Of a stretch of DNA of 64,000 bases, positions 1 through 64,000 are shown piece after piece (position 1 is the stretch's first letter; every line of letters begins with the position of its first letter). The notes beneath the pieces were generated by a model that saw only the letters and a program-made list of their open reading frames with translations, did not search any database and had not been told where the DNA came from. The position numbers and the translations under genes were made by a program. The DNA comes from Pseudomonadota bacterium (GTDB taxonomy: Bacteria > Pseudomonadota > Gammaproteobacteria > Burkholderiales > Rhodocyclaceae). Location: positions 1 through 64,000 of the forward strand of contig JAGTRU010000020.1 of NCBI GenBank assembly GCA_018261905.1, given 5' to 3'.

Positions 1-73
1 TGATGAGCAATTCGCTATTGCCGCCTAAAAACGGTTAGCCGGGGCTGCTAGAGCCTTGTTACCAAAGATAGCC

Positions 74-97
74 GGCGGGGACTTCGGTCCCCGTCGT
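74..97 (+). terminator. UUCG-capped hairpin upstream of tonB
   Basis: An inverted repeat with arms GGCGGGGAC and GTCCCCGTC closes on a TTCG tetraloop. Only a weak T run follows (CATTTCC). It may end a gene lying to the left of the window, or act as a 5' leader structure for tonB. The first 73 bases contain no recognisable gene. Confidence 0.35.
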
Positions 98-123
98 CAT
101 TTCCGTTGGATGGATAGCTTGTT

Positions 124-897
124 GTGCGACAATTTGCCGCAATTGCCGGCTTTGGACGATCCCTTAGAATGCCCTCGCCGTGCTTTGTCCCGGCTCCCGG
201 AGCCTTGTCCCGACTCGATGATGCCGTGAATTCCACCGCTCTACCGCCGCTCGATCGCTCCGCTGTGCCGCCGTCACTGGCCCGCCGTTTAGGCAGTGGG
301 CTGATCGTGCTCGGTCTGCATCTGCTGTTGATTTATGCGGCGCTCTACCTGTCGGTGAAAAATGAGCTGATCGATTTGCCGCCGGCCATCAGTGTTCGCC
401 TGCTCCCCCTGCGGGAAGAGAAAAAGGCCGTCGAGCCGGCCAAGCCGCTACCGCCGGCCAAGCCGGTGCCGCCGCTGCGGCGGCCGCCGCAGGCGCCGCC
501 AGAAGCGGTGCTGACGGCGAACAGTCCGGCGCCGAGCCCGGCTTTCGTCGTTGCCCCACAACCGCCCGTCCCGCCGGCGCCAGTGCTCGTGGCCCCGGCC
601 CCGGCGCCGGTGGCGATGGTTGCGGCCCGTTTCGATGCCGATTACCTGCATAATCCGAAACCGCTCTATCCGGCGATTTCGCGGCGCAACGGCGAAGAGG
701 GCAAGGTTTTGTTGAAAGTGCGGGTCAGCCCCCAGGGGGAGGCCCTCAGTGTGGCGATTGCCAAGTCGAGCGGCCATGATCGCCTCGATGCGGCGGCCAG
801 TGAAGCGGTGACGCGCTGGCGCTTCGTGCCGGCCCGGCGGGGCGACGAGCCGGTCGAAGCGGCGGTCATCGTGCCGGTCACCTTCGCTCTTGAGTAG
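124..897 (+). CDS. tonB: TonB-family energy transducer
   Basis: This is a periplasm-spanning protein that carries proton-motive energy from ExbB/ExbD to TonB-dependent outer-membrane receptors. One N-terminal membrane segment lies near residues 57-77. It is followed by a Pro/Ala/Val-rich spacer with Lys-Pro pairs (about residues 95-160) and a C-terminal TonB domain ending in VTFALE, preceded by the typical sequence AVTRWRFVPAR. The frame opens with GTG at 124. ATG at 169 (242 residues) is an equally plausible start, because neither has a convincing ribosome site. exbB starts 12 bases after the stop, so the three genes form an operon. The riboswitch-controlled btuB receptor at 36-38 kb is one possible client. 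The family call is firm; the start is not. Confidence 0.85.
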   Translation: MRQFAAIAGFGRSLRMPSPCFVPAPGALSRLDDAVNSTALPPLDRSAVPPSLARRLGSGLIVLGLHLLLIYAALYLSVKNELIDLPPAISVRLLPLREEKKAVEPAKPLPPAKPVPPLRRPPQAPPEAVLTANSPAPSPAFVVAPQPPVPPAPVLVAPAPAPVAMVAARFDADYLHNPKPLYPAISRRNGEEGKVLLKVRVSPQGEALSVAIAKSSGHDRLDAAASEAVTRWRFVPARRGDEPVEAAVIVPVTFALE

Positions 898-909
898 AAA
901 AGGAACAGC

Positions 910-1644
910 ATGCAAGCGCAAATGGGCATCGCCCACTTCTGGAGCCAGGGCGACCTGGTGACGCATACCACAGCGATCATTCTCGCCCTGCTCTCGCTGG
1001 CCTCGTGGTCGGTCATCGTCAGCAAGCTGATGTCGGCCTGGCGCGCCTCGCGCCTGCCGGAGCGCGTCCTGGCCCATTTCTGGAACGCCAATTCGCTGCC
1101 CGAGGCGCTCGTCGCGTTGCGCCGCGAGGATCCTTCCGGGATCTTCGCCGGCCTCGCCCTGACCGGTGCTCACGCCGCCCAGGCGCACCAGCAGAATGCG
1201 GCGCGCGGCATCGGCGCCGGCGTCAATGCCAGCGAATTCGTGACGCGGGCGATGCGCTCGCAGATCGTCAATACCCAGGCGAAAATCGAACACGGCCTGA
1301 CCTTTCTCGCGTCCGTCGGCTCGACGGCGCCATTCATCGGCCTGTTCGGCACGGTGTGGGGCATCTATCACGCCCTGGTCGGACTGGCCGGGGCGACCCA
1401 GGTGGTGCTCGACAAGGTTGCCGGCCCGGTCGGCGAAGCCCTGATCATGACGGCGGCCGGTCTCTTCGTCGCCATTCCGGCGGTGCTGGCCTACAACGCC
1501 TTTACCCGGGCCAATCGCCTGGTTGCCGTGCAACTTGACGGCTTTGCCCATGACCTGCATGCCTACCTGACGACCGGCGTGCGCATCGGCGGCAACGCCA
1601 ATCTGGTCGATCTCGATGCCGCCCGCGGCAACCGGCAGAACTGA
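910..1644 (+). CDS. exbB: ExbB/TolQ-family proton channel subunit
   Basis: This inner-membrane MotA/TolQ/ExbB-family protein forms the proton-channel scaffold that energises TonB. The 244 residues show a first membrane helix near 18-38 and a long cytoplasmic loop. The family signature [16 protein letters not shown] (about residues 136-151) leads into the second helix, and a third helix (about 172-195) contains AIPAVLAYN. The start follows an AGGA ribosome site. The gene lies between tonB and exbD, which separates it from tolQ at 19.8 kb. The C-terminal tail after the third helix is hydrophilic, as expected. Confidence 0.92.
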   Translation: MQAQMGIAHFWSQGDLVTHTTAIILALLSLASWSVIVSKLMSAWRASRLPERVLAHFWNANSLPEALVALRREDPSGIFAGLALTGAHAAQAHQQNAARGIGAGVNASEFVTRAMRSQIVNTQAKIEHGLTFLASVGSTAPFIGLFGTVWGIYHALVGLAGATQVVLDKVAGPVGEALIMTAAGLFVAIPAVLAYNAFTRANRLVAVQLDGFAHDLHAYLTTGVRIGGNANLVDLDAARGNRQN

Positions 1645-1646
1645 AC

Positions 1647-2057
1647 ATGGCGTTCGGCAGTTTCGACGACAACGCGGTCAGCCAGCCGATGGCCGAAATC
1701 AACACGACGCCGCTGGTGGACGTGATGCTGGTGCTGCTGGTCATTTTCATCATCACCGCACCGCTCTTCCAGCAGGCGGTGCCGATCGACCTGCCGCAGG
1801 TCAGCGCCAGCAAACTCGAGGACAAGCCGGAAATAATCCAACTGGCGATCGATGCCGATGGGAATATTTTCTGGAACGGCCAGGCCATCGCTCGGCAGGA
1901 ACTGGATTCGCGCTTCGGCGCCGCCGCGGCCCGGCAACCGGAGCTGCATTTGCGGGCCGACCGCGCCGTGCGCTATGAGAAGGTCGCCGACGTGATGGCC
2001 GCGGCGCAACGGGCCAATATCGTCAAAATCGCTTTCCTGACCCAGCCCGCCGACTGA
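1647..2057 (+). CDS. exbD: ExbD/TolR-family biopolymer transporter
   Basis: This is the partner of ExbB in the TonB motor. The 136-residue protein has a short cytoplasmic start, one membrane helix (about residues 23-42) and a periplasmic domain. The proton-carrying aspartate is Asp25 in [13 protein letters not shown]. The C-terminal half has the usual ExbD fold pattern, with DADGNIFWNG and LRADRAVRYE. Only two bases separate it from exbB, so the two are probably translationally coupled. It converges on the hybrid kinase gene, leaving a 15-base gap. Confidence 0.92.
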   Translation: MAFGSFDDNAVSQPMAEINTTPLVDVMLVLLVIFIITAPLFQQAVPIDLPQVSASKLEDKPEIIQLAIDADGNIFWNGQAIARQELDSRFGAAAARQPELHLRADRAVRYEKVADVMAAAQRANIVKIAFLTQPAD

Positions 2058-2062
2058 GTTTG

Positions 2063-2084
2063 CGCCACCGGATCACAGGTGGCG
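2063..2084. terminator. Inverted repeat between convergent exbD and kinase genes
   Basis: Arms CGCCACC and GGTGGCG enclose an 8-base loop. The repeat overlaps the stop codon of the minus-strand kinase gene. It has no T tract on either side, so it is only a weak candidate for a bidirectional terminator. Confidence 0.3.
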
Positions 2085-3965
2085 GCAGATAACTTCGAGC
2101 ATTTCGTCGATGTGGAAAGGCTTGGCGATGAAGTCGTCCATGCCGGCCAGCCGGCAGCGTTCCCGGTCGGCGGCCAGGGCATTGGCGGTCAAGGCGATGA
2201 TCGGCACCGGCCGCCGGTCCCCTTCGCTTTCCCGGGCCCGCTGCCGGACGGTGGCTTCCAGGCCGCCCATGTTGGGCATCTGGAGGTCCATCAGGATCGC
2301 GTCGAAGGATTCGCTTTCCAGGATGGCCAGGGCTTTCAGGCCATCGTCGGCGAGCACCACGGTGCAGCCGAATTTGCTCAGCAGTTTTTGGCCGAGCAAT
2401 TGATTGACCGGCGTATCTTCCACCAGCAGTATCCGTTTGCCCGCCAGGCAGTCGGCCGCTGCCGCGCCGGGGCTGGCCGGGCGGCTGGCAGCCGGCGATT
2501 CGGCCGGCCGGCAGGCAATCGTAAAATGGAAAGTGCTGCCGTGCCCGGGTTGGCTTTCCAGGCCAATACGGCCGCCGAGCAGGCCGACCAGTTGGCTGAC
2601 AATCGCCAGACCCAGGCCGGTTCCGCCATATTGGCGGGTGGTTGAGCTTTCGGCCTGGGAGAAGGGGGCAAAGATCATTTGCTGTTTGTCGGCCTCGATC
2701 CCGATGCCGCTATCGCTGACCGAGAAATGCAGCTCCAGTTGGCCGGAAACCGTGCTCGGTGCGGCTTGGACCCGGATCATGACAGTGCCCTGGTCGGTGA
2801 ATTTGAGGGCGTTGGAAACCAGATTGCTGAGAATCTGGCGCAAACGGACCGGGTCGCTGACAACGCTGGCGGGAAGATCGCCGATCGCCTGCCAGGCGAG
2901 CGTCAGTCCCTTGTCGCGGGCTTGGGCCGAATAGATGCCGACCATGCTGTCGAGAATTTCGGAGAGCACCAGCGGCACCATTTCCAAGCTCAGTTGACCG
3001 GCCTCGATTTTGGAAAAATCGAGAATGTCGTTGAGGACCCGCATCAGGCTTTCGCCGGACTGTTTGACCCAGGTCAGATATTCGCGTTGTTCGGCGGTTA
3101 ATTCGGTGGCCAGCGCCAGATCGGTCATCCCGAGAATGCCGTTCATCGGCGTCCGGATTTCGTGGCTGACCGTTGCCAGAAAAGCCGTCTTCGCCTGGGC
3201 CCCGGCTTCGGCGGCCCGGGCCAGGCGTTTTTCTTCGTCGCGCGCGGCCGTCAGATCCCTGATCCGTTCGGCGACCGCTCGCGACATGGCATTGAAGGCG
3301 GCGCCCAGGCGGCCGATTTCGTCGCTCCCTTCACCGACCGGGGGCGGCGTCAGGTTGCCGGCGGCGACCGCTTCGCTGGCCCGCGTCAGGTCGCCCAGGT
3401 GGCGCGTCAGAAAATAGCCGAGCAGGCCCATCAGGCCGGCCGAAAAGATGATTTCGAGCAGCGCGATGCCGATGCCCTGCTTGAACAACTGGCCGTGGGC
3501 CGCCGTGATCTGTTTGAGGCTGAGGCCGAAATGCAGGATGCCCAGTTTCTGGCCGTAGATGGCGATTGGCATGGCCATGTCGTAACGCGGCGCTTCGTCG
3601 TCGTCTTCGAACAGACGGAAACCCGGGTCGGGCAAGGGCAGGGGTTTGTCTTCCGGCCAGCCGCTGGCGGCCAGGCGCCGTCCCTTGCTATCGGAAATGG
3701 CCAGATATTCGATGCCGTCGGCCGCCGAACTTTCGTCGAGCACCGCCTGGATCGTCGCGTAATCGCGCTGGGCGAGCGGCGCGACAATGGCCGCGATGAG
3801 GACGGGGCCCATCTGCTCGGCATGGCGTCGGGCCTGGGCGCCCATGTTGTCGGTCAACAGGCGCAGACTGTTGGCGACCAGCAGGGTCAGCATCAAGGCC
3901 TCGACGGCGATGGCGACGAGCAGGAGACGGCCGCGCACCGATCGCAGGTGAAGGAAACGCCTCAT
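2073..3965 (-). CDS. Membrane hybrid sensor histidine kinase with receiver domain
   Basis: This 630-residue hybrid kinase has a membrane helix (about 12-34), a periplasmic sensory region (about 35-160) and a second helix (about 164-186). These are followed by HAMP (about 187-240) and a HisKA domain with the H-box FLATVSHEIRTPMNG (phospho-acceptor His268). The HATPase domain carries NALKF, DSGIGI and GGTGLGL. A C-terminal receiver has phospho-acceptor Asp560 (LMDLQMP) and a conserved Lys in IAKPF. There is no output domain, so a separate phosphotransfer partner is expected. The ATG overlaps the stop of the upstream PhnD-like gene (ATGA). That suggests the binding protein supplies the ligand signal. 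The ligand cannot be told from the sequence. Confidence 0.92.
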   Translation of the reverse strand: MRRFLHLRSVRGRLLLVAIAVEALMLTLLVANSLRLLTDNMGAQARRHAEQMGPVLIAAIVAPLAQRDYATIQAVLDESSAADGIEYLAISDSKGRRLAASGWPEDKPLPLPDPGFRLFEDDDEAPRYDMAMPIAIYGQKLGILHFGLSLKQITAAHGQLFKQGIGIALLEIIFSAGLMGLLGYFLTRHLGDLTRASEAVAAGNLTPPPVGEGSDEIGRLGAAFNAMSRAVAERIRDLTAARDEEKRLARAAEAGAQAKTAFLATVSHEIRTPMNGILGMTDLALATELTAEQREYLTWVKQSGESLMRVLNDILDFSKIEAGQLSLEMVPLVLSEILDSMVGIYSAQARDKGLTLAWQAIGDLPASVVSDPVRLRQILSNLVSNALKFTDQGTVMIRVQAAPSTVSGQLELHFSVSDSGIGIEADKQQMIFAPFSQAESSTTRQYGGTGLGLAIVSQLVGLLGGRIGLESQPGHGSTFHFTIACRPAESPAASRPASPGAAAADCLAGKRILLVEDTPVNQLLGQKLLSKFGCTVVLADDGLKALAILESESFDAILMDLQMPNMGGLEATVRQRARESEGDRRPVPIIALTANALAADRERCRLAGMDDFIAKPFHIDEMLEVICRHL

Positions 3966-4789
3966 TTCCCTTTGAGCAACTGCCGGGTTTCTACGGCGTA
4001 GGGTTCCATGCTTTCAAGCTCTTTCGGGCGCAGTCGGCGATAGCCCTCCAGCTTGTTTTGCTCGAAATAGCGGTTGCCTTCTTCGGAAGCGGCAAAGGCC
4101 CACAAGGCCGCTTCGATTTTTGCCTGCGCCCTGGCCTGGCGCTTGTTGAGCATATAGACGCGACCGGCCAGCGCTTCGCTTTCGGCGATGATGCGCAGGG
4201 CATCGCGCTGCTCGGCCGGGAGTTTTTGGAAATTGGCCAGCGAGGTGAAGGCCAGGGCGGCATCGCCGGCCAGCACCTGGCGGCTGACGCTGTCGGCGGC
4301 GGACACGTAATGGGTGGTGATGTCGCTGACGCCGTTGCTCTTCAGCCAATGGACGCCCCACAGCGAGACGAGCGAGGCGGGGGAGAGCGCGAGGATGGTG
4401 CTGCCCCGCAGATCGGCCGGCTTGCGGTATTTGCTATCCCGGGCGACCAGCGCGACGGCCTTGAAATCGGCCTGGTAGGTCAATAGCGGCAGGTAGCCGG
4501 CATCGGTCTGGTAGAGGCGGGCCTGATGGCCGGAGGTGACCGCCAGGTCGTATTCCTGATTGAGGGCGCGGCGGCCGAATTCGGTGAAATCCGGTGCGGT
4601 CAGCACTTCGACCGGCAGGCCCAGGCTGCGTTCGAGATGCTGGCGCAGGGGCTGGTACATTTCGAGTATGACGCGGGCACTGGTATGCGGGGCGATACCC
4701 AGTTTGAAACTGCCCTCCTGCGCCTGCGCCGGGGTGAGCCACAGGCCGGCGGCGAGGAGCAGCAAGCTGAGAATTTTTCGCACGGACAT
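3962..4789 (-). CDS. PhnD-like periplasmic phosphate/phosphonate-type binding protein
   Basis: This 275-residue protein begins with a signal peptide (cleavage near PAQA-QEG, residue 23). It has the PhnD/SsuA2-like fold signature: LGIAPHTSARVILEMYQPL near the N-terminus, then YDLAVTSGHQARLYQ and the GSTILALSPAS segment. No ABC permease or ATPase gene is nearby. Instead the stop overlaps the start of a hybrid histidine kinase. That arrangement is known for periplasmic binding proteins that present ligand to a sensor rather than to a transporter. This sensory role is an inference from the gene overlap. The substrate is unknown. Confidence 0.85.
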   Translation of the reverse strand: MSVRKILSLLLLAAGLWLTPAQAQEGSFKLGIAPHTSARVILEMYQPLRQHLERSLGLPVEVLTAPDFTEFGRRALNQEYDLAVTSGHQARLYQTDAGYLPLLTYQADFKAVALVARDSKYRKPADLRGSTILALSPASLVSLWGVHWLKSNGVSDITTHYVSAADSVSRQVLAGDAALAFTSLANFQKLPAEQRDALRIIAESEALAGRVYMLNKRQARAQAKIEAALWAFAASEEGNRYFEQNKLEGYRRLRPKELESMEPYAVETRQLLKGK

Positions 4790-4794
4790 GGCGT

Positions 4795-6537
4795 TCAGGC
4801 GTTCAGTCTTTCCAGCGCCTCGCGCAGTTTGCCCGGCTCATCGAGGCGCAGCATGCGACGGACGGCGGGGGCGAGTTCGCTGACTTCGGATTTGAGGACG
4901 TGACTCTTGACCTGCAGGATCTGCGACGGATGCATCGAAAAAATGCGCAGGCCCATGCCGAGCAGCAGCCGGGTCAGGGCCGGGTCGCCGGCCATTTCGC
5001 CACAGACCGAAACCGGCACGCCGACTTTTTCGGCGCTCGCCAGGGTATGGGCGATCAGCATCAGCACGGCCGGGTGCAGCGGATCGTAGAGGCTGGCCAC
5101 CTGTTCGTCGGAGCGGTCGATGGCCAGCGTGTACTGGATCAGGTCGTTGGTGCCGATCGAGAGGAAGTCGAGGCGGCGCAGGAAGAGGCCGACGGCCAGC
5201 GCGGCGGCCGGAATCTCGATCATGCCGCCGACCTCGATGTTTTCGTCGAAGCTTGCTTTTTCGCCGCGCAGGCTCGATTTCGCCTGTTCCAGGGCAGCCA
5301 GCGTCTGGTCGATTTCGTGGGCATGGGCGAGCATCGGAATCAAAAGCTTGATCGGGCCGTATTTCGAGGCGCGCAAGATCGCCCGCAACTGCGTCTGGAA
5401 CATCCGCGGCTCGGCCAGCGACAGGCGGATGGCGCGCCGGCCGAGGGCCGGGTTGGTCTGCACGCGGTCGTTGGCATTGTTGTCGGGGCGCAGGTCCTTG
5501 TCGTTGCCGAGGTCGAAGGTGCGGATGGTGACCGGGCGGCCGGCCATGCCCTTGACCACTTTCTTGTAGGCCTCGAACTGCTCCTGCTCGTCGGGCATGT
5601 CGCCGCGGTCGAGGAAGAGGAACTCGGTGCGGAACAGGCCGATGCCCTCGGCCCCGGCTTCGAGCGAGATCGGTACGTCGCCCGGCAGTTCGATATTGGC
5701 GAACAATTGCACCTCGACGCCGTCGAGGGTCTGCGACTTGGCGGTCTTCAGGCGCTTCAGCTTGGAACGTTCGAGCTCGATCTGGTCCTTGCGCAGCAGG
5801 TACTCTTCAAGCACCCGCGGGTCGGGATTGACGATGGCGACGCCGCGCGTGCCATCGATGATGATCTGCTCGCCATCGCGGATCAGCGAACGGGCGTTCT
5901 CCATGCCGACGATGGAGGGAATGGCCAGGCTGCGGGCGAGAATGGCGGTGTGCGAGGTGGCGCCGCCGACATCGGTGATGAAGGAGGCGAAACGGTGATC
6001 CTTGAAGGTGATGACGTCGGCCGGCGAGAGATCGTGGGCGACGACGATCAGATTTTCTTCCTTGACCCCCTTCGCCGCCTTGAGCACGGCACGACCGGGG
6101 CGGCCGAGCAATTCCTTGATGACGCGCTCGACGACCTGGACGACGTCGAACTTGCGCTCGCGCAGGTAGGGGTCGTCGAACTGCTCGAACTGTCCGACCA
6201 GGTGTTCCATTTGCTGGACCAGCGCCCATTCGGCATTGCAGCGCCGTTCGCGGATGATCTCGCGCGGCTTGTCGACCAGTTCCGGGTCTTCGAGGAACAT
6301 GGTGTGGATGTCGATGAAGGCGGCGAGCTCGGCCGGCGCGTGCTCGGTGGTTTCCTTCATGGTTTCCAGTTCGCCCTTGACCACCTTGATGGCCGCGTCG
6401 AAGCGGGCGATTTCCTTGTCCACCATGCGCGGCGCGATGGTCAGGTGCGACACTTCCAGCGTCGCGTGCGACATCAGCATCGCCCGCCCGATGGCGATCC
6501 CGCCGGAAACCCCGAGGCCGTGCAAGGTGAAGCTCAT
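4795..6537 (-). CDS. ptsI: Phosphoenolpyruvate-protein phosphotransferase (PTS enzyme I)
   Basis: Enzyme I takes phosphate from phosphoenolpyruvate and passes it to HPr in the cytoplasm. The 580-residue length is normal. The N-terminal HPr-binding/phosphohistidine region contains GGATSHTAILARS with active-site His196. The C-terminal PEP-binding barrel has RTEFLFLDR, the NDLIQYTLAIDR block and the catalytic-Cys motif VSVCGEMAGDP. It lies 6 bases downstream of ptsH in the usual order EIIA, HPr, EI. No sugar-specific EIIB or EIIC gene is in the window. Confidence 0.97.
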   Translation of the reverse strand: MSFTLHGLGVSGGIAIGRAMLMSHATLEVSHLTIAPRMVDKEIARFDAAIKVVKGELETMKETTEHAPAELAAFIDIHTMFLEDPELVDKPREIIRERRCNAEWALVQQMEHLVGQFEQFDDPYLRERKFDVVQVVERVIKELLGRPGRAVLKAAKGVKEENLIVVAHDLSPADVITFKDHRFASFITDVGGATSHTAILARSLAIPSIVGMENARSLIRDGEQIIIDGTRGVAIVNPDPRVLEEYLLRKDQIELERSKLKRLKTAKSQTLDGVEVQLFANIELPGDVPISLEAGAEGIGLFRTEFLFLDRGDMPDEQEQFEAYKKVVKGMAGRPVTIRTFDLGNDKDLRPDNNANDRVQTNPALGRRAIRLSLAEPRMFQTQLRAILRASKYGPIKLLIPMLAHAHEIDQTLAALEQAKSSLRGEKASFDENIEVGGMIEIPAAALAVGLFLRRLDFLSIGTNDLIQYTLAIDRSDEQVASLYDPLHPAVLMLIAHTLASAEKVGVPVSVCGEMAGDPALTRLLLGMGLRIFSMHPSQILQVKSHVLKSEVSELAPAVRRMLRLDEPGKLREALERLNA

Positions 6538-6543
6538 GATCGC

Positions 6544-6813
6544 TTACTCTCCCTCGCCGAAATAATCGGCGATCAGGGCGAGCAGCGCCGCCATCGCTTC
6601 CGCCTCGTCGGCGCCCTCGGTTTCGATGGTCACCTGCGACCCCTTGCCGGCGGCCAGCATCATCACCCCCATGATGCTCTTGGCATTGATCCGCCGGCTG
6701 CCCTTGGCCATCCATACCTCACATTTGAACTTGCCGGCGAGTTGGGTCAGTTTGGCGGAAGCCCGGGCGTGCAGGCCGAGCTTGTTGATGATTTCGGTTT
6801 CTCTGGTCAGCAT
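6544..6813 (-). CDS. ptsH: Phosphocarrier protein HPr
   Basis: This 89-residue HPr relays phosphate between enzyme I and EIIA. The active-site His15 sits in NKLGLHARAS. Ser46 in AKSIMGVMML is the position that HPr kinase modifies in organisms that have the enzyme. No hprK gene is visible here. The gene starts one base after the EIIA stop and lies just before ptsI. Confidence 0.97.
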   Translation of the reverse strand: MLTRETEIINKLGLHARASAKLTQLAGKFKCEVWMAKGSRRINAKSIMGVMMLAAGKGSQVTIETEGADEAEAMAALLALIADYFGEGE

Positions 6814-6814
6814 C

Positions 6815-7204
6815 TCAGTGTTCCAGCATGTTGATGACGCCGTCGCGACCGCCGCTGATGGCGCGCGTCAGCAGGATTTCCATGCCCTTGTCGCGGTAGG
6901 TCAGGGCGCGCAGCAGCATCGGCAGATTGACCCCGGTCACTCCTTCGACTCGTCCCGGTTCAAGGAGTTTGAGGGCGAGATTGGCCGGGCTGGCACCGAA
7001 AATATCGGTCAGCACCAGCGCCCCCTTGCCGGTGTCGACCAGTTGCAGCATCTGGCGGGCCAGCGGCAGCAGGTCGAGCGGGTCGTCTTGGGCCGAGACG
7101 CCGAACTGGTTCAACTGCGCCGGGCGCTTGTTGAGAACGTGGCAGGCGTTCTGGACGAGGGCTTCGCCATAGCTGCCGTGGGTAATGAGGAGAATTCCGA
7201 TCAT
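6815..7204 (-). CDS. PTS EIIA component, mannose family
   Basis: This 129-residue single-domain EIIA of the mannose/fructose (EIIA-Man) type accepts phosphate from HPr. The phospho-acceptor is His9 in ILLITHGSYGEAL, and the second signature is LVLTDIFGASPANLAL. It is the first gene of the EIIA-ptsH-ptsI operon. Without EIIB/C/D partners, a regulatory rather than sugar-uptake role is likely, as proposed for the similar incomplete PTS of other proteobacteria. That role is inferred. Confidence 0.93.
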   Translation of the reverse strand: MIGILLITHGSYGEALVQNACHVLNKRPAQLNQFGVSAQDDPLDLLPLARQMLQLVDTGKGALVLTDIFGASPANLALKLLEPGRVEGVTGVNLPMLLRALTYRDKGMEILLTRAISGGRDGVINMLEH

Positions 7205-7225
7205 GCGCGGGATTCTACCGCCCTT

Positions 7226-8131
7226 TCAGCGTCGGCTGACGATCAGGATACCGATCACGACGAGCGCCGCGCCGGCCATCTGGGCCGCTGAAATGTGTTC
7301 GCCGAGCAGCCACCAGCCGAAGCCGATGGTGAGCAACGGCCCGATCATCGTAAACAGCGAGGAGCGGCCGGCGCCGAGGCGGCGGATGGCGGCCGACTGG
7401 GCGAAGACCGGGATCACCGTGGCGAATAGCGCCATCGCCAGGCCCCAGCCATAGACTGGCAGCGGCTGGATGAAGGCGGCGAGCGGATGCGACGCGGCAA
7501 AATGCAACAGGGTGACGGCCGCCGACATCAGCGTGGCGAGCGCCGCGAAACGCATGGCGCCGAGACGGGTGATCATCGGGCCGCTACCGGCCAGATAGAT
7601 GGCGTATGAAATGCTGGAGCCAAAGACCAGGGCGCCGCCGATCAGCACGTCGCGGGGCGCGCCGAGGCCGAGGTCGTGCACGAAGGCGAAGCCGATGCCG
7701 CTGTAGCACAGGGTGAGCGCGACGCCCTCGCGGCGGCTGAAGGCCTTGCCCTGGAAAAAGACGCCGATCAGGATGGTCAGCGTCGGGTAGGTGAACAGGA
7801 TCAGGCGTTCGAGGCCGGCCGAAATGTATTGCAGGCCCCAGAAGTCGAGAATGCTGGCGCCGTAATAGCCAAAACAGCCGAGCAGGAAGAGCCGTCCCCA
7901 GTCGCCCCGCGTCAGGCTGGTGCCGGCCCGCTGTTCGCGCAGTCCGACCCAGAGGAAGACGGGCAGCGCAAACCCCATGCGCAGGGCGAGCAGGGTAATG
8001 GCGTCGACGCCGTAGGGGTAAGCGAGCTTGACGAAAATGGCCTTCAGTGAAAAGCCGAGCGCGGCGAGCAGGGCCAGTGCCGCGCCGGTCGCCGCACTGC
8101 TTATTCTAGCGTTCGATTTTTCCAAAACCAT
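7226..8131 (-). CDS. EamA/DMT-family membrane transporter
   Basis: This 301-residue inner-membrane protein has about ten hydrophobic segments arranged as two EamA repeats. Diagnostic pieces are ALLAALGFSLKAIFVKLAYP near the N-terminus and GPLLTIGFGWWLLGEHIS near the C-terminus. The frame stays open far upstream, to 9049, but that extension is only the antisense of the divergent LysR gene. ATG at 8131 is the sensible start. Many members export metabolites or amino acids, but the substrate here cannot be assigned. The divergent LysR neighbour may regulate it. Confidence 0.85.
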   Translation of the reverse strand: MVLEKSNARISSAATGAALALLAALGFSLKAIFVKLAYPYGVDAITLLALRMGFALPVFLWVGLREQRAGTSLTRGDWGRLFLLGCFGYYGASILDFWGLQYISAGLERLILFTYPTLTILIGVFFQGKAFSRREGVALTLCYSGIGFAFVHDLGLGAPRDVLIGGALVFGSSISYAIYLAGSGPMITRLGAMRFAALATLMSAAVTLLHFAASHPLAAFIQPLPVYGWGLAMALFATVIPVFAQSAAIRRLGAGRSSLFTMIGPLLTIGFGWWLLGEHISAAQMAGAALVVIGILIVSRR

Positions 8132-8227
8132 TCTCGTCGGGTTACGGGCAGGTGGCCATTGAATTACGCCGCCGGCAGTCTTGGCAATTGGTAATATCCA
8201 AAGCCAGCCTTCGTTGTGGACGAAACC

Positions 8228-9142
8228 ATGCATTACGATCTTCCCGACCTCCGGCTGGTTGCCGCGATTGCCGACAGCGGCAGCCTGACCGCCGGCGCGG
8301 CGCGCGTCCATCTGGCGCCATCCTCGGCCAGCCATCGCCTGAGTCAGCTCGAAGCGGCTCTCGGCGTGCCCCTTTTCGCCCGTCATGCCCGCGGCTTGCG
8401 GCCGACGGCGGCCGGCGAATCGCTGCTCCGTCACGCCCGCCAGGTATTCGCCCAGCTCGAACAGATGCACGCCGACCTGGCACCCTACGCCAGCGGTCTG
8501 TACAGCCAGGTCACGGTCTTTGCCAATAGCAATGCGATCAACTGCTTCCTGCCGGAAGACCTCGGCGATTTTCTGCGCGAGCAGCCGCAGGTCCGGGTCA
8601 GCCTGGAGGAGCAGCCGACGCCGGCGATCATCCAGGCGGTGGCCGCCGGGCAGGTGGAAATCGGCGTCATTGCCGCGGCCGGCAGCCTGGTCGGGCTGGA
8701 AATTCAGCCTTATCGTCGTGACCGCCTGGTTCTCGTCGTGCCGGCCGGGCATCCGCTGGCCGCCAGGGGGACCCTCGGTTTCGCCGAAGTTCTCGAGCAG
8801 CCCTTCGTCTGCCTGCATGCCGGCAGCTCCATCCATACCTTCATGATGAACATTGCGGCCCAGCTCGGCAGCAGCCTCGATGTGCGCATCCAGGTGCGCA
8901 GTTTCAACGCCATCTGCCGGATGGTTGCCGCCGGGGTCGGCATCGGCCTGGTGCCGCGCCTGGCGGTACACCAGGGCGAAGCCCGGGACGGCAGGGAGCG
9001 CCTGAAAATCCTGGAAATTACCGACTCCTGGGCGCCGCGCGATCTGCAATTATGCGTTCGGGCAAGGACTTCGTTGAGTCCGGCCGGCGCCCTGCTTTTC
9101 GCTCATCTGGCCGGCCAGGGGGCGGCGGCGGAGCAAGCCTAG
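8228..9142 (+). CDS. LysR-family transcriptional regulator
   Basis: The N-terminal winged helix-turn-helix (about residues 4-62) contains RLVAAIADSGSLTAGA and HLAPSSASHRLSQLE. A LysR substrate-binding domain follows (about 90-290). The full length of 304 residues is typical. ATG at 8228 is chosen over GTG at 8216, because the LysR alignment begins right after it. It is divergent from the EamA transporter with about 96 bases between starts. LysR regulators usually control such a divergent neighbour. The inducer is unknown. Confidence 0.9.
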   Translation: MHYDLPDLRLVAAIADSGSLTAGAARVHLAPSSASHRLSQLEAALGVPLFARHARGLRPTAAGESLLRHARQVFAQLEQMHADLAPYASGLYSQVTVFANSNAINCFLPEDLGDFLREQPQVRVSLEEQPTPAIIQAVAAGQVEIGVIAAAGSLVGLEIQPYRRDRLVLVVPAGHPLAARGTLGFAEVLEQPFVCLHAGSSIHTFMMNIAAQLGSSLDVRIQVRSFNAICRMVAAGVGIGLVPRLAVHQGEARDGRERLKILEITDSWAPRDLQLCVRARTSLSPAGALLFAHLAGQGAAAEQA

Positions 9143-9273
9143 GCGAGGCTATAAGCAATCGCTATCGTGAACCCTACAGACGGCTGAAATTCATTTAACA
9201 TTGGCGGGCCATATTGGAGGCTATCGGCCACTAAAAAAATCGCGCCGGGCAACATGATTCTGGGAGGAATTGA

Positions 9274-9681
9274 ATGTCTTTCATGCCGTGGACGGATGCC
9301 CTGGAAATGGGGATCGAAACCATCGACAACCAGCACCGCTGGCTGGTCGATGCAACCAATCGCCTGTACCTCGAAATAACCAGAGCGGAGCCGGATCGCG
9401 CCGTGCTCGGCGAAATCCTCGAAGGCCTGGTCGATTACACGATGAACCATTTCGTGCTCGAGGAAGAGCTTTTCCAGCGCTTCGGCTATCCGGAAACGGT
9501 CGCCCACAAAGCCGAGCACGACGCCTTCACGGCCACCGCCATGAACCTGCTGATGCAGTTCGAGAGCGGCGAAAGCGTCGGCCCGCCGGTTCTCGATTTC
9601 CTCAAGGAGTGGCTGCTCCACCACATTCTCAAGGTGGACCGCGCTTACGCGCCTTTCCTCAAGGAAGCCGGCGTTCGCTAG
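9274..9681 (+). CDS. Bacteriohemerythrin
   Basis: This 135-residue four-helix protein binds a di-iron centre that carries O2. The ligand pattern is complete: His in IDNQHRWL (about residue 21), His and Glu in NHFVLEEELF (about 59 and 63), two His in AHKAEHDAF, His in LLHHILKVD and the terminal Asp in KVDRAY. A good GGAGG ribosome site precedes the ATG. A second, more divergent copy lies at 13.1 kb. It may handle oxygen storage or sensing in a microaerobic lifestyle; this is family knowledge. Confidence 0.93.
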   Translation: MSFMPWTDALEMGIETIDNQHRWLVDATNRLYLEITRAEPDRAVLGEILEGLVDYTMNHFVLEEELFQRFGYPETVAHKAEHDAFTATAMNLLMQFESGESVGPPVLDFLKEWLLHHILKVDRAYAPFLKEAGVR

Positions 9682-9717
9682 GCGGCGACCCGGGCCGCTG
9701 GCGCGACCCGGCAGAAA

Positions 9718-10284
9718 CTAGAGCGGACGCTTGACGGTCAGCCCGCCGCGGATCTGGCCCCGGGCATAGCCGGTCGCCTGGTCCTGCGGGTAGTTTTTCG
9801 TCAACTCGGCTTTCAGGTCGGCATCCAGCGTGGCGAGCGGGCCGTGGCACTTGAGGCAGACCTCGACCACCGGTAAGGCCTTGATGTAACGGAAGACCGG
9901 CTTGCCCTCGAGACTGACGATCTCGCCCTTCTCCAGCGTCTCCGGCGTTTCGCCCTGGGCGGCGCGAATATTGAAATCGGCCAGTTGGCGGACTTCCCAG
10001 TCATCCGGCGCGCCGCGTTCGGCATTGCGCGCTTTCAGACTGACGCGCCGAATGTCCCAGCCGGTTTCCTGGCGTTTTTCCTTGATCAGGGCCGGGGCCA
10101 GGCCCTTGCAAACCGGAATCGCCCCCGCCGCCCCCTTGCTGGCGACTGATTCCTGCATGGCTTTGACCACCTTGGGCAAAACTGGCAGCACGGCTTTTTT
10201 CGTCTCGCTGGTCAAAGCGCCGACATCCTGGGCCAGGGCCGGTAGGGCGGCCAGCAAGAGAGTGATGGAGAGCAGTGTTTTCAT
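9718..10284 (-). CDS. Periplasmic DUF3365 (Tll0287-like) protein with one CxxCH heme motif
   Basis: This 188-residue protein starts with a signal peptide cut near ALA-QDVG (about residue 19). It contains one heme c attachment motif, CLKCH (about residue 143). The preceding segment, with RRVSLKARN and WEVRQLADF, matches the DUF3365 family often fused to sensors or found as stand-alone heme proteins. It converges on the bacteriohemerythrin gene. A role in redox or gas sensing is plausible, but it has not been shown for this type. Confidence 0.8.
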   Translation of the reverse strand: MKTLLSITLLLAALPALAQDVGALTSETKKAVLPVLPKVVKAMQESVASKGAAGAIPVCKGLAPALIKEKRQETGWDIRRVSLKARNAERGAPDDWEVRQLADFNIRAAQGETPETLEKGEIVSLEGKPVFRYIKALPVVEVCLKCHGPLATLDADLKAELTKNYPQDQATGYARGQIRGGLTVKRPL

Positions 10285-10333
10285 GATCGGATCCGCTTGT
10301 AAATTAGCAAACGCTTATTTTACACCGGGAAAT

Positions 10334-10494
10334 CCAATTGCTTCGCACAGACGCAGAGATGCCGAGGAAAAACAAAGACTTGCCCGGCTTGTTCGGAATA
10401 CCCTCGGGGTAAGCCGGCAAATTGGGGCTGGCGACTGTTTTCACGAATTTCTCTGCCCCCCGGCGACTCCGCGGTCAGCTCTCTTGCCTTAAAC
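10334..10494 (+). repeat. Dispersed intergenic repeat, copy 1
   Basis: This stretch matches, with gaps and mismatches, the reverse complement of 32091-32236. Shared blocks in the same order are CAATTG, a GACGC-type core, GAGGA, the exact 17-mer AAACAAAGACTTGCCCG (10370-10386), CTTTTCACGA-like bases near 10436-10445, and CTCTGC and GACTC-type ends. The copy lies between the DUF3365 promoter side and the HerA-like gene. No open frame in it looks real. Confidence 0.7.
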
Positions 10495-10559
10495 GAGCGG
10501 ATCCGAACGCCTGATTCCGCATGCGACGGGCGACGCCGATTGCCGCCGGCCAAGTTATT

Positions 10560-12155
10560 TCAACGTCTGCCGCCGAGGATCGAACCGAGCACGCCGCGCA
10601 GAATCTGCTTGCCGATTTCCCGGCCGACCGTCCCCGCCATGCCGCGCGCCGCACTTTTCGCGGCGCTTTCCAGGATACCTTCGCGGTGGCCGCCGCGCGG
10701 CCCGGTAGTCCCGCCGAGCAGATCGCCAAGGCTGCCGAAAATGCCACCGCTGGAGCCGGTCTGCGCCGTCGCGGCGGTGACTCTGGGTTGCGGCGCCGGG
10801 GCCGGGGCGGGCTGGCCGGCAAGATGGCCGCCGCTGGCCGGCGGCGCCGGAATGGCACCGGGGGCGGCTGGGCTGGCCGCCGGTTTGCCGCGCAGGATCT
10901 CGTAGGCCGACTCGCGGTCCACGGCTTGGCCGTAGGCGGCGAGCAGCGGCGAGGCCTGGATGATGACCTGGCGTTCTTCGCCGCTCAGCGGGCCGAGGCG
11001 GGAGGCGGGCGGAAAGATGACACTGCGCTCGACGACGGTGGGCCGGCCTTTTTCGTCGAGGAAGGAAACCAGCGCTTCGCCGACGCCGAGTTCGGTAATC
11101 ACCGTCGCGGCATCGAACTTGGGGTTGGCACGCATGGTCTGCGCCGCTGCCTGCACGGCTTTCTGGTCGCGCGGTGTGAAGGCGCGCAGGGCGTGCTGGA
11201 CGCGATTGCCGAGCTGGCCGAGAATTTTTTCCGGGACGTCGAGTGGGTTCTGCGTCACGAAATAAACGCCGACGCCTTTCGAGCGGATCAGCCGCACCAC
11301 CTGTTCGACCTTGTCGGTCAGCGCCTGCGGCGCATCGGTGAATAGCAGGTGGGCTTCGTCGAAGAAGAAGACCAGCTTGGGTTTGTCGAGATCGCCGGCT
11401 TCCGGCAATTGCTCGAACAATTCGGCCAGCAGCCAGAGCAGGAAGGTGGAGTAGAGGGCCGGCGCCAGCACCAGCTTTTCGGCGGCGAGGATGTTGATGA
11501 CACCACGACCATTGGCGTCGACCCGCATCAGGTCGTTGATGTTGAGCATCGGTTCGCCGAAGAAGACGTCGCCGCCCTGCTCGTCCAGGGTCAGCAGGCC
11601 GCGCTGGATGGCGCCGATCGAGGCGGTCGAGACATTGCCGTACTCGGTGGTGAACTCCTTGGCGTTTTCGCCGACGTACTGGATGCAGGCGCGCAGGTCC
11701 TTCAGATCGATGAGCAACAGGCCTTTGTCGTCGGCGATCTTGAAGACCAGTTGCAGGACGCCGGTCTGCGTGTCGTTCAAGTTGAGCAGGCGGGCCAGGA
11801 GCAGCGGGCCCATGTCGGAAATCGTCGCCCGCACCGGCACCCCGCCGCTGCCGAAGACGTCCCAGAAAGCGGTCGGATTGGCATAGGGCTGGAAGCCTTC
11901 GAGGCCGAGCTCCTTGAGGCGCTCCGCCAGTTTCGGGGTGACCACGCCGGCCGCGCCGACCCCCGACAGGTCGCCCTTGACGTCCGCCATGAAGACCGGT
12001 ACGCCGGCGTAGGAGAGCCTTTCGGCCATCGATTGCAGGGTCACCGTCTTGCCGGTGCCGGTGGCGCCGGTGATCAGGCCGTGGCGGTTGGCCATCTGCG
12101 GCAGCAGGGCCGGATAGCCGTCGGCGGACTTGGCGAGATAGAGCGGATCGGGCAT
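10560..12155 (-). CDS. HerA-like ATPase (DUF853, YjgR family)
   Basis: This 531-residue P-loop ATPase of the HerA/FtsK-like DUF853 group has Walker [11 protein letters not shown] (about residue 30), Walker [10 protein letters not shown] (about 255), and the sensor-type segment [20 protein letters not shown]. The C-terminal Pro/Ala linker and the basic tail ending in GSILGGRR are typical. ATG at 12155 is chosen because CAGGAG lies just upstream; an ATG 33 bases further out lacks that site. E. coli YjgR is the named relative. Its physiological role is poorly understood, and DNA translocation is only inferred from the fold. Confidence 0.9.
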
Positions 12156-12300
12156 GGCGGAGAACTCCTGTGGATGGTGTTGCGGCATTCTAGCAATGCT
12201 TGCCCCGGCGATTGTGCCGGAGCGGATGCATGCCGTCCTGACGAGAGTGCCCGGCTGCGGGTAAAATGCCGCCTTCTTCGTTTATTGCAGTGAGAAAATC

Positions 12301-13026
12301 ATGGCCGGACACTCCAAATGGGCCAATATCCAGCACCGCAAAGGTCGCCAGGATGAGAAGCGCGGCGCCGCCTTCTCCAAGATTGCCAAGGAAATCACCG
12401 TTGCCGCCAAGATGGGCGGCGGCGACCTCAACTTCAATCCCCGCCTGCGCGTCGCGGTGGACAAGGCCAAGGGTGTCAATATGCCCAAGGACAAGATCGA
12501 TACGGCGATCAAGAAGGGCACCGGCGAACTGGATGGGGTCGATTACGTCGAGGTTCGCTACGAAGGCTACGGGCTGGGCGGGGCGGCGATCATGGTCGAT
12601 TGTCTGACCGACAACAAGGTCCGGACGGTGGCCGAAGTTCGCCATGCTTTCGCGAAATTCGGCGGCAACATGGGGTCCGACGGTTGCGTTGCCTTCCAGT
12701 TCAAGCATTGCGGCCAGATGATCTTCGCCCCCGGTACCGACGAAGCGGCATTGATGGACGCGGCGATCGAAGCCGGGGCCGAGGATGTGTCGAGCAATGA
12801 CGACGGCTCCATCGAAGTCATTACGGCGCCCAACGACTACATGGCGGTCAAGGATGCCCTGGAAGCCGCCGGTTTCAAGCCGGAATTCGGCGAAGTGACG
12901 ATGAAGCCGGAAGGCGAGAACGAATTCGTCGGCGAAGACGCGGTCAGGATGCAGAAACTGCTCGACGCGCTGGAAAACCTCGACGATGTGCAGGAAATCT
13001 ACACCACGGCGGTGATGGACGAATAA
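12301..13026 (+). CDS. yebC: YebC/PmpR-family regulatory protein
   Basis: This is a 241-residue TACO1/YebC-family protein. The N-terminus [18 protein letters not shown] is invariant in the family, and [13 protein letters not shown] and EGYGLGG follow. Members have been described as transcriptional regulators, and more recently as factors helping ribosomes through difficult motifs such as polyproline. It is often beside ruvC, and here ruvC lies only 1.5 kb downstream on the same strand. The assignment is secure; the molecular role is debated. Confidence 0.96.
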
Positions 13027-13130
13027 GGTCAGGCGGCGTCGGCGGAGCGGCTTGGAAAACCCGGGTCGCTCCTCTACACTGGCGGGAAGGCGTAGTTCAT
13101 GCGCCACTCTCGGAAGAGGATGGAAAGACG

Positions 13131-13550
13131 ATGGAAATTACCTCCCGCGGCCTGTTGCCCGAATTGCTGGTTCTGGGAATTCCCGAAGTCGATGCCCAGC
13201 ATGAGGGCATCTTCTATCGTATCGAGAACCTGAAGTTCCTGTGCCTGGAGTCGTCCGCGCCACCCCGGGCGGCGTTTGCCGAATTGCTGGCCTACCTGGG
13301 CGAGCATTTCCATACCGAGGAAGTCATCGCCCTGGCGGCCGGGCTCGATTTCACCGAGCATGCCGAAATGCACAGCCAGACCCTGATCACGCTGAGCGGC
13401 TGGGTCAGCGTCGTGATCAGCGGGCAGCGCGACGTTTTCAGCTTTTTGCGTTACCTGGAAATCTGGTTCGAACGCCATATCCGCGAGGAGGACCAGCCTT
13501 TCGCCAGGCAATTGCACGCCAGCGGAGTCGTCCCCGGCGCCACGACTTGA
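13131..13550 (+). CDS. Divergent bacteriohemerythrin
   Basis: This is a 139-residue hemerythrin-like protein. Putative di-iron ligands are His24 (DAQHEGIF), His and Glu in GEHFHTEEV, two His in FTEHAEMHSQ, His in FERHIREED and the following Asp. It differs strongly from the copy at 9.3 kb, so it is not a recent duplicate. It stands alone between yebC and a terminator at 13.58 kb. Confidence 0.88.
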   Translation: MEITSRGLLPELLVLGIPEVDAQHEGIFYRIENLKFLCLESSAPPRAAFAELLAYLGEHFHTEEVIALAAGLDFTEHAEMHSQTLITLSGWVSVVISGQRDVFSFLRYLEIWFERHIREEDQPFARQLHASGVVPGATT

Positions 13551-13575
13551 TCTATCGCCGCTGCTCGGCCACCAT

Positions 13576-13609
13576 GAAGCCCGTGCCTGAAACGGGCTTC
13601 GTTATTTTT
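13576..13609 (+). terminator. Intrinsic terminator after bacteriohemerythrin
   Basis: A perfect 9-bp stem GAAGCCCGT/ACGGGCTTC encloses a 7-base loop. It is followed by GTTATTTTT. It separates the hemerythrin gene from the EamA-ruv cluster. Confidence 0.8.
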
Positions 13610-13680
13610 GCTTGCCAGAACCCCCTCCCTAAACGAACTGTCCGGCCAGCCGGGCCTGCCGAGTTGCCCAGAAAAGTCCC

Positions 13681-14535
13681 GTGCCCCGTCTCTACCCCTT
13701 TCTTTTCGTTTTCCTGTGGAGCACCGGTTTCATCGGCGCCAAGTACGGCCTGCCCTTTGCCGATCCTCTCTCCTTCCTGCTCGCCCGCTACGCGCTGGTC
13801 ATCCTGCTGATGGCGGCCGTCGTCTGGCTGAGCCGCGCCCCGTGGCCGGAAAAGCCGATGTACTGGCTGCATATCGGCGTTTCCGGCGTGCTCGTCCATG
13901 CCATCTACCTGGGCGGCGTTTTCGTTGCCATCAAGCACGGTTTGCCGGCTGGCATCACGGCGCTGGTCGTCGGCATGCAGCCCCTGCTGACGGCCTTCGG
14001 CGCCGGCCGGCTGCTCGGCGAGAAGGTCAGCGGCCGGCAGTGGGGCGGGCTGGCCCTGGGCCTGGTCGGCGTCGGTCTGGTTGTTTCCGACAAGTTCGGC
14101 GACGGGCTCGCCCTCGGGCCGATGCTGCTGCCGGCGCTGCTTGCCCTGTTCGGCATTACGCTCGGCACCCTGTACCAGAAAAGGTTTTGTCCGAGCTTCG
14201 ACTTGCGTAGCGGCGCGCTGATCCAGTTCGTGCCGAGCGCCATCGTGACGATGCTGGCCATTGCCTTATTCGGAGAGTTCCACATCGAATGGAATGGCCC
14301 GTTCGCTTTCGCCCTCGGTTGGCTGGTGCTGGTCCTCTCGATCGGCGCCATCAGCCTGTTGAATCTGTTGATCCGTAGCGGTAGCGCGGTCAATGTCGCC
14401 AGCCTGTTTTACCTGACGCCGCCGACCACGGCCTTGATCGCCTGGGCGGTATTCGGCGAGAAACTGAGCCTGCTCGCCGCCGTCGGCATGCTGCTGGCGG
14501 TCAGCGGTGTCTACCTCGTGGCGCGGGCCAAATGA
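13681..14535 (+). CDS. EamA/DMT-family membrane transporter
   Basis: This 284-residue protein has about ten membrane helices and two EamA repeats. Landmarks are [18 protein letters not shown] at the N-terminus and [19 protein letters not shown] near the C-terminus. The start is GTG at 13681. The stop overlaps the start of ruvC (ATGA), so it may be co-transcribed with the ruv genes. The substrate is unknown. It is not a recent copy of the exporter at 7.2 kb, judging by the low similarity. Confidence 0.87.
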
Positions 14536-15068
14536 GCGATATTCCTCGCATTCTCGGCATTGATCCCGGCCTGCGTATCACGGGGTTTGGGGTCATAGAA
14601 AAGCACGGCAACCAACTGATCTACGTGGCCAGCGGCTGCATCAAGTCGAACGACAAGGCGTCCTTGCCGGAGCGCATCAAGACGCTGTTTGCCGGGATCA
14701 GCGAGGTCATCGCGACCTATGCGCCGAACCAGGCGGCGGTGGAAAAGGTCTTCGTCAATGTCAATCCGCAGTCCACGCTGCTGCTCGGCCAGGCGCGCGG
14801 CGCGGCGCTCAGTGCGCTGGTCCATGCCGATCTGGTGGTGGCGGAATATACTGCGCTGCAGGTCAAACAGGCGGTGGTCGGGCATGGCAAGGCGGCCAAG
14901 GAGCAGGTCCAGGACATGGTGGTGCGCCTGCTTTCCCTGCCCGGTTCACCGAGTGCCGATGCGGCCGATGCGCTGGCCTGCGCCATCGCCCATGCCCACG
15001 GCGGGCAGGGGATGGGAGCGCTGGCAACGGCCGGTTATCGCGTTCGTGGCGGCCGCCTGATAGGATGA
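14532..15068 (+). CDS. ruvC: Crossover junction endodeoxyribonuclease RuvC
   Basis: RuvC cleaves Holliday junctions during recombination repair. This 178-residue protein has the RNase H-like core. The catalytic acidic residues sit in [12 protein letters not shown] (Asp near residue 8), the VEKVFVN segment (Glu near 69), and [16 protein letters not shown] (two Asp near 140). ruvA and ruvB follow on the same strand but are split by two other genes. Confidence 0.97.
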
Positions 15069-15072
15069 CGCG

Positions 15073-16023
15073 ATGATCATCGAACCGCAGCTTGCCGCCT
15101 TCTCCAATCCGCTGAGCAAATACGTCGCGGCGACCCGCCCGGCCTTTCTCAGCGTAACCCTGATCGGCAGCCTGATCGGCCTGGCCACGGCGCATTTCAG
15201 CGGCTATCCGATCGATCTGCTGAAAGCCGGACTGACCATTTTCTTTGCCCTGGTCGCCCATGCCGGCGTCAATGTCGTCAATGACTACTACGATGCCCTG
15301 AATGGTTCGGATGCCCTCAATACCGAGCGTCAATTTCCTTTTACCGGCGGCAGTCGCTTCATCCAGAACGGGGTGTTGACCCGGCGGCAAACCGGCCTCT
15401 TCGGTTATGCCCTGCTCGCTTCCGTGGTGCCGCCCGGACTCTGGCTCGCCGCCCATTCGGCGCCGGCTTTGCTACTCATCGGCCTGGCCGGGCTGCTGGT
15501 CGGCTGGGCCTATTCGGCGCCGCCCCTGAAACTGATGAGTCGCGGCGTCGGCGAACTGGCCATCGTCGCCGGCTGGTTGCTGGTCTGCGTCGGTACCGAT
15601 TTCGTCCAGCGTGGCGGTTTTGTCGCCTTGCCGCTGCTCGCCGGTCTGCCCTTTGCCCTGCATGTCGCCAATATCCTCTACATCAACCAGTTTCCCGACC
15701 GCAAGGCGGATGCCGGTGCCGGCAAGCGCACCGTTGTTGTCCGCCTGGGGGCAGAAGCGGCCAAATGGGGTTATCCGCTGATCGCCCTGCTCGCCCATGG
15801 CTGGCTGCTGGCGCTGGTCATCGGCGGACATTTGCCGGGTTACGCACTCATCGCCACGCTGACCCTGGCGCTCTCTCTGTTTGCCAGCACCAGTCTGCTA
15901 CGCGACGCCAACCGGCCGGCCCGTTTGGTGCCGGCCATCAAACAAACCATCCTGGCCGCCAACCTGCACGGCCTGTTACTGGTGGCGGCCCTGCTCGCCG
16001 CTGCCCCGGGAATACCTACATGA
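15073..16023 (+). CDS. UbiA-family prenyltransferase (MenA-like)
   Basis: This is a 316-residue integral membrane prenyltransferase with about eight helices. It has the first Asp-rich motif [17 protein letters not shown] (about residues 69-85) and the second, [21 protein letters not shown] (about 210-230). The overall pattern is closest to 1,4-dihydroxy-2-naphthoate octaprenyltransferase (MenA), which makes demethylmenaquinone. No other menaquinone gene is in the window, so the quinone substrate is uncertain. It lies inside the ruvC-ruvAB cluster; ruvA starts at the last bases of this gene (overlap of 4 bases). Confidence 0.82.
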
Positions 16024-16598
16024 TCGGACGCCTGACCGGCTTATTGCTCGAAAAGAACCCGCCGCAGATCGTTATTGACGTCGGCGGTGTCGGCTACGAA
16101 CTCGACGTGCCGATGAGCACCTTCTACAACCTGCCGGCCAATGGCGAAAAAGCCACCCTGCTCACCCATTTCGCGGTGCGGGAGGACGGCCATTACCTGT
16201 ACGGTTTCCTGACCGAGGCCGAGCGTTTTGCTTTCCGCCAGTTGCTCAAGGTTTCCGGCATCGGTGCCCGCACTGCGCTGTCGGTGCTCTCCGGCCTGTC
16301 GGTCGGCGATCTGGCGGCCGCCGTGGCGCAACAGGAACTCGGTCGGCTGATCAAGATTCCGGGCATTGGCAAGAAGACCGCCGAACGCCTGTTGCTCGAA
16401 CTCAAGGGCAAGCTGGCCGAAACCACCGGCGTTTCCCTGAGCGCGCCGGCCGACGAGGCCCGTCAGGATATTTCGAATGCGCTGCTGGCCCTCGGTTACA
16501 ACGAAAAGGAAGCGGCCTCGGCGATGAAGCTGCTGCCAGCCGATGTCGGTACCTCGGACGGTATCCGTCAGGCCCTCAAGCTGCTCTCGAAAGTCTGA
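16020..16598 (+). CDS. ruvA: Holliday junction branch migration protein RuvA
   Basis: RuvA binds four-way junctions and loads RuvB. The 192-residue protein begins [20 protein letters not shown]. It has the tandem helix-hairpin-helix pieces [18 protein letters not shown] and [21 protein letters not shown]-terminal RuvB-binding domain ends in LKLLSKV. ATG at 16020 overlaps the prenyltransferase stop. The frame is open further upstream, but the family start is clear. Confidence 0.97.
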
Positions 16599-17649
16599 TG
16601 TTTACCGACAACAATCCCCGCCGCCTGGCCCAGATCGCGCTGGTCGTGCTGCTCATCGTCGGTTGTCTGGCCGTTCTGTGGCCGATGATCGGTGCCGTGC
16701 TCTTTGCCTTCGTGGTCTGGCTGTGTACCTGGCGATTCTATTCGGAGACGCTGCTGCCCCGGCTCGGCGGCCGCGATACGCTGGGGGCGTCGCTGATGAC
16801 CCTGTTGCTGATCCTGCTCATGTTGCTGCCCATGAGCTTTCTCGCCGGTAGCCTGGTGAATAGTGCCGACAAGTTGATCGGGCTGGCCAAGCCCTATATC
16901 GAACAAGGTATGCCGCAGGTGCCACCGGCCTGGTTGAGCGGCCTGCCTTTCTTCGGGGGCGAGATCGATACTTTCTGGCACCAGATCGTCAGCAGCCGCG
17001 AGGAATTGAATGCCCTGCTCAAACAACTGATTGCCCCGGCCCGCCAGTTTGCCCTGGTGCTCGGCAGTATTGCCGCGAATGGCCTGCTGCAACTAGCGCT
17101 GGTCCTGTTCGTCGCTTTTTTCCTCTACCGTGACGGCGTCAAGGTCAGTCATGCCCTGCTGGTCGGGGCGCATAAGCTGGGTGGCGAGCTGGGCGAGGAA
17201 ATGCTGGAAAAAACCCGCGACACGGTGATCGGCGTCATGCTCGGCATTGTCGGCACGGCGGCGGCTCAGGGCACGGTGGCGATGCTTGGTTTTCTCATCG
17301 CCGGGGTACCGACGGCGGTGTTGCTCGGTTTTGCCACCTTTTTCCTGTCGATGATCCCGATCGGTCCACCCTTGATCTGGGGCGGCGCCGCCGCCTGGTT
17401 GTACAGTCAGGAGCAAGTCGGCTGGGCGATTTTCATGGCCTTCTACGGCATCTTCGTGATCAGCAGTATCGATAACTTCGTCAAACCCGTCCTGATGGCG
17501 CGGGGCGCCGGCATTTCCATTTTGCTGATCGGTCTCGGCGTGCTCGGCGGGGTGCTGGTTTTCGGCTTCATCGGGATATTTCTCGGGCCGGTGTTGCTCG
17601 CCCTCGGCCATATGTTGTTCGGGCGCTGGACGCGAGAGGAAGACCCCGC

Positions 17650-17653
<4 letters not shown>
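16598..17653 (+). CDS. AI-2E-family membrane protein (YdiK/PerM-like)
   Basis: This is a 351-residue member of the AI-2 exporter superfamily with about eight membrane helices. The conserved C-terminal half contains [21 protein letters not shown] and the [23 protein letters not shown] segment. The start ATG overlaps the ruvA stop, and the stop overlaps ruvB's ATG, so it is embedded in the ruv operon. YdiK-type members are usually annotated as permeases of unknown substrate. Autoinducer-2 export is not implied. Confidence 0.85.
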
Positions 17654-18729
<1,076 letters not shown>

Positions 18730-18746
18730 GGCGCGCCGACGGCAAT

Positions 18747-18779
18747 AAAAAAGCCCCGGGCTGGTGCCCGGGGCTTTTT
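18747..18779 (+). terminator. Intrinsic terminator after ruvB
   Basis: The stem AAAAAGCCCCGGGC / GCCCGGGGCTTTTT closes on a 4-base loop (TGGT). With A and T runs on both sides it could act in both directions. It could therefore also end the convergent gene at 18800. Confidence 0.9.
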
Positions 18780-18799
18780 GCTCGGTTGGGGTCTTTTAA

Positions 18800-19111
18800 T
18801 TACTTGGTGGTCGGCGCTGCGGCCGGGGTGGCGGCAGCGGCTTCAGCCTTCTCCGCCTTGACCGGCTTCTTCGCCTTGTGGCTCTTCTTCACTGGTTTGG
18901 CGTCGGCCTGCGCTACGACGTCGCTCTTGGCGGCTTCAGCCTTGACCGGTTCGGCAGCCTTCGGGGCTTCGACCTTCTTTTCGGCGCTGGCGGCCGGGGC
19001 GACGACTTTGGCGGTCGGTGCGGCAGCGGCCGGAGCAGCAGCCGGTGCCTGGGCGAAGGAAGCGGAAGCGAAACCAGCGGCAACAGCGAGGGCGATAACA
19101 GTCTTGATCAT
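18800..19111 (-). CDS. Small Ala/Lys/Pro-rich exported protein
   Basis: This 103-residue protein starts at ATG 19111, just after an AAGGAG ribosome site; frame-open codons further upstream have no such site. It has a signal peptide (MIKTVIALAVAAGFASASFAQ, cut near residue 21). The rest is low complexity: Ala/Pro runs, then repeated Lys-Ala-Glu/Lys-Pro units such as KKSHKAKKPVKAEKAEA. No folded domain or known family is recognised. Rhodocyclales and Burkholderiales genomes carry many such short alanine- and lysine-rich secreted proteins. Function is unknown. Confidence 0.75.
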   Translation of the reverse strand: MIKTVIALAVAAGFASASFAQAPAAAPAAAAPTAKVVAPAASAEKKVEAPKAAEPVKAEAAKSDVVAQADAKPVKKSHKAKKPVKAEKAEAAAATPAAAPTTK

Positions 19112-19428
19112 TTTGAATCTCCTTGAGCGGTATTGAGTAAGGTTTTCCGGTGCTGCGACAGTGCAGCGCCTTGTACCGGATAACGCGGCTCCCGAGTTCT
19201 TCGATGTCATGACCAATGTAAGCGGGTGTATCGCTCTGTGACCGCCTGGTTTCAAGTCGTTACCGGGGCCGGGGGCGGTCGCGGCAAGCCCGGCTGATGA
19301 TCGGGCAGGGAGGATTCAATGGTCGTCTACTACGTCGGCGCTCTTTGGTGAAGGCCTGTACAATGATACAAATGTCATGGAAACATACCGTTACACATCA
19401 TTGTTGCAGCACAAGGTAAAATCAAAAG
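19112..19428. other. Intergenic gap with the presumed tol operon promoter
   Basis: About 317 bases lie between the divergent small exported-protein gene and ybgC. No gene is seen. A TACAAT -10-like hexamer occurs at 19359-19364, but no good -35 box is at the expected distance. The promoter assignment for the tol-pal operon is therefore tentative. Confidence 0.3.
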
Positions 19429-19851
19429 ATGAAATACGAGCCGAAGCCCAACGCCTTCTCTATCCCGGTGCGGGTTTATTACGAGGATACAGATGCTGGC
19501 GGCGTCGTCTATTATGCCAACTACCTGAAGTTTTTCGAGCGCTGTCGTACCGAGTGGATGCGTTTCGCCGGTCATGACCAGTCGCAACTGGCGGCCGACT
19601 CAGGTATCGGTTTCGTCGCCCGCAAGGCCAGTTGCGAATACCTCAAGCCGGCCCGTCTCGATGATCAATTGATCGTCGGTCTGGAAGTCGAAAAACTGAC
19701 CCGGGTTCGCGTCATCTTCCGTCAGCACGTCCGCCGCGGTGACGACGAACTGGTCACCGGTACCGTCGAGATCGCCTGCGTCAATATGGCCACCATGACA
19801 CCTTCTGCCATTCCCGAAATCCTGCACAGTAAACTGGAAGCGCTTAAATGA
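19429..19851 (+). CDS. ybgC: Tol-Pal-associated acyl-CoA thioesterase YbgC
   Basis: This is a 140-residue hot-dog-fold thioesterase that hydrolyses acyl-CoA at the inner membrane. The signature VYYEDTDAGGVVYYANYLKFFERCRTEW contains the catalytic Asp and the YANY motif. It is the first gene of the ybgC-tolQ-tolR-tolA-tolB-pal-cpoB cluster. Its stop overlaps the tolQ start by four bases. Confidence 0.95.
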   Translation: MKYEPKPNAFSIPVRVYYEDTDAGGVVYYANYLKFFERCRTEWMRFAGHDQSQLAADSGIGFVARKASCEYLKPARLDDQLIVGLEVEKLTRVRVIFRQHVRRGDDELVTGTVEIACVNMATMTPSAIPEILHSKLEALK

Positions 19852-20525
19852 ACGTCACCCAGGACCTTTCCATCCTCGAGCTCATCCTGCACGCCAGCGC
19901 CGTCGTGCAGATTGTCATGGCGCTGCTGATCGGCGTTTCCTTCATGTCCTGGTACTACATTTTCATGAAGTGGTTCGCGGTGCGCCAGGCGCGCAGCAAG
20001 ACCGAGACCTTCGAGCGCGACTTCTGGTCCGGCGGCGATCTCAACAATCTGTTCAACAGCGCGGTCAATGACCGTCACCATGCCGGCTCGATGGAGCGCG
20101 TCTTTGAAGCCGGCTTCCGCGAATTCACCAAGCTCAAGGGGCAGAAAAACCTTGATCCCAAGGATGTGGTCGACGGCTCGCGGCGCGCCATGCGGGCCAC
20201 CTTCCAGCGCGAAATGGATGCCCTGGAAGCGCACCTTGCCTTTCTCGCCTCGGTCGGTTCGGTGTCGCCCTACATCGGCCTGTTCGGTACCGTCTGGGGC
20301 ATCATGCATGCCTTCCGCGGCCTCTCCAATGTCGGCCAGGCGACGCTCGCCTCGGTCGCCCCGGGCATTGCCGAGGCCCTGGTCGCCACCGCCATCGGCC
20401 TTTTCGCGGCGATTCCGGCGGTCCTTGCCTACAACCGCTTCTCGCATGACATCGACCGCCTGGCCACCCGCTATGAGTCGTTCATGGAAGAGTTCTCCAA
20501 TATCCTGCAACGGCAGATGAGGTAG
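19848..20525 (+). CDS. tolQ: Tol-Pal proton channel subunit TolQ
   Basis: This inner-membrane motor protein drives TolA during outer-membrane constriction. The 225 residues have a first membrane helix near 15-40 ([21 protein letters not shown]). The signature [20 protein letters not shown] leads into the second helix, and a third helix contains [13 protein letters not shown]. It is paralogous to exbB at 0.9 kb. Its place in the tol operon fixes the identity. Confidence 0.96.
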
Positions 20526-20530
20526 CAGGC

Positions 20531-20932
20531 ATGCGCCAGCGTCGACTGAAAAGCGAAATCAACGTCGTTCCCTATATTGACGTGATGCTGGTGCTGCTCG
20601 TCATCTTCATGGTGGCGACGCCGATGATGACGACCGGTTCGGTCGATCTGCCGACCACCGGTACGGCGCCGCAGAAACCGCCGAAATACATCAAGGTCGA
20701 GGTTCAGAGTGACGGCGTGCTGTCCGTCTTCGATGCCAACGGCAAGCCGACAAAGGTCAGGGGAATCAAGGAAATGAAGGCGCAGTTGAGCGCCCTCAAG
20801 GATGACGAAGAGAATATTGCGGTACTCATCGCTGGCGACAAGGAAACCCAATACAAGAACGTCATCGAAGTTCTCGATGAAGTCAAACGCCTGGGTTTCC
20901 ACAAAGTCGGCCTGGAAACGGGCAGCAAATAG
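20531..20932 (+). CDS. tolR: Tol-Pal motor protein TolR
   Basis: This 133-residue ExbD/TolR protein has a membrane helix (about residues 15-36) carrying the proton-relay Asp17 in [16 protein letters not shown] periplasmic domain ending in [13 protein letters not shown] follows. It sits 5 bases after tolQ. Confidence 0.96.
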
Positions 20933-20937
20933 GCACC

Positions 20938-21768
20938 ATGATTGACCAGAACCGCGAGGAGCCCGGCAAGAAATACGCTCTGGCGTTCACCATCGCGGTG
21001 CACGTCGGGCTGATTGCCGTGCTCTTTCTCGGCGTGCAGTGGAAACGCAGTACGCCCGAGGTCATGGAAGTCGAACTGTGGTCGCCGACCCCGATGTCGG
21101 CCACCCAGGTGGTGCCGCCCCCGCCCCCGCCGGAACCCGAGGTCAGGCCGCCCGCGAAACCCGAGCCGAAACCGGTGCTCAAGGTCGAACCGAAGCCCGA
21201 GCCGCTGCCGCCCAAAAAGCCGGATATCGCGCTCAAGGAAGAAAAGAAAAAAATCGAGCCGAAAAAGCCCGAACCCAAACCGGAGCCCCCCAAACCGGAA
21301 CCGAAAAAGCCTGAAGTAAAGCCCGAGCCGAAGAAGCCAGAGGTCAAGCCGCCGCCGAAATTTGATTTCGACAAGGAACTGGCCAAGGAGACCAGCCAGT
21401 TGAAATCTTCCGCCAAGGCCGCCGCTTCCGCCCAGCAGATGGCCAACGCGGCGGCGGCCGAGGCCGAGCAGCGGGCTTCTTCGAACAAGCGCGGGCTGGC
21501 CGATTACGCGGCCAAGATTCGCGGCAAGGTGAAGGGCAATATTGTTCTGCCGCCCAGCATTCAGGGCAATCCGGAAGCCCAGTTCGAGGTCACCCAGCTA
21601 CCGTCCGGCGAGGTGCTGGCCGTCAAACTGAAGCACTCGAGCGGCAATTCGGCGCTCGATACGGCCATCGAGCGAGCCATCCTGAAATCCTCCCCGCTGC
21701 CCAAACCAGATAATCCGGCGCTGTTCGAACGCAACTTGGTCATCAAATACAAGCCGTTTGAAGAGTAA
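20938..21768 (+). CDS. tolA: Tol-Pal protein TolA
   Basis: TolA spans the periplasm to link TolQR with TolB-Pal. The 276 residues show an N-terminal membrane helix (about 14-33) and a long Pro/Lys/Glu-rich segment with repeated KPEPKP-type units (about 58-140). A helical Ala-rich stretch follows (about 145-190), then a C-terminal domain with QLPSGEVLAVKLKHSSGN. The middle repeat explains an unusually AG-rich stretch of DNA at 21.1-21.35 kb. It is shorter than E. coli TolA, as is usual in betaproteobacteria. Confidence 0.94.
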   Translation: MIDQNREEPGKKYALAFTIAVHVGLIAVLFLGVQWKRSTPEVMEVELWSPTPMSATQVVPPPPPPEPEVRPPAKPEPKPVLKVEPKPEPLPPKKPDIALKEEKKKIEPKKPEPKPEPPKPEPKKPEVKPEPKKPEVKPPPKFDFDKELAKETSQLKSSAKAAASAQQMANAAAAEAEQRASSNKRGLADYAAKIRGKVKGNIVLPPSIQGNPEAQFEVTQLPSGEVLAVKLKHSSGNSALDTAIERAILKSSPLPKPDNPALFERNLVIKYKPFEE

Positions 21769-21790
21769 AATCGCGCGAAACTTATTGAAA

Positions 21791-23071
21791 ATGAAGACTA
21801 TGCATCGAATTACCCGTCGTTGTTTCCTGGTTTTCGGCCTGTTGGCCGCCGGTTTGGCCCAGGCCCAGCTTTCGATCGAAATTACCGGGGCCGGCGCCAA
21901 CCGTATCCCGGTGGCGATTGCCGATTTTCTCGGCGATCCGACCGCTTCCCGCGTCGTTACCGCGACCGTGCGTTCCGATCTGGAGCGCAGCGGCCTGTTC
22001 AAGCTGGTCGAGACGAGCGGGGCGGCGCTCGACGAGAATTCACCGATCAACCACGGCGACTGGAAAAGCAAGGGGGCCGATGCCCTGGCCAGCGGGAGCC
22101 TGGGGCGCAGCCCGGACGGCCGGATGGAAGCGCGTTTCCGTCTTTACGATACGCAAAAGGCGGTGGCCCTGGGCGGTGCCGCCTACATCACCAGCAACGA
22201 GCAGTTGCGCATTGCCGGCCACCGCATTGCCGATTACATCTATGAAAAACTGACCGGCGAAAAGGGCGTCTTTTCGACGCGCATTGCCTATGTCGTCAAG
22301 ACCCGCGGCCAGTTCCTGCTGCAGATCGCCGATGCCGACGGGCAGGGCGCGGCGACCGCGCTGACTTCGATCGAACCGATCATCTCGCCGGTCTGGTCGC
22401 CGGATGGCAGCAAGCTGGCCTATGTTTCCTTCGAAAAGAAAAAGCCGGTCATCTACGTCCATTCGCTGGCTTCCGGGCAGCGCCGGATCGTCGCCAATTT
22501 CAAGGGTTCCAACTCGGCGCCGGCCTGGTCGCCGGATGGTCGCCGCCTGGCGGTGGTGCTCTCCAAGGACGGCAATTCCCAACTCTATGCCGTCAATGCC
22601 GACGGCAGCGGTCTGCAGCGTCTGGCCCAATCGGGCGGCATCGATACCGAGCCGCGCTTTGCGCCGGATGGCGCTAGTATCTATTTCACCTCGGATCGGG
22701 GCGGCAGCCCGCAGATTTATCGGATCGGTGCCAATGGCGGCGATGCCCAGCGCGTAACTTTTGAAGGCAGCTACAACGTCTCGCCGCGTCCGTCGCCGGA
22801 CGGCAAGAGCCTGGCCTTCATTGCGCGTCGAGAAGGTCGCTTCCAGTTGGCCGTGATGGACTTGGCCAGCCGTCAGGTGCAAGTGCTGACAGATTCGCAT
22901 AAAGACGAATCGCCCAGTTTCGCACCCAATAGCCGCATGATCCTGATCGCCACCGAAGTTGGCGGGCGCGGCGTACTATCGGCTGTCTCCAGCGATGGCA
23001 GGATCAAACAACGCCTCTCGGTGGCCGCAGGTGACGTGCGCGAACCGGCCTGGGGCCCTTTCTATCATTAA
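21791..23071 (+). CDS. tolB: Tol-Pal beta-propeller protein TolB
   Basis: This periplasmic protein binds Pal and TolA. The 426 residues from ATG 21791 begin with a signal peptide (FLVFGLLAAGLAQAQ). An N-terminal D1 domain contains SIEITGAGANRIPVAIADF. The six-bladed propeller carries repeated WSPDG/FAPDG units (about residues 195-420). ATG at 21800 is an alternative. A TTG at 21758 would overlap tolA and lacks a signal-like start. Confidence 0.96.
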   Translation: MKTMHRITRRCFLVFGLLAAGLAQAQLSIEITGAGANRIPVAIADFLGDPTASRVVTATVRSDLERSGLFKLVETSGAALDENSPINHGDWKSKGADALASGSLGRSPDGRMEARFRLYDTQKAVALGGAAYITSNEQLRIAGHRIADYIYEKLTGEKGVFSTRIAYVVKTRGQFLLQIADADGQGAATALTSIEPIISPVWSPDGSKLAYVSFEKKKPVIYVHSLASGQRRIVANFKGSNSAPAWSPDGRRLAVVLSKDGNSQLYAVNADGSGLQRLAQSGGIDTEPRFAPDGASIYFTSDRGGSPQIYRIGANGGDAQRVTFEGSYNVSPRPSPDGKSLAFIARREGRFQLAVMDLASRQVQVLTDSHKDESPSFAPNSRMILIATEVGGRGVLSAVSSDGRIKQRLSVAAGDVREPAWGPFYH

Positions 23072-23087
23072 TCCTCCGGAGAACTTC

Positions 23088-23639
23088 ATGAACAAGTTGT
23101 TAATTCCCGCCCTGCTTGCCGCCCTGATTGTCGGCTGCAGTTCCACCCCGCTTCCCGACGAAACTTCCGGCGCCCCGGTCGAGTCGCGCAGCGGTTCGAC
23201 CACCAACACCAATGTTGCCCCGGTGGTGGCGGGTGGCGTCGATGCCAACGGTCTGCCGCGCGAACTGACCGATCCGAAGAGCACGCTGGCCAAGCGCAGC
23301 ATCTACTTCGATCTCGATAAGTACGAAGTCAAGGACGAGTACAAGGATCTGGTCGCCGCCCATGCCAAGTATCTGGTCGCCCATCGCGACTTCAAGGTGC
23401 TGCTGCAAGGCAATACCGACGAACGTGGCAGCCGTGAATACAATCTGTCGCTCGGCCAGAAGCGTTCCGATGCGGTCAAGCGTTCGCTGACCCTGCTCGG
23501 GGCTCGCGAAGAGCAGATCGAATCGGTCAGCCTGGGCGAAGAAAAGCCGAAGAATGCCGGTCACGACGAGTCCGCCTGGTCGGAAAACCGTCGGGCCGAT
23601 ATTCTCTACAAGGCAGCTGACGGTCGCGGCGAGTTCTGA
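23088..23639 (+). CDS. pal: Peptidoglycan-associated lipoprotein Pal
   Basis: This outer-membrane lipoprotein anchors to peptidoglycan. The start at 23088 is fixed by a GGAG ribosome site and by the lipobox LIVGC, with the lipidated Cys at residue 17. The C-terminal OmpA-like domain contains IYFDLDKYEVKDEY and the binding motif NTDERGSREYNLSLGQKRSD. Mature length of about 166 residues is typical. Confidence 0.97.
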   Translation: MNKLLIPALLAALIVGCSSTPLPDETSGAPVESRSGSTTNTNVAPVVAGGVDANGLPRELTDPKSTLAKRSIYFDLDKYEVKDEYKDLVAAHAKYLVAHRDFKVLLQGNTDERGSREYNLSLGQKRSDAVKRSLTLLGAREEQIESVSLGEEKPKNAGHDESAWSENRRADILYKAADGRGEF

Positions 23640-23641
23640 TC

Positions 23642-24385
23642 ATGCGGCGCCTCCATCTTGTCCTTTTGTTGTCCGCCCTGGGTGCCGCACAGGTCCAGGC
23701 CGGTGTGTTTGATGACGAAGAAGCCCGTCGCCAGATTGCCGATATAAAGATCAAGATGGAGGCGCGTTTTGACCAGCAGGCCAAGGCTCAACTCGAGCTG
23801 GCCAACCAGATCGCCCGGCAGGCGGAAGACATCGCCCGCCTGCGCGGTTTGCTCGAAACCATTACCTACAAGCAGGAAGTCGGCGACAAGCGGACCCAGG
23901 ATTTCTATCTCGATCTCGACAGCCGTCTGCGCAAGCTGGAAACGCCGGCCCCGGCCGCTACTGCGCCGGCCGATGGCGGCGCCGGCCCGAGCGCCGCGGT
24001 CAAAGGTGATCCGGCCAAGGAAGGTCAGGAGTACGAAGCGGCACTGAACCATTTCAAGGCCGCCAAATACAAGGAAGCGGCGGCCGGCTTTGCGGCCTTT
24101 GTCCAGAAATACCCGGAGAGCTCCCTGGCCCCCAATGCCCAATACTGGCTGGGCAATGCCTGGCGTGCCCAGGGTGATTGTCGGCGCGCCATCGAGGCGC
24201 AAAGTATCGTGACGACAAAATATGCCGACAGTGCCAAGGCAGCGGATGCCTGGCTGGCGATTGCCACCTGTCAGCAGGAACTGGGCAACCCGACCGGCGT
24301 CAAGCGGTCGCTGGAAACGGTGCTTGCCAAGTATCCCAATACGCCGGCCGCCGAGTCGGCGCAGCAACGGCTGAAAAAGAAGTAA
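23642..24385 (+). CDS. cpoB: Cell division coordinator CpoB (YbgF)
   Basis: CpoB links Tol function with septal peptidoglycan synthesis in the periplasm. The 247-residue protein has a signal peptide (cut near VQA-GVFD), an N-terminal trimerising coiled coil (about residues 30-105), an Ala/Pro linker and C-terminal tetratricopeptide repeats starting at EYEAALNHFKAAKYKEA. It is the last gene of the tol cluster, 2 bases after pal. Confidence 0.93.
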   Translation: MRRLHLVLLLSALGAAQVQAGVFDDEEARRQIADIKIKMEARFDQQAKAQLELANQIARQAEDIARLRGLLETITYKQEVGDKRTQDFYLDLDSRLRKLETPAPAATAPADGGAGPSAAVKGDPAKEGQEYEAALNHFKAAKYKEAAAGFAAFVQKYPESSLAPNAQYWLGNAWRAQGDCRRAIEAQSIVTTKYADSAKAADAWLAIATCQQELGNPTGVKRSLETVLAKYPNTPAAESAQQRLKKK

Positions 24386-24393
24386 CTAGCAGG

Positions 24394-24416
24394 GCTCCCG
24401 CGTTGGCGGGAGCTTT
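24394..24416 (+). terminator. Probable terminator after cpoB
   Basis: An 8-bp stem GCTCCCGC/GCGGGAGC with a GTTG loop is followed by only three T residues. It is well placed between the tol cluster and queE. Confidence 0.55.
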
Positions 24417-24465
24417 GCCGGCTTTCCGTTGACGGCCGTGACGGCCATACCCGAGATTTTTCCCC

Positions 24466-25104
24466 GTGGCCCTGAGAATCACCGAAATTTTTTACTCCCT
24501 GCAAGGCGAGGCTTCGCGCGTCGGCCTGCCGACCGTCTTTGTTCGTCTGACCGGCTGTCCGCTGCGCTGTCGCTGGTGTGACACGACCTACAGTTTTACC
24601 GGCGGCGAGGCGGCCAGTATTGCCTCGGTACTGGCCGAAGTCGCCAAATATCCGGCCCGCCAGGTCTGCGTTACCGGCGGCGAGCCGCTGGCCCAGAAGG
24701 AATGCCTGCCCCTGCTCGTTGCCCTCTGCGACGCCGGCTACGATGTGTCGCTGGAAACCTCGGGGGCGCTCGATATTTCGGCCGTCGACTCGCGGGTGGC
24801 GCGGATCATGGATCTCAAGGCTCCGGCTTCCGGCGAGTCGGCCAAGAATCGGTGGGCCAATCTCGAGCTGCTCAATGGGCACGACGAGATCAAGATCATC
24901 ATCGCCGCGCGGGAAGATTACGAGTGGGCGCGTGCGGCGCTCCGCGAGCGGCAACTGGATACCCGTTGTCCGGTCCTTTTCTCACCCGCCCAAGGACAGA
25001 TCGAGCCGGTCGACCTGGCGAGCTGGATTCTCGAAGATGGCCTCAACGTGCGTTTTCAGCTACAACTGCACAAGCTGCTTTGGGGTAACATGGTCGGCAA
25101 ATAA
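24466..25104 (+). CDS. queE: 7-carboxy-7-deazaguanine synthase QueE
   Basis: QueE is a radical-SAM enzyme of queuosine/7-deazaguanine synthesis, turning 6-carboxytetrahydropterin into CDG. The 212 residues have ITEIFYSLQGEASRVGLPTVFVRLTGC at the N-terminus and the cluster-binding CPLRCRWC (CX3CX2C). The start is GTG at 24466. The pathway partner queC lies at 27.8 kb, split off by two c-di-GMP genes. Confidence 0.95.
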   Translation: MALRITEIFYSLQGEASRVGLPTVFVRLTGCPLRCRWCDTTYSFTGGEAASIASVLAEVAKYPARQVCVTGGEPLAQKECLPLLVALCDAGYDVSLETSGALDISAVDSRVARIMDLKAPASGESAKNRWANLELLNGHDEIKIIIAAREDYEWARAALRERQLDTRCPVLFSPAQGQIEPVDLASWILEDGLNVRFQLQLHKLLWGNMVGK

Positions 25105-25119
25105 GGGAGGAAGCCCCCG

Positions 25120-25482
25120 ATGACCACCAACCGCCGCCAGTTTTCCCGCGTCCACTTCCAGAGCGAAGCCCGACTCTATCTGCCGAATGGCGAATTCGCC
25201 GTCGACGTGCTTGATCTGTCGCTGAAAGGGGCACTGATCAAGCCGCTCGGTGCCGCCTTTGCCGAGATCGGCAGCCCCTGTACGCTGAAATTGCGCCTCG
25301 ACGAGTCGGGGACGACGATCCGCATGGATTGCACCATCGTTCATCACCAGGCCGGGCATTACGGGCTCATTTGTCGCGAAATCGATCTCGACAGCATCAC
25401 CCACCTGCGCCGCCTGGTCGCTCTCAATCTCGGTGATGAAAATCTCCTCGACCGCGAGTTGGGACTGCTCGTCTCCGGCTGA
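25120..25482 (+). CDS. PilZ-domain c-di-GMP-binding protein
   Basis: This is a 120-residue stand-alone PilZ domain. Both ligand motifs are intact: RQFSR (RxxxR, residues about 6-10) and DLSLKG (DxSxxG, about 33-38). It is followed 33 bases later by a diguanylate cyclase/phosphodiesterase gene, so it may be the local receptor for that enzyme. That pairing is inferred. A GGGAGG ribosome site precedes the ATG. Confidence 0.92.
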   Translation: MTTNRRQFSRVHFQSEARLYLPNGEFAVDVLDLSLKGALIKPLGAAFAEIGSPCTLKLRLDESGTTIRMDCTIVHHQAGHYGLICREIDLDSITHLRRLVALNLGDENLLDRELGLLVSG

Positions 25483-25515
25483 CGGCGGGCGATCTTCAAG
25501 GGGAAATCTCGGGCG

Positions 25516-27699
25516 ATGGTCGATAGCGACAGGGCTCCCTCTGGCCTCCTTGGCGAGTTTCTGGTGACCCCCGGCAAGACTATCCCGGAATTGTGTGAAA
25601 TTCACCACGCCATTCTAGAGAATGCCGGTCATGCCATCATCGCCACCGATCTGGCCGGGCAGGTGGTTTATTTCAATCCGGCCGCGCAGCGCATGCTGGG
25701 TTACGCCTGGGACGAGGTGGTCGGTCAATCGGTAGCCGGTTTTCATCTGCCGGAAGAGATCGAACAACGGGCCCGTCGCCTGTCGGCGGAAATGGCGCGT
25801 GACATTGCGCCGGGTTTTGCCGTCTTCGTCGCCAAACTGGCTGGCCGGCAGGCTGACGAGCACGACTGGACCTATGTCCGCCGGGACGGCTCGCGCCTTC
25901 CCGTGGCCTTGTCGGTGACGGCGCTGCACGACGGGCGGGGCGAGTTGATCGGTTATCTGGGCATGGCCAGCGATATTTCCTGGCGGCGGCGCAGCGAGCG
26001 GGATCTGCAGATTGCTTCCCTGGCCTTCAAGTCGCAGGCGGCGATCATGGTGGCCGATGTCGACCGGCGCATCCTGCAGGTCAATCAGGCATTTACCACG
26101 CTGACCGGCTACAGCGCCGAAGAGGCCATCGGCCAGACCCCCTCGCTGCTCAAATCGGGGCGCCACGATCCGGCTTTTTATCAGCAGATGTCGGAGAGCC
26201 TGGCCAGCAACGGCCATTGGCAGGGCGAAATCTGGAATCGCCGCAAGTCGGGCAGTATTTTCCCGGAATGGCTGACGATCAGTGAAGTGCGCGACGAATT
26301 GGGCAAGCTGACTCATTACGTCAGCACTTTTTCAGATATTTCCGATCTCAAGATGGCCGAATCGGAAATCCACAATCTGGCCTTCTACGACCCGCTGACC
26401 GCCTTGCCGAATCGCCGGCTGCTGCTCAACCGGCTCGGTCAGGCGCGGGCCGCCGGCAAGCGCAGCCGGCAATTCGGCGCTCTGCTGATTATCGATCTCG
26501 ACCATTTCAAGAATCTCAACGACACGCTCGGCCACGATATCGGCGACCGTCTCCTGCTCGAAGTCGCCGGCCGTCTGCGGGCCAGCATGCGGGCAGGCGA
26601 TACGGCGGCCCGCCAGGGCGGCGATGAATTCATCGTGCTCCTGGAAAATCTCGCTGCCGGGGCGGAAGCCGCCGCTGTCCAGGCGGAAGCGGTGGCCGAG
26701 AAAATCCGGCTCAGCCTCAACGAACCTTACCTGTTGCATGGCGATAGCCCGTATTTTCACTCGGCCAGTATCGGCATCAGCCTGTTCTGTGGCCACGACA
26801 AAACCACCGATTCGCTGCTCAAGCAGGCCGATATCGCGCTCTACAAGGCCAAGGATGCTGGCCGCAACAGCATCCGTTTTTTCGATAGTGCCATGCAGAC
26901 GGCGCTCGATGCCCGCGCCCGTCTCGAGTCCCGCCTGCACCAGGCGCTGGCCCGCGACGAGTTCCGCCTGTTCGTGCAAGCCCAGGTCAATACGGCGCGC
27001 CAACTGGTCGGCGCCGAAACCCTGCTGCGCTGGCAGCCGCCGGGCGCCGCGATGGTCGCTCCGGATGAATTCATCCCGCTGGCCGAGGAAAGCGGGCTGA
27101 TCGTTCCCATCGGTCTGTGGGTGCTCGATACGGCCTGCGCCCACTTGCGGCGGTGGGCCGATCATCCGCTGACCGCCCAGCTCTATTTGTCGGTCAATGT
27201 CAGTGCCCGGCAATTCCGCCAGCCGGATTTCGTCGATCAGGTGCGTTCGGCTCTGGCACGGCACGGCGCCGATGCCAAACGGCTCAAACTGGAGCTGACT
27301 GAAAGCCTGCTGCTCGACAACGTCGATGGGGTGGTCGCCAAGATGCAGGCTTTGCGTGAACTGGGCGTCTGTTTTTCGCTCGACGATTTCGGCACCGGTT
27401 ACGCCTCGCTGTCCTATCTGAAGCGTTTTCCCTTCGAGCAACTCAAGGTCGATCGTTCTTTCATCCGCGATATCGCTACCGATCCCGATGATGCCGCGAT
27501 CGTCCGGGCGATCATCGCCATGGGCAATACCCTGCGCCTGAGCGTTGTTGCCGAAGGCGTCGAAGCCGAAGAACAGCAAGCCTACCTGGTCGAGCATGGG
27601 TGTACCTGTTTCCAGGGCTATCTTTTCGGCAGGCCGATTCCCTTCGCCGATTTCGAAAGAAACCTGGCGGGCGGCCCGGCAGGGGCGCCGCAAAACTAG
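25516..27699 (+). CDS. PAS-PAS-GGDEF-EAL cyclic-di-GMP enzyme
   Basis: This is a 727-residue soluble signalling protein with two PAS domains (about residues 28-150 and 165-280). Its GGDEF domain has an intact RQGGDEF active site and an inhibitory RxxD site (RAGD) five residues before it. The EAL domain keeps LELTESLL, DDFGTGYASLSYLKRFP, KVDRSFI and VVAEGVE. The name motif reads ETL instead of EAL (GAETLLRW), but the catalytic Glu is kept. Both activities are therefore possible. No membrane helix is seen. Confidence 0.95.
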   Translation: MVDSDRAPSGLLGEFLVTPGKTIPELCEIHHAILENAGHAIIATDLAGQVVYFNPAAQRMLGYAWDEVVGQSVAGFHLPEEIEQRARRLSAEMARDIAPGFAVFVAKLAGRQADEHDWTYVRRDGSRLPVALSVTALHDGRGELIGYLGMASDISWRRRSERDLQIASLAFKSQAAIMVADVDRRILQVNQAFTTLTGYSAEEAIGQTPSLLKSGRHDPAFYQQMSESLASNGHWQGEIWNRRKSGSIFPEWLTISEVRDELGKLTHYVSTFSDISDLKMAESEIHNLAFYDPLTALPNRRLLLNRLGQARAAGKRSRQFGALLIIDLDHFKNLNDTLGHDIGDRLLLEVAGRLRASMRAGDTAARQGGDEFIVLLENLAAGAEAAAVQAEAVAEKIRLSLNEPYLLHGDSPYFHSASIGISLFCGHDKTTDSLLKQADIALYKAKDAGRNSIRFFDSAMQTALDARARLESRLHQALARDEFRLFVQAQVNTARQLVGAETLLRWQPPGAAMVAPDEFIPLAEESGLIVPIGLWVLDTACAHLRRWADHPLTAQLYLSVNVSARQFRQPDFVDQVRSALARHGADAKRLKLELTESLLLDNVDGVVAKMQALRELGVCFSLDDFGTGYASLSYLKRFPFEQLKVDRSFIRDIATDPDDAAIVRAIIAMGNTLRLSVVAEGVEAEEQQAYLVEHGCTCFQGYLFGRPIPFADFERNLAGGPAGAPQN

Positions 27700-27787
27700 G
27701 GATGGCGCCGGGCCTTTGCCGGAAGAGCGTGCGTCGTAACGCAAATCGCGGCAAAATTGGGCGGTTCAGGTATATTTCCGCCCCATC

Positions 27788-28462
27788 ATGAAACCAGCCG
27801 TCCTTCTCCTCTCCGGTGGACTCGATTCCGCCACCTGCCTCGCCCTCGCCCGCCGCCAGGGTTTTGACGTCTATTGCCTGTCTTTCGACTACGGGCAGCG
27901 CCATTGTGCCGAGCTTGATGCTTCGCGCCGCGTCGCCGCCGCCCTGGGTGCCGCCGAGCATCGCGTGATCAATTTCGGTCTGGCCCAGTTCGGCGGTTCG
28001 GCCCTCACCGATACCAATATTGCCGTGCCGATCGGCGGCGTGCAGCCCGGCATTCCGGTGACCTACGTGCCGGCCCGCAATACCATCATGCTCTCGCTGG
28101 CTTTGGCCTGGGCCGAAGTGCTGGGCAGCCGCGACATCTTTGTCGGGGTCAATGCCGTCGATTACTCGGGTTATCCCGATTGCCGGCCGGAATACATTGC
28201 GGCATTCGAAACCATGGCCAATCTCGCCACCAAGGCCGGGGTCGAGGGCGTCAAGCTGAGCGTGCACGCGCCGCTGATCAATCTCTCCAAGGCCGAGATC
28301 ATCCGCACCGGCGTGGCGCTCGGCGTCGACTACGGGCTGACCGTTTCCTGCTACCAGGCCGATGCCCGGGGCCGGGCCTGCGGCCAATGCGATTCCTGCC
28401 GCCTGCGCGCCGAAGGCTTTGCCGCGGCCGGCGTGGCCGACCCGACGAGCTATCTGGCCTGA
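27788..28462 (+). CDS. queC: 7-cyano-7-deazaguanine synthase QueC
   Basis: QueC converts CDG to preQ0 with ATP and ammonia. The 224 residues start with [16 protein letters not shown] (PP-loop). They contain [13 protein letters not shown] and end with the zinc-binding [14 protein letters not shown]. It acts directly after QueE in the pathway. Confidence 0.97.
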
Positions 28463-28473
28463 GGCCGGGTAGC

Positions 28474-28692
28474 TCAGCCGCCCTCGTTTTCCTTGAGTTT
28501 TTCGATAACCAGCGGGAAAGCGCCGGAGCCGATCAGGGCGACGGCCGAGACGAGGAAGGCCAGGCCGGCCATCGGGTCATCGAGTACCGGGTGCAGGCTG
28601 GCGCCGAAACCGGCCAGACTGATCAGGCCGGGGATGGCGCAGAGGATGCCGAGGCTGGTCAGGGCGACGAAAGAATACGGGTAGCGGCGCAT
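28474..28692 (-). CDS. Small two-helix membrane protein
   Basis: This is a 72-residue protein from ATG 28692. Two hydrophobic stretches (YSFVALTSLGILCAIPGLISLAG-like, about residues 6-28, and about 40-58) are followed by a charged tail, IEKLKENEGG. It converges on queC with an 11-base gap. I do not recognise the family. Confidence 0.55.
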   Translation of the reverse strand: MRRYPYSFVALTSLGILCAIPGLISLAGFGASLHPVLDDPMAGLAFLVSAVALIGSGAFPLVIEKLKENEGG

Positions 28693-28887
28693 GGTGGTCG
28701 TTGGGTCAGAGTTTGGCGGCGGGCGCCTAGTGTAGTCACGGCCGGCCTCCTGCCGCAATGCCTTGATGCGGCGGACGGAGGCGAACCAATCGGCGGTTTC
28801 GCGTTCTGACGAAGGCAGCTTTCGGCACGCTCCTTGCGGCTTGCCGGCAAAGCCCGAATTCTTGTCAGAAACCCGACCTCGCTAGCC

Positions 28888-30387
28888 ATGAACGCTCCGC
28901 CGCCCCACCTTCTTGATACTCCCGTTTTCGACAACAGCTTTGCCGCTCTGCCGGACGCCTTCTACACCCGCCTCGCCCCGCATCCGCTGCGCGCTCCCTA
29001 TGTCGTCGCGATCAGCGACGAGGTGGCCGGGGTGCTCGAGTTGCCGGCTGCCCTGCTGGGCAGTCCGGAGTTTCCCGAGATTTTTTCCGGCAACCGGCTA
29101 CTGCCCGGCAGCGATCCGCTGGCCGCCGTCTATTCCGGTCACCAGTTCGGGGTCTGGGCCGGTCAACTGGGCGATGGCCGGGCGCATTTGCTAGGCGGTC
29201 TGCGCAATGCCCAGGGGCATTGGGAAATCCAGCTCAAGGGGGCGGGCCGCACGCCATATTCGCGTGGGGCCGACGGGCGGGCCGTGCTGCGCTCGTCGAT
29301 CCGCGAATTCCTCTGTTCCGAAGCGATGGCCGGGCTGGGCATCCCGACGACGCGGGCGCTCTGCATTGTCGGCGCCGAGCAGCCGGTGCGCCGCGAGGAA
29401 ATCGAGACGGCGGCCGTGGTCACCCGTGTCGCCCCGGGCTTCGTCCGTTTCGGTTCCTTCGAGCATTGGGCCTCACGTAACCGGCCGGCGGAACTGAAAC
29501 TACTGGCCGACTACGTCATCGACACCTTCCGTCCGGCCTGCCGGCAGGCGCCCAATCCCTACGCCGAACTACTCAGCGACGTGGCCCGCCGCACCGGCGA
29601 ACTGATGGCACACTGGATGGCGGTCGGCTTCATGCACGGTGTGATGAACACCGACAATATGTCGATTCTCGGTCTGACGCTCGATTACGGGCCCTTCGGC
29701 TTCATGGAGGCCTTCGATGCCGGCCATATCTGCAACCATTCCGACGACCAGGGCCGTTATACCTATCGTAACCAGCCACATATCGCGCAGTGGAACCTCT
29801 ATCGCCTGGCCGATGCCCTGCTGCCGCTGATCGGTCGGCCGAGCGAGGCGCAGGCGGCGGTCGACGAGCATTACGGGGCCGCCTTCGAGGGCAAGTTCGA
29901 GCAATTGATGCGCGCCAAGCTGGGACTGCGCGCCGGGCTGGCCGACGACGAGGCTTTTGTCGGCGAAACCTTCGGCCTCCTGCAACAACATCGTCCCGAT
30001 TTCACCCAGTTTTTCCGTGCCCTGTCGACCTTACCCGCCGAGCCCGATCCCGGCAATGCCGCCCTGGCCGATGCGCCGCTGCGCGACCTGTTTGTCGACC
30101 GCAGCGCCTGCGACGCCTGGCTGGCCAACTGGCGGGCCCGTCTGGCGCAAACGCCGTGGCCGGAGGCCGAGCGCCAGGCCGCCATGCTTGCCGCCAATCC
30201 GCGTTACATCCTGCGCAATTGGCTGGCCGAAGTCGCCATCCGCCAGGCCAAGGAGCATGACTTCTCGGAAGTGCAGCGCCTCCTGACCTGCCTGCGCCGG
30301 CCTTACGACGAGCAGCCGGAATACGCCGCCTACGCCGCCCTGCCGCCGGACTGGGCAAATGGTCTGGCCGTTAGCTGTTCAAGCTGA
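28888..30387 (+). CDS. selO: Protein adenylyltransferase SelO (YdiU family)
   Basis: SelO is a pseudokinase-fold enzyme that transfers AMP to Ser/Thr/Tyr of target proteins, with a role in redox stress. The 499-residue protein from ATG 28888 has the invariant [26 protein letters not shown]-type [35 protein letters not shown] and [21 protein letters not shown]. It ends with SCSS, the Cys that is selenocysteine in animal homologues. A longer start at 28834 is possible but not favoured. Confidence 0.95.
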
Positions 30388-30466
30388 TTTGGTGCGGCAG
30401 GGGTGAGCAGGGGAGAATACGTCCTTTGCCCCCCGCAAGAATTTCGACAGGAAGCGATGCCGCCCC

Positions 30467-31003
30467 ATGACTGAACCCGATCCGGACCTTGCCGCGCCGC
30501 CCGTCATGGTGCATGACATCGACCCCGCGGCCTTTCTCGTCGCGCACTACCAGGAGCTCTGGGAGCAGGGCGAACTGGAAATGGCGGAGATCAATCCGGC
30601 GCTGGCCATCGAAGCCGTCGGTTTTATCCGCTATCAAGGCGACTGGCTGGGCGTCGTCGTCACGCCCTGGTTTCTCCGGCTGTTCCTGATGCCGGGCGGT
30701 GGCAGCCTGTGGGGTGAAATTCCCGTCGGCCAGACCCGCTATCTCAGCCTGCCGGCCGAGACCATGCAATTCATTGCCGATGCGGCGCCGCAATTCGGTT
30801 CATTCCAGTACGCCACGCTGCTCGAACCGACCAGCCTGATTGCCGACATGGCCGCTGCCCGCCAGATGGCGCTGCGCGTCATGCAGGGATTCGGCGATCA
30901 GCCGGTCGAGCCGGAACCCGAACCGGACCGCCCCGCCGAGCCGCCAGGGCCGACCGCCATTTCACGCCGCGGCTTTTTCCGGCGCCTGGCCGGTAAGCGG
31001 TAG
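30467..31003 (+). CDS. HybE-like [NiFe]-hydrogenase assembly chaperone, orphan
   Basis: This 178-residue protein matches the HybE/HupJ-type chaperone fold: INPALAIEAVGFIRYQGDWLGVVVTPWFL, then LMPGG and FQYATLLEPTS. HybE proteins bind the Tat-targeted small subunit of [NiFe] hydrogenase before export. No hydrogenase gene is in the window. The C-terminus carries a twin-arginine-like motif, ISRRGFFRRLAGKR, after a Pro/Glu linker, which is unusual for an N-terminal signal type. The client could be another exported redox enzyme. The family call is fairly firm; the role is not. Confidence 0.75.
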   Translation: MTEPDPDLAAPPVMVHDIDPAAFLVAHYQELWEQGELEMAEINPALAIEAVGFIRYQGDWLGVVVTPWFLRLFLMPGGGSLWGEIPVGQTRYLSLPAETMQFIADAAPQFGSFQYATLLEPTSLIADMAAARQMALRVMQGFGDQPVEPEPEPDRPAEPPGPTAISRRGFFRRLAGKR

Positions 31004-31057
31004 GCCCGCTATTCCAGGGGCCGGGACCACACTCCGGGTCGGATGAAAATCCGGGCG

Positions 31058-31091
31058 AAAAAAAGGCCGGCCGGATTTCTCCGCCGGCCTT
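31058..31091 (-). terminator. Intrinsic terminator after the Tim44-domain gene
   Basis: Read on the minus strand, the stem AAGGCCGGC / GCCGGCCTT with an 11-base loop is followed by a run of seven T. It sits between the convergent HybE-like and Tim44-domain genes and clearly serves the minus-strand one. Confidence 0.85.
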
Positions 31092-31105
31092 GCTCGCCCC
31101 GCTGC

Positions 31106-31969
31106 TTACTGGACCTGTTGAATTCCGGCCAGGACCCAGCCGGTGCTGCCGTTGCGCGGCTTGGTCATGTGCCACATTTCATCGAAAGGCGCGGCCGGCG
31201 CATTCTTTTCTTCGCGGATCAGGCCGGTGAACCGGACGCTGACCACGTAGCGATTGGCCTCTTCGGCAACGTCGAGGACTTCGGCGTTGAGTTGGACGAC
31301 ATCGGTTTCCTGCTTGACGCTACCACGTTCGCCCATTTCCAGCTTGATCTCGGCAAACATTTCGGGCGAGGTGAATTCGCGGATGTCGTCGAGATTGCCG
31401 GCATCGTTGGCGGCCTGCAAACGGATGAAATTGAGCTTGGCGTTACGCACGAAACCGTCGACATCGAAGTCGGCCGGGATGTTGCCGGTGCTGGCGGCCG
31501 CCGCCGGGGCGAGGTGCGAACCGCCGGCCGGAATGAATTCCGGCTCACGCGGCGCGTTGCTGCCATAAGCGGCACCGGCATTGGCGTACTGCATGCCCGG
31601 TTGTGCCGCAGCCGCCTTCTTGCGCATCAGGAAGCCGAAGAGCATGACGGCCGCCATGACCAGCAGGCCGATCATCATGATGTTGGCCAGGCCTTCGCCG
31701 AAGCCGAAATGTGAAGCCAGGGCGGCCAGGCCGAGACCGGCGGCCAGACCGGCCAGAGGGCCCATCCAGGAACGTTTGGGTTGCGCTTGCGGGGCGGCGG
31801 CCGGGGCCGATGCCGGCGCCGGGGCGGCGCTCGGCGACTTGCTCGGTGCCCCCGATTGGCGCTGCATGCCGGACGAACTGCCACCGCCCAGGCGACGGGC
31901 TTCCGCGTCGCCGGTGGTGAGGGTAAAGCCGAGGACCAGAGCCGCGGCCATCAAAGCAAAAGATTTCAT
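31106..31969 (-). CDS. Tim44-domain membrane protein
   Basis: This 287-residue protein starts at ATG 31969 behind a GGAGAC ribosome site. The N-terminus is signal-like (MKSFALMAAALVLGFTLTTGDAEA), followed by RRLGGGSSSGMQ and a Pro/Ala spacer. Two membrane segments lie near residues 73-115 (GPLAGLAAGLGLAALASHFGFG and NIMMIGLLVMAAVMLFGFL). A C-terminal Tim44 domain (about 160-287) contains NFIRLQAANDAGNLDDIREFTSPEMF. Bacterial members are mostly uncharacterised, with membrane association the only safe statement. Confidence 0.88.
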   Translation of the reverse strand: MKSFALMAAALVLGFTLTTGDAEARRLGGGSSSGMQRQSGAPSKSPSAAPAPASAPAAAPQAQPKRSWMGPLAGLAAGLGLAALASHFGFGEGLANIMMIGLLVMAAVMLFGFLMRKKAAAAQPGMQYANAGAAYGSNAPREPEFIPAGGSHLAPAAAASTGNIPADFDVDGFVRNAKLNFIRLQAANDAGNLDDIREFTSPEMFAEIKLEMGERGSVKQETDVVQLNAEVLDVAEEANRYVVSVRFTGLIREEKNAPAAPFDEMWHMTKPRNGSTGWVLAGIQQVQ

Positions 31970-32090
31970 GTTTGTCTCCATCGAGGTGAATACTACAAAG
32001 CGCATAGTAACCGGGATATGTTTCCGGAAAAATTCGGATTAACTGCCTTTAGGTTCCGAAAAAACCGAAGTGTTCAGTTTTATCTTAGAA

Positions 32091-32236
32091 ACCTTAGGGC
32101 AGAGTCGCAGAGAAGCGGAGAAGATCGTGAAAAGAGCCGCTTGCCTCGTTTTTGCAGCTCACCCACAAGGTGTACTGAATATGTCGGGCAAGTCTTTGTT
32201 TGTCCTCTGTGTATCCGCGTCTCTACGGTTCAATTG
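32091..32236 (-). repeat. Dispersed intergenic repeat, copy 2 (inverted relative to copy 1)
   Basis: The reverse complement of this stretch follows the same block order as 10334-10494, including the exact 17-mer at 32185-32201 (minus strand). Here the ends are richer in the CGCAGAG / CTCTGCG type of sequence. It lies after the cobB stop and upstream of the Tim44-domain gene. No coding function is seen. Confidence 0.7.
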
Positions 32237-32248
32237 CGTATTCTAGGT

Positions 32249-33529
32249 TTATATGAACAAGCGGGCCACGGCTGGCGGGTTGGACGGGAAGTAGAAATGC
32301 ACGTAGGAGGCGGTCAGCCGTCCCTGGCGATAGATGGCTTCGCCGCTTCGACCCTCCGGTGTGCAGGCGCGGGTCAGCGGTGTGAGCGGCGTTTCGCTTT
32401 TTGAATAGTGGAAAGTATGGCCGTGTAGCCGGCCTTCCGGCAGTTCTGCGACCTGCAGGCCAAGGGCGGCCAGGCGCGCTTGCATCACCGCGATACCGGG
32501 CAACAAGCCGGCAAAGGCATGGCTGACGCCGGCTTGGTCGGTGAGCTGTTCGAACAGGCTCATCATGCCGCCGCATTCGGCGAGCAGCGGCTTGCCGGCC
32601 GCGACGTGGGCGCGCAGCGCGCTCCACAGCGCCTGCTTGGCGGCCAGCGCCGCAGCGTGCAGTTCCGGGTAACCGCCGGGCAGCCAGACGGCATCGCAAT
32701 CGGGGAGCGGCTCGCCGGCGAGCGGTGAGAAAAAGCGCAGCTCGGCACCCAGTTCCTGCAGGGTTTCCAGATTGGCCGGGTAGATGAAAGCGTAGGCAGC
32801 ATCGCGGGCGATCGCCAGGCGTTTGCCCGCTAGCCGCCGGGCGATATCTGGCGGGGGAATATCAGCGAAGTCCACCGCCGGCGGCAGGTCGACCGTTGCC
32901 GTGGCGGCCAGCGCGTCGGCCATCTGCTCGAGACGCGTTTCGATATCATCAATCTCGGCCGCCTGCAGCAGGCCGAGGTGGCGTTCGGGCAGCGCGGCGT
33001 CGGCGTTGCGCGTCAGTGCGCCGAACCAGCCCATGCCGGGCGGCAGGCTTTTTTCCAGCAACTCGGCGTGGTGAGGGCTGCCGACGCGGTTGGCCAGTAC
33101 CCCGGCAAAGGGCAGGCCGGGGCGATAGGTGGCCAGGCCGTGGGCGACGGCGCCGAAAGTCTGGGCCATGGCCCCGGCGTCGATCAGCGCCAGCACCGGA
33201 ATGCCAAAACGGCAGGCGATATCGGCGGCCGACGGTGTGCCGTCGAACAGCCCCATGACCCCCTCGACCAGGATCAGGTCGGATTCGTAGGCGGCGCGGG
33301 CCAGTCGCCAGCCCGCGTCGTCTTCACCGCACATGGCGAAATCGAGGTTCTGGCACGGCCGGCCGCTGGCTACGGCATGAATCTGCGGATCGAGAAAGTC
33401 CGGGCCACACTTGAAAACCGTGACGCGCCGGCCCTGCCGGGTATGCAGCCGGGCCAGCGCGGCGGTGACGGTAGTTTTGCCCTGGCCGGAAGCCGGGGCG
33501 GCAATCAGCAGGGCCGGGCAGGCAGGCAT
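32249..33529 (-). CDS. cobB: Cobyrinate a,c-diamide synthase
   Basis: This enzyme amidates cobyrinate with glutamine and ATP. The 426-residue protein has an N-terminal ATP-binding part (APASGQGKTTVTAALAR, FKCGPDFLDP, LVEGVMGLFDG) and a C-terminal triad glutaminase with LLAECGGMM. The terminal VHFYFPSNP is also conserved. The start is ATG 33529 (TAATG overlap with cobO); a GTG two codons earlier is possible. It is the last gene of the riboswitch-led operon. Alone it cannot make cobalamin, so other cob genes must lie elsewhere, or it serves salvage. Confidence 0.95.
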   Translation of the reverse strand: MPACPALLIAAPASGQGKTTVTAALARLHTRQGRRVTVFKCGPDFLDPQIHAVASGRPCQNLDFAMCGEDDAGWRLARAAYESDLILVEGVMGLFDGTPSAADIACRFGIPVLALIDAGAMAQTFGAVAHGLATYRPGLPFAGVLANRVGSPHHAELLEKSLPPGMGWFGALTRNADAALPERHLGLLQAAEIDDIETRLEQMADALAATATVDLPPAVDFADIPPPDIARRLAGKRLAIARDAAYAFIYPANLETLQELGAELRFFSPLAGEPLPDCDAVWLPGGYPELHAAALAAKQALWSALRAHVAAGKPLLAECGGMMSLFEQLTDQAGVSHAFAGLLPGIAVMQARLAALGLQVAELPEGRLHGHTFHYSKSETPLTPLTRACTPEGRSGEAIYRQGRLTASYVHFYFPSNPPAVARLFI

Positions 33530-34116
33530 TACCACTCCAGCCCGGGCATGGCCTTGATGCCGGCCTGGAAGGCATGTTTTTCATCGCCGATGTCGCTCAC
33601 CGTATCCGCTGCCGTGCGCAGCGCTTCCGGGGCGCCGCGGCCGGTGACGATGACGTGCTGCATGGCCGGACGGGAGAGCAGCTTGGCGATCACCGTGGCG
33701 AGGTCGAGCCAGCCATACTTGAAGGCATAGGTCATTTCGTCGAGCACCACCAGACCGATTTCCGGGTCGCTCAGATGTTCGCTGGCAACGCTCCAGGCGT
33801 GCTGGGCCGCCCGGGCGTCGCGTTCCTGGTCCTGGGTTTCCCAGGTGAAGCCTTCGCCGCCGACATGCCAGGCGACGTTCGGCTGCTGGCGGAAGAAGGC
33901 CTCCTCGCCGGTATCCGAGCGGCCCTTGACGAACTGCACGACGCCGACCTTGAGCCCGTGGCCGAGCGCCCGGGCGACAACGCCGAAAGCGGCGCTCGAC
34001 TTGCCCTTGCCGTTGCCGGTGTTGACCACCAGCACGCCGCGTTCCTCCTGGGCGGCGGCGATATGCTGGTCGATCACGGCTTTCTTCTTCTGCATGCGTT
34101 GTTCGTGGGTAATCAT
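33529..34116 (-). CDS. cobO: Cob(I)alamin adenosyltransferase (CobO/BtuR type)
   Basis: This enzyme adds the adenosyl group to reduced corrinoids. The 195 residues show the P-loop VNTGNGKGKSSAAFG (about residues 31-45) and the family blocks VGVVQFVKG, LVVLDEMTYAFKYGWLD and VIVTGRGAPEAL. It is two bases downstream of the btuD-like ATPase and overlaps cobB by one base. Confidence 0.97.
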   Translation of the reverse strand: MITHEQRMQKKKAVIDQHIAAAQEERGVLVVNTGNGKGKSSAAFGVVARALGHGLKVGVVQFVKGRSDTGEEAFFRQQPNVAWHVGGEGFTWETQDQERDARAAQHAWSVASEHLSDPEIGLVVLDEMTYAFKYGWLDLATVIAKLLSRPAMQHVIVTGRGAPEALRTAADTVSDIGDEKHAFQAGIKAMPGLEW

Positions 34117-34118
34117 GA

Positions 34119-34892
34119 TTATTCCGGGATGAAACAGCGGCGGCCGCCATCTTCGATCTGGCGCAGCGCGTAGCCGTAGAGTTCAGAAAGGGTGGCGGCG
34201 GTCAGGATGGCTTCGACCGCACCGAGTTCGGTTCGACCGTCGCCGTGGATGAGCAGTGCCCGGTCGCAGAAGCGATGGGCGAGGGCCGGATCGTGCAGGA
34301 CCATGACGACACCGGCACCGCCGTCGCGCGCCGTGGCGGAAAACAGTTCGAGGGCCGCCATCTGGTGGCTGAGGTCGAGGTGCGACAGCGGTTCGTCGAG
34401 CAGGTAGAGCGGTGCCGCCTGGGTGAGCAGTGTGGCGATCGACAGGCGCTGGCGTTCGCCGCCCGACAGGGTGTGGATCTGGCGTTGTTCCATGCCCTGC
34501 AGGCCGACGGCGGCCAAGGCGCTGCGCGCCAGGTCGGCATCGCGCGGCGTTTCCCAGTCCCAGCGGCCGAGGTGGGGGTGACGACCGGTCAGCGCCGTTT
34601 CCAGCACCGTCGAGCCGAAAGGATCGGCGTGGAACTGGCCGAGCCAGGCGCGGCGCAAGGCGGCTTCGCGCGGTGCCAGCAGGGCGGCATCCTCGCCGCC
34701 GAGCAGCACGGCGCCGGTGGCCGGCGGGCGCAGGCCGGCGAGCGTCGACAGCAGCGTCGATTTGCCGGCGCCGTTGCGGCCAAGGATGGCCAGGCGCTCG
34801 CCGCTGTCCAGGCTGAAATCCAGCCGCTCGACGACGCGCCGACCGCCGATCTCGACGGCCAACTGGCGGGTTTCCAGCAGCGGCGCGCTCAT
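34119..34892 (-). CDS. btuD: ABC transporter ATPase, vitamin B12/iron-chelate type (BtuD-like)
   Basis: This is the ATPase subunit of the corrinoid importer. The 257 residues carry Walker A ILGRNGAGKSTLLSTLAG, the ABC signature LSGGERQRLSIA, and Walker B LYLLDEPLSHLD. The start overlaps the permease stop by four bases. B12 specificity comes from the riboswitch and the flanking btuB and cobO genes; the FepC/BtuD family itself also transports siderophores and heme. Confidence 0.9.
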   Translation of the reverse strand: MSAPLLETRQLAVEIGGRRVVERLDFSLDSGERLAILGRNGAGKSTLLSTLAGLRPPATGAVLLGGEDAALLAPREAALRRAWLGQFHADPFGSTVLETALTGRHPHLGRWDWETPRDADLARSALAAVGLQGMEQRQIHTLSGGERQRLSIATLLTQAAPLYLLDEPLSHLDLSHQMAALELFSATARDGGAGVVMVLHDPALAHRFCDRALLIHGDGRTELGAVEAILTAATLSELYGYALRQIEDGGRRCFIPE

Positions 34893-35866
34893 TTCGGCTG
34901 CCTCGAGAGCAGGGCGAGAAAGACCGGCACGCCGATCAGCGCAGTCAATACGCCGACCGGCAATTGCTGCGGCGCGATCAGCGTGCGCGCCAGGGTGTCG
35001 GCCAGCACCAGCAGCACGCCGCCGGCCAGTACCGAGGCCGGCAGCAGCAGGCGCTGGTCGTTGCCGGTGGCCAGGCGCACCAGGTGCGGCACGACCAGTC
35101 CGACGAAACCGATGGAACCGGCCGTGGTCACCGAGGCGGCGGTGGCCAGCGAGGCGAGCAGGAAGATCGCGTAGCGCAGCTTGTGCACGGCGACGCCGAG
35201 CGCCTGGGCCTGCAGCATGCCGCGCGCCAGCAGGTTGAGTTCGCGGGCGAAAGGCATGGCCAGCGCCAGTGCGACGACCAGAGCGAGCAGGGCCGGCAGC
35301 CAGCCGGCAGCCTGGGCGAGATCGCCCATCAGCCAGTACAACATGCCGCGCAGACGATCTTCGGGGGCGATGGCGAGCATTAGCGCGACCAGCGCACCGC
35401 AGCCGGCCGCGACGATGACGCCGGTGAGCAGGAGGCGGGTCTGCGTCCAGCTGCCATCGCCGTGCGCCAGGCCGAAGACCAGGAACATCGCGCCGAGCGC
35501 CCCGACGAAGGCCAGCCCGTCGATGCCCAGCACCGGCAGGCCGAGCAGGATGGCAAACAGCGCGCCGACCCCGGCGCCGCCGGAAATCCCCAGCACATAG
35601 GGATCGGCCAGCGGATTGCGCAGCAGCACCTGCATCAGCGCGCCGGCCAGAGCCAGCAGCCCGCCGCAGGCAAAACCGGCGAGCGCCCGCGGCAGACGCA
35701 ATTCGAGCACGACGTCGATGTCGGGAACTTCCCGCCCGGCGAGCGCGGCGGCGACATCGACCAGCGGAATATGCAAACTCCCCACCGTCAACGCCAGCCC
35801 AATACTCAGCGCTGCCAACAAGGCAAGGCTGGCGAGGATCAGGAAGGCGCGGTGACGGGAGGGCAT
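34889..35866 (-). CDS. btuC: ABC transporter permease, BtuC/FecCD family
   Basis: This is a 325-residue permease with about ten helices. Landmarks are GLALTVGSLHIPLVDV, the FACGGLLALAGALMQVLLRNPLADPYVLGISGGAGVGA block and GFVGLVVPHLVRLATGNDQR. ATG 35866 is chosen, since the ATG at 35896 would overlap btuB. Together with btuD it makes the inner-membrane B12 importer. No periplasmic binding protein (BtuF) gene is found between these genes. Confidence 0.92.
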   Translation of the reverse strand: MPSRHRAFLILASLALLAALSIGLALTVGSLHIPLVDVAAALAGREVPDIDVVLELRLPRALAGFACGGLLALAGALMQVLLRNPLADPYVLGISGGAGVGALFAILLGLPVLGIDGLAFVGALGAMFLVFGLAHGDGSWTQTRLLLTGVIVAAGCGALVALMLAIAPEDRLRGMLYWLMGDLAQAAGWLPALLALVVALALAMPFARELNLLARGMLQAQALGVAVHKLRYAIFLLASLATAASVTTAGSIGFVGLVVPHLVRLATGNDQRLLLPASVLAGGVLLVLADTLARTLIAPQQLPVGVLTALIGVPVFLALLSRQPK

Positions 35867-35867
35867 G

Positions 35868-37787
35868 TTACTGAAGTGTGTAGCGGATGCCTGCAAAGGC
35901 TGTTATGCCGGGGGTTCCGTAGATTACGCTCTGGGAACGCGCGATCTCATAGTTCTTGTCGAACAGGTTGTCTATGCGCGCGAACAGGCTCCAGTCCCTG
36001 GCAACCGTATATTCGCCAAAGAGATTAGTCAGGGAGTAACTATCCATGCGGACTTGATTCATCCGGGTTTGCCAGTGCGGATCATCATAGCGAGCACCAA
36101 CCATTTTCCATTCAATACCGGCTTTGAGCGGGCCTGAGACATAGGTTGCCGAGACGTTGCCGAATGCCCTGGCGCGGCGGCGTAGCTGCTCTCCCGTATC
36201 CAAGTCCTTCGGGTCCTGGAAGGTGGCATTTGCGTTCAACAACCAGTTGCCGATTACCGTGCCGGCCGATAACTCGATTCCCTTGATCCTGGCCTGCCCA
36301 ACATTGGAGGGCGTCGAGAAAAAGGTATTCGGGTCGGTGGTCCACTCGATCAGGTTACGGATCTTGTTGTGGAAATAGGTAATTCGAGCCTGATCACGCC
36401 CTTGTTGGTAGCGCAGGGAAAATTCAGCATTGCGCGATTCCTCTGGCCGTAGATTGGCATTACCTCCGCCGACACCGGGTGTGGTTGGGAAATACAGGTC
36501 GTTCATGGTCGGTGCCTTGAAGGCCGTACCGACGCTCGTTGCCATGCGCCAGGCTGGGGCGATGTGGAAGCCATAGCCGGCTAGCCAGGTTTGGTGTTGC
36601 CCGAATTGAGAGTTGTCGTCGCGGCGCGTATTAACTTGAATGGAATGGGCATTCAGCGAGGCATTCCAGCCGAGCACAGCGGAGTTGATGGAGCGAGATT
36701 TGACTGCAAAATCCTTGGAGGAATCCACTTCCTGTTCCAGTCGCTCAAGTCCGGCGAGCAAGGTGCCAAGCGGGAGAGAAATATCGTTCTGCCAAGTGTA
36801 TTGATTTTGAGTCGTCTTGAAGACGCTGATTGGATCGCCAATAACCGATTCAGGACTTTCCGTCCAGTCGATTCCCTGAGCGATGCGGAGATTGGATTTC
36901 CAGATCGAAGTCGGTGTGAACGTGGCGAAGGCATAGGTGCCGGCCGTGCGATGTTTCATTTCGTAGTTGTGGTTGGCATTGACGCTGCCACCAAACGGGA
37001 GAATGTTCGGATCCCATTGATAGCCATCATAGCGGCTGACCGTTTGCGAGTTGAAAAAGCCTGCTCCAACTTCGGCGCCGGCGTTGAACCGGTAGTTCGC
37101 GTTCAGGTTCAGGTTGGAGTTTCGATAGCCGTCTTTGTCGGCGTTGTAGCCGGGGTAGTTGGGTGATTCGATCGCATTGATCCCCTGGGTGCCACTGAGA
37201 CCAGCCTTAATGCCGTAGGAAAAATTGCCCATTCGGTTAGCGTGGGAGAGGCTGGTTTCATAGGTGGATGCACTGCCGGCGCCCGCCTGCATGGCCAGGC
37301 GGGGAGCGTCGCTCCCACTCCGCGTGAAAATCTGGATGACACCGCCGATGGCATCGGAACCATACAGTGCCGAGGCTGGGCCACGCAGCACTTCGATACG
37401 CTCTATCTGCGATAGCGGAATCATCTGGATCGCTGTAGCGCCGGTAGTCGCCGAATTGACGCGGATGCCGTCAAGCAGAATCAGCGCATGACCGCTATTG
37501 GTGCCGCGAATAAAAATGCTTTCATCTGCACCATGACCGCCTGCGCGACCGAATTCGATACCGGTGCTTCGGCCAAGCAATTCGGCCAGGGTCGTCGTTG
37601 CTCCTGCCTGCTCAATCTCTTCCTTGTCGATGATGGTTACGTCGGCGATCGCTTCATTGGCTCGTTGGGTCTGGCGAGTCGCAGTAACGACGACCTGATC
37701 GAGATAGGTCAGTTGGTCGACCGCGAACGCCGATGGCGCGAGTGCAATTGGCAGCAAGGCGGCCAGCGTTTTCAAACGTGGATTCAT
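35868..37787 (-). CDS. btuB: TonB-dependent vitamin B12 receptor BtuB
   Basis: This is a 639-residue outer-membrane receptor. A signal peptide (cut near AFA-VDQL, residue 23) is followed by the TonB box DQVVVTATRQ. The plug domain has GHGADESIFIRGTNSGHALILLDGIRVN and EVLRGPASALYGSDAIGGVIQIFT. A 22-strand barrel follows, with the terminal strand GIRYTLQ. It is the first gene after the cobalamin riboswitch. The local GC content and codon choice are slightly lower than in the neighbours, which may indicate acquisition or faster surface evolution. Confidence 0.94.
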   Translation of the reverse strand: MNPRLKTLAALLPIALAPSAFAVDQLTYLDQVVVTATRQTQRANEAIADVTIIDKEEIEQAGATTTLAELLGRSTGIEFGRAGGHGADESIFIRGTNSGHALILLDGIRVNSATTGATAIQMIPLSQIERIEVLRGPASALYGSDAIGGVIQIFTRSGSDAPRLAMQAGAGSASTYETSLSHANRMGNFSYGIKAGLSGTQGINAIESPNYPGYNADKDGYRNSNLNLNANYRFNAGAEVGAGFFNSQTVSRYDGYQWDPNILPFGGSVNANHNYEMKHRTAGTYAFATFTPTSIWKSNLRIAQGIDWTESPESVIGDPISVFKTTQNQYTWQNDISLPLGTLLAGLERLEQEVDSSKDFAVKSRSINSAVLGWNASLNAHSIQVNTRRDDNSQFGQHQTWLAGYGFHIAPAWRMATSVGTAFKAPTMNDLYFPTTPGVGGGNANLRPEESRNAEFSLRYQQGRDQARITYFHNKIRNLIEWTTDPNTFFSTPSNVGQARIKGIELSAGTVIGNWLLNANATFQDPKDLDTGEQLRRRARAFGNVSATYVSGPLKAGIEWKMVGARYDDPHWQTRMNQVRMDSYSLTNLFGEYTVARDWSLFARIDNLFDKNYEIARSQSVIYGTPGITAFAGIRYTLQ

Positions 37788-37899
37788 TATTTCCCTTTCC
37801 CGACAGGCGTCCCCGCACGTCGGAATAGCTTAGAAAAGGAAGTGTGGGGAGTGAATTCAGGTCAGGAACCGGCGCCACAGCCCCGTGGCACTTCCGCGT

Positions 37900-38080
37900 G
37901 TCGCAGGCCGGTATCCGGGCTCGCAAGTCTTGACGCATCGCCTTCCCAGGTTTTCACCCAGTGGCCTGATGAGGCGTCCGCACTTGCTTACCGTTGCGGG
38001 GGCAGCAGCGGAATGGTCTCTTGGAGACGCACCGCTTTCCCGTTTAACTGCGCTTGGAGAATCCTTGCGCAGCACCTGTT
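37900..38080 (-). promoter_or_regulatory. Cobalamin (AdoCbl) riboswitch
   Basis: Read on the minus strand, this leader contains the typical blocks in order: GGTGCTGCGCAAGG, TTAAACGGGAAAGCGGTG, CCGCTGCTGCCCCCGCAACGG with GTAAGC, the B12 box GCCACTGG next to GGGAAGGCG (plus-strand 37944-37967), and GAGCCCGGATACCGGCC. A TAGAAT -10-like hexamer lies just upstream (38090-38095, minus strand), with a weak -35. It precedes btuB by about 110 bases and should repress the whole btuB-btuC-btuD-cobO-cobB operon when cobalamin is plentiful. The remaining bases of the 37788-38209 gap hold no gene. Confidence 0.95.
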
Positions 38081-38172
38081 ACGGCGCGCATTCTACCTTG
38101 CGGCGTGGTGCAGTGCATCAGAAATCTGGTCGCCGATTTATACAAAGCACTTTGAGAATAAAGGCTTACTCC

Positions 38173-38201
38173 TTGACCATGCGGCGTTTTTACATTTATA
38201 G
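38173..38201 (+). promoter_or_regulatory. Candidate sigma70 promoter for the zapB-like/zapA genes
   Basis: TTGACC (38173-38178) and TTATAG (38196-38201) are 17 bases apart, just 9 bases before the ATG of the coiled-coil gene. If real, the leader would be very short. Confidence 0.4.
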
Positions 38202-38209
38202 TCCGCGCC

Positions 38210-38407
38210 ATGAATAGCGAACTCGAAGCGCTCGAAGGCAAGGTTGAACAGGTCGTCGCCCTGGTTCAACAGTTGCGTGCCGAGAACGAAGTACTCAAGA
38301 ACCAGATGGCGGCGGCCGAGATCGAACGCCTGCATCTGCGGCAAACCATGACGGCCGCGCGGGAACGCCTGGAAGGCCTGGTCGACAAGCTTCCCGAGGA
38401 TGCCTGA
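38210..38407 (+). CDS. Small coiled-coil protein (TIGR02449, ZapB-like)
   Basis: This is a 65-residue protein, almost entirely a coiled coil: LEGKVEQVVALVQQLRAENEVLKNQM, then heptads to ERLEGLVDKLP. It matches the TIGR02449 family, which is encoded directly upstream of zapA in many beta- and gammaproteobacteria. A role in divisome assembly with FtsZ/ZapA is inferred from the linkage and shape. Confidence 0.85.
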   Translation: MNSELEALEGKVEQVVALVQQLRAENEVLKNQMAAAEIERLHLRQTMTAARERLEGLVDKLPEDA

Positions 38408-38408
38408 G

Positions 38409-38744
38409 ATGAGTTCCGAGTCGAATTTCCTTGATGTCAAGATCATGGGGCGCGAATACCGCGTCGCCTGTACCGCCGAAGAGCGCGAGGCGCTGTTGTC
38501 GGCGGTCGATCTGGTCGACAACAAGATGCGCGAGATTGCCCAGCGCACCAAGAGCACCATTGCCGAGCGTGTCGCCGTGATGGCCGCGCTGAACATCGCT
38601 CACGAGCTGCTTTCCGGGGATTCCCGCAGCGGCGAAAAAAGCTTTGCGGAAGCGGTTGATACTTCCGACGCAAAGCGTAGAATCGGTGACATGGGAGCAC
38701 GGATAGACACCGTGTTAGCGCCCCAGCAGCAACTGGATCTCTGA
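38409..38744 (+). CDS. zapA: Cell division protein ZapA
   Basis: ZapA cross-links FtsZ filaments. The 111-residue protein has the N-terminal VKIMGREYRVACTAEEREALLSAVDLVDNKM and a C-terminal coiled coil. ATG 38409 is used, lying one base after the preceding stop; ATG 38400 would overlap. 6S RNA follows, the usual gene order. Confidence 0.94.
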   Translation: MSSESNFLDVKIMGREYRVACTAEEREALLSAVDLVDNKMREIAQRTKSTIAERVAVMAALNIAHELLSGDSRSGEKSFAEAVDTSDAKRRIGDMGARIDTVLAPQQQLDL

Positions 38745-38775
38745 TCATTTCCTGCTGACCCCGGCGCCGCCTGCC

Positions 38776-38960
38776 GAGCGTCCCCTGCGGTGTTTGTTAA
38801 GGCCATATATTCCTTGAACCAATGCTAATTGGCATCGGTTGCGGTCCATCAAACCGCTGTTGTGCCTGCTCTTCGTCGAGGAGGCCTGATGCGGAAGGAA
38901 TGCAACCACTCTGAACTCAGGTTCAGGATGCCGGCCTGACGGCACTTGCGGGGGCCTATC
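38776..38960 (+). ncRNA. ssrS: 6S RNA
   Basis: A stretch of about 180 bases between zapA and the EVE gene fits 6S RNA by position and features. The ends pair (CCCCTGCGGTG at 38782-38792 with CACTTGCGGGG at 38943-38953, about 11 bp with a bulge and G-U pairs). The central region has CCTTGAACC and the GGTTGCGGTCCATCAAACC block that I associate with betaproteobacterial 6S RNAs. It ends just before a strong terminator. 6S RNA mimics an open promoter and binds sigma70 RNA polymerase in stationary phase. Confidence 0.82.
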
Positions 38961-38964
38961 TCCA

Positions 38965-38996
38965 ACGGGTGGCAGAGCAATCTGCCACCCGTTTTT
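38965..38996 (+). terminator. Intrinsic terminator after 6S RNA
   Basis: A perfect 12-bp stem ACGGGTGGCAGA/TCTGCCACCCGT with a GCAA loop is followed by TTTTTATT. Confidence 0.92.
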
Positions 38997-39013
38997 ATTG
39001 CTGAAATCGCGCT

Positions 39014-39475
39014 ATGCAATATTGGCTGATGAAATCCGAGCCCGCTGAGGCCTCGATCGACGATCTCGCGGCCGCCCCCGGGCAGACCCTTCCCTGGTTC
39101 GGGGTGCGCAATTACCAGGCGCGAAATTTCATGCGCGACGCGATGCAGGTCGGCGATCTTGCCTTCTTTTATCATTCCGGTTGTGCCGAGCCGGGTATCG
39201 TCGGCATTTGCGAAGTGACTTCGGAGTCCTATCCGGACGCCACCCAGTTCGACCCGGGCAGCCCCTATTTCGATGCGAAATCGGCGCCCGATCAGCCGCG
39301 CTGGTGGTTGCGCGATGTCCGTTTCGTGAACAAGACGCGGGCCTTGTCGCTAGCCGAACTGCGCCGTTATCCGGAACTTGCTAACATGCGCCTCCTCGCC
39401 CGCGGCAACCGGCTGTCGATCACTCCGGTCACGGCCGCCGAATGGGCATTCATTGGCAAATTGCTGGAGCAGTAA
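39014..39475 (+). CDS. EVE-domain protein
   Basis: This 153-residue PUA-like EVE protein starts MQYWLMKSEPAEASIDDLA. It contains WFGVRNYQARNFMRDAMQVGDLAFFYHS and the PRWWLRDVRF block. EVE domains are thought to bind modified bases in DNA or RNA. Linkage to zapA-6S RNA is common in betaproteobacteria. The stop overlaps the next gene start (TAATG). Confidence 0.93.
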   Translation: MQYWLMKSEPAEASIDDLAAAPGQTLPWFGVRNYQARNFMRDAMQVGDLAFFYHSGCAEPGIVGICEVTSESYPDATQFDPGSPYFDAKSAPDQPRWWLRDVRFVNKTRALSLAELRRYPELANMRLLARGNRLSITPVTAAEWAFIGKLLEQ

Positions 39476-40275
39476 TGACCGTCTGGTGGCTGGCGTACCC
39501 CCTGCTGGGGATTTTCGGTGGTTTTGTCGCCGGTCTGTTCGGCGTCGGCGGCGGCCTGACCCTGGTGCCCTTCATGTTCATGCTGTTCACGGCGCAGCAT
39601 TTTCCGCCCGAGCATGTCATGCATCTGGCGCTCGGCAGTTCGATGGCGACCATCGTCTTTACTTCGATTTCCAGCATGCGGGCGCATCATGCCCATGGCG
39701 CGGTGCGCTGGGATGTCGTGCGCAGCATGGCGCCGGGGCTGGTCGCCGGGACTTTCGGCGGCTCCTTGCTGGCCGGCCAGGTGCCGACCGGACCGATGAC
39801 GGCGATTTTCGTCGTCATCGTCTATTACGCGGCGCTGCAGATGATGCTCGATTTCAAACCCAAGGCGCACCGCCAGTTACCCGGCCCGCTCGGGCTGTTT
39901 TCGGCGGGCGGCGTGATCGGCATCGTTTCCAGCCTGGTGGCGGCGGGCGGCGGCTTCCTGTCGATTCCCTTCATGCTGTTTTGCAACGTCGCCATCCACG
40001 TCGCGGTGGGGACTTCGTCGGCGCTCGGTTTTCCCATCGCCGTCGCCGGCGCCATCGGCTATATCGTGGCCGGCTGGGGCGATGCCGGCTTGCCGCCCTA
40101 CACCTTCGGCTACATTTACCTGCCGGCTTTCTTCGGGGTTGTTCTGATGAGCATCCTGATGGCCCCGGTCGGCGCCCGGCTCGCCCATAGATTGCCGGTC
40201 AAGAAGCTGAAGCGGGCCTTCGGCGGTTTTCTCGCTTTGCTCGCCAGCAAGATGCTGTTCAGCCTGATTGGCTAG
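39475..40275 (+). CDS. TauE/SafE-family membrane transporter
   Basis: This is a 266-residue protein with about eight membrane helices and the two half-repeats of the TauE/SafE family: FGVGGGLTLVPFMFMLF near the N-terminus and SLVAAGGGFLSIPFMLF in the middle. It is strikingly similar to the protein encoded at 51354-52163; both share VMHLALGSSMATI, SSMRAHHAH and GARLAHRLPV. Members export sulfonates, sulfite or organic anions such as sulfoacetate. Substrate unknown here. Confidence 0.88.
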   Translation: MTVWWLAYPLLGIFGGFVAGLFGVGGGLTLVPFMFMLFTAQHFPPEHVMHLALGSSMATIVFTSISSMRAHHAHGAVRWDVVRSMAPGLVAGTFGGSLLAGQVPTGPMTAIFVVIVYYAALQMMLDFKPKAHRQLPGPLGLFSAGGVIGIVSSLVAAGGGFLSIPFMLFCNVAIHVAVGTSSALGFPIAVAGAIGYIVAGWGDAGLPPYTFGYIYLPAFFGVVLMSILMAPVGARLAHRLPVKKLKRAFGGFLALLASKMLFSLIG

Positions 40276-40284
40276 CCGGCCACC

Positions 40285-40977
40285 TTAAGCCCCGGCGTTG
40301 AAGTCGCGCAGGGTGGCCACCAGATCGGCGAAGCGTTCGCCCTGGACGGTCACATGCGAGCGCAACAGGTTGGCCGCCAGGTCGCTGTCGCCCTTGGCGA
40401 TGGCGTCCATGATGGCCTGATGTTCGTTGAAGGAGGTCGCCATGCGGTTGCGCACCCGCAGTTGCAGGCGGCGGTAGGGGCGCAGGCGGCGATGCAGGGC
40501 GGTCGCCTGTTCGGCCAGGAAACCGTTGTGGCTGGCCTCGTAGATGCGCTGGTGGAAAACTTCATTGAGCTGGTAATAGACGTCCGGCGTGTTGGCATCG
40601 CGCGCCGCTTCGCAGCTCCGGTGCGCCTCCTGTAAGGCCGCTTGCTCGCCCGGCGTGATCCGGCGCGCCGCCAGGCGGCCGCACATGGCTTCCAGTTCGG
40701 CCATCACCCCAAACATTTCGCAGACCCGGTCGGCACCGATTTCCGGCACCGTCGCGCCGCGCCGTGGGCGAATTTCGATCAGGCCGATCGAGGCGAGCTG
40801 GATCAGCGCTTCGCGCACCGGGGTGCGGGAGACGCCGAAAGTGCTGGCCAGCTCCTGCTCATCGAGCCGCGTTCCCGGCGGATAGACGCCGGTGACGATG
40901 CGTTCTTCGATGAGTTCGCCCAGGCGTTCTGACTGGCGGGTGGTGACGGGTATTTCGGCGGGGCTGTTCATGGTCAT
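40285..40977 (-). CDS. GntR/FadR-family repressor (MdcY-like)
   Basis: This 230-residue regulator has an N-terminal winged helix (about residues 14-80: RLGELIEERIVTGVYPPG, LDEQELASTFGVSRTPVREAL) and a C-terminal FCD ligand domain with Asp/His metal ligands (YYQLNEVFHQRIYEASHN). ATG 40977 follows a GGATCA site. It is divergent from the TRAP-mdc genes. The Acinetobacter mdc operon is controlled by a GntR repressor, MdcY. By position this gene is probably the functional equivalent, with malonate as the likely effector. That is inferred. Confidence 0.88.
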   Translation of the reverse strand: MTMNSPAEIPVTTRQSERLGELIEERIVTGVYPPGTRLDEQELASTFGVSRTPVREALIQLASIGLIEIRPRRGATVPEIGADRVCEMFGVMAELEAMCGRLAARRITPGEQAALQEAHRSCEAARDANTPDVYYQLNEVFHQRIYEASHNGFLAEQATALHRRLRPYRRLQLRVRNRMATSFNEHQAIMDAIAKGDSDLAANLLRSHVTVQGERFADLVATLRDFNAGA

Positions 40978-41016
40978 TGATCCTGCACGGGTGGTGATTA
41001 AATTATACGAAATTAG

Positions 41017-41053
41017 TTGACCAGTATTCAATATCTGTCTATCTTGTATACAC
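41017..41053 (+). promoter_or_regulatory. Candidate promoter and GntR operator of the TRAP-mdc operon
   Basis: TTGACC (41017-41022), a 17-base spacer and TATCTT (41040-41045) form a sigma70-like promoter. The palindrome-like TTGTATACAC (41044-41053) overlaps the -10 end and would block initiation if bound. It resembles the operator ATTGTATACAAT that I recall for MdcY. A related AATTATACGAAAT lies at 41001-41013. Confidence 0.6.
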
Positions 41054-41079
41054 AGCGGTGAAAATTGAACACATAACAT

Positions 41080-41092
41080 GAGTACTGTACTC
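41080..41092. promoter_or_regulatory. 13-base palindrome upstream of dctP
   Basis: GAGTAC-T-GTACTC has perfect six-base arms. It lies between the candidate promoter and the dctP start, so it would be in the transcript leader. It may be a second operator. It is too short to act as a terminator. Confidence 0.4.
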
Positions 41093-41163
41093 CTTTCCCA
41101 GGATGAGCAGGCCAGTGAGGTTCGCCGACTTTGCAATTTGTTCATCCATCTGGAGGAGACACC

Positions 41164-42189
41164 ATGAACGAAATCCGCCGCAACATCCTGCGTGGCCTGG
41201 CCGCGACCCCTGCCCTGGCGCTCAGCCCGAATCTGCTGTGGGCGCAGACCGTAGGCGAACTTAAAATATCCCACCAGTTTCCCGGTGGCACGGCGACCGA
41301 GGGTGACTTCCGCGACCGTCTCTGCCGCCGCTTCAGCGCTGAGATTGCCAAGCGGACCAACGGCGCCATGAAAGGCACGGTCTATCCGGGTTCTTCGTTG
41401 ATGAAGACCAATGCCCAGTTCAGTTCGGTGCGCAAGGGCGCGCTGGACATGACACTGGTGCCGCTGTCCTATGCCGGCGGCGAAGTGCCGGAAACCAACA
41501 TCGGCCTGATGCCCGGCATCGTCACCAATTACGATCAGGCGGTGAGCTGGAAGAAGGCCGAGGTCGGCAAGGCGCTGGCCAATATCCTGGCCGACAAGGG
41601 AGTGCTGATTGTCAGCTGGATCTGGCAGGCCGGCGGAGTTGCCAGTCGGTCAGTACCGATCATCAACCCCGAAGATGCCAAGGGTTTGAAGGTCCGCGGC
41701 GGCAGTCGCGAGATGGACATGGTCCTGAAGCAGGCCGGGGCTACCGTGCTGACCCTGCCCTCGAACGAAATCTACGCGGCGATGCAGACCGGGGCGCTCG
41801 ATGCGGCGATGACCTCGTCGACCAGCCTGATTTCCTTCCGTCTGGAAGAAGTCGGCAAGGCGCTGACCACCGGCCGTGGCAAGACCTACTGGTTCATGTT
41901 CGAGCCGCTGCTGATTTCCCGGATCGTTTTCGAGAAGCTGCCCAAGGCGCAGCAGGACGTCATCATGGCGGTTGGCGCCGAGATGGAGGCGTTCGCGCTG
42001 GAAGGTGCCAAGGCCGACGACCAGGCGGTGGCCGCGGTTTATCAGAAGGCCGGCGGCAAGGCCTACGACATGAGCGACGCGAGCGTCAAGAAGTGGCAGG
42101 CGATCGCCCGTGACACGGCGTGGAAGGATTTTGCCGGCAAGAACGAGAGCTGCGCCCGCATCCTCAAACTGGCCGAGGCCACACTGTGA
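41164..42189 (+). CDS. TRAP transporter solute-binding protein (DctP family)
   Basis: This is the periplasmic receptor of a tripartite ATP-independent dicarboxylate importer. The 341 residues begin with a signal peptide (twin-arginine-free, cut near LWA-QTVG). They contain VYPGSSLMKTNAQFSSVRKGALDM, the GLKVRGGSREMDMVLKQAG block with the substrate-binding Arg, and PSNEIYAAMQTGALDAA. A GGAGGA site precedes the ATG. The gene order dctP-Q-M-mdcA makes malonate the likely ligand. Confidence 0.92.
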   Translation: MNEIRRNILRGLAATPALALSPNLLWAQTVGELKISHQFPGGTATEGDFRDRLCRRFSAEIAKRTNGAMKGTVYPGSSLMKTNAQFSSVRKGALDMTLVPLSYAGGEVPETNIGLMPGIVTNYDQAVSWKKAEVGKALANILADKGVLIVSWIWQAGGVASRSVPIINPEDAKGLKVRGGSREMDMVLKQAGATVLTLPSNEIYAAMQTGALDAAMTSSTSLISFRLEEVGKALTTGRGKTYWFMFEPLLISRIVFEKLPKAQQDVIMAVGAEMEAFALEGAKADDQAVAAVYQKAGGKAYDMSDASVKKWQAIARDTAWKDFAGKNESCARILKLAEATL

Positions 42190-42737
42190 GCCACGGCTTC
42201 GAACTGGAGGGCGCCGTCAAGGCGCCCGAAATCCCCAAGGAGGGGATTCTGGGGGGAATCAATCGCCTGATGCAGGGTTTGAATACGGCGATCATGTTCC
42301 TGTCGTCCATTGCGCTGCTCGCCGCCTCGTTGATCCTGTGCAGCAGCGTTTTCCTGCGTTATTTCCTGAAAATCCCGACCGACTGGCAGGACGAGATGTC
42401 GGTGTTTCTGCTCGTCGGGGCCACCTTCATGTGTGCCGCCTACGTTCAGTCGCAGCGTGGGCATATCGGCATCGAGGCGGTGGCCAGCCTGTTGTCGCCG
42501 ACGGTCAACAAGATGCGCCTGATTTTCTGCGATCTCGTTTCCTTGCTGTTCTGCAGCTTCTTCACCTGGAAATCGATGCTCTTGCTGCACGAAGCCTGGG
42601 TTGATGGCCAGACCACCTCGTCCTCATGGGCGCCACCGCTGTGGATTCCCTACGGCTTCATGACCCTCGGCATGACCCTGTTGTCGCTGCAGCTCCTGCT
42701 CCAGCTCATCGCCGGCCTCGTTCGCAAGGAGAAATAA
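42186..42737 (+). CDS. TRAP transporter small permease (DctQ family)
   Basis: This is a 183-residue protein with four membrane helices. Signature: SSVFLRYFLKIPTDWQDEMSVFLLVGATFM and SQRGHIGIE. The start is GTG 42186, overlapping the dctP stop (GTGA). An open frame to 42120 lies inside dctP and is not used. It pairs with the large subunit encoded next. Confidence 0.92.
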   Translation: MSHGFELEGAVKAPEIPKEGILGGINRLMQGLNTAIMFLSSIALLAASLILCSSVFLRYFLKIPTDWQDEMSVFLLVGATFMCAAYVQSQRGHIGIEAVASLLSPTVNKMRLIFCDLVSLLFCSFFTWKSMLLLHEAWVDGQTTSSSWAPPLWIPYGFMTLGMTLLSLQLLLQLIAGLVRKEK

Positions 42738-42738
42738 C

Positions 42739-44091
42739 ATGGCCGAATCCACCATAGGCATTCTTTACGGCCTGGGCACCCTGATCGTGATGTTCTCCGG
42801 CATCCCGATTGCCTTCGCCCTCGGCACCATTGCCGTGCTCTTCATGTTGATGTTCATGCCGGCGGCGGCCACCGACACGATCACCCAGAACGTGTTCGAG
42901 GAAATGGCCAACATCACCCTGCTGTCGATTCCATTGTTCATCCTGAAGGGTGCCGCGATCGGCCGGTCGCGGGCGGGTGCTGACCTCTACCTGGCGATCC
43001 ATGCCTGGATGCACAAGATCCCCGGCGGCCTCGGCATCGCCAATGTCTTCGCCTGTGCGTTGTTCGCGGCGATGGCCGGCTCCAGCCCGGCAACCTGCTC
43101 CGCCATCGGCGGCGCCGGGATCCCGGAAATGCGCTCGCGCGGTTATTCGCCGGGCTTCGCCGCCGGCATCATCGCGGCTGGCGGGACGCTCGGGATTCTG
43201 TTGCCACCGTCGATCACGATGATCCTTTTCGCGGTCGCCGCCGAGCAGTCGCTGGGACGTTTGTTCCTCGCCGGTATCGGTCCCGGCCTGCTGCTGGTTG
43301 GCCTCTTTGCCGGCTATGCCGTGTTCCGTTTCAAGGTCGAATACAACTCGGCACTCGACGTCTGGCATTCCGGTGGCGCCAAGTCGGCCTACCTCGACGA
43401 AATGCGCATGACCCGGGCCGACAAGACCCGCATGCTGCCCCGCGTCATTCCCTTCGTGCTGCTGCTGATCGGCGTCATGGCGGCGCTCTATGGCGGTTAC
43501 GCGACACCGTCGGAAACCGCCGGTCTCGGCGGCATCCTGGCCCTCGCCTTGATCGCCGGTATCTATGGCGTCTGGCGGCCGTCGCAACTGAAGCCGATCC
43601 TCAACAGCACGCTCAAGGAATCGACGATGTTGATGTTCATCATCGGCATGTCGCTGCTCTACTCCTACGTGATGAGCTATCTGCACATCAGCCAGGGGGC
43701 AGCCGAATGGATCGTCGCCATGCATCTGTCGAAATGGCTGCTGCTCGCCGCCATCCTGGTCTTCGTCATCGTTCTGGGCTTCTTCCTGCCGCCGGTGTCG
43801 ATCATCCTGATGACCGCGCCGATCATCCTACCGCCGCTCAAGGATGCCGGCTTCGACCTGATCTGGTTCGGCATCGTGATGACCGTGGTCATGGAAATGG
43901 GCCTGATTCATCCGCCGGTCGGCCTCAATATCTTCGTCATCAAGAATGTCGCACCGGATATTCCGCTCAAGGATATCGTCTGGGGCGTCTTCCCCTTCCT
44001 TGGCCTGATGTTCCTCGCGGTGATCCTGCTCTGCATCTTCCCGGGCATTGCCACCTGGTTGCCGGATGTGGTCATGGGCGTCGCGGGTTGA
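42739..44091 (+). CDS. TRAP transporter large permease (DctM family)
   Basis: This is a 450-residue, about 12-helix Na+-coupled transport subunit. It contains IPLFILKGAAIGRSRAGADL, MAGSSPATCSAIGGAGIPEMRSRGYSPGF, GTLGILLPPSITMILFA and METGLIHPPVG-type MEMGLIHPPVGLNIFVIKN. It starts one base after dctQ and ends 13 bases before mdcA, so transport and decarboxylation genes form one unit. Confidence 0.94.
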   Translation: MAESTIGILYGLGTLIVMFSGIPIAFALGTIAVLFMLMFMPAAATDTITQNVFEEMANITLLSIPLFILKGAAIGRSRAGADLYLAIHAWMHKIPGGLGIANVFACALFAAMAGSSPATCSAIGGAGIPEMRSRGYSPGFAAGIIAAGGTLGILLPPSITMILFAVAAEQSLGRLFLAGIGPGLLLVGLFAGYAVFRFKVEYNSALDVWHSGGAKSAYLDEMRMTRADKTRMLPRVIPFVLLLIGVMAALYGGYATPSETAGLGGILALALIAGIYGVWRPSQLKPILNSTLKESTMLMFIIGMSLLYSYVMSYLHISQGAAEWIVAMHLSKWLLLAAILVFVIVLGFFLPPVSIILMTAPIILPPLKDAGFDLIWFGIVMTVVMEMGLIHPPVGLNIFVIKNVAPDIPLKDIVWGVFPFLGLMFLAVILLCIFPGIATWLPDVVMGVAG

Positions 44092-44104
44092 GGGGGCGTC
44101 GATC

Positions 44105-45757
44105 ATGAACGCACCTCTCGCCCGTCAGTGGGATAGCTTGCGCCAGAGCCGTGGCCGCCGCCTTGAGCGGGCGGCGAGCCTCGGTTTTGGCCGGGAAATC
44201 CCGGTCGACCGTATCATCGACCTGCTCGAAGCCGTCATTCAGCCGGGCGACCGTGTCTGTCTGGAAGGCAACAACCAGAAGCAGGCCGATTTCCTCGCCG
44301 AGTCCCTGGCCGATTGCAGTCCGGAACGCATCAATCACCTCAGCATGGTCCAGTCAGTCCTGGCTCTTCCGAGCCATGTGGACCTTTTCGAGCGCGGCCT
44401 GGCAAACCGCCTCGACTTTTCTTTCAGCGGCCCGCAGGGCGCCCGGCTGGCCAAGCTGGTCCAGGAACAGCGCATCGAGATCGGGGCGATTCATACCTAT
44501 CTCGAACTGTTCGGTCGCTACTTCATGGATCTGACGCCGAATGTGGCGCTGATCGCAGCGCAGGCGGCCGATGCCGCGGGCAATCTCTACCTCGGGCCGA
44601 ATACCGAGGATACGCCGGCCATTGTCGAAGCGACCGCCTTCAAGGGCGGCATCGTCATCGCCCAGGTCAATGAGCGCCTCGATAAACTGCCGCGCGTCGA
44701 CGTGCCGGCCGACTGGGTCGATTTCACCGTGCTCGCCCCGAAACCCAATTACATCGAGCCGCTATTCACCCGCGACCCGGCGCAGATCACCGAAGTCCAG
44801 GTGCTGATGGCGATGATGGCGATCAAGGGCATCTATGCCGAGTACGGCGTCACCCGCCTGAACCACGGCATCGGCTTCGACACCGCGGCGATTGAGCTGC
44901 TGCTGCCGACCTACGCCGCCGATCTCGGCCTGAAGGGCAAGATCTGCACGCACTGGGCGCTCAACCCGCATCCGACGCTGATCCCGGCCATCGAATCCGG
45001 CTTCGTCGAATCGGTTCATTGCTTCGGTTCGGAGGTCGGCATGGATGCCTATATCTCGGCCCGTTCCGACGTCTTTTTCACCGGCGCCGACGGCAGCATG
45101 CGCTCCAACCGGGCCTTCAGCCAGACGGCCGGCCTCTACGCCTGCGACATGTTCATCGGCTCGACCTTGCAGATGGACCTGGCTGGCAACAGCTCGACGG
45201 CGACGCTGGGCCGCATCACCGGCTTCGGCGGCGCCCCGAACATGGGCTCCGACCCGCACGGCCGGCGCCACGCCAGCCCGGCCTGGCTCAAGGCCGGGCG
45301 CGAGGCCTACGGGGCAAACGCCATCCGCGGCCGCAAGCTGGTGGTGCAGATGGTGGAAACCTTCCGCGAGCATATGGCGCCGGTTTTCGTCGAGGAACTC
45401 GATGCCTGGAAGCTGCAAAAGAGCATGGGTGCTGAACTGCCGCCGATCATGATCTACGGCGACGACGTCAGTCACATCGTCACCGAGGAAGGCATCGCCA
45501 ACCTGCTGCTCTGCCGCAGCCCCGAGGAACGCGAGCAGGCGATTCGCGGCGTCGCCGGGTTCACGCCGGTCGGTCGGGCGCGCGACCCGCGCGCCGTCGA
45601 AAACCTGCGCGACCGCGGCATCATCCGCCGCGCCGAGGATCTCGGCATTGATCCGCGTCAGGCGACGCGCGACCTGCTCGCCGCCCGCTCCGTCAAGGAT
45701 CTGGTGCGCTGGTCGGGCGGCTTGTACGCGCCCCCTTCTCGCTTCCGCAATTGGTGA
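44105..45757 (+). CDS. mdcA: Malonate decarboxylase alpha subunit (acetyl-ACP:malonate ACP transferase)
   Basis: MdcA exchanges the acetyl group on the acyl carrier protein for malonate. The 550-residue protein matches the MdcA family throughout: GDRVCLEGNNQKQADFLAESL, FGRYFMDLTPNVALIAAQAAD, LGPNTEDTPAIVEAT, and GITGFGG-type RITGFGGAPNMGSDPHGRRH. ATG 44105 is used; upstream open codons lie inside dctM. It is the first gene of mdcA-C-D-E-G. Confidence 0.96.
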   Translation: MNAPLARQWDSLRQSRGRRLERAASLGFGREIPVDRIIDLLEAVIQPGDRVCLEGNNQKQADFLAESLADCSPERINHLSMVQSVLALPSHVDLFERGLANRLDFSFSGPQGARLAKLVQEQRIEIGAIHTYLELFGRYFMDLTPNVALIAAQAADAAGNLYLGPNTEDTPAIVEATAFKGGIVIAQVNERLDKLPRVDVPADWVDFTVLAPKPNYIEPLFTRDPAQITEVQVLMAMMAIKGIYAEYGVTRLNHGIGFDTAAIELLLPTYAADLGLKGKICTHWALNPHPTLIPAIESGFVESVHCFGSEVGMDAYISARSDVFFTGADGSMRSNRAFSQTAGLYACDMFIGSTLQMDLAGNSSTATLGRITGFGGAPNMGSDPHGRRHASPAWLKAGREAYGANAIRGRKLVVQMVETFREHMAPVFVEELDAWKLQKSMGAELPPIMIYGDDVSHIVTEEGIANLLLCRSPEEREQAIRGVAGFTPVGRARDPRAVENLRDRGIIRRAEDLGIDPRQATRDLLAARSVKDLVRWSGGLYAPPSRFRNW

Positions 45758-45762
45758 CCGCC

Positions 45763-46077
45763 ATGGAAACACTCAATTTTTGTTTCGATTCCGCCCCAGT
45801 GCTCAAGGGTGCAAGTCCCGCACTATGCGGCGTGGTCGGCTCGGGCAATCTGGAAATCCTGATCAAGACCGGCATCGAGCCTGCCGCCTGCAGGGTTTGC
45901 ATCAAGACCTCGGCGCGCGGCTTTGGCGAGACATGGCAGGCAGTACTCGGCAGCTTTGCCGCCAGCCATGCGGCCGGGGGTACCGTCATCGCCATCAACG
46001 ACATGGGGGCGACGCCCGCTGTCGTCACCTTGCGCCTGGCCCAGGCGCTGGCCGAATATCAGGGAGGTGGCCAATGA
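45763..46077 (+). CDS. mdcC: Malonate decarboxylase acyl carrier protein (delta subunit)
   Basis: This is a 104-residue ACP that bears the 2'-(5''-triphosphoribosyl)-3'-dephospho-CoA prosthetic group. The attachment Ser is in GVVGSGNLEIL, Ser27 from ATG 45763. The C-terminal AINDMGATPAVVTLRLAQALAE is conserved. GTG 45754 is an alternative start that overlaps mdcA. The stop overlaps mdcD. Confidence 0.95.
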   Translation: METLNFCFDSAPVLKGASPALCGVVGSGNLEILIKTGIEPAACRVCIKTSARGFGETWQAVLGSFAASHAAGGTVIAINDMGATPAVVTLRLAQALAEYQGGGQ

Positions 46078-46976
46078 GCTTAGCCCTCGCGGTACGTAAA
46101 AGCTGGTTCGAGGCGACCGCCCGGGCCCGTGTTGCCGGCTTGCTCGATGCCGGCAGCTTCCACGAAATCCTGCCGCCGGCAGTGTCGCAGCCGAGCCCGC
46201 ATCTGGCTCAACTCGAATTGCCCGGTGCTTTTGACGACGGCGTGATTGCCGGTAGCGGTCGACTGGCGGGAAAGCCGATTTTTGCCATCGCCCAGGAAGG
46301 CCAGTTCATGGGCGGCGCCGTTGGTGAAATCCACGGCGCCAAGATCGTCGGCCTGCTCCGTCGCGCGGCGCAGGAAAAGCCGGCGGCCGTGCTCTTTCTC
46401 ATCGATTCCGGCGGCGTCCGGCTGCACGAGGCCAATGCCGGCCTGATCGCCATTTCCGAGATCATGCGTGCCGTGCTCGACGCCCGTGCCGCCGGTGTCC
46501 CGGTCATCGCGCTGGTCGGCGGCAGTTGCGGTGCTTTTGGCGGCATGGGTATCGTCGCCAAGCTGTGTTCGGCCATCCTCATTTCCGAAGAAGGTCGACT
46601 CGCGCTGTCCGGCCCGGAAGTCATCGAAACCGTGGCCGGCGTCGAGGAATTCGACTCGAAAGACCGGGCGCTCGTCTGGCGCGTCACCGGCGGCAAGCAT
46701 CGCTACCTGATGGGCGATTGCGCCATGCTGGTCGAGGACGACATCGCTGCTTTCCGCAGCGGCGCCACGGAATTCCTCTCCGGATGGGGGGAACCTGCCC
46801 CGAGCATCGCCCATCTACGGGCTAGCCAGCAGGCACTGGAAAAGCGCCTCGCTGCCTACGCCACGTATCGTGACGGCCTGCAGGTCTGGGCCGCGCTCGG
46901 CGTCGCCGAGCCGGAAAACGTGCCGATGCTTGATCGCGACAGCCTGGTCGCCGTGAAGGAAGGATTGCCGACATGA
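46074..46976 (+). CDS. mdcD: Malonate decarboxylase beta subunit
   Basis: MdcD with MdcE decarboxylates malonyl-ACP to acetyl-ACP without biotin. This 300-residue crotonase-fold protein has AIAQEGQFMGGAVGEIHGAKI, LFLIDSGGVRLHEANAGLIA and VGGSCGAFGGMGI. ATG 46074 overlaps the mdcC stop (ATGA). An in-frame extension to 45648 is a shadow of mdcA/mdcC. The start also fits the family N-terminus RKSWFEATARARV. Confidence 0.95.
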   Translation: MSLALAVRKSWFEATARARVAGLLDAGSFHEILPPAVSQPSPHLAQLELPGAFDDGVIAGSGRLAGKPIFAIAQEGQFMGGAVGEIHGAKIVGLLRRAAQEKPAAVLFLIDSGGVRLHEANAGLIAISEIMRAVLDARAAGVPVIALVGGSCGAFGGMGIVAKLCSAILISEEGRLALSGPEVIETVAGVEEFDSKDRALVWRVTGGKHRYLMGDCAMLVEDDIAAFRSGATEFLSGWGEPAPSIAHLRASQQALEKRLAAYATYRDGLQVWAALGVAEPENVPMLDRDSLVAVKEGLPT

Positions 46977-47689
46977 GCCTCAACGACATTCTCGATAGCC
47001 TGTTCCCGGCCGGCCACACGGTCAACGTGGAAAATAAGGTGATTTCCGGCGTAGCGACGACGGCGCAGGGTACGGTCGCCGTGCTCGGCACCACCGATGC
47101 GGCAGCCATCGACCACGCCATGGCGCTGGCGCTGGCGGGCTTCATTCTCGATACCGTCGAGCAGCATCCTGGCCGGCCGCTGGTCTTCCTGGTCGATACC
47201 AGCGGTCAGGCCCTGTCGCGCAGTCAGGAGCTCCTCTGCCTGAACGGCTCGCTGGCGCATCTCGCTCAGTGCGTCGATCTGGCGCGCCGTCAGGGGCATG
47301 CCTCGCTCAGCCTGGTGACGGCCAATGCGGTCAGCGGCGGCTTCCTCTCCTTTGGCCTGATGGCCGACCGGGCCTATGCGCTGGCCGATGCCCAGGTCCG
47401 GGTCATGGATTTGCGGGCGATGGCGCGGGTGACCAAGATTGCCCACGAACGCCTGGTCGAACTGGCGGCCACTTCGCCGACCTTCGCACCGGGTGCGGAA
47501 AATTATCTGCGCATGGGCGGGATCGAGGCGATCTGGCCGGCACCGAGTGCGGCATTGCTGGCGGCGGCGCTCGCTACGGTTAGCCAGGCACGGGCGGCCG
47601 GCGATCAGCGCATGCAGTGCGGCTTGGCCCGCAGCGGGCGCCGGCTGGCAGCGGCGGTGGTCAACTCGGTGTGTCACTCGGCAGTCTGA
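46973..47689 (+). CDS. mdcE: Malonate decarboxylase gamma subunit (MdcE)
   Basis: This is the partner of MdcD in the decarboxylase core. The 238 residues contain VFLVDTSGQALSRSQELLCLNGSLAHLA, VTANAVSGGFLSFGLMADRAYAL and VMDLRAMARVTKI. The start overlaps mdcD's stop by four bases. mdcG follows after two bases. Confidence 0.95.
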   Translation: MSLNDILDSLFPAGHTVNVENKVISGVATTAQGTVAVLGTTDAAAIDHAMALALAGFILDTVEQHPGRPLVFLVDTSGQALSRSQELLCLNGSLAHLAQCVDLARRQGHASLSLVTANAVSGGFLSFGLMADRAYALADAQVRVMDLRAMARVTKIAHERLVELAATSPTFAPGAENYLRMGGIEAIWPAPSAALLAAALATVSQARAAGDQRMQCGLARSGRRLAAAVVNSVCHSAV

Positions 47690-47691
47690 AC

Positions 47692-48360
47692 ATGCGTCGC
47701 CACGATCTGGTCTGGCTGCATCCATCGGCAAGTTATACGACGCCCTGTGCCGAGCCCGGTAGTGCCGCCTGGTCGGCGCTGGCCGACTGGCTGGCGGCCG
47801 GTCGGCCGCTGGTGGCGGCGCGGCAGACGGCGGGAGCGACGCAGGTTCAGCTCGGCTTGAGTCTGCCGCTGGCGCAGGGACGACAACGCCTGTCGATACT
47901 GGTCGAAGCGTCGCAGATTGCCGAAGTCCGTTTACCGCTGGACACTCGCCAATGCCTGGCTGGCTTGCCGGCCGGGCAGGCTGCGATCTTGCTGGCGCTG
48001 GCCGAGCGTATCGAGACCAGTGGCGCACGCTTGGGCATTTACGGTTCCCTGGCCTGGGAAGCGCTGAGCGGTGAAGCCTACCGCCATGCCGCTTCCGACA
48101 TCGACCTGATTTGCGATGTCGCCAATCTGACGCAATACGCGATTGCCCTGGATGCCTTGCGGCAGGCCATCGCCGATTTTCCCGGCCGGCTGGATGGCGA
48201 ACTGCGCTTGCCCGATGGGCGGGCGGTCGCCTGGCAGGAAATCCTGATGCTGGGCAAGGCATCGGGCAAGAGCGTACTGGTCAAGGGCGAGCGGGATGTC
48301 GCCGTGCAGCCGTTGTCCGGGTGGCTGGCTGGTTTGCCGCCGCTGATGCTGGCGGCTTGA
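47692..48360 (+). CDS. mdcG: Phosphoribosyl-dephospho-CoA transferase MdcG
   Basis: MdcG attaches the prosthetic group to MdcC. This 222-residue nucleotidyltransferase-fold protein begins MRRHDLVWLHP and has the catalytic GIYGSLAWEALSGE and ASDIDLICDV (GS and DxD-type) motifs. The start is ATG 47692; the open frame to 47617 lies in mdcE. The C-terminal VKGERDVAVQP is also conserved. Confidence 0.94.
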   Translation: MRRHDLVWLHPSASYTTPCAEPGSAAWSALADWLAAGRPLVAARQTAGATQVQLGLSLPLAQGRQRLSILVEASQIAEVRLPLDTRQCLAGLPAGQAAILLALAERIETSGARLGIYGSLAWEALSGEAYRHAASDIDLICDVANLTQYAIALDALRQAIADFPGRLDGELRLPDGRAVAWQEILMLGKASGKSVLVKGERDVAVQPLSGWLAGLPPLMLAA

Positions 48361-48371
48361 AGGAGGTGGGG

Positions 48372-49502
48372 ATGAAGATAGCGCGCTGGATACTTTGTCT
48401 GATTTGCAGCCAGCCCTTCGTGCCGGCGATAGCGGGGCCAGCCGCCGGGGTTAGTAGCGACAAGCTGCTGATTGGCCAGGTCGCCGGCCTGACCGGGCCG
48501 GTCGCCGGTTCGGTGAAGGAACAGGTGGGCGGTGCCCAGGTCTATTTCAAGGCAGTCAATGACAAGGGCGGCGTCGCCGGACGGCGCATCGAACTGCATA
48601 CCGAGGACGACGGCTTCGACCCGAAGCGGACGCCGGAAGCGGCGCGCAAGCTGATTCAGCAAGGTGTGCTTGCCCTGTTCATGGTGCGCGGCACCGGCAA
48701 TACCGAAAGTATCCTGCCCCTGCTCGACAAGGAGGGCTTGCCTCTGGTGGCGCCGGCCACAGGCGCCAGCAGCCTGCATCAGCCGGTGCGGCGCTGGGTC
48801 TTTAATGTGCGGGCGCCCTACCAGATGGAAGTCGCCGCGGCGGTGCGCCACCTGGCGACGCTGAAGGTCAGCCGGCTGGCGATGTTCCATGTCGATGACG
48901 CCTTCGGTGCCGATGCCCTGGCCGGTTTCAACAAGGCGCTTGCCGAACATGGCCAGACGGCCGCCCTGGTTCAGTCCTACAAGCGGCCGGCCGGCGATAT
49001 CGTGAATGCGGTGAAGGCCTTTGTCCAGGCTGCACCGGGTGCCGTGTTCGTGATTGGTTCGGCGAGTGAAACCGCCAATTTCATCCGCCAGTTTCATGCC
49101 GCCGGCGGTGTCAGCCAGTTGATCACCCTGTCGAATAATGCGGCCCAGGCTTTTTACGATGATCTTGGCAAGGCCGGCAGCGGTGTGATCATTACCCAGG
49201 TGGTACCCGATTCCGGCCGGGTCAGCATGAGTCTGGCGCAGGAATACCTGCGCCTGGCCAAGGAGCAGGGACAAGCGCACAGCGACGCCGGCATGGAGGG
49301 CTTCATGGCGGCCAAGGTGCTGGTCGAGGGCTTGCGCCGGGCCGGCAACGATGTGAGTCGCGACAAGCTGCGGGCGGCGCTGGAGTCGATTCGCGATTTC
49401 GATATCGGCGGCATCACGATCAGCTATGGTCCGAACGACCATACCGGTTCGCAATTCGTCGAAACCTCGATCATCTCGGCCAGCGGCCGCCTGATCCGAT
49501 GA
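48372..49502 (+). CDS. LivK-type periplasmic binding protein inside the mdc operon
   Basis: This is a 376-residue periplasmic branched-chain amino-acid-type binding protein. A signal peptide (about residues 1-21, PAIAGPAAG) is followed by LLIGQVAGLTGPVAGSVKEQVGGAQVYFKAVNDKGGVAGRRIELHTEDDGFDPKRTPEAARKL. No permease or ATPase accompanies it. It sits 11 bases after mdcG, and its stop overlaps mdcB's start. It could bind a carboxylate for a transporter or sensor elsewhere. Such insertions are not part of the known mdc operons I recall. Confidence 0.88.
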   Translation: MKIARWILCLICSQPFVPAIAGPAAGVSSDKLLIGQVAGLTGPVAGSVKEQVGGAQVYFKAVNDKGGVAGRRIELHTEDDGFDPKRTPEAARKLIQQGVLALFMVRGTGNTESILPLLDKEGLPLVAPATGASSLHQPVRRWVFNVRAPYQMEVAAAVRHLATLKVSRLAMFHVDDAFGADALAGFNKALAEHGQTAALVQSYKRPAGDIVNAVKAFVQAAPGAVFVIGSASETANFIRQFHAAGGVSQLITLSNNAAQAFYDDLGKAGSGVIITQVVPDSGRVSMSLAQEYLRLAKEQGQAHSDAGMEGFMAAKVLVEGLRRAGNDVSRDKLRAALESIRDFDIGGITISYGPNDHTGSQFVETSIISASGRLIR

Positions 49503-50395
49503 ATCGGCCGGACAAGCTCCAACCGGCAGCCCGGCCTGATGCCGGAGCGACAACGCTTGGTGTGACCAGCGCTGATGCCCGGATCGGCCGTCTTGCCATT
49601 CGCAGCCTCTATCGCGAGGTGGCGCTGGCGCCCAAGCCCGGCCTGGTGACGCCCTTGAGCAATGGCAGTCATCGCGACATGACTTTCGCCACCTTCCTGC
49701 GCAGCCTGGTGGCCCTGCGCGACTATTTTCCGGCGATTACCGCCTGCGGCCGGCAGCAGCCGGCTTTCGCCGCCCTGCAACAACTTGGTATCGAAGCCGA
49801 AATCGCGATGCTGGCAGCGACCGGCGGCATCAACACGCATCGCGGTGCGGTCTTCAATCTCGGCCTGCTTTGTGCCGCACTGGGGAGCTTGTTGCACGAG
49901 GGGCTGACGATAACGGCCGAGGCCATTTGCCGGCGCGTCGAGACGCAGTGGGGGGCGAAGATTCTGGCCTCATCGACAAATTTGCCGGTGGAATTGCCGC
50001 CCAGCCACGGGCAGGTCGTCGCCCGGCGTTATGGCAGCGGTGGCGCGCGTGCCGAGGCGGCAGCCGGTTTTCCGGCGGCGCGCGAGGTCGGCTTGCCGGC
50101 CTACCGGGCGGTGCTGGCTGTTACCGGCGATGAAAAGCGGGCGGAAATGCAGGCATTGTTTGCGCTGATGGCCGAGTTGGACGACACCAATATGCTCTGG
50201 CGCGGCGGCCCCACCGGGCTGGCGCACGGGCGTCGCGCCGCGGCGGAATTTCTTGCCGCTGGCGGGGTGTTCGCCAGCGACTGGCGCGACCACGCCGAAG
50301 CCATCGACCAGGATTTCATTGCCCGGCGCCTGAGTCCAGGTGGCAGCGCCGACCTCCTCGGCGTCACGCTCTTTCTCGCCGAACTGGACGCCTGA
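49499..50395 (+). CDS. mdcB: Triphosphoribosyl-dephospho-CoA synthase MdcB
   Basis: MdcB makes the MdcC prosthetic-group precursor from dephospho-CoA and ATP. This 298-residue CitG/MdcB-family protein has YREVALAPKPGLVTPLSNGSHRDM, the GIEAEIAMLAATGGINTHRGAVFNLGLL core, and DTNMLWRGG. ATG 49499 overlaps the binding-protein stop by four bases. mdcH follows after one base. Confidence 0.95.
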   Translation: MNRPDKLQPAARPDAGATTLGVTSADARIGRLAIRSLYREVALAPKPGLVTPLSNGSHRDMTFATFLRSLVALRDYFPAITACGRQQPAFAALQQLGIEAEIAMLAATGGINTHRGAVFNLGLLCAALGSLLHEGLTITAEAICRRVETQWGAKILASSTNLPVELPPSHGQVVARRYGSGGARAEAAAGFPAAREVGLPAYRAVLAVTGDEKRAEMQALFALMAELDDTNMLWRGGPTGLAHGRRAAAEFLAAGGVFASDWRDHAEAIDQDFIARRLSPGGSADLLGVTLFLAELDA

Positions 50396-50396
50396 G

Positions 50397-51311
50397 ATGC
50401 GTCTCGCCCTTCTTTTCAGCGGCCAGGGCGGCCAAGGCCCGGCCCACTGGCAGCAGGTCCAGGTCAGCGCCAGTGGCGAGCTTGGTGAAGCGCTGTCGCG
50501 CGCGCTGCCCGGCATCGCCGACCCGAGTTCTCCGGTCACCCCGGAAACACTGGCAAAAAACAAAATTGCCCAACCGCTGATCTTTGCCCAGCAGATGCTG
50601 CTCTGGGGGCAATTACAGAGTCGCCTGCCCCGGCCAATCTGCGCTGCCGGCTATTCGCTCGGTGAAATGGCCGCCTGCAGCGCGGCGGGTGCGTTTTCGC
50701 CCGTCCAGGGCGTCGCGCTGTGCGCCCAACGGGCGGCCTTGATGGACGCTGCGGCGGCCGGCGAACATGGCATGCTTGCCGTTCTTGGTCTGGATGAGGC
50801 GCTGGTTGATGCGCTGGCCGACGAGGCCGGTTTGCTGGTGGCCATCCGCAATGCACCGCAGCATCTGGTGGTGGCCGGACCACGCGCCGGCATCGCCGCC
50901 GCGGCCGGCAAGTTTGAGGCGGTAGGGGCGAGCCGCCTGGTCCATCTGGCGGTGCACACGCCTTCGCATACCCCGCTGCTGGCCAAGGCGGCGCTCGATT
51001 TCAAGAAATATCTGGAATTGCTGCCTGATCGCCGCCTGGCTTTTCCCGTGTTCAGCGCCATCGACGCGACAATGGCACGTACGGCCCGGCCCGCCCTTGA
51101 CGCGCTGGCCCGCCAGATCTGCACGCCGCTCGACTGGGCGGCCTGCCTGCAGGCGGTGCGCGAGATGCAGCCGGATGCGGTGCTCGAAATCGGACCCGGC
51201 AACGCATTGGCCCGCCTGTTCGGCGAACTGGCGCCGGAGATTCCGGTGCGGGCCTGCGATGATTTTCGCAGTATCGAGGGCATCGTTCGCTGGCTGGATG
51301 TTGGCAACTGA
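50397..51311 (+). CDS. mdcH: Malonate decarboxylase malonyl transferase MdcH
   Basis: MdcH primes MdcC by moving malonyl from malonyl-CoA. This 304-residue FabD-like acyltransferase has FSGQGGQGPAHW and the active-site serine in AAGYSLGEMAACSAAG. The His/Gln catalytic partners lie in LVHLAVHTPSHTPLL. ATG 50397 is one base after mdcB. Confidence 0.94.
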   Translation: MRLALLFSGQGGQGPAHWQQVQVSASGELGEALSRALPGIADPSSPVTPETLAKNKIAQPLIFAQQMLLWGQLQSRLPRPICAAGYSLGEMAACSAAGAFSPVQGVALCAQRAALMDAAAAGEHGMLAVLGLDEALVDALADEAGLLVAIRNAPQHLVVAGPRAGIAAAAGKFEAVGASRLVHLAVHTPSHTPLLAKAALDFKKYLELLPDRRLAFPVFSAIDATMARTARPALDALARQICTPLDWAACLQAVREMQPDAVLEIGPGNALARLFGELAPEIPVRACDDFRSIEGIVRWLDVGN

Positions 51312-51353
51312 TACAGTTCGGCGCTCGCCAATACTATCGCTGCCTCAATTTTC

Positions 51354-52163
51354 GTGATTCCCTTTGAGATCATTCCGGCCTATCTGCTGACCGGCGCCGT
51401 CGCCGGTTTTTTTGCCGGCCTGCTCGGCGTTGGCGGTGGCGTCGTGGTTGTCCCGGTGCTGACCATCATCTTCGCCAGACAGGGCTTTCCGGCCAACGAG
51501 GTCATGCATCTGGCGCTTGGCTCCTCGATGGCGACCATTCTGTTTACGTCACTCTCCAGCCTGCGCGCTCATCACGCGCATCGCGCCGTGCTCTGGCCGG
51601 TGATGCGCGATCTGACGCCGGGCATCCTGGTCGGTACGCTGCTCGGGGCATTGCTGGCGGCCCGCATTTCGTCGCGGGCGCTGGCGATATTCTTTGTCGG
51701 CTTCATGATTTTCGTTGCCGTGCAAATGATCGCCAATCTGCGTCCGAAACCGAGCCGCAACCTGCCGGGGCGCGGCGGCCTGAGCCTCGCCGGCAGCGTT
51801 ATCGGTGCGGTGGCCAGTCTCGCCGCGATGGGCGGCGGGGCGCTGACCGTGCCTTACCTGATCTGGTGCAACGTCCGGCCCCATCAGGCCATCGGCACCT
51901 CGGCCGCGGTTGGTTTGCCGATCGCCATCGGCGGCACCATCGGTTACATCTGGAACGGCTGGGAACATCCCGGCTTGCCGAGCGGCAGCCTGGGCTTTGT
52001 TTACCTGCCGGCCCTCGCCGTCATCCTGATCGCCAGCGTGCTGGCCGCACCCCTCGGCGCCCGCCTCGCCCATCGCCTGCCGGTGGCAGTGCTCAAACGG
52101 ATCTTCGCGGGCCTGCTGCTGGTGCTCTCTACCAAAATGCTGTGGAGCTTGTACGGCAGTTGA
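51354..52163 (+). CDS. TauE/SafE-family membrane transporter, paralogue
   Basis: This is a 269-residue, about eight-helix protein with GLLGVGGGVVVVPVLTIIF and MGGGALTVPYLIWCN. The start is GTG 51354. It is highly similar to the protein at 39475-40275 across its length. It is the last gene of the forward-oriented mdc cluster, 42 bases after mdcH, and may move malonate, sulfite or another anion. In place of the MdcF or MadLM transporters of other operons, it might be an extra exchanger. Confidence 0.87.
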   Translation: MIPFEIIPAYLLTGAVAGFFAGLLGVGGGVVVVPVLTIIFARQGFPANEVMHLALGSSMATILFTSLSSLRAHHAHRAVLWPVMRDLTPGILVGTLLGALLAARISSRALAIFFVGFMIFVAVQMIANLRPKPSRNLPGRGGLSLAGSVIGAVASLAAMGGGALTVPYLIWCNVRPHQAIGTSAAVGLPIAIGGTIGYIWNGWEHPGLPSGSLGFVYLPALAVILIASVLAAPLGARLAHRLPVAVLKRIFAGLLLVLSTKMLWSLYGS

Positions 52164-52174
52164 ATCCGGCGGGT

Positions 52175-52951
52175 TTAGCAGGCTTTGAAAACGGGTTTGC
52201 GCTTCTCCAGGAAGGCGGCGAGTCCCTCGCAGTAATCTTCCGTATCAAGGAAAGCGAACGAGGCGGCTTTCTCCGCATCGCTGAGCGGCGCTCCGTCGAG
52301 CAACCGGCGGATCCACTGCTTGTGCCAGCCGGCGACCAGCGGTGCGCCGTTGCAGATGCGGCGGGCGGTGGCGTAGGCCTCGTCCTCGACCTGCACATCC
52401 GGCACGACGCGGGTCACCAGACCTTTTTCATAGGCTTCGCGGGCGCTCAGGATGCGTCCTTCGAGCAGGATTTCCTTGATGACGGCGGCGCCGGCCAGCT
52501 TGAGCAGGCCTTCCATTTCCCCCGGGTACATTGAAAACCCCAATTTATTGATCGGCGCGCCGAAGCGGGCGCTCTCGTTGCAGATGCGCAGGTCGCAGAC
52601 GCCGGCAATTTCCAGGCCGCCGCCGATGCAGGCGCCCTCGATCAGCGCCACCGTCGGATGCGGGCAGTCGGCGATGGCATTCAGCGCGCTGGCCACCTTG
52701 CCGTGATAGTGCAGGGCTTGCTCCAGCGTTGCGCGGGCCGTGACGAATTCCTCGAGATCGCCGCCGGCAGCGAAGGCCTCATGGCCGGCGCCGCGGATGA
52801 CGATGCAGCGCACCCCGGGATCAACCGCGAGGCGGGCGAAATGGTCGGCGAGCTGCTGCCACATGGCGAGATCGATGGCGTTCAGCTTGCCGGGATTATT
52901 CAGGGTCAGGGTGGCGATTTCGCCGTTGCTGGAGAGGTCAACCGTAGCCAT
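52175..52951 (-). CDS. Enoyl-CoA hydratase/isomerase family protein
   Basis: This is a 258-residue crotonase-fold protein starting at ATG 52951 (MATVDLSSNGEIATLTLNNP). The oxyanion-hole pieces are IRGAGHEAFAAGGDL and IEGACIGGGLEIAGVCDLRI. The catalytic Glu pair typical of hydratases is only partly visible (GFSMYPGEMEG), so isomerase or another crotonase activity is possible. It converges on the TauE paralogue and is divergent from the acetate symporter pair. No strong ribosome site is present. Confidence 0.85.
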   Translation of the reverse strand: MATVDLSSNGEIATLTLNNPGKLNAIDLAMWQQLADHFARLAVDPGVRCIVIRGAGHEAFAAGGDLEEFVTARATLEQALHYHGKVASALNAIADCPHPTVALIEGACIGGGLEIAGVCDLRICNESARFGAPINKLGFSMYPGEMEGLLKLAGAAVIKEILLEGRILSAREAYEKGLVTRVVPDVQVEDEAYATARRICNGAPLVAGWHKQWIRRLLDGAPLSDAEKAASFAFLDTEDYCEGLAAFLEKRKPVFKAC

Positions 52952-53003
52952 CGGGAGTGTCCACTGTACAAAAGGCGAATTATAGGGCCAGTCAAATTCA
53001 CTA

Positions 53004-53031
53004 TTAGACAATGTCTTATATAAGATACAAT
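53004..53031 (+). promoter_or_regulatory. Promoter with embedded 12-bp palindrome, DUF485-actP
   Basis: TTAGAC (53004-53009) and TACAAT (53026-53031) are separated by 16 bases. The perfect palindrome TCTTATATAAGA (53014-53025) fills the spacer exactly. A regulator bound there would cover both promoter elements. Confidence 0.55.
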
Positions 53032-53079
53032 AACGCCGCCGTTTTGACGGTAATTATTAATTAAGGGGGAGGTATAGCC

Positions 53080-53400
53080 ATGAGCAGCGCGATATATGAG
53101 CGGATGCGGGCCAATCCGAAGTTCCAGGAGTTAGTTGCAAAACGGGGGCGTTTTGCCTGGACATTGGCGTTCGTAGTGTTGAGTATGTTTTACGGTTTTG
53201 TCATGGTCGTGGCCTTTAATCCGGCCGCTCTCGGCCAGCCGGTCAGCGAAGGTTCGATGCTGACGGTCGGCGTGGCCGTCGAACTTTTCATGTTCATTTT
53301 CTTCTGGGCGCTGACGGCGGTTTACGTGAAACGCGCCAATACCGAGTTTGATGCCTTGACCCAGGAAATCGTCAAGGAAGCCTGGAAGGAGAACAAATGA
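53080..53400 (+). CDS. DUF485 membrane protein (YjcH-like)
   Basis: This is a 106-residue protein with two membrane helices (about residues 26-48 and 62-85). It has the conserved N-terminus [31 protein letters not shown]485 proteins are nearly always encoded directly upstream of the acetate symporter actP, as here (four-base overlap). A strong GGGGGAGG site precedes the start. They are thought to assist the symporter, but the role is not established. Confidence 0.93.
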
Positions 53401-55073
53401 TGCGCCGTCTGACTCAACTTACCGCCGCCCTCGGTCTTTTCGCCGTTGCTGCCATGGCTTATGCCGGCGGCCCGCTCGAGGGCATCACCGAAAAGCAGGC
53501 CACCAACTGGCACGCCATCATCATGTTCTGCATCTTCGTCGCGATGACGATGGGCATTACCTACTGGGCGGCCAGCCGCACCAAGTCGACCGCCGATTTC
53601 TATACGGCCGGCGGCGGTATCACCGGCTTCCAGAACGGCATGGCGATCGCCGGCGACTATATGTCGGCGGCCACCTTGCTCGGTCTGACGGCCATGGTCT
53701 ACACCCAGGGCTACGACGGCTACATCTACATGCTGGCCTTCTTCGCCGGCTGGCCGATCATTCTGTTCCTGATGGCCGAACGCCTGCGCAACCTGGGCAA
53801 GTTCACCTTCTCCGACATCACTGCCTATCGCCTGGATCAGGGCAAGGTACGCACCATGGCGGCGATTTCCTCGCTGACCGTGGTTTGCTTCTACCTCATC
53901 GCCCAGATGGTCGGTGCCGGCCAGTTGATCAAGCTGCTCTTCGGCCTCGACTACAACGTCGCGATCTTCGCCGTCGGCATCCTGATGATGGTGTACGTGA
54001 CCTTCGGCGGTATGGTCGCCACGACCTGGGTGCAGATCATCAAGGCCGGCATGTTGTTGTGCGGCGGGACGCTGGTCATGGTCCTGGCCTTCAGCCAGTT
54101 CGACTTCTCCTTCCAGAACCTGCTGGAAAAGGCGACGGCCGTGCATAAGCTGGGTGCCAAGCTGATGTATCCGGGCAGCCTGCTGGCCGATCCGGTGACC
54201 GCCATTTCGCTGGGCCTCGGCCTGATGTTCGGGACGGCCGGCCTGCCGCACATTCTGATGCGCTTCTTCACCGTGACCGACGCCAAGGAAGCCCGCAAAT
54301 CGGTGCTCTACGCTTCCGGTTTCGTCGCCTACTTCTTCAACGTCATCTTCATCATGGGCCTCTGCGGCATCCTGATCGTCGGCCAGACCCCCGAGTTCTT
54401 CGAAGGCGGTGTGGTCGGCGCCAAGATGATTGGCGGCGGCAATATGGTGGCCATGCATCTGGCCAAGGCGGTCGGTGGCAACATGTTGCTCGGCTTCCTG
54501 GCGGCGGTGGCTTTCGCCACCATCCTGGCGGTGGTTTCCGGCCTGGCTTTGGCCGGTGCCTCGGCCATCTCGCATGACCTTTACGCCCGCGTCATCATGA
54601 AGGGGCAGGCTTCGGAGGCGAAGGAAATCCGCGTCTCGAAGATCGCCACCATCTGCCTCGGCTTCGTTGCCATCGTGCTCGGCATCCTGTTCGAAAAGCA
54701 GAACATCGCCTTCATGGTCGGTCTGGCCTTCGGTGTGGCGGCAGCTGCCAACTTCCCGGTGCTCATCCTTTCCATGTACTGGAAGGGCCTGACGACCCGC
54801 GGCGCGCTGTTCGGCGGCTACGGTGGTCTGGTTTCCGCCGTGCTCTTCGTGGTCTTCTCGAAGTCGGTATGGGTCGATGTGCTGCACAATGCAGCCCCGC
54901 TCTTCCCCTACACGCAACCGGCCCTGTTTGCCATGCCGCTTGCCTTCCTGCTCGCCTACATCTTCTCGAAGACCGACTCCAGCGTGCGCGCCGGCAAGGA
55001 AATCGAAGCCTTTGAAGACCAGTATGTGCGGGCCCAGACTGGCTATGGGGCGTCGGGCGCCAGCAGCCACTAG
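53397..55073 (+). CDS. actP: Cation/acetate symporter ActP
   Basis: This is a 558-residue sodium/solute symporter (SSS family) with a signal-like N-terminus and about 13 helices. Family landmarks: [46 protein letters not shown]-type [14 protein letters not shown], and [17 protein letters not shown]. It takes up acetate and related short acids such as glycolate. Acetate is the product of malonate decarboxylation, which fits the mdc genes upstream. A terminator follows. Confidence 0.95.
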
Positions 55074-55091
55074 CTGTTCTCGGCCATGCCC

Positions 55092-55128
55092 AAAAAGCCC
55101 CGACCGGCATGCCGGTCGGGGCTTTTTT
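55092..55128 (+). terminator. Intrinsic terminator after actP
   Basis: A long perfect stem, AAAAAGCCCCGACCGGC/GCCGGTCGGGGCTTTTT around AT, ends in seven T. It cleanly separates actP from the PspA-flotillin cluster. Confidence 0.92.
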
Positions 55129-55204
55129 TGTTTCCGTTTTTGTCATGTTATGGCATAGTCATCGGCGTTCTGGCGAATGTCATAGTTGCGGGGCGCCAAA
55201 TTCG

Positions 55205-55245
55205 TGACATATTATGCCTTGACATTTTATGTCGTTGCTTCTAAT
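55205..55245 (+). promoter_or_regulatory. Upstream region of the PspA cluster with repeated TGACAT motif
   Basis: TGACATATTATG (55205-55216) and TGACATTTTATG (55220-55231) are direct repeats 15 bases apart. The second carries a TTGACA -35 box (55219-55224) and, 15 to 17 bases on, TCTAAT/TAATCT. GACAT-TTT-ATGTC is also a small palindrome. Related pieces (TGTCATGTTATG at 55141, AATGTCATAG at 55178) lie upstream. This could be a regulator-controlled promoter for the gene at 55290. Confidence 0.5.
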
Positions 55246-55289
55246 CTGGGTTCGAGGCAGTACGCTTCTTTTAATGACAAGGGAAAGAA

Positions 55290-55709
55290 ATGGAACAGTC
55301 GCTGAGAGACAAACTGGATGGCCTGGATACTATTGTCGGGGTGCTGATGGGGGGGCTGGCTGTGCAGTTGCACCCGATTCCCGGACCGGTACCCGTCGTC
55401 CAGGTCAGCATCGAAGGTCGTGAGGAATTGCCGATCTATGTGACCTGCTCGGACTCGCAAATACTTTGCCTGTGCTACCTGTGGAATGACAGCGAAGTAC
55501 TGGCGGAGCGCCGCACGGAGTTGCTCGAAACCCTGCTCGATCTGAATCCCTCGGTGCCGCTTTCATCCTTTGGCCGCGTCGGCGAGCGCTACGTGCTGTT
55601 CGGCGCCCTGGCGTTGAATGCCAGGCCCGCCGATATTGCCGAAGACATCGCCGCTCTCAGCGACAACGCGCTCGACGCCCTCGAAGCCTTGTCCGAATTC
55701 TTGCAGTGA
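55290..55709 (+). CDS. YjfI-like protein (DUF2170)
   Basis: This is a 139-residue protein matching DUF2170, represented by E. coli YjfI, which is encoded next to the PspA-like YjfJ. It has MEQSLRDKLDGLDTIVGVLMG-like start pieces and LLETLLDLNPSVPLSSFGRVG. It is 12 bases upstream of pspA. Known function: none. Linkage suggests it takes part in the same membrane-stress module. Confidence 0.85.
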   Translation: MEQSLRDKLDGLDTIVGVLMGGLAVQLHPIPGPVPVVQVSIEGREELPIYVTCSDSQILCLCYLWNDSEVLAERRTELLETLLDLNPSVPLSSFGRVGERYVLFGALALNARPADIAEDIAALSDNALDALEALSEFLQ

Positions 55710-55721
55710 CAGGAGAAGATC

Positions 55722-56429
55722 ATGTCCATGATTAAGAAAGTCGTAACCCTGCTGCGCGGCAGTGCCCGCGAGATCGCCGAAAACGTCGTCGATGCCAATG
55801 CAACGCGCATCTACGAACAGGAAATCATCGATGCCAAGCAGAGCATCCTCGAAGCGCGCAGCAGCCTGGCCGATGTCATGGCCAGGGAAATGCAGGCCGG
55901 CCGGGCGGTGACCCGGCTGGAAGGCGAGATTGCCCATTTTGAAAGTCTGGCCCTGGAAGCCCTGAACAAGACTCAGGAAGCCCTGGCCGAGGAAGTCGCC
56001 GGCAAGGTGGCGGCGCTCGAACAGGATCTGGAAGAGCAGCGCAAGGCGCGGCAGTCGTTTGCCAGCCAGGTCAGCCAACTCAAGGAACTGATCAAGGCGG
56101 CCGAGGCGAAGATCCGCGAGCATGAGCGCGAAATCGCCATCGCCAAGACGACGGAAAGCGTTTACAAGGCAACCCAGTCGATCTCCGACAACATCGGCCA
56201 CAGCGGTTCCCGCCTGGCCAGCGCCCGCGAGTCGCTGGAGCGCATCAAGCAGCGCCACGAACATCTGGCGGATCGTCTGCAGGCCAGCGAGCAACTGGAT
56301 CGCGAACTGGGCGACAAGGCGCTGGCCAGCAAGCTGGCCGAGGCCGGTATTGGTCAGGATGCCAATCGTCAGCGTCAGGTCATGGAACGCCTCCGGGCCC
56401 GCCAGGCAAAACCGACGGACGACCAGTGA
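55722..56429 (+). CDS. PspA/IM30-family membrane-stress protein (YjfJ-like)
   Basis: This is a 235-residue, nearly all-helical ESCRT-III-like protein. The N-terminal amphipathic part starts MSMIKKVVTLLRGSAREIAENVVDANATRIYEQEI. A long coiled coil (about residues 30-195) contains LEQDLEEQRKARQSFASQVSQLKELIKAAEAK. It should bind and stabilise damaged inner membrane by forming rods or rings. No pspF, pspB or pspC is nearby, so this is the yjfJ-type rather than the classical psp operon. It overlaps the next gene by four bases. Confidence 0.93.
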   Translation: MSMIKKVVTLLRGSAREIAENVVDANATRIYEQEIIDAKQSILEARSSLADVMAREMQAGRAVTRLEGEIAHFESLALEALNKTQEALAEEVAGKVAALEQDLEEQRKARQSFASQVSQLKELIKAAEAKIREHEREIAIAKTTESVYKATQSISDNIGHSGSRLASARESLERIKQRHEHLADRLQASEQLDRELGDKALASKLAEAGIGQDANRQRQVMERLRARQAKPTDDQ

Positions 56430-56755
56430 GCGTCAAGCAGAGACCGGCCCGCTGGCAAAGTTCCGATGCGGCGCTCAAGGCCGTGCAGGTGGCTTTCGAC
56501 GTCGAGGAAAAGGTGCTCGAAACCGTGCGCCGCACGGCCTTTGAAGAGAACCGCTCTACCTCGGACCAGATCCGCCATCTGCTCGGCCTGACCACGGCCA
56601 GCCGCCCGAAACGGCCGCGTCTGACGGTTTCGCTGACCGTCGCCGATTACGCCGTGCTGGGCGAGCGCTACGGTCTGGCCGTCGATGACCGGCTGGCGAT
56701 CAAGGAGCGGGTGACCCGGGAATTGATCGATTTTGCCAATGCCACAAAAGGGTAA
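56426..56755 (+). CDS. Hypothetical protein, possible tandem ribbon-helix-helix
   Basis: This 109-residue protein starts with GTG 56426 and overlaps the pspA stop. It has no recognised family. Two halves look alike in layout: a strand (AVQVAFD), helix (VEEKVLETVRRTAFEEN), helix (TSDQIRHLLG); then strand (RLTVSLT), helix (VADYAVLGERYGL), helix (RLAIKERVTRELIDF). This is the strand-helix-helix pattern of RHH DNA-binding proteins, joined by the basic linker ASRPKRP. It could be the local regulator, or a scaffold. This is an inference from sequence only. Confidence 0.6.
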   Translation: MSVKQRPARWQSSDAALKAVQVAFDVEEKVLETVRRTAFEENRSTSDQIRHLLGLTTASRPKRPRLTVSLTVADYAVLGERYGLAVDDRLAIKERVTRELIDFANATKG

Positions 56756-56761
56756 ACAGGA

Positions 56762-57406
56762 ATGACCAGCTTCTACGACGCCGCCATCTCCTTTCCAACA
56801 GTCATCTATACAACGCTGCTTGGCGTGGTCATGGTGTACTGGCTGCTTGCCCTGGTCGGCATTGTCGATTTCGAGTCCACCAATTTGGATATGGATAGTG
56901 ACTTGCATGCCGACGCGCATGTCGATGAAATCAGCGATTTGGCCAGCTATCTCGTTGCCCTGGGTTTGAACGGCGTGCCGTTTTCGGTGGTATTCACGTT
57001 GCTCACGGTATTCGCCTGGACGACGACCTGTCTGGCCGCCATGTGGCTTTTGCCCTTGGTGCCGACCACGTTGTTGCGCACGGTAGCTGGCCTGGGCGTG
57101 CTGGTCGGTGGCTTGGGTCTGGCACTGCCGCTGACCGCCAGGATGATCCGTCCGATGCGCGGCCTTTTCGTGACCCATACCGCGATGTCGAATGCGGCCC
57201 TGGTCGGCCAGAGCTGCCGGGTGCTGACCTCCAGCGTCGACGAAAAATTCGGGCGCGCCGAGGTGGCAACCCGGGGGGCCGGCGTCAATATCAAGGTCTG
57301 GGCGGAAACGCCCAACAGCCTGAGCAAGGGCTCGACGGCCCGCATTCTGGAACACGATGCGGCCGGGGAGCGCTACCTCATCGTCGCCGAAGAACACATC
57401 CAGTAA
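56762..57406 (+). CDS. YqiJ-like membrane protein with OB-fold (DUF1449)
   Basis: This 214-residue protein has an N-terminal membrane helix (about residues 14-37), an acidic loop with DMDSDLHADAHVDE, and further helices (about 70-95 and 102-128). A C-terminal OB-like domain (about 140-214) contains LVGQSCRVLTSSVDEKFGRAEV. YqiJ is encoded next to the flotillin YqiK in E. coli; the same pair occurs here with 45 bases between. It is a NfeD-type partner of membrane microdomain proteins, by analogy. Confidence 0.85.
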   Translation: MTSFYDAAISFPTVIYTTLLGVVMVYWLLALVGIVDFESTNLDMDSDLHADAHVDEISDLASYLVALGLNGVPFSVVFTLLTVFAWTTTCLAAMWLLPLVPTTLLRTVAGLGVLVGGLGLALPLTARMIRPMRGLFVTHTAMSNAALVGQSCRVLTSSVDEKFGRAEVATRGAGVNIKVWAETPNSLSKGSTARILEHDAAGERYLIVAEEHIQ

Positions 57407-57451
57407 TTCATTACTTTTTCAATCCATTCAAACGTAAGCAAGGGGAAATTC

Positions 57452-59557
57452 ATGGAGCCGGTTCTATTTGCCGTTGGTGTGCTGGTATTGCTCATCCTCG
57501 GCATGATCGCCCTGTTCGCCAAGTTCTATCACAAGGTCGAGCAAGGCTACGCGATGATCGTCAACACGCTGCGGGCCGAACCCGAAGTCACCTTCACCGG
57601 GCGCATGGTCTATCCGATCATCCACAAGTCCGAGCTGATGGAAATTTCGCTGAAGACCATCGAAATCGACCGCTCCGGCGGCGAGGGCCTGATCTGTCGC
57701 GACAACATCCGGGCCGATATCAAGGTCAAGTTTTTCGTGCGGGTTAACAAGACGGCCGAAGACGTGCTCAAGGTCGCCCAGGGCATCGGTTGCGAACGCG
57801 CTTCCAGCCCGGAAATCCTCGAAGACCTGTTTTCTGCCAAGTTCTCGGAAGCGCTGAAGACGGTTGGCAAGGCAATGGATTTCATCGACCTGTACCAGGC
57901 CCGCGACCGCTTCCGCGACGAAATCGTGCGCCAGATCGGCGACGATCTCTCGGGCTATGTGCTCGAAGATGCCGCCATCGACTACCTGGAACAGACGCCG
58001 CTGCAAAAGCTCGATACCAACAACATCCTCGATGCCCAGGGCATCAAGAAGATTACCGAACTGACGGCCGTCGAACACGTTCGCACCAATGAACTGCGCC
58101 GCAACGAGGAAATGCAGATCAAGAAAAAGGACGTCGAGACCCAGGAAGCCCTGCTCGAACTCGAACGCCAGCAGGCCGATGCGACATCGCGTCAGAAGCG
58201 CGAGGTCGCTTCGGTGCGGGCCCGCGAAGAAGCCGAGACGGCGAAGATCCAGTCGGAAGAACTGACCAAGTCGGAAGTGGCACGCCTGCAGGCCGAGCAG
58301 ACCATCGCCGTGCAACAGGAAAATGCCCAGCGCGAGAAGGAAGTGGCGGAAAACAACCGCAAGCGCGCGGTTGCCGTCGAAGAGGAAAAGGTCACCCGGG
58401 CGCGCGAACTGGAAATCGTTGATCGCGAGAAGGAAGTCACCCTGCAGCGCATCGACAAGGACAAGGCTGTCGAAGTGCAGAAGAAAGCCATCGCCGACGT
58501 CATCCGCGAACGGGTCATCGTCGAGCGCACGGTCGCCGAGCAGGAAGAAGCGATCAAGGAAGTCCGTGTCGTGGCCGAGGCCGACCGCACCAAGAAATCG
58601 GTAGTGATCCTCGCCGAAGGCCAGGCTGAAGAAAAGCTGGTGCTCGAAGTCAAAGCCGCCGAAGCCCAGGAGCGCCGGGCCCGCCACAAGGCGGCCGAGG
58701 AGCAGACCCTGGCCGAAGCTCATCTCAAGGTGGCCGAGAAGGAATCCGAAGCCAAGAAACGCGAAGCCGAAGGCCTCGAAGCCATGGCTGCTGCGACCGG
58801 TCTGGCGACGGCCAGGGTGATGATGGTCACGGCCGACGCCGAAGAAAAGCAGGGCATGGTTGCCGCCAAGATCAAGATGGCCGATGCCGAAGCGGTCACC
58901 AAATTCGGCACGGCCGAGGCGGACGCCTTGCTTGCCAAGCTCGAAGCCGAAGCCCAGGGTAAGGAAAAACTTGGTCTGGCCGATGTCGTCGTGCGCACGG
59001 CCGATGCCGATGCCACCGCCAAGGCCGGCCATGCCGAAGCCGAAGTCATCGAGGCACGCTTCCAGGCCGAAGCCAATGGCCTGCGCGAGAAGTTCGGGGC
59101 GATGAGTTCCATGAGCCCGGCGGCCCGCGAGCACGAAGAGTTCCGCATGCGTCTGGACAATGCCCAGATCGCCACCCTCAAGGCGATCGACGCGCAAACC
59201 TCGATTGCCCGCGACCAGGCCGAAGTGCTCGGTGCGGCGCTGGCCAATGCCAAGATCGATATCGTCGGCGGCGAGGGCGATTACTTCGACCGCTTCGTCA
59301 ATGCGCTGTCAATCGGCAAGGGTATCGACGCAACCATCGGCAAGAGCAGCACGCTGCAGGTCGCCCTCAAGGATCACCTGAGTGGCGAGCGCGACATGGT
59401 CGGCGATGTCCGCGACATGATCGGCGCCCTGGGTGGTTCGGCCGGCGAATTGCAGAATCTGTCGGTCGCCGCCCTGCTCAGCAAGGTGACGCGCGAAGGC
59501 AGTGCCGAGCAGCAGGATGCCTTGCGCACCCTGCTTGCCGGCCTGGCCAAGCGCTAA
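57452..59557 (+). CDS. Flotillin-family membrane protein (YqiK-like)
   Basis: This is a 701-residue protein with one N-terminal membrane helix (about residues 3-27). A Band 7/SPFH domain follows (about 28-200, with MVYPIIHKSELMEISLKTIEI and DNIRADIKVKFFVRV). A very long Glu/Ala/Lys-rich coiled coil (about 200-570) contains 'AEA'-type repeats such as TADADATAKAGHAEAEV. The flotillin C-terminal domain is at about 600-701. It should form large membrane-microdomain assemblies. Pairing with YqiJ and PspA fits a membrane-integrity role. Confidence 0.94.
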   Translation: MEPVLFAVGVLVLLILGMIALFAKFYHKVEQGYAMIVNTLRAEPEVTFTGRMVYPIIHKSELMEISLKTIEIDRSGGEGLICRDNIRADIKVKFFVRVNKTAEDVLKVAQGIGCERASSPEILEDLFSAKFSEALKTVGKAMDFIDLYQARDRFRDEIVRQIGDDLSGYVLEDAAIDYLEQTPLQKLDTNNILDAQGIKKITELTAVEHVRTNELRRNEEMQIKKKDVETQEALLELERQQADATSRQKREVASVRAREEAETAKIQSEELTKSEVARLQAEQTIAVQQENAQREKEVAENNRKRAVAVEEEKVTRARELEIVDREKEVTLQRIDKDKAVEVQKKAIADVIRERVIVERTVAEQEEAIKEVRVVAEADRTKKSVVILAEGQAEEKLVLEVKAAEAQERRARHKAAEEQTLAEAHLKVAEKESEAKKREAEGLEAMAAATGLATARVMMVTADAEEKQGMVAAKIKMADAEAVTKFGTAEADALLAKLEAEAQGKEKLGLADVVVRTADADATAKAGHAEAEVIEARFQAEANGLREKFGAMSSMSPAAREHEEFRMRLDNAQIATLKAIDAQTSIARDQAEVLGAALANAKIDIVGGEGDYFDRFVNALSIGKGIDATIGKSSTLQVALKDHLSGERDMVGDVRDMIGALGGSAGELQNLSVAALLSKVTREGSAEQQDALRTLLAGLAKR

Positions 59558-59567
59558 AGGGCCGCGC

Positions 59568-60119
59568 ATGCTTGTTGCCAACGCACTGGCCTGCGAATGT
59601 GGCGCCGGGCTGCTCTGCGGGGCGCTGGCCGAAGGCCTGCCGGCCCGGGTCTGCCCGGCCTGTGGCGGCGTCCTGCTGGCGCTCGACGATTATCGGGTCT
59701 GGCGCCAGACCCTGCCGCCGGGCGCTGCCGAAACACCGGCCGGCCTGGCGATCGTCGGCGAGGATGCCAGCCGGGCCCGCAGTTGCCCGGCCTGCAGCGG
59801 CCCGATGGCGCGCTATCGCGTGCTGCCGGTCAGCAGTTTCCGGCTCGATCGCTGCAATCACTGCCAGCTGGTCTGGTTTGATGGTGGCGAATGGTCGGCG
59901 CTCGTCGAGGCTGGTCTGATCGATCGCCTGGACAGCATTCTGGCCGATGGCTGGCAACGCCGGGTGCAGGCCGACGAAGCGCGCTTGCGCCGGGAAAATG
60001 CCTTGCGCCAGCGCCTGGGCGACGCGGCCGTCGATGAACTGCAACGCATCCAGTCCTGGCTGCACAGCCGGCCGAATGGCCGGGAATTGCTCGCGCTTCT
60101 GAGCGGCGAGCCCATTTGA
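59568..60119 (+). CDS. Zinc-ribbon protein (zf-TFIIB-like)
   Basis: This is a 183-residue protein from ATG 59568. Two Cys clusters are seen: an N-terminal one (CECG and CPACGG, about residues 9-34) and a middle one (SCPACSGPM with CNHCQLVWFDGGEW, about 70-105) that matches the zf-TFIIB ribbon. The rest is helical, ending in LLALLSGEPI. It lies 10 bases after the flotillin and 25 before the giant ATPase. It may be an adaptor. No known function. Confidence 0.78.
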   Translation: MLVANALACECGAGLLCGALAEGLPARVCPACGGVLLALDDYRVWRQTLPPGAAETPAGLAIVGEDASRARSCPACSGPMARYRVLPVSSFRLDRCNHCQLVWFDGGEWSALVEAGLIDRLDSILADGWQRRVQADEARLRRENALRQRLGDAAVDELQRIQSWLHSRPNGRELLALLSGEPI

Positions 60120-60144
60120 ACTGAATTCAGGGGCAACCCACGTC

Positions 60145-63100
60145 ATGGCTTCCACGAATACGTCTGCATCCGAAACCTCTGCCGAGCGGACCGACAGCAT
60201 GGTCGGCGACAGCGGCAGCTACGAGCTGCTGAAAAAGCGCCTGGGCAGCCATGGCGATGCCCTGCTCGGCAAGGCGCAGGCCCTCAATGCGGCGCGCGTT
60301 GCCGAATTCGGCCGCAACGAGCAGTCGCTAATCCTGCGCACCCGGGCCCGCACCGAGAACAACTGCGTCGCCCGCGACATCGTCCGCATCGGCGACCGCC
60401 TGCTCTTCGGCTACAACGTCTTCATCGGCCTGCGCAAGGAAACCGCGGTCGGCGACGTCTTCGCCCTCTACCGGCTGGCCGAGGCGGGCGGCGGCGACGA
60501 ACTCGAAGCGCTGCCGCTGACCGGCAGCTTCCTCGAGGACCAGCGCTTCGTTTCCGATTTCCGCGAACTGCACGCCTATTACAAGCAGGCGACGCTGATC
60601 CAGTTGCGCGTCACCCAGGACAAGCTGCTCGCCGCCTTCCAGATCGGCCAGCAACTGCACGACCTGCGCGTCTTCCGCTGGAGCCTGGAAAACGACGGCA
60701 GCCTGCGCTACATCGACAACCGCGGCGAGCGCGACATGGCGCTGCCGCCGAGCCATGATTTCGAATGGACGCCGACCCGGCGCGAAGACCAGGTCGGCGG
60801 CCGCCATCCGCACGTCAACATTCTCGACACGGTCTTCGTCGAAACCATCGGCGGCGACCTGACGGTCAAGATCGAAAACAACACCGAGAGCGGGCTCGGC
60901 ATCTACAGCGAAGCGGTCGAGGACAAGACCCAGTCGCTCGACGACGCCGAAGTCGCCTACGCCCGGCTCGGCCTGCTGATCCTGCTGCGCATCAAGCCCT
61001 ACCGCGAGCAGACGGTACGCTACCTGGTCTACAACACGCGCACGCAAAGCGTCACCCGCATCGACGCCATCGGCGTCTCCTGCATCCAGTTGCCGGAAGA
61101 CCACGGCATCATCTTCCCCGGTGGCTACTACCTGCAGTCCGGCGAGTACAAGCGCTTCGACCTGCCGGAGGCGATGCTCGACAACCTGCGCTTCAAGCGC
61201 GTCCTGCGCTCGCCGAACGGCGAGGATGTGCTCTACGTCTTCTATCAGCCGGGCCTCGGCCATTACGCGCTGTTTACCTACAACCTGATCGACAAGACGC
61301 TGGGCGCGCCGATTCTCGGCAATGGCTACGCCCGCTTCCCGGACGGCCGCATCCTGGTTTTCCAGGCCGATGGCGGCGAGCCGACCCGCGTGCATCCGAT
61401 GCAGCTATGGCAGACGCCCTTCTTCAGCGAAGAGCATGCCGGCAAGCAGGCCGCCGGGCAGGGCTTCTTCGGCCGCATCGGCAACGCCGACCTGGTGCGC
61501 GGCATTTCCGAGCTGAACGGCATCGCCCGCGCCGTGCGCGAGCAGGTGCCGACGCGCACCGCCTACGAAGACCTGATCCGCCAGTGCAGCCGTGCCCAGG
61601 ACGCCTATTTCTGGTTATCCGAACCCGAGGCCGGCGGTCTCGGCAAGGAATTGCAGGCGATTACCGAAGGTGCCCGCCTGACCCTGGCCGAATTCGAGAA
61701 GGTCGACAGCATCCGCCGCGAAACGGCCCAGGCTCTGGCCGCCGCCGAAGGCGAGCAGCGCGAGTTGCTGGGCCAGATCGCCGGCATGTTGTGGAAGCGC
61801 TCGGACGATTTCGTCATGGCCCTGAATCGCCTGCGCGAACGCCGCGGCCGCCTGCAGACCCTGAAGGAATTGCGCTACGTCGATCTGCCGCGCATCGAGG
61901 CGATGGACGGCGAACTGGCCAACGAGCAAAACCGGGTCGGCGAGCGCGCCATGCAGTTTCTCGCCTCGCCCGACGCCTTTGCCGGCCAGCGCCAGCTGCT
62001 CGAAGGTCTGGCCGCGCAGGTGCCGGTTGCCGCCACCTCACAGGCGCTTGAACAACTGGTCGGCGAACTCGACACGGCCGCCGCCGGCCTCGACCTGCTC
62101 AGCGAGCAACTGGGCGGCCTGCCGGGCGGCGATGCGGTGGTACGCACTGATATTCTTGACCGCATTTCCGTGCTTTACGCCGAGATCAATCGCCTGCGTG
62201 CCGAGGCGCGCAATCGCAAGCGCAATCTGGGCAGCAGCGAAGCGGCGGCGGAATTCGGCGCCCAGTTCAAGCTGTTCGGCCAGACCGTCGAAAGCGCCCT
62301 GGAATTCGCCGACACCCCGGAAAAGTGCGACGACGCGCTGACCCGCCTGCTCGCCCGCCTCGAAGAACTGGAAGGGCGTTTCGCCGAACAGGAAGCCTTC
62401 GTCGCCGATATCGCCAGCAAGCGCGAAGCCGTTTATGAAGCCCTCTCGGCGCGCCGGCAAAGCCTGCTCGAAACACGGCAGCGGCGCATCCGCTCGCTGT
62501 CCGAAGCCGGCGCCCGGATTCTCGAAGGCGTGCCGCGCCGGATTGCCCAGTTCGGCGAAATCGCCGAGGTGCATGGCTATTTCGCGGCCGATCCGCTGAT
62601 CGGCAAGCTGCGCAAGCTGGTCTACGACCTGCGCGGGCTCGGCGACGGCGTCGCGGCCGACGATCTCGACACGCGCATCAAGACGGCGCGCGACCAGGCC
62701 CTGCGCACCGTGCGCGACCGCAGCGAACTGCTCGGCGAGGACGGCAACACCCTGCGTTTCGGCCGGCACGCCTTCACCGTCAGCCAGCAGGCGCTGGATC
62801 TCACGCTGGTGCCCAAGGAAGGCAGCCTGGCCTGGCATCTGTCGGGCACCGACTACTTTGCTACGGTCAACCCGGAAAAACTCGAAAAATTCAAATTCCT
62901 CTGGGACCAGTCCCTGGTTTCCGAATCGCCCGATCTGGCGAGGGCCGAATACCTGGCCGGTACGCTCCTGCATCTCGCGCTGAACACGTTGGAAGGCTTT
63001 TCCTGGGCCGGCCTGCAACAGACGGCGGCCGGCGCGCCGACGGCCTTGCTCGACCTGGTCCGCCAGTTTGCCGCGGCGCGTTACCGCGAGGGTTATCAGA

Positions 63101-64000
63101 AAGGCATCCACGATGAGGACGCAGCACGCCTGCTGGCGGCGCTGATCGCCATGCAGGGCGAAGCCGGGCTGCTCGCCTGGGGCCCGCGCCAGCGCGTTCT
63201 GGCCCTACTCTACTGGCAGCACGGCGGTTTCGTTGCCGAGCGCGAAGCCTTGCTGCGTCAGGCCCGTGCCGCCCTGCAAATGCAGCAGCAATTCGCCGCC
63301 GGTGAGGCGCTGGCCCGCCTGGAAGCCGATGTGGCGCGCGCGCTGCAGGTCTTTGCCAAGGAATTTGCCGGCGAGCCCGATTCCGGGCGGATTTTTGCCA
63401 CCGAACCCGACCAGTTGCCGGTGCTTTTTGCCCAGTCGGCGGCCTATCTGGTTCGCCAACTGGCCGCCGAGCGCGGCGAGGCCAACTGGGTGATCTCCGG
63501 TCCCGGTGACGATCTGGCCGCAGCGTTGATCAAGGAACTCGAACGTACCCAGCACTACGCCGAGTGGCGCAACGACATCGACAGCGCCGAGCCGGCCGAG
63601 CGCTGGCGGCTGGTCCGCGCCTGGGTGGCCGCCTTCGCCGCTGCGCAGATGCCGCAGGCTGCTGACTGGATCGACGACGCCGCCGGCAAGCTGGTCGCCG
63701 CCGCATTGCCCCGGCGCCGCGTCAATGCGACCCTGGCGGTCAATGTCGAGGCCTTGCGCAGCGATCACCCGCGTATCGTCGACGGGCAACTGGCGCTCAA
63801 TCTCAACGATTTCTGGCAACGCTTCCATGCCCACCGCACGCAGATCGTGCCGGCCTTCGAGCAGTTCCACCAATTGCGGCGCGAGATGCTCGATGCCGAA
63901 AAAGCCAAGCTCGGCATCGCCCAGTTCCAGGCCAAGCCCTTGTCGACCTTCGTGCGCAATCGCCTGATCGACGAGGTTTACCTGCCGCTGCTCGGCGACA
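60145..64000 (+). CDS. Giant DUF3686 / 'DNA repair ATPase'-like protein, cut by the window end
   Basis: An uninterrupted frame runs from ATG 60145 (MASTNTSASETSAERTDSM) to the last base: at least 1,285 residues and no stop. The N-terminal half (about residues 20-450) matches, in my recollection, DUF3686 of proteins annotated 'DNA repair ATPase', with NARTENNCVARDIV-like RTRARTENNCVARDIVRIG and EDHGIIFPGGYYLQSGEYK. Coiled-coil segments lie near 480-560 and 590-790. No Walker A motif is seen yet, so the AAA+ module is expected beyond the window. It has no signal peptide or membrane helix. Context ties it to PspA and flotillin rather than to repair. Confidence 0.8.
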   Translation, partial: MASTNTSASETSAERTDSMVGDSGSYELLKKRLGSHGDALLGKAQALNAARVAEFGRNEQSLILRTRARTENNCVARDIVRIGDRLLFGYNVFIGLRKETAVGDVFALYRLAEAGGGDELEALPLTGSFLEDQRFVSDFRELHAYYKQATLIQLRVTQDKLLAAFQIGQQLHDLRVFRWSLENDGSLRYIDNRGERDMALPPSHDFEWTPTRREDQVGGRHPHVNILDTVFVETIGGDLTVKIENNTESGLGIYSEAVEDKTQSLDDAEVAYARLGLLILLRIKPYREQTVRYLVYNTRTQSVTRIDAIGVSCIQLPEDHGIIFPGGYYLQSGEYKRFDLPEAMLDNLRFKRVLRSPNGEDVLYVFYQPGLGHYALFTYNLIDKTLGAPILGNGYARFPDGRILVFQADGGEPTRVHPMQLWQTPFFSEEHAGKQAAGQGFFGRIGNADLVRGISELNGIARAVREQVPTRTAYEDLIRQCSRAQDAYFWLSEPEAGGLGKELQAITEGARLTLAEFEKVDSIRRETAQALAAAEGEQRELLGQIAGMLWKRSDDFVMALNRLRERRGRLQTLKELRYVDLPRIEAMDGELANEQNRVGERAMQFLASPDAFAGQRQLLEGLAAQVPVAATSQALEQLVGELDTAAAGLDLLSEQLGGLPGGDAVVRTDILDRISVLYAEINRLRAEARNRKRNLGSSEAAAEFGAQFKLFGQTVESALEFADTPEKCDDALTRLLARLEELEGRFAEQEAFVADIASKREAVYEALSARRQSLLETRQRRIRSLSEAGARILEGVPRRIAQFGEIAEVHGYFAADPLIGKLRKLVYDLRGLGDGVAADDLDTRIKTARDQALRTVRDRSELLGEDGNTLRFGRHAFTVSQQALDLTLVPKEGSLAWHLSGTDYFATVNPEKLEKFKFLWDQSLVSESPDLARAEYLAGTLLHLALNTLEGFSWAGLQQTAAGAPTALLDLVRQFAAARYREGYQKGIHDEDAARLLAALIAMQGEAGLLAWGPRQRVLALLYWQHGGFVAEREALLRQARAALQMQQQFAAGEALARLEADVARALQVFAKEFAGEPDSGRIFATEPDQLPVLFAQSAAYLVRQLAAERGEANWVISGPGDDLAAALIKELERTQHYAEWRNDIDSAEPAERWRLVRAWVAAFAAAQMPQAADWIDDAAGKLVAAALPRRRVNATLAVNVEALRSDHPRIVDGQLALNLNDFWQRFHAHRTQIVPAFEQFHQLRREMLDAEKAKLGIAQFQAKPLSTFVRNRLIDEVYLPLLGD

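What the first reader, a model, noticed from the sequence alone, without database searches (positions are those of the whole stretch)
55290..64000. PspA-flotillin-OB-fold-zinc-ribbon-giant ATPase cluster as one membrane-stress machine
Seven co-directional genes between a strong terminator and the window end combine YjfI/DUF2170, PspA, an unrecognised small protein, YqiJ, YqiK flotillin, a zinc-ribbon protein and a giant ATPase-like protein. The gaps are 45 bases or less, and two adjacent genes overlap. In E. coli the yjf and yqi genes are at separate places, so here two modules are merged. ESCRT-III-like PspA needs an energy source to be remodelled in some systems; the giant protein is a candidate. 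The combined function is, to my knowledge, undescribed.
Basis: partly seen in the sequence, partly recalled or inferred. Interest (0 to 1): 0.85.

Follow-up and report, generated by a model that had tools for sequence, protein, structure and literature searches.

The report
Flotillin–ATPase stress operon with own regulator
This is a nine-gene bacterial operon in which a membrane-platform protein (flotillin), a giant molecular motor and the membrane-repair protein PspA are made together; the gene set is already known, but its small unrecognised gene and a matching DNA site in the promoter look like the operon's own on/off control.

Summary
The cluster is real and continues past the window: nine tightly packed genes, with the ATPase's P-loop, a phospholipase D and a CorA-like gene beyond base 64000. 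The composite operon is not undescribed: Ravi et al. 2024 describe it, and the P. aeruginosa bacABCDEF operon looks like the same system. Among 75 relatives, YqiJ-like + flotillin + ATPase is the fixed core (74 of 75). YjfI–PspA is a frequent front module (48–49 of 75); of 25 genomes whose locus lacks it, 8 have no PspA match anywhere. PspA is therefore unlikely to be the motor's obligatory substrate; the AAA+ fold looks nearer MoxR-type than Vps4. New here: the unrecognised 109-aa protein is predicted to be a tandem ribbon-helix-helix protein, and goes with a palindrome, GACATNNNATGTC, at the operon's −35 (18 of 18 loci; 0 of 32 without it). Loci without it fuse a MazE-like extension to YjfI and carry TYACATGTRA (30 of 32; 0 of 18). 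I propose two interchangeable autorepressors; published loss of BacA raises the other Bac proteins 6–13-fold, as this predicts. DNA binding, repression and the motor's substrate are inferred, not shown.

The parts
55092..55127 (+). intrinsic terminator of the upstream gene; separates it from this operon
   Evidence: 16-bp stem, 10 GC pairs, T tail
55219..55247 (+). predicted promoter: TTGACA (55219-55224), 17-nt spacer, TAATCT (55242-55247)
   Evidence: TTGACA at the operator in 16 of 18 small-protein loci, TAnnnT at the same spacing in 14 of 18; the consensus scan listed no promoter here
55221..55233 (.). operator A, GACATTTTATGTC, overlapping the -35
   Evidence: upstream of yjfI in 18 of 18 loci with the small protein, 0 of 32 yjfI loci without it; TTGACATNNTATGTC occurs once exactly, and once more with one mismatch, in the 4.9-Mb genome
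55206..55218 (.). second, imperfect operator A copy (one mismatch), 15 bp upstream
   Evidence: same 15-bp spacing in L022, L023 and L041
55290..55709 (+). yjfI (DUF2170, CesT/Tir-like chaperone fold in the literature), short form without N-terminal extension
   Evidence: PF09938 E 2.5e-27
55722..56429 (+). pspA (YjfJ-like)
   Evidence: PF04012 E 1.2e-34; 29% identical to E. coli YjfJ
56426..56755 (+). 109-aa predicted tandem ribbon-helix-helix protein, proposed autoregulator; overlaps pspA by 4 nt
   Evidence: E-H-H-E-H-H in the model, pLDDT 71.7; best Foldseek hits AvtR and single-chain Arc, E 0.3-0.6; co-occurs with operator A
56762..57406 (+). YqiJ-like membrane protein
   Evidence: position; hhalign to E. 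coli YqiJ 68%; 74 of 75 loci
57452..59557 (+). flotillin/SPFH protein (YqiK relative)
   Evidence: BLASTP 30% over 436 aa with E. coli YqiK; 74 of 75 loci
59568..60119 (+). zinc-ribbon protein (accessory; position varies among relatives)
   Evidence: PF13453 E 1.1e-10; alignment A6
60145..64000 (+). giant AAA+ protein, N-terminal 1285 of 1761 residues (DUF3686, DUF7902); gene ends at window-equivalent 65430, followed by PLD (65427-66149) and CorA-like (66146-66895) outside the window
   Evidence: Walker A/B and sensor motifs near-invariant in 77 relatives

Best explanation
A dedicated envelope-stress operon. Its machine is a membrane platform (YqiJ-like protein plus flotillin) worked on by a giant AAA+ protein: inferred to sit beneath the membrane, the motor uses its long N-terminal arms (propeller and coiled coil, after Ravi et al.) to engage flotillin-scaffolded complexes and its MoxR-like ring to remodel or dismantle them. 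YjfI (a CesT/Tir-type chaperone) and PspA (a membrane-coating ESCRT-III relative) form a front module that brings the platform to damaged membrane; PLD, zinc ribbon and CorA-like proteins are accessories. Expression is self-limited: the 109-aa protein, a tandem ribbon-helix-helix, binds GACATNNNATGTC across the -35 and shuts the promoter; stress relieves it, possibly through YjfI. In relatives the same job is done by a MazE-like DNA-binding extension fused to YjfI, acting on TYACATGTRA. Shown here: gene order, core, operators and their match with the two regulator types. Inferred: DNA binding, repression, the signal, and the motor's substrate.
For: Core: YqiJ-like and flotillin in 74 of 75 loci with at least 6.5 kb upstream; the exception, L011, has both on another contig. 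In the class sample the flotillin (E up to 1e-50) is in 7 of 7 ATPase genomes and 1 of 267 others. Front module: yjfI 48 and pspA 49 of 75; DUF2170 in 7 of 7 and 12 of 267; in 12 of 12 randomly drawn ATPase genomes other than the window's own. Regulator: operator A in 18 of 18 loci with the small protein and 0 of 32 without; operator B in 30 of 32 and 0 of 18; elsewhere in the scanned loci A 2 and B 1 in 1.81 Mb; backward patterns 0 of 51. Loci not used to find the motifs: A upstream in 7 of 7 small-protein loci (L116, L120, L124, L126, L127, L129, L130), B in 2 of 2 long-YjfI loci (L112, L113). Operator A contains the -35 in 16 of 18. Small protein E-H-H-E-H-H; YjfI extension MazE-like in 13 of 20 at E up to 0.1, best 3.2e-4. 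Published: loss of BacA raises the other five Bac proteins 6.1- to 13.5-fold (passage). AAA+ fold nearest NorQ/CbbQ, best E 5.9e-7.
Against: No binding or expression data for this genome. The small-protein model is only fair (pLDDT 71.7, pTM 0.60), no Foldseek match passes E 0.001, the two halves do not align by sequence (hhalign E 0.053), and its profile against PDB sequences finds a designed protein (E 1.1e-5, no stretch passing alone), four Vps4 N-terminal chains (E 0.26-0.28) and only then AvtR (0.72). Three further yjfI loci have neither regulator type nor either operator (L121, L125, L128). Of 6 ATPase-bearing genomes of the own family, G419 has no TTGACATNNTATGTC. Operator A beside an ATPase locus whose yjfI-pspA is elsewhere was seen in only 1 of 7 split genomes with operator A. 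Eight genomes have the core with no PspA match. The bac authors propose a sigma-54 promoter and a chaperone-like regulatory route for BacA. Pfam's AAA (PF00004) and AAA_5 both pass their cut-offs, and sequence similarity of the AAA+ profile to solved chains is mostly at the P-loop, where classical AAA proteins score. MoxR-type function and flotillin as substrate are inference.
Confidence: 0.6

Rival explanations
1. One reading: the giant ATPase is a Vps4-like motor that remodels PspA polymers, and flotillin/YqiJ only anchor it.
For: YjfI 48 and PspA 49 of 75 loci; YjfI in 12 of 12 randomly drawn ATPase genomes other than the window's own, half of them in trans, with PspA beside it in trans in most; Ravi et al. 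2024 suggest ATP-dependent remodelling by analogy with ESCRT (section 19; passages); classical AAA (PF00004) passes its cut-off.
Against: 8 of 25 genomes with PspA-less loci have no PF04012 match, and none of these 8 has DUF2170; no MIT domain match in the ATPase; fold nearest NorQ/CbbQ, with no Vps4 or p97 among the 50 rows shown; YqiJ-like and flotillin kept in 74 of 75.
Confidence: 0.2
2. Loose stress island: core and YjfI-PspA module are co-transcribed for convenience and act separately.
For: The front module comes and goes on the ATPase tree (15 changes of 'none', 12 forced by starred branches); split genomes exist; only 1 of 7 split genomes shares operator A.
Against: Co-occurrence in 7 of 7 and 12 of 12; the same tight order in distant groups; the bac operon is one transcript (passage).
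Confidence: 0.12
3. The operators are real but are bound by another factor; the 109-aa protein does something else.
For: The link is by co-occurrence only; the structure match is weak.
Against: Operator type follows regulator type in two unrelated regulator kinds; one exact TTGACATNNTATGTC in the genome, as for a dedicated local regulator; Ravi et al. note a ribbon-helix-helix gene at the end of a sister operon.
Confidence: 0.12
4. Pfam's name is right and the giant protein is a DNA-repair ATPase with an unrelated neighbourhood.
For: PF12458 is titled 'ATPase involved in DNA repair'; a RuvB_N match below cut-off at the P-loop and RuvB among the fold matches.
Against: Near-invariant neighbours are membrane genes; no paper in the library holds 'DUF3686', or 'DNA repair ATPase' together with 'flotillin'.
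Confidence: 0.03

Closest known systems
CesT/Tir-PspA + band-7/flotillin + AAA+ operon (Ravi et al. 2024, PMC11237479; section 19 read, other passages seen)
   Same: YjfI-PspA dyad, flotillin, beta-propeller/coiled-coil AAA+, YqiJ/YuaF protein, PLD in some Proteobacteria; abbreviated forms without PspA also noted there.
   Different: In the text seen no zinc ribbon, CorA-like gene, ribbon-helix-helix gene or operator is given for this group; an RHH gene is given for the polyamine-type group. Figures and supplementary tables were not seen.
bacABCDEF operon of Pseudomonas aeruginosa (PMC2587700, passages; PMC10948618, passages and section 36)
   Same: Six genes in one transcript, BacA of the YjfI/DUF2170 family, BacB PspA-like; 8 of 10 complete Pseudomonas/Stutzerimonas loci here have six genes, yjfI-pspA-yqiJ-flot-ATPase-PLD, the other two lacking PLD.
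   Different: Pseudomonas-type YjfI has the N-terminal extension and its loci have operator B; the window has short YjfI, the 109-aa protein and operator A. That bacE/bacF are the ATPase and PLD is inferred from order, not checked by sequence.
E. coli yjfIJKLM and yqiJK
   Same: Homologous YjfI, PspA (YjfJ) and flotillin; YqiJ by profile only.
   Different: Separate loci and no ATPase beside either in the 10-kb stretches shown.
MoxR-type AAA+ (NorQ, CbbQ)
   Same: Best fold matches of the AAA+ model.
   Different: Giant N-terminal part; no VWA domain among the Pfam hits of the nine gene products.
AvtR and single-chain Arc (recalled as tandem ribbon-helix-helix proteins)
   Same: Among the top three Foldseek targets of the 109-aa model; order E-H-H-E-H-H.
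   Different: E-values 0.3-0.6; other hosts and operators.

Membership tests
CesT/Tir-PspA-flotillin-AAA+ operon class (Ravi et al. 2024) | YjfI(DUF2170)-PspA dyad | tested here: met
   PF09938 and PF04012 above cut-off
CesT/Tir-PspA-flotillin-AAA+ operon class (Ravi et al. 2024) | flotillin/band-7 protein | tested here: met
   30% over 436 aa with E. coli YqiK, though no Pfam hit at E 0.1
CesT/Tir-PspA-flotillin-AAA+ operon class (Ravi et al. 2024) | YqiJ/YuaF-type membrane protein | tested here: inconclusive
   hhalign 68%; 1 of 19 relatives hits YqiJ_N
CesT/Tir-PspA-flotillin-AAA+ operon class (Ravi et al. 2024) | AAA+ module at the C-terminus of a long protein | tested here: met
   DUF3686 + AAA above cut-off, Walker A/B present
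CesT/Tir-PspA-flotillin-AAA+ operon class (Ravi et al. 2024) | N-terminal beta-propeller and coiled coil | not tested
   the N-terminal part was not modelled; taken from the paper
classical Psp (pspF/pspABC) | PspB, PspC or PspF in the operon | tested here: not met
   none among Pfam hits of the nine gene products
classical Psp (pspF/pspABC) | PspA equivalog (TIGR02977) | tested here: not met
   19.1 bits against a cut-off of 242.95
ESCRT-III/Vps4 | MIT domain on the AAA protein | tested here: not met
   no MIT match in the 1761-aa protein at E 0.1
ESCRT-III/Vps4 | classical AAA clade | tested here: inconclusive
   fold favours MoxR-type; PF00004 passes, as does AAA_5; P-loop sequence hits favour classical AAA
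MoxR-type AAA+ | MoxR-like fold of the AAA+ module | tested here: inconclusive
   NorQ/CbbQ on top, best E 5.9e-7, TM 0.48-0.57 on the target; RuvB, MCM and ClpB/X also match; model of a relative, pLDDT 78.9, pTM 0.59
ribbon-helix-helix proteins | strand-helix-helix unit(s) | tested here: met
   E-H-H-E-H-H in the model, pLDDT 71.7; Pfam RHH hits weak, each in 1-2 of 15 members
ribbon-helix-helix proteins | recognised fold match to a solved member | tested here: inconclusive
   AvtR, single-chain Arc at E 0.3-0.6
ribbon-helix-helix proteins | binds operator DNA | not testable with these tools
   only co-occurrence with operator A
Pseudomonas BacA equivalog (NF050185) | score over 300 bits | tested here: not met
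   window YjfI 39.9 bits; L112 YjfI 356.9 bits, met

The most novel reading that the evidence does not exclude
A PspF-free Psp circuit in which a chaperone gates the repressor: YjfI (CesT/Tir fold) senses free versus membrane-engaged PspA and controls DNA binding, either in cis (MazE-like domain fused to YjfI, operator TYACATGTRA) or in trans through the separate tandem-RHH protein (operator GACATNNNATGTC). The two regulator-operator pairs replace each other in front of the same machine. The published DUF2170 crystal chain (146 aa, matching residues 64-205 of a full-length relative) would then lack the DNA-binding part.
Probability: 0.35. Interest if true: 0.75.

Novelty: new variant of a known kind. 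Interest (0 to 1): 0.52.

Why it matters
It corrects two readings: the operon is known, and the giant protein's fixed partners are flotillin and the YqiJ-like protein rather than PspA; and 'ATPase involved in DNA repair' is a misleading family title for a gene that sits with membrane genes. It adds a candidate regulator and operator that are simple to test, and gives a plain reason for a published result (loss of BacA raises the other Bac proteins). How a bacterial ESCRT-III relative without PspF in its operon is switched on, and which motor if any works with it, become directly testable.

Tried and rejected
Vps4-like PspA disassembly as the main reading: set back by genomes without PspA and the fold. 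Defence system: PADLOC hits are weak matches for PspA, one weak IetA match at the ATPase P-loop, and PLD-type matches (DrmC and others) for the PLD gene. RNA element: none over Rfam cut-offs in 54800-64000. Internal sequence repeat in the small protein: not found, so 'tandem' rests on the model. A shared regulon for split loci as the rule: only G139 of seven. Off-target motif rate: 8 of 150 family genomes carry TTGACATNNTATGTC; 5 sites are the yjfI promoters of this operon already in hand, 3 (G385, G399, G308) lie next to none of the seven protein families searched. Random samples of other phyla could not be drawn. PspB/PspC/PspF elsewhere in the genome were not searched, and sigma-54 sites were looked for only by eye.

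Limits. Counts come from the 80 best loci plus 12 unnamed loci, not a random draw; 17 of 92 were dropped for short upstream sequence. The class and phylum samples include the window's own genome, and G139 is in both. The flotillin search scored at most 4 candidates a genome and used a strict cut-off, so its absences are not firm. One search left out 11 loci with neither yjfI nor yqiJ and dropped 4 (L037, L048, L066, L104) for short upstream sequence; its 27 'yqiJ-first' loci include L071, which has pspA before yqiJ. The search patterns include the P-loop, so its conservation is partly by construction. The tree is FastTree only. Motifs were first seen by eye in the listing, then counted on the same loci; one search is the only test on new loci. 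In L116 the PspA match is weak (E 3.7e-4).

Full report
What is there. A strong terminator ends the upstream gene. The contig continues to 71266, so the rest could be read: the giant protein is 1761 aa, with DUF3686 (41-489), DUF7902 (610-693) and an AAA module whose Walker A starts at residue 1309, outside the window. A PLD (PF13091) gene and a CorA-like gene (PF01544, below cut-off, with a GMN motif by eye) follow, each overlapping its predecessor by 4 nt. The operon is thus nine genes, window-equivalent 55290-66895.

Names. YjfI (PF09938) and PspA (PF04012) are clear. PspA is 29% identical to E. coli YjfJ and does not reach the PspA equivalog model. The flotillin hits no Pfam model at E 0.1, but E. 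coli YqiK aligns over 436 residues at 30%, so the YqiK kinship holds. The YqiJ name is weaker: no pairwise match, a profile match of 68%, 1 of 19 relatives hitting YqiJ_N.

Already in print. Section 19 of Ravi et al. 2024 (PMC11237479, read) describes CesT/Tir(YjfI)-PspA joined to a flotillin, a new AAA+ with propeller and coiled coil, YqiJ/YuaF, and PLD in some Proteobacteria, plus abbreviated forms without PspA. The P. aeruginosa bac operon (passages of PMC2587700 and PMC10948618, section 36 of the latter) has BacA of the YjfI family, a PspA-like BacB, a 23-kDa membrane protein and a 76-kDa protein, and six genes on one transcript. Of 10 complete Pseudomonas/Stutzerimonas loci fetched here, 10 have yjfI-pspA-yqiJ-flotillin-ATPase and 8 add PLD. 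That bacE and bacF are ATPase and PLD is inferred from this order. 'DUF3686' is in no paper of the library.

Distribution. DUF3686 occurs in 7 of 274 class genomes, 6 of 150 own-family genomes (0 of 3 other same-genus genomes) and 8 of 398 phylum genomes, the window's own counted each time: patchy.

Core and front module. Of 92 loci, 75 have 6.5 kb or more upstream of the ATPase. Of these 75, on the same strand upstream: YqiJ-like 74, flotillin 74, PspA 49, YjfI 48, the 109-aa protein 16, zinc ribbon 12; in one more, L099, yjfI-pspA-small is divergent. Of 74 loci with 3 kb downstream, PLD 28, CorA-like 6, zinc ribbon 3. The one exception to the core (L011, G233) has YqiJ-like and flotillin genes on another contig. 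In the class sample the flotillin (E up to 1e-50) is in 7 of 7 ATPase genomes and 1 of 267 others; DUF2170 in 7 of 7 and 12 of 267 (Fisher p 4e-13 and 2e-9, without correction for shared ancestry). Of the 12 randomly drawn ATPase genomes other than the window's own, 12 have YjfI: 6 beside the ATPase (L012, L013, L014, L112, L113, L116) and 6 elsewhere (G139, G233, G240, G463, G605, G550). But of the 25 genomes (22 named, 3 unnamed) whose ATPase locus has no pspA, 17 have PspA elsewhere and 8 have no PF04012 match; none of those 8 has DUF2170, and 6 of the 8 record titles are not marked MAG. On the ATPase tree 'no front module' changes 15 times, 12 of them forced by starred branches.

The motor. 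Walker A/B, sensor 1 and two arginines are near-invariant in 77 relatives. The model of the C-terminal 538 residues of a relative (L029; pLDDT 78.9, pTM 0.59) is nearest NorQ and CbbQ, MoxR-type AAA+, with RuvB, MCM and ClpB/X behind; no Vps4 or p97 is in the 50 rows shown of 893. By sequence, PF00004 (classical) and AAA_5 both pass, and matches to solved chains are mostly at the P-loop of classical AAA and RuvB. I lean to MoxR-type, with reserve. No MIT domain was found.

The unrecognised protein and its operator. Fifteen sequences align. The model reads strand-helix-helix twice (pLDDT 71.7); AvtR and single-chain Arc, which I recall as tandem ribbon-helix-helix folds, lead the Foldseek list at E 0.3-0.6. 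The halves do not align by sequence, and against PDB sequences the profile gives a designed protein, then Vps4 N-terminal chains at E 0.26-0.28, then AvtR at 0.72; I take these as chance. In 12 of 19 loci with both genes it overlaps pspA by 4 nt. Upstream of yjfI, 18 of 18 loci with this protein carry GACATNNNATGTC and none carries TYACATGTRA; of 32 yjfI loci without it, 0 carry the first and 30 the second, 21 of them at least twice; of 27 loci without yjfI, examined before yqiJ, 1 and 0. In the remaining 1.81 Mb of these loci the motifs occur 2 and 1 times. Backward patterns: 0 of 51. The palindrome includes TTGACA in 16 of 18 loci, with TAnnnT 17 nt further in 14 of 18: the position of a repressor. 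In the own genome TTGACATNNTATGTC occurs once exactly. On loci not used before, the operator is upstream of yjfI in 7 of 7 with the small protein; 2 of 2 long-YjfI loci have the second motif; three short-YjfI loci (L121, L125, L128) have neither regulator nor motif, so a third state exists. In the own family, 5 of 6 ATPase genomes have the site; G419, whose contig starts inside the flotillin gene, has none. The four Burkholderiales loci without the front module that could be examined (L028, L032, L036, L038) have neither the protein nor the operator.

The other regulator type. The 32 loci without the protein have a YjfI longer by about 60 residues, with SSAHYQRxYRxRLREQGLVKKEVWILPEN or close to it at the start (31 of 32 by pattern, L065 by eye). 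Of 20 such extensions scanned, 13 match MazE-like (PF11455) at E up to 0.1, best 3.2e-4. The Pseudomonas model NF050185 (BacA, 206 positions) covers the extension in L112, while the solved DUF2170 chain 8q8o starts after it. The bac authors found BacB-BacF raised 6.1- to 13.5-fold without BacA and spoke of negative control. That is what an autorepressor predicts; they proposed sigma-54 and a chaperone-like route instead. I found no operator named in the two papers' text ('operator' 0 times in Ravi et al., 'repressor', 'DNA-binding' and 'palindrom' 0 times in the BacA paper), nor, in the listing, another paper tying ribbon-helix-helix to YjfI and PspA.

Where the evidence stops. Split genomes test the one-system idea: in G139 both the yjfI-pspA-small locus and the yqiJ-flotillin-ATPase locus carry the operator; in six other genomes with operator A at yjfI or pspA, the ATPase locus lacks it. 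So when apart they are usually not one regulon. Binding, repression, the inducing signal and the motor's substrate all remain to be measured.

Verdict. In its gene list a member of a described operon class; new in its candidate regulator and operator, and in showing what the motor's fixed partners are.

Noticed in passing
L002:13637-14353 and 14724-16670 (window-equivalent 67637-70670): Two further ORFs with no Pfam hit share by eye a C-terminal stretch (AYVVLK.FTYPSGL...); apparent paralogous domain of unknown kind downstream of the operon.
   Followed up: no
window 53397-55073: Upstream ORF looks by eye like a sodium-coupled solute symporter; closed by the terminator.
   Followed up: no
L012, L013, L015, L042, L050, L068, L099: The zinc-ribbon gene wanders: between flotillin and ATPase, divergent upstream, or downstream; some copies lack cysteines that others have.
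   Followed up: partly
L120, L126, L127, L129, L130: In split genomes the RHH-type gene follows yjfI-pspA and a third gene, which in L120 is DUF4178-like just below cut-off (only L120 scanned); same operator A in front. This ties the regulator to Ravi's polyamine-type group as well.
   Followed up: partly
L015 (G139): The ATPase gene of this relative holds one in-frame TGA although the motifs downstream are intact.
   Followed up: no
L104 (Methylomonas MAG): A copy of the 109-aa protein lies after the ATPase instead of after pspA; no operator A on the contig, which starts inside yqiJ.
   Followed up: no
L122 (G233): Operator A lies before a pspA gene with no yjfI on the contig; the genome's yjfI (L121) has neither operator.
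   Followed up: no
PF12458: The family title 'ATPase involved in DNA repair' does not fit the conserved membrane-gene context.
   Followed up: partly
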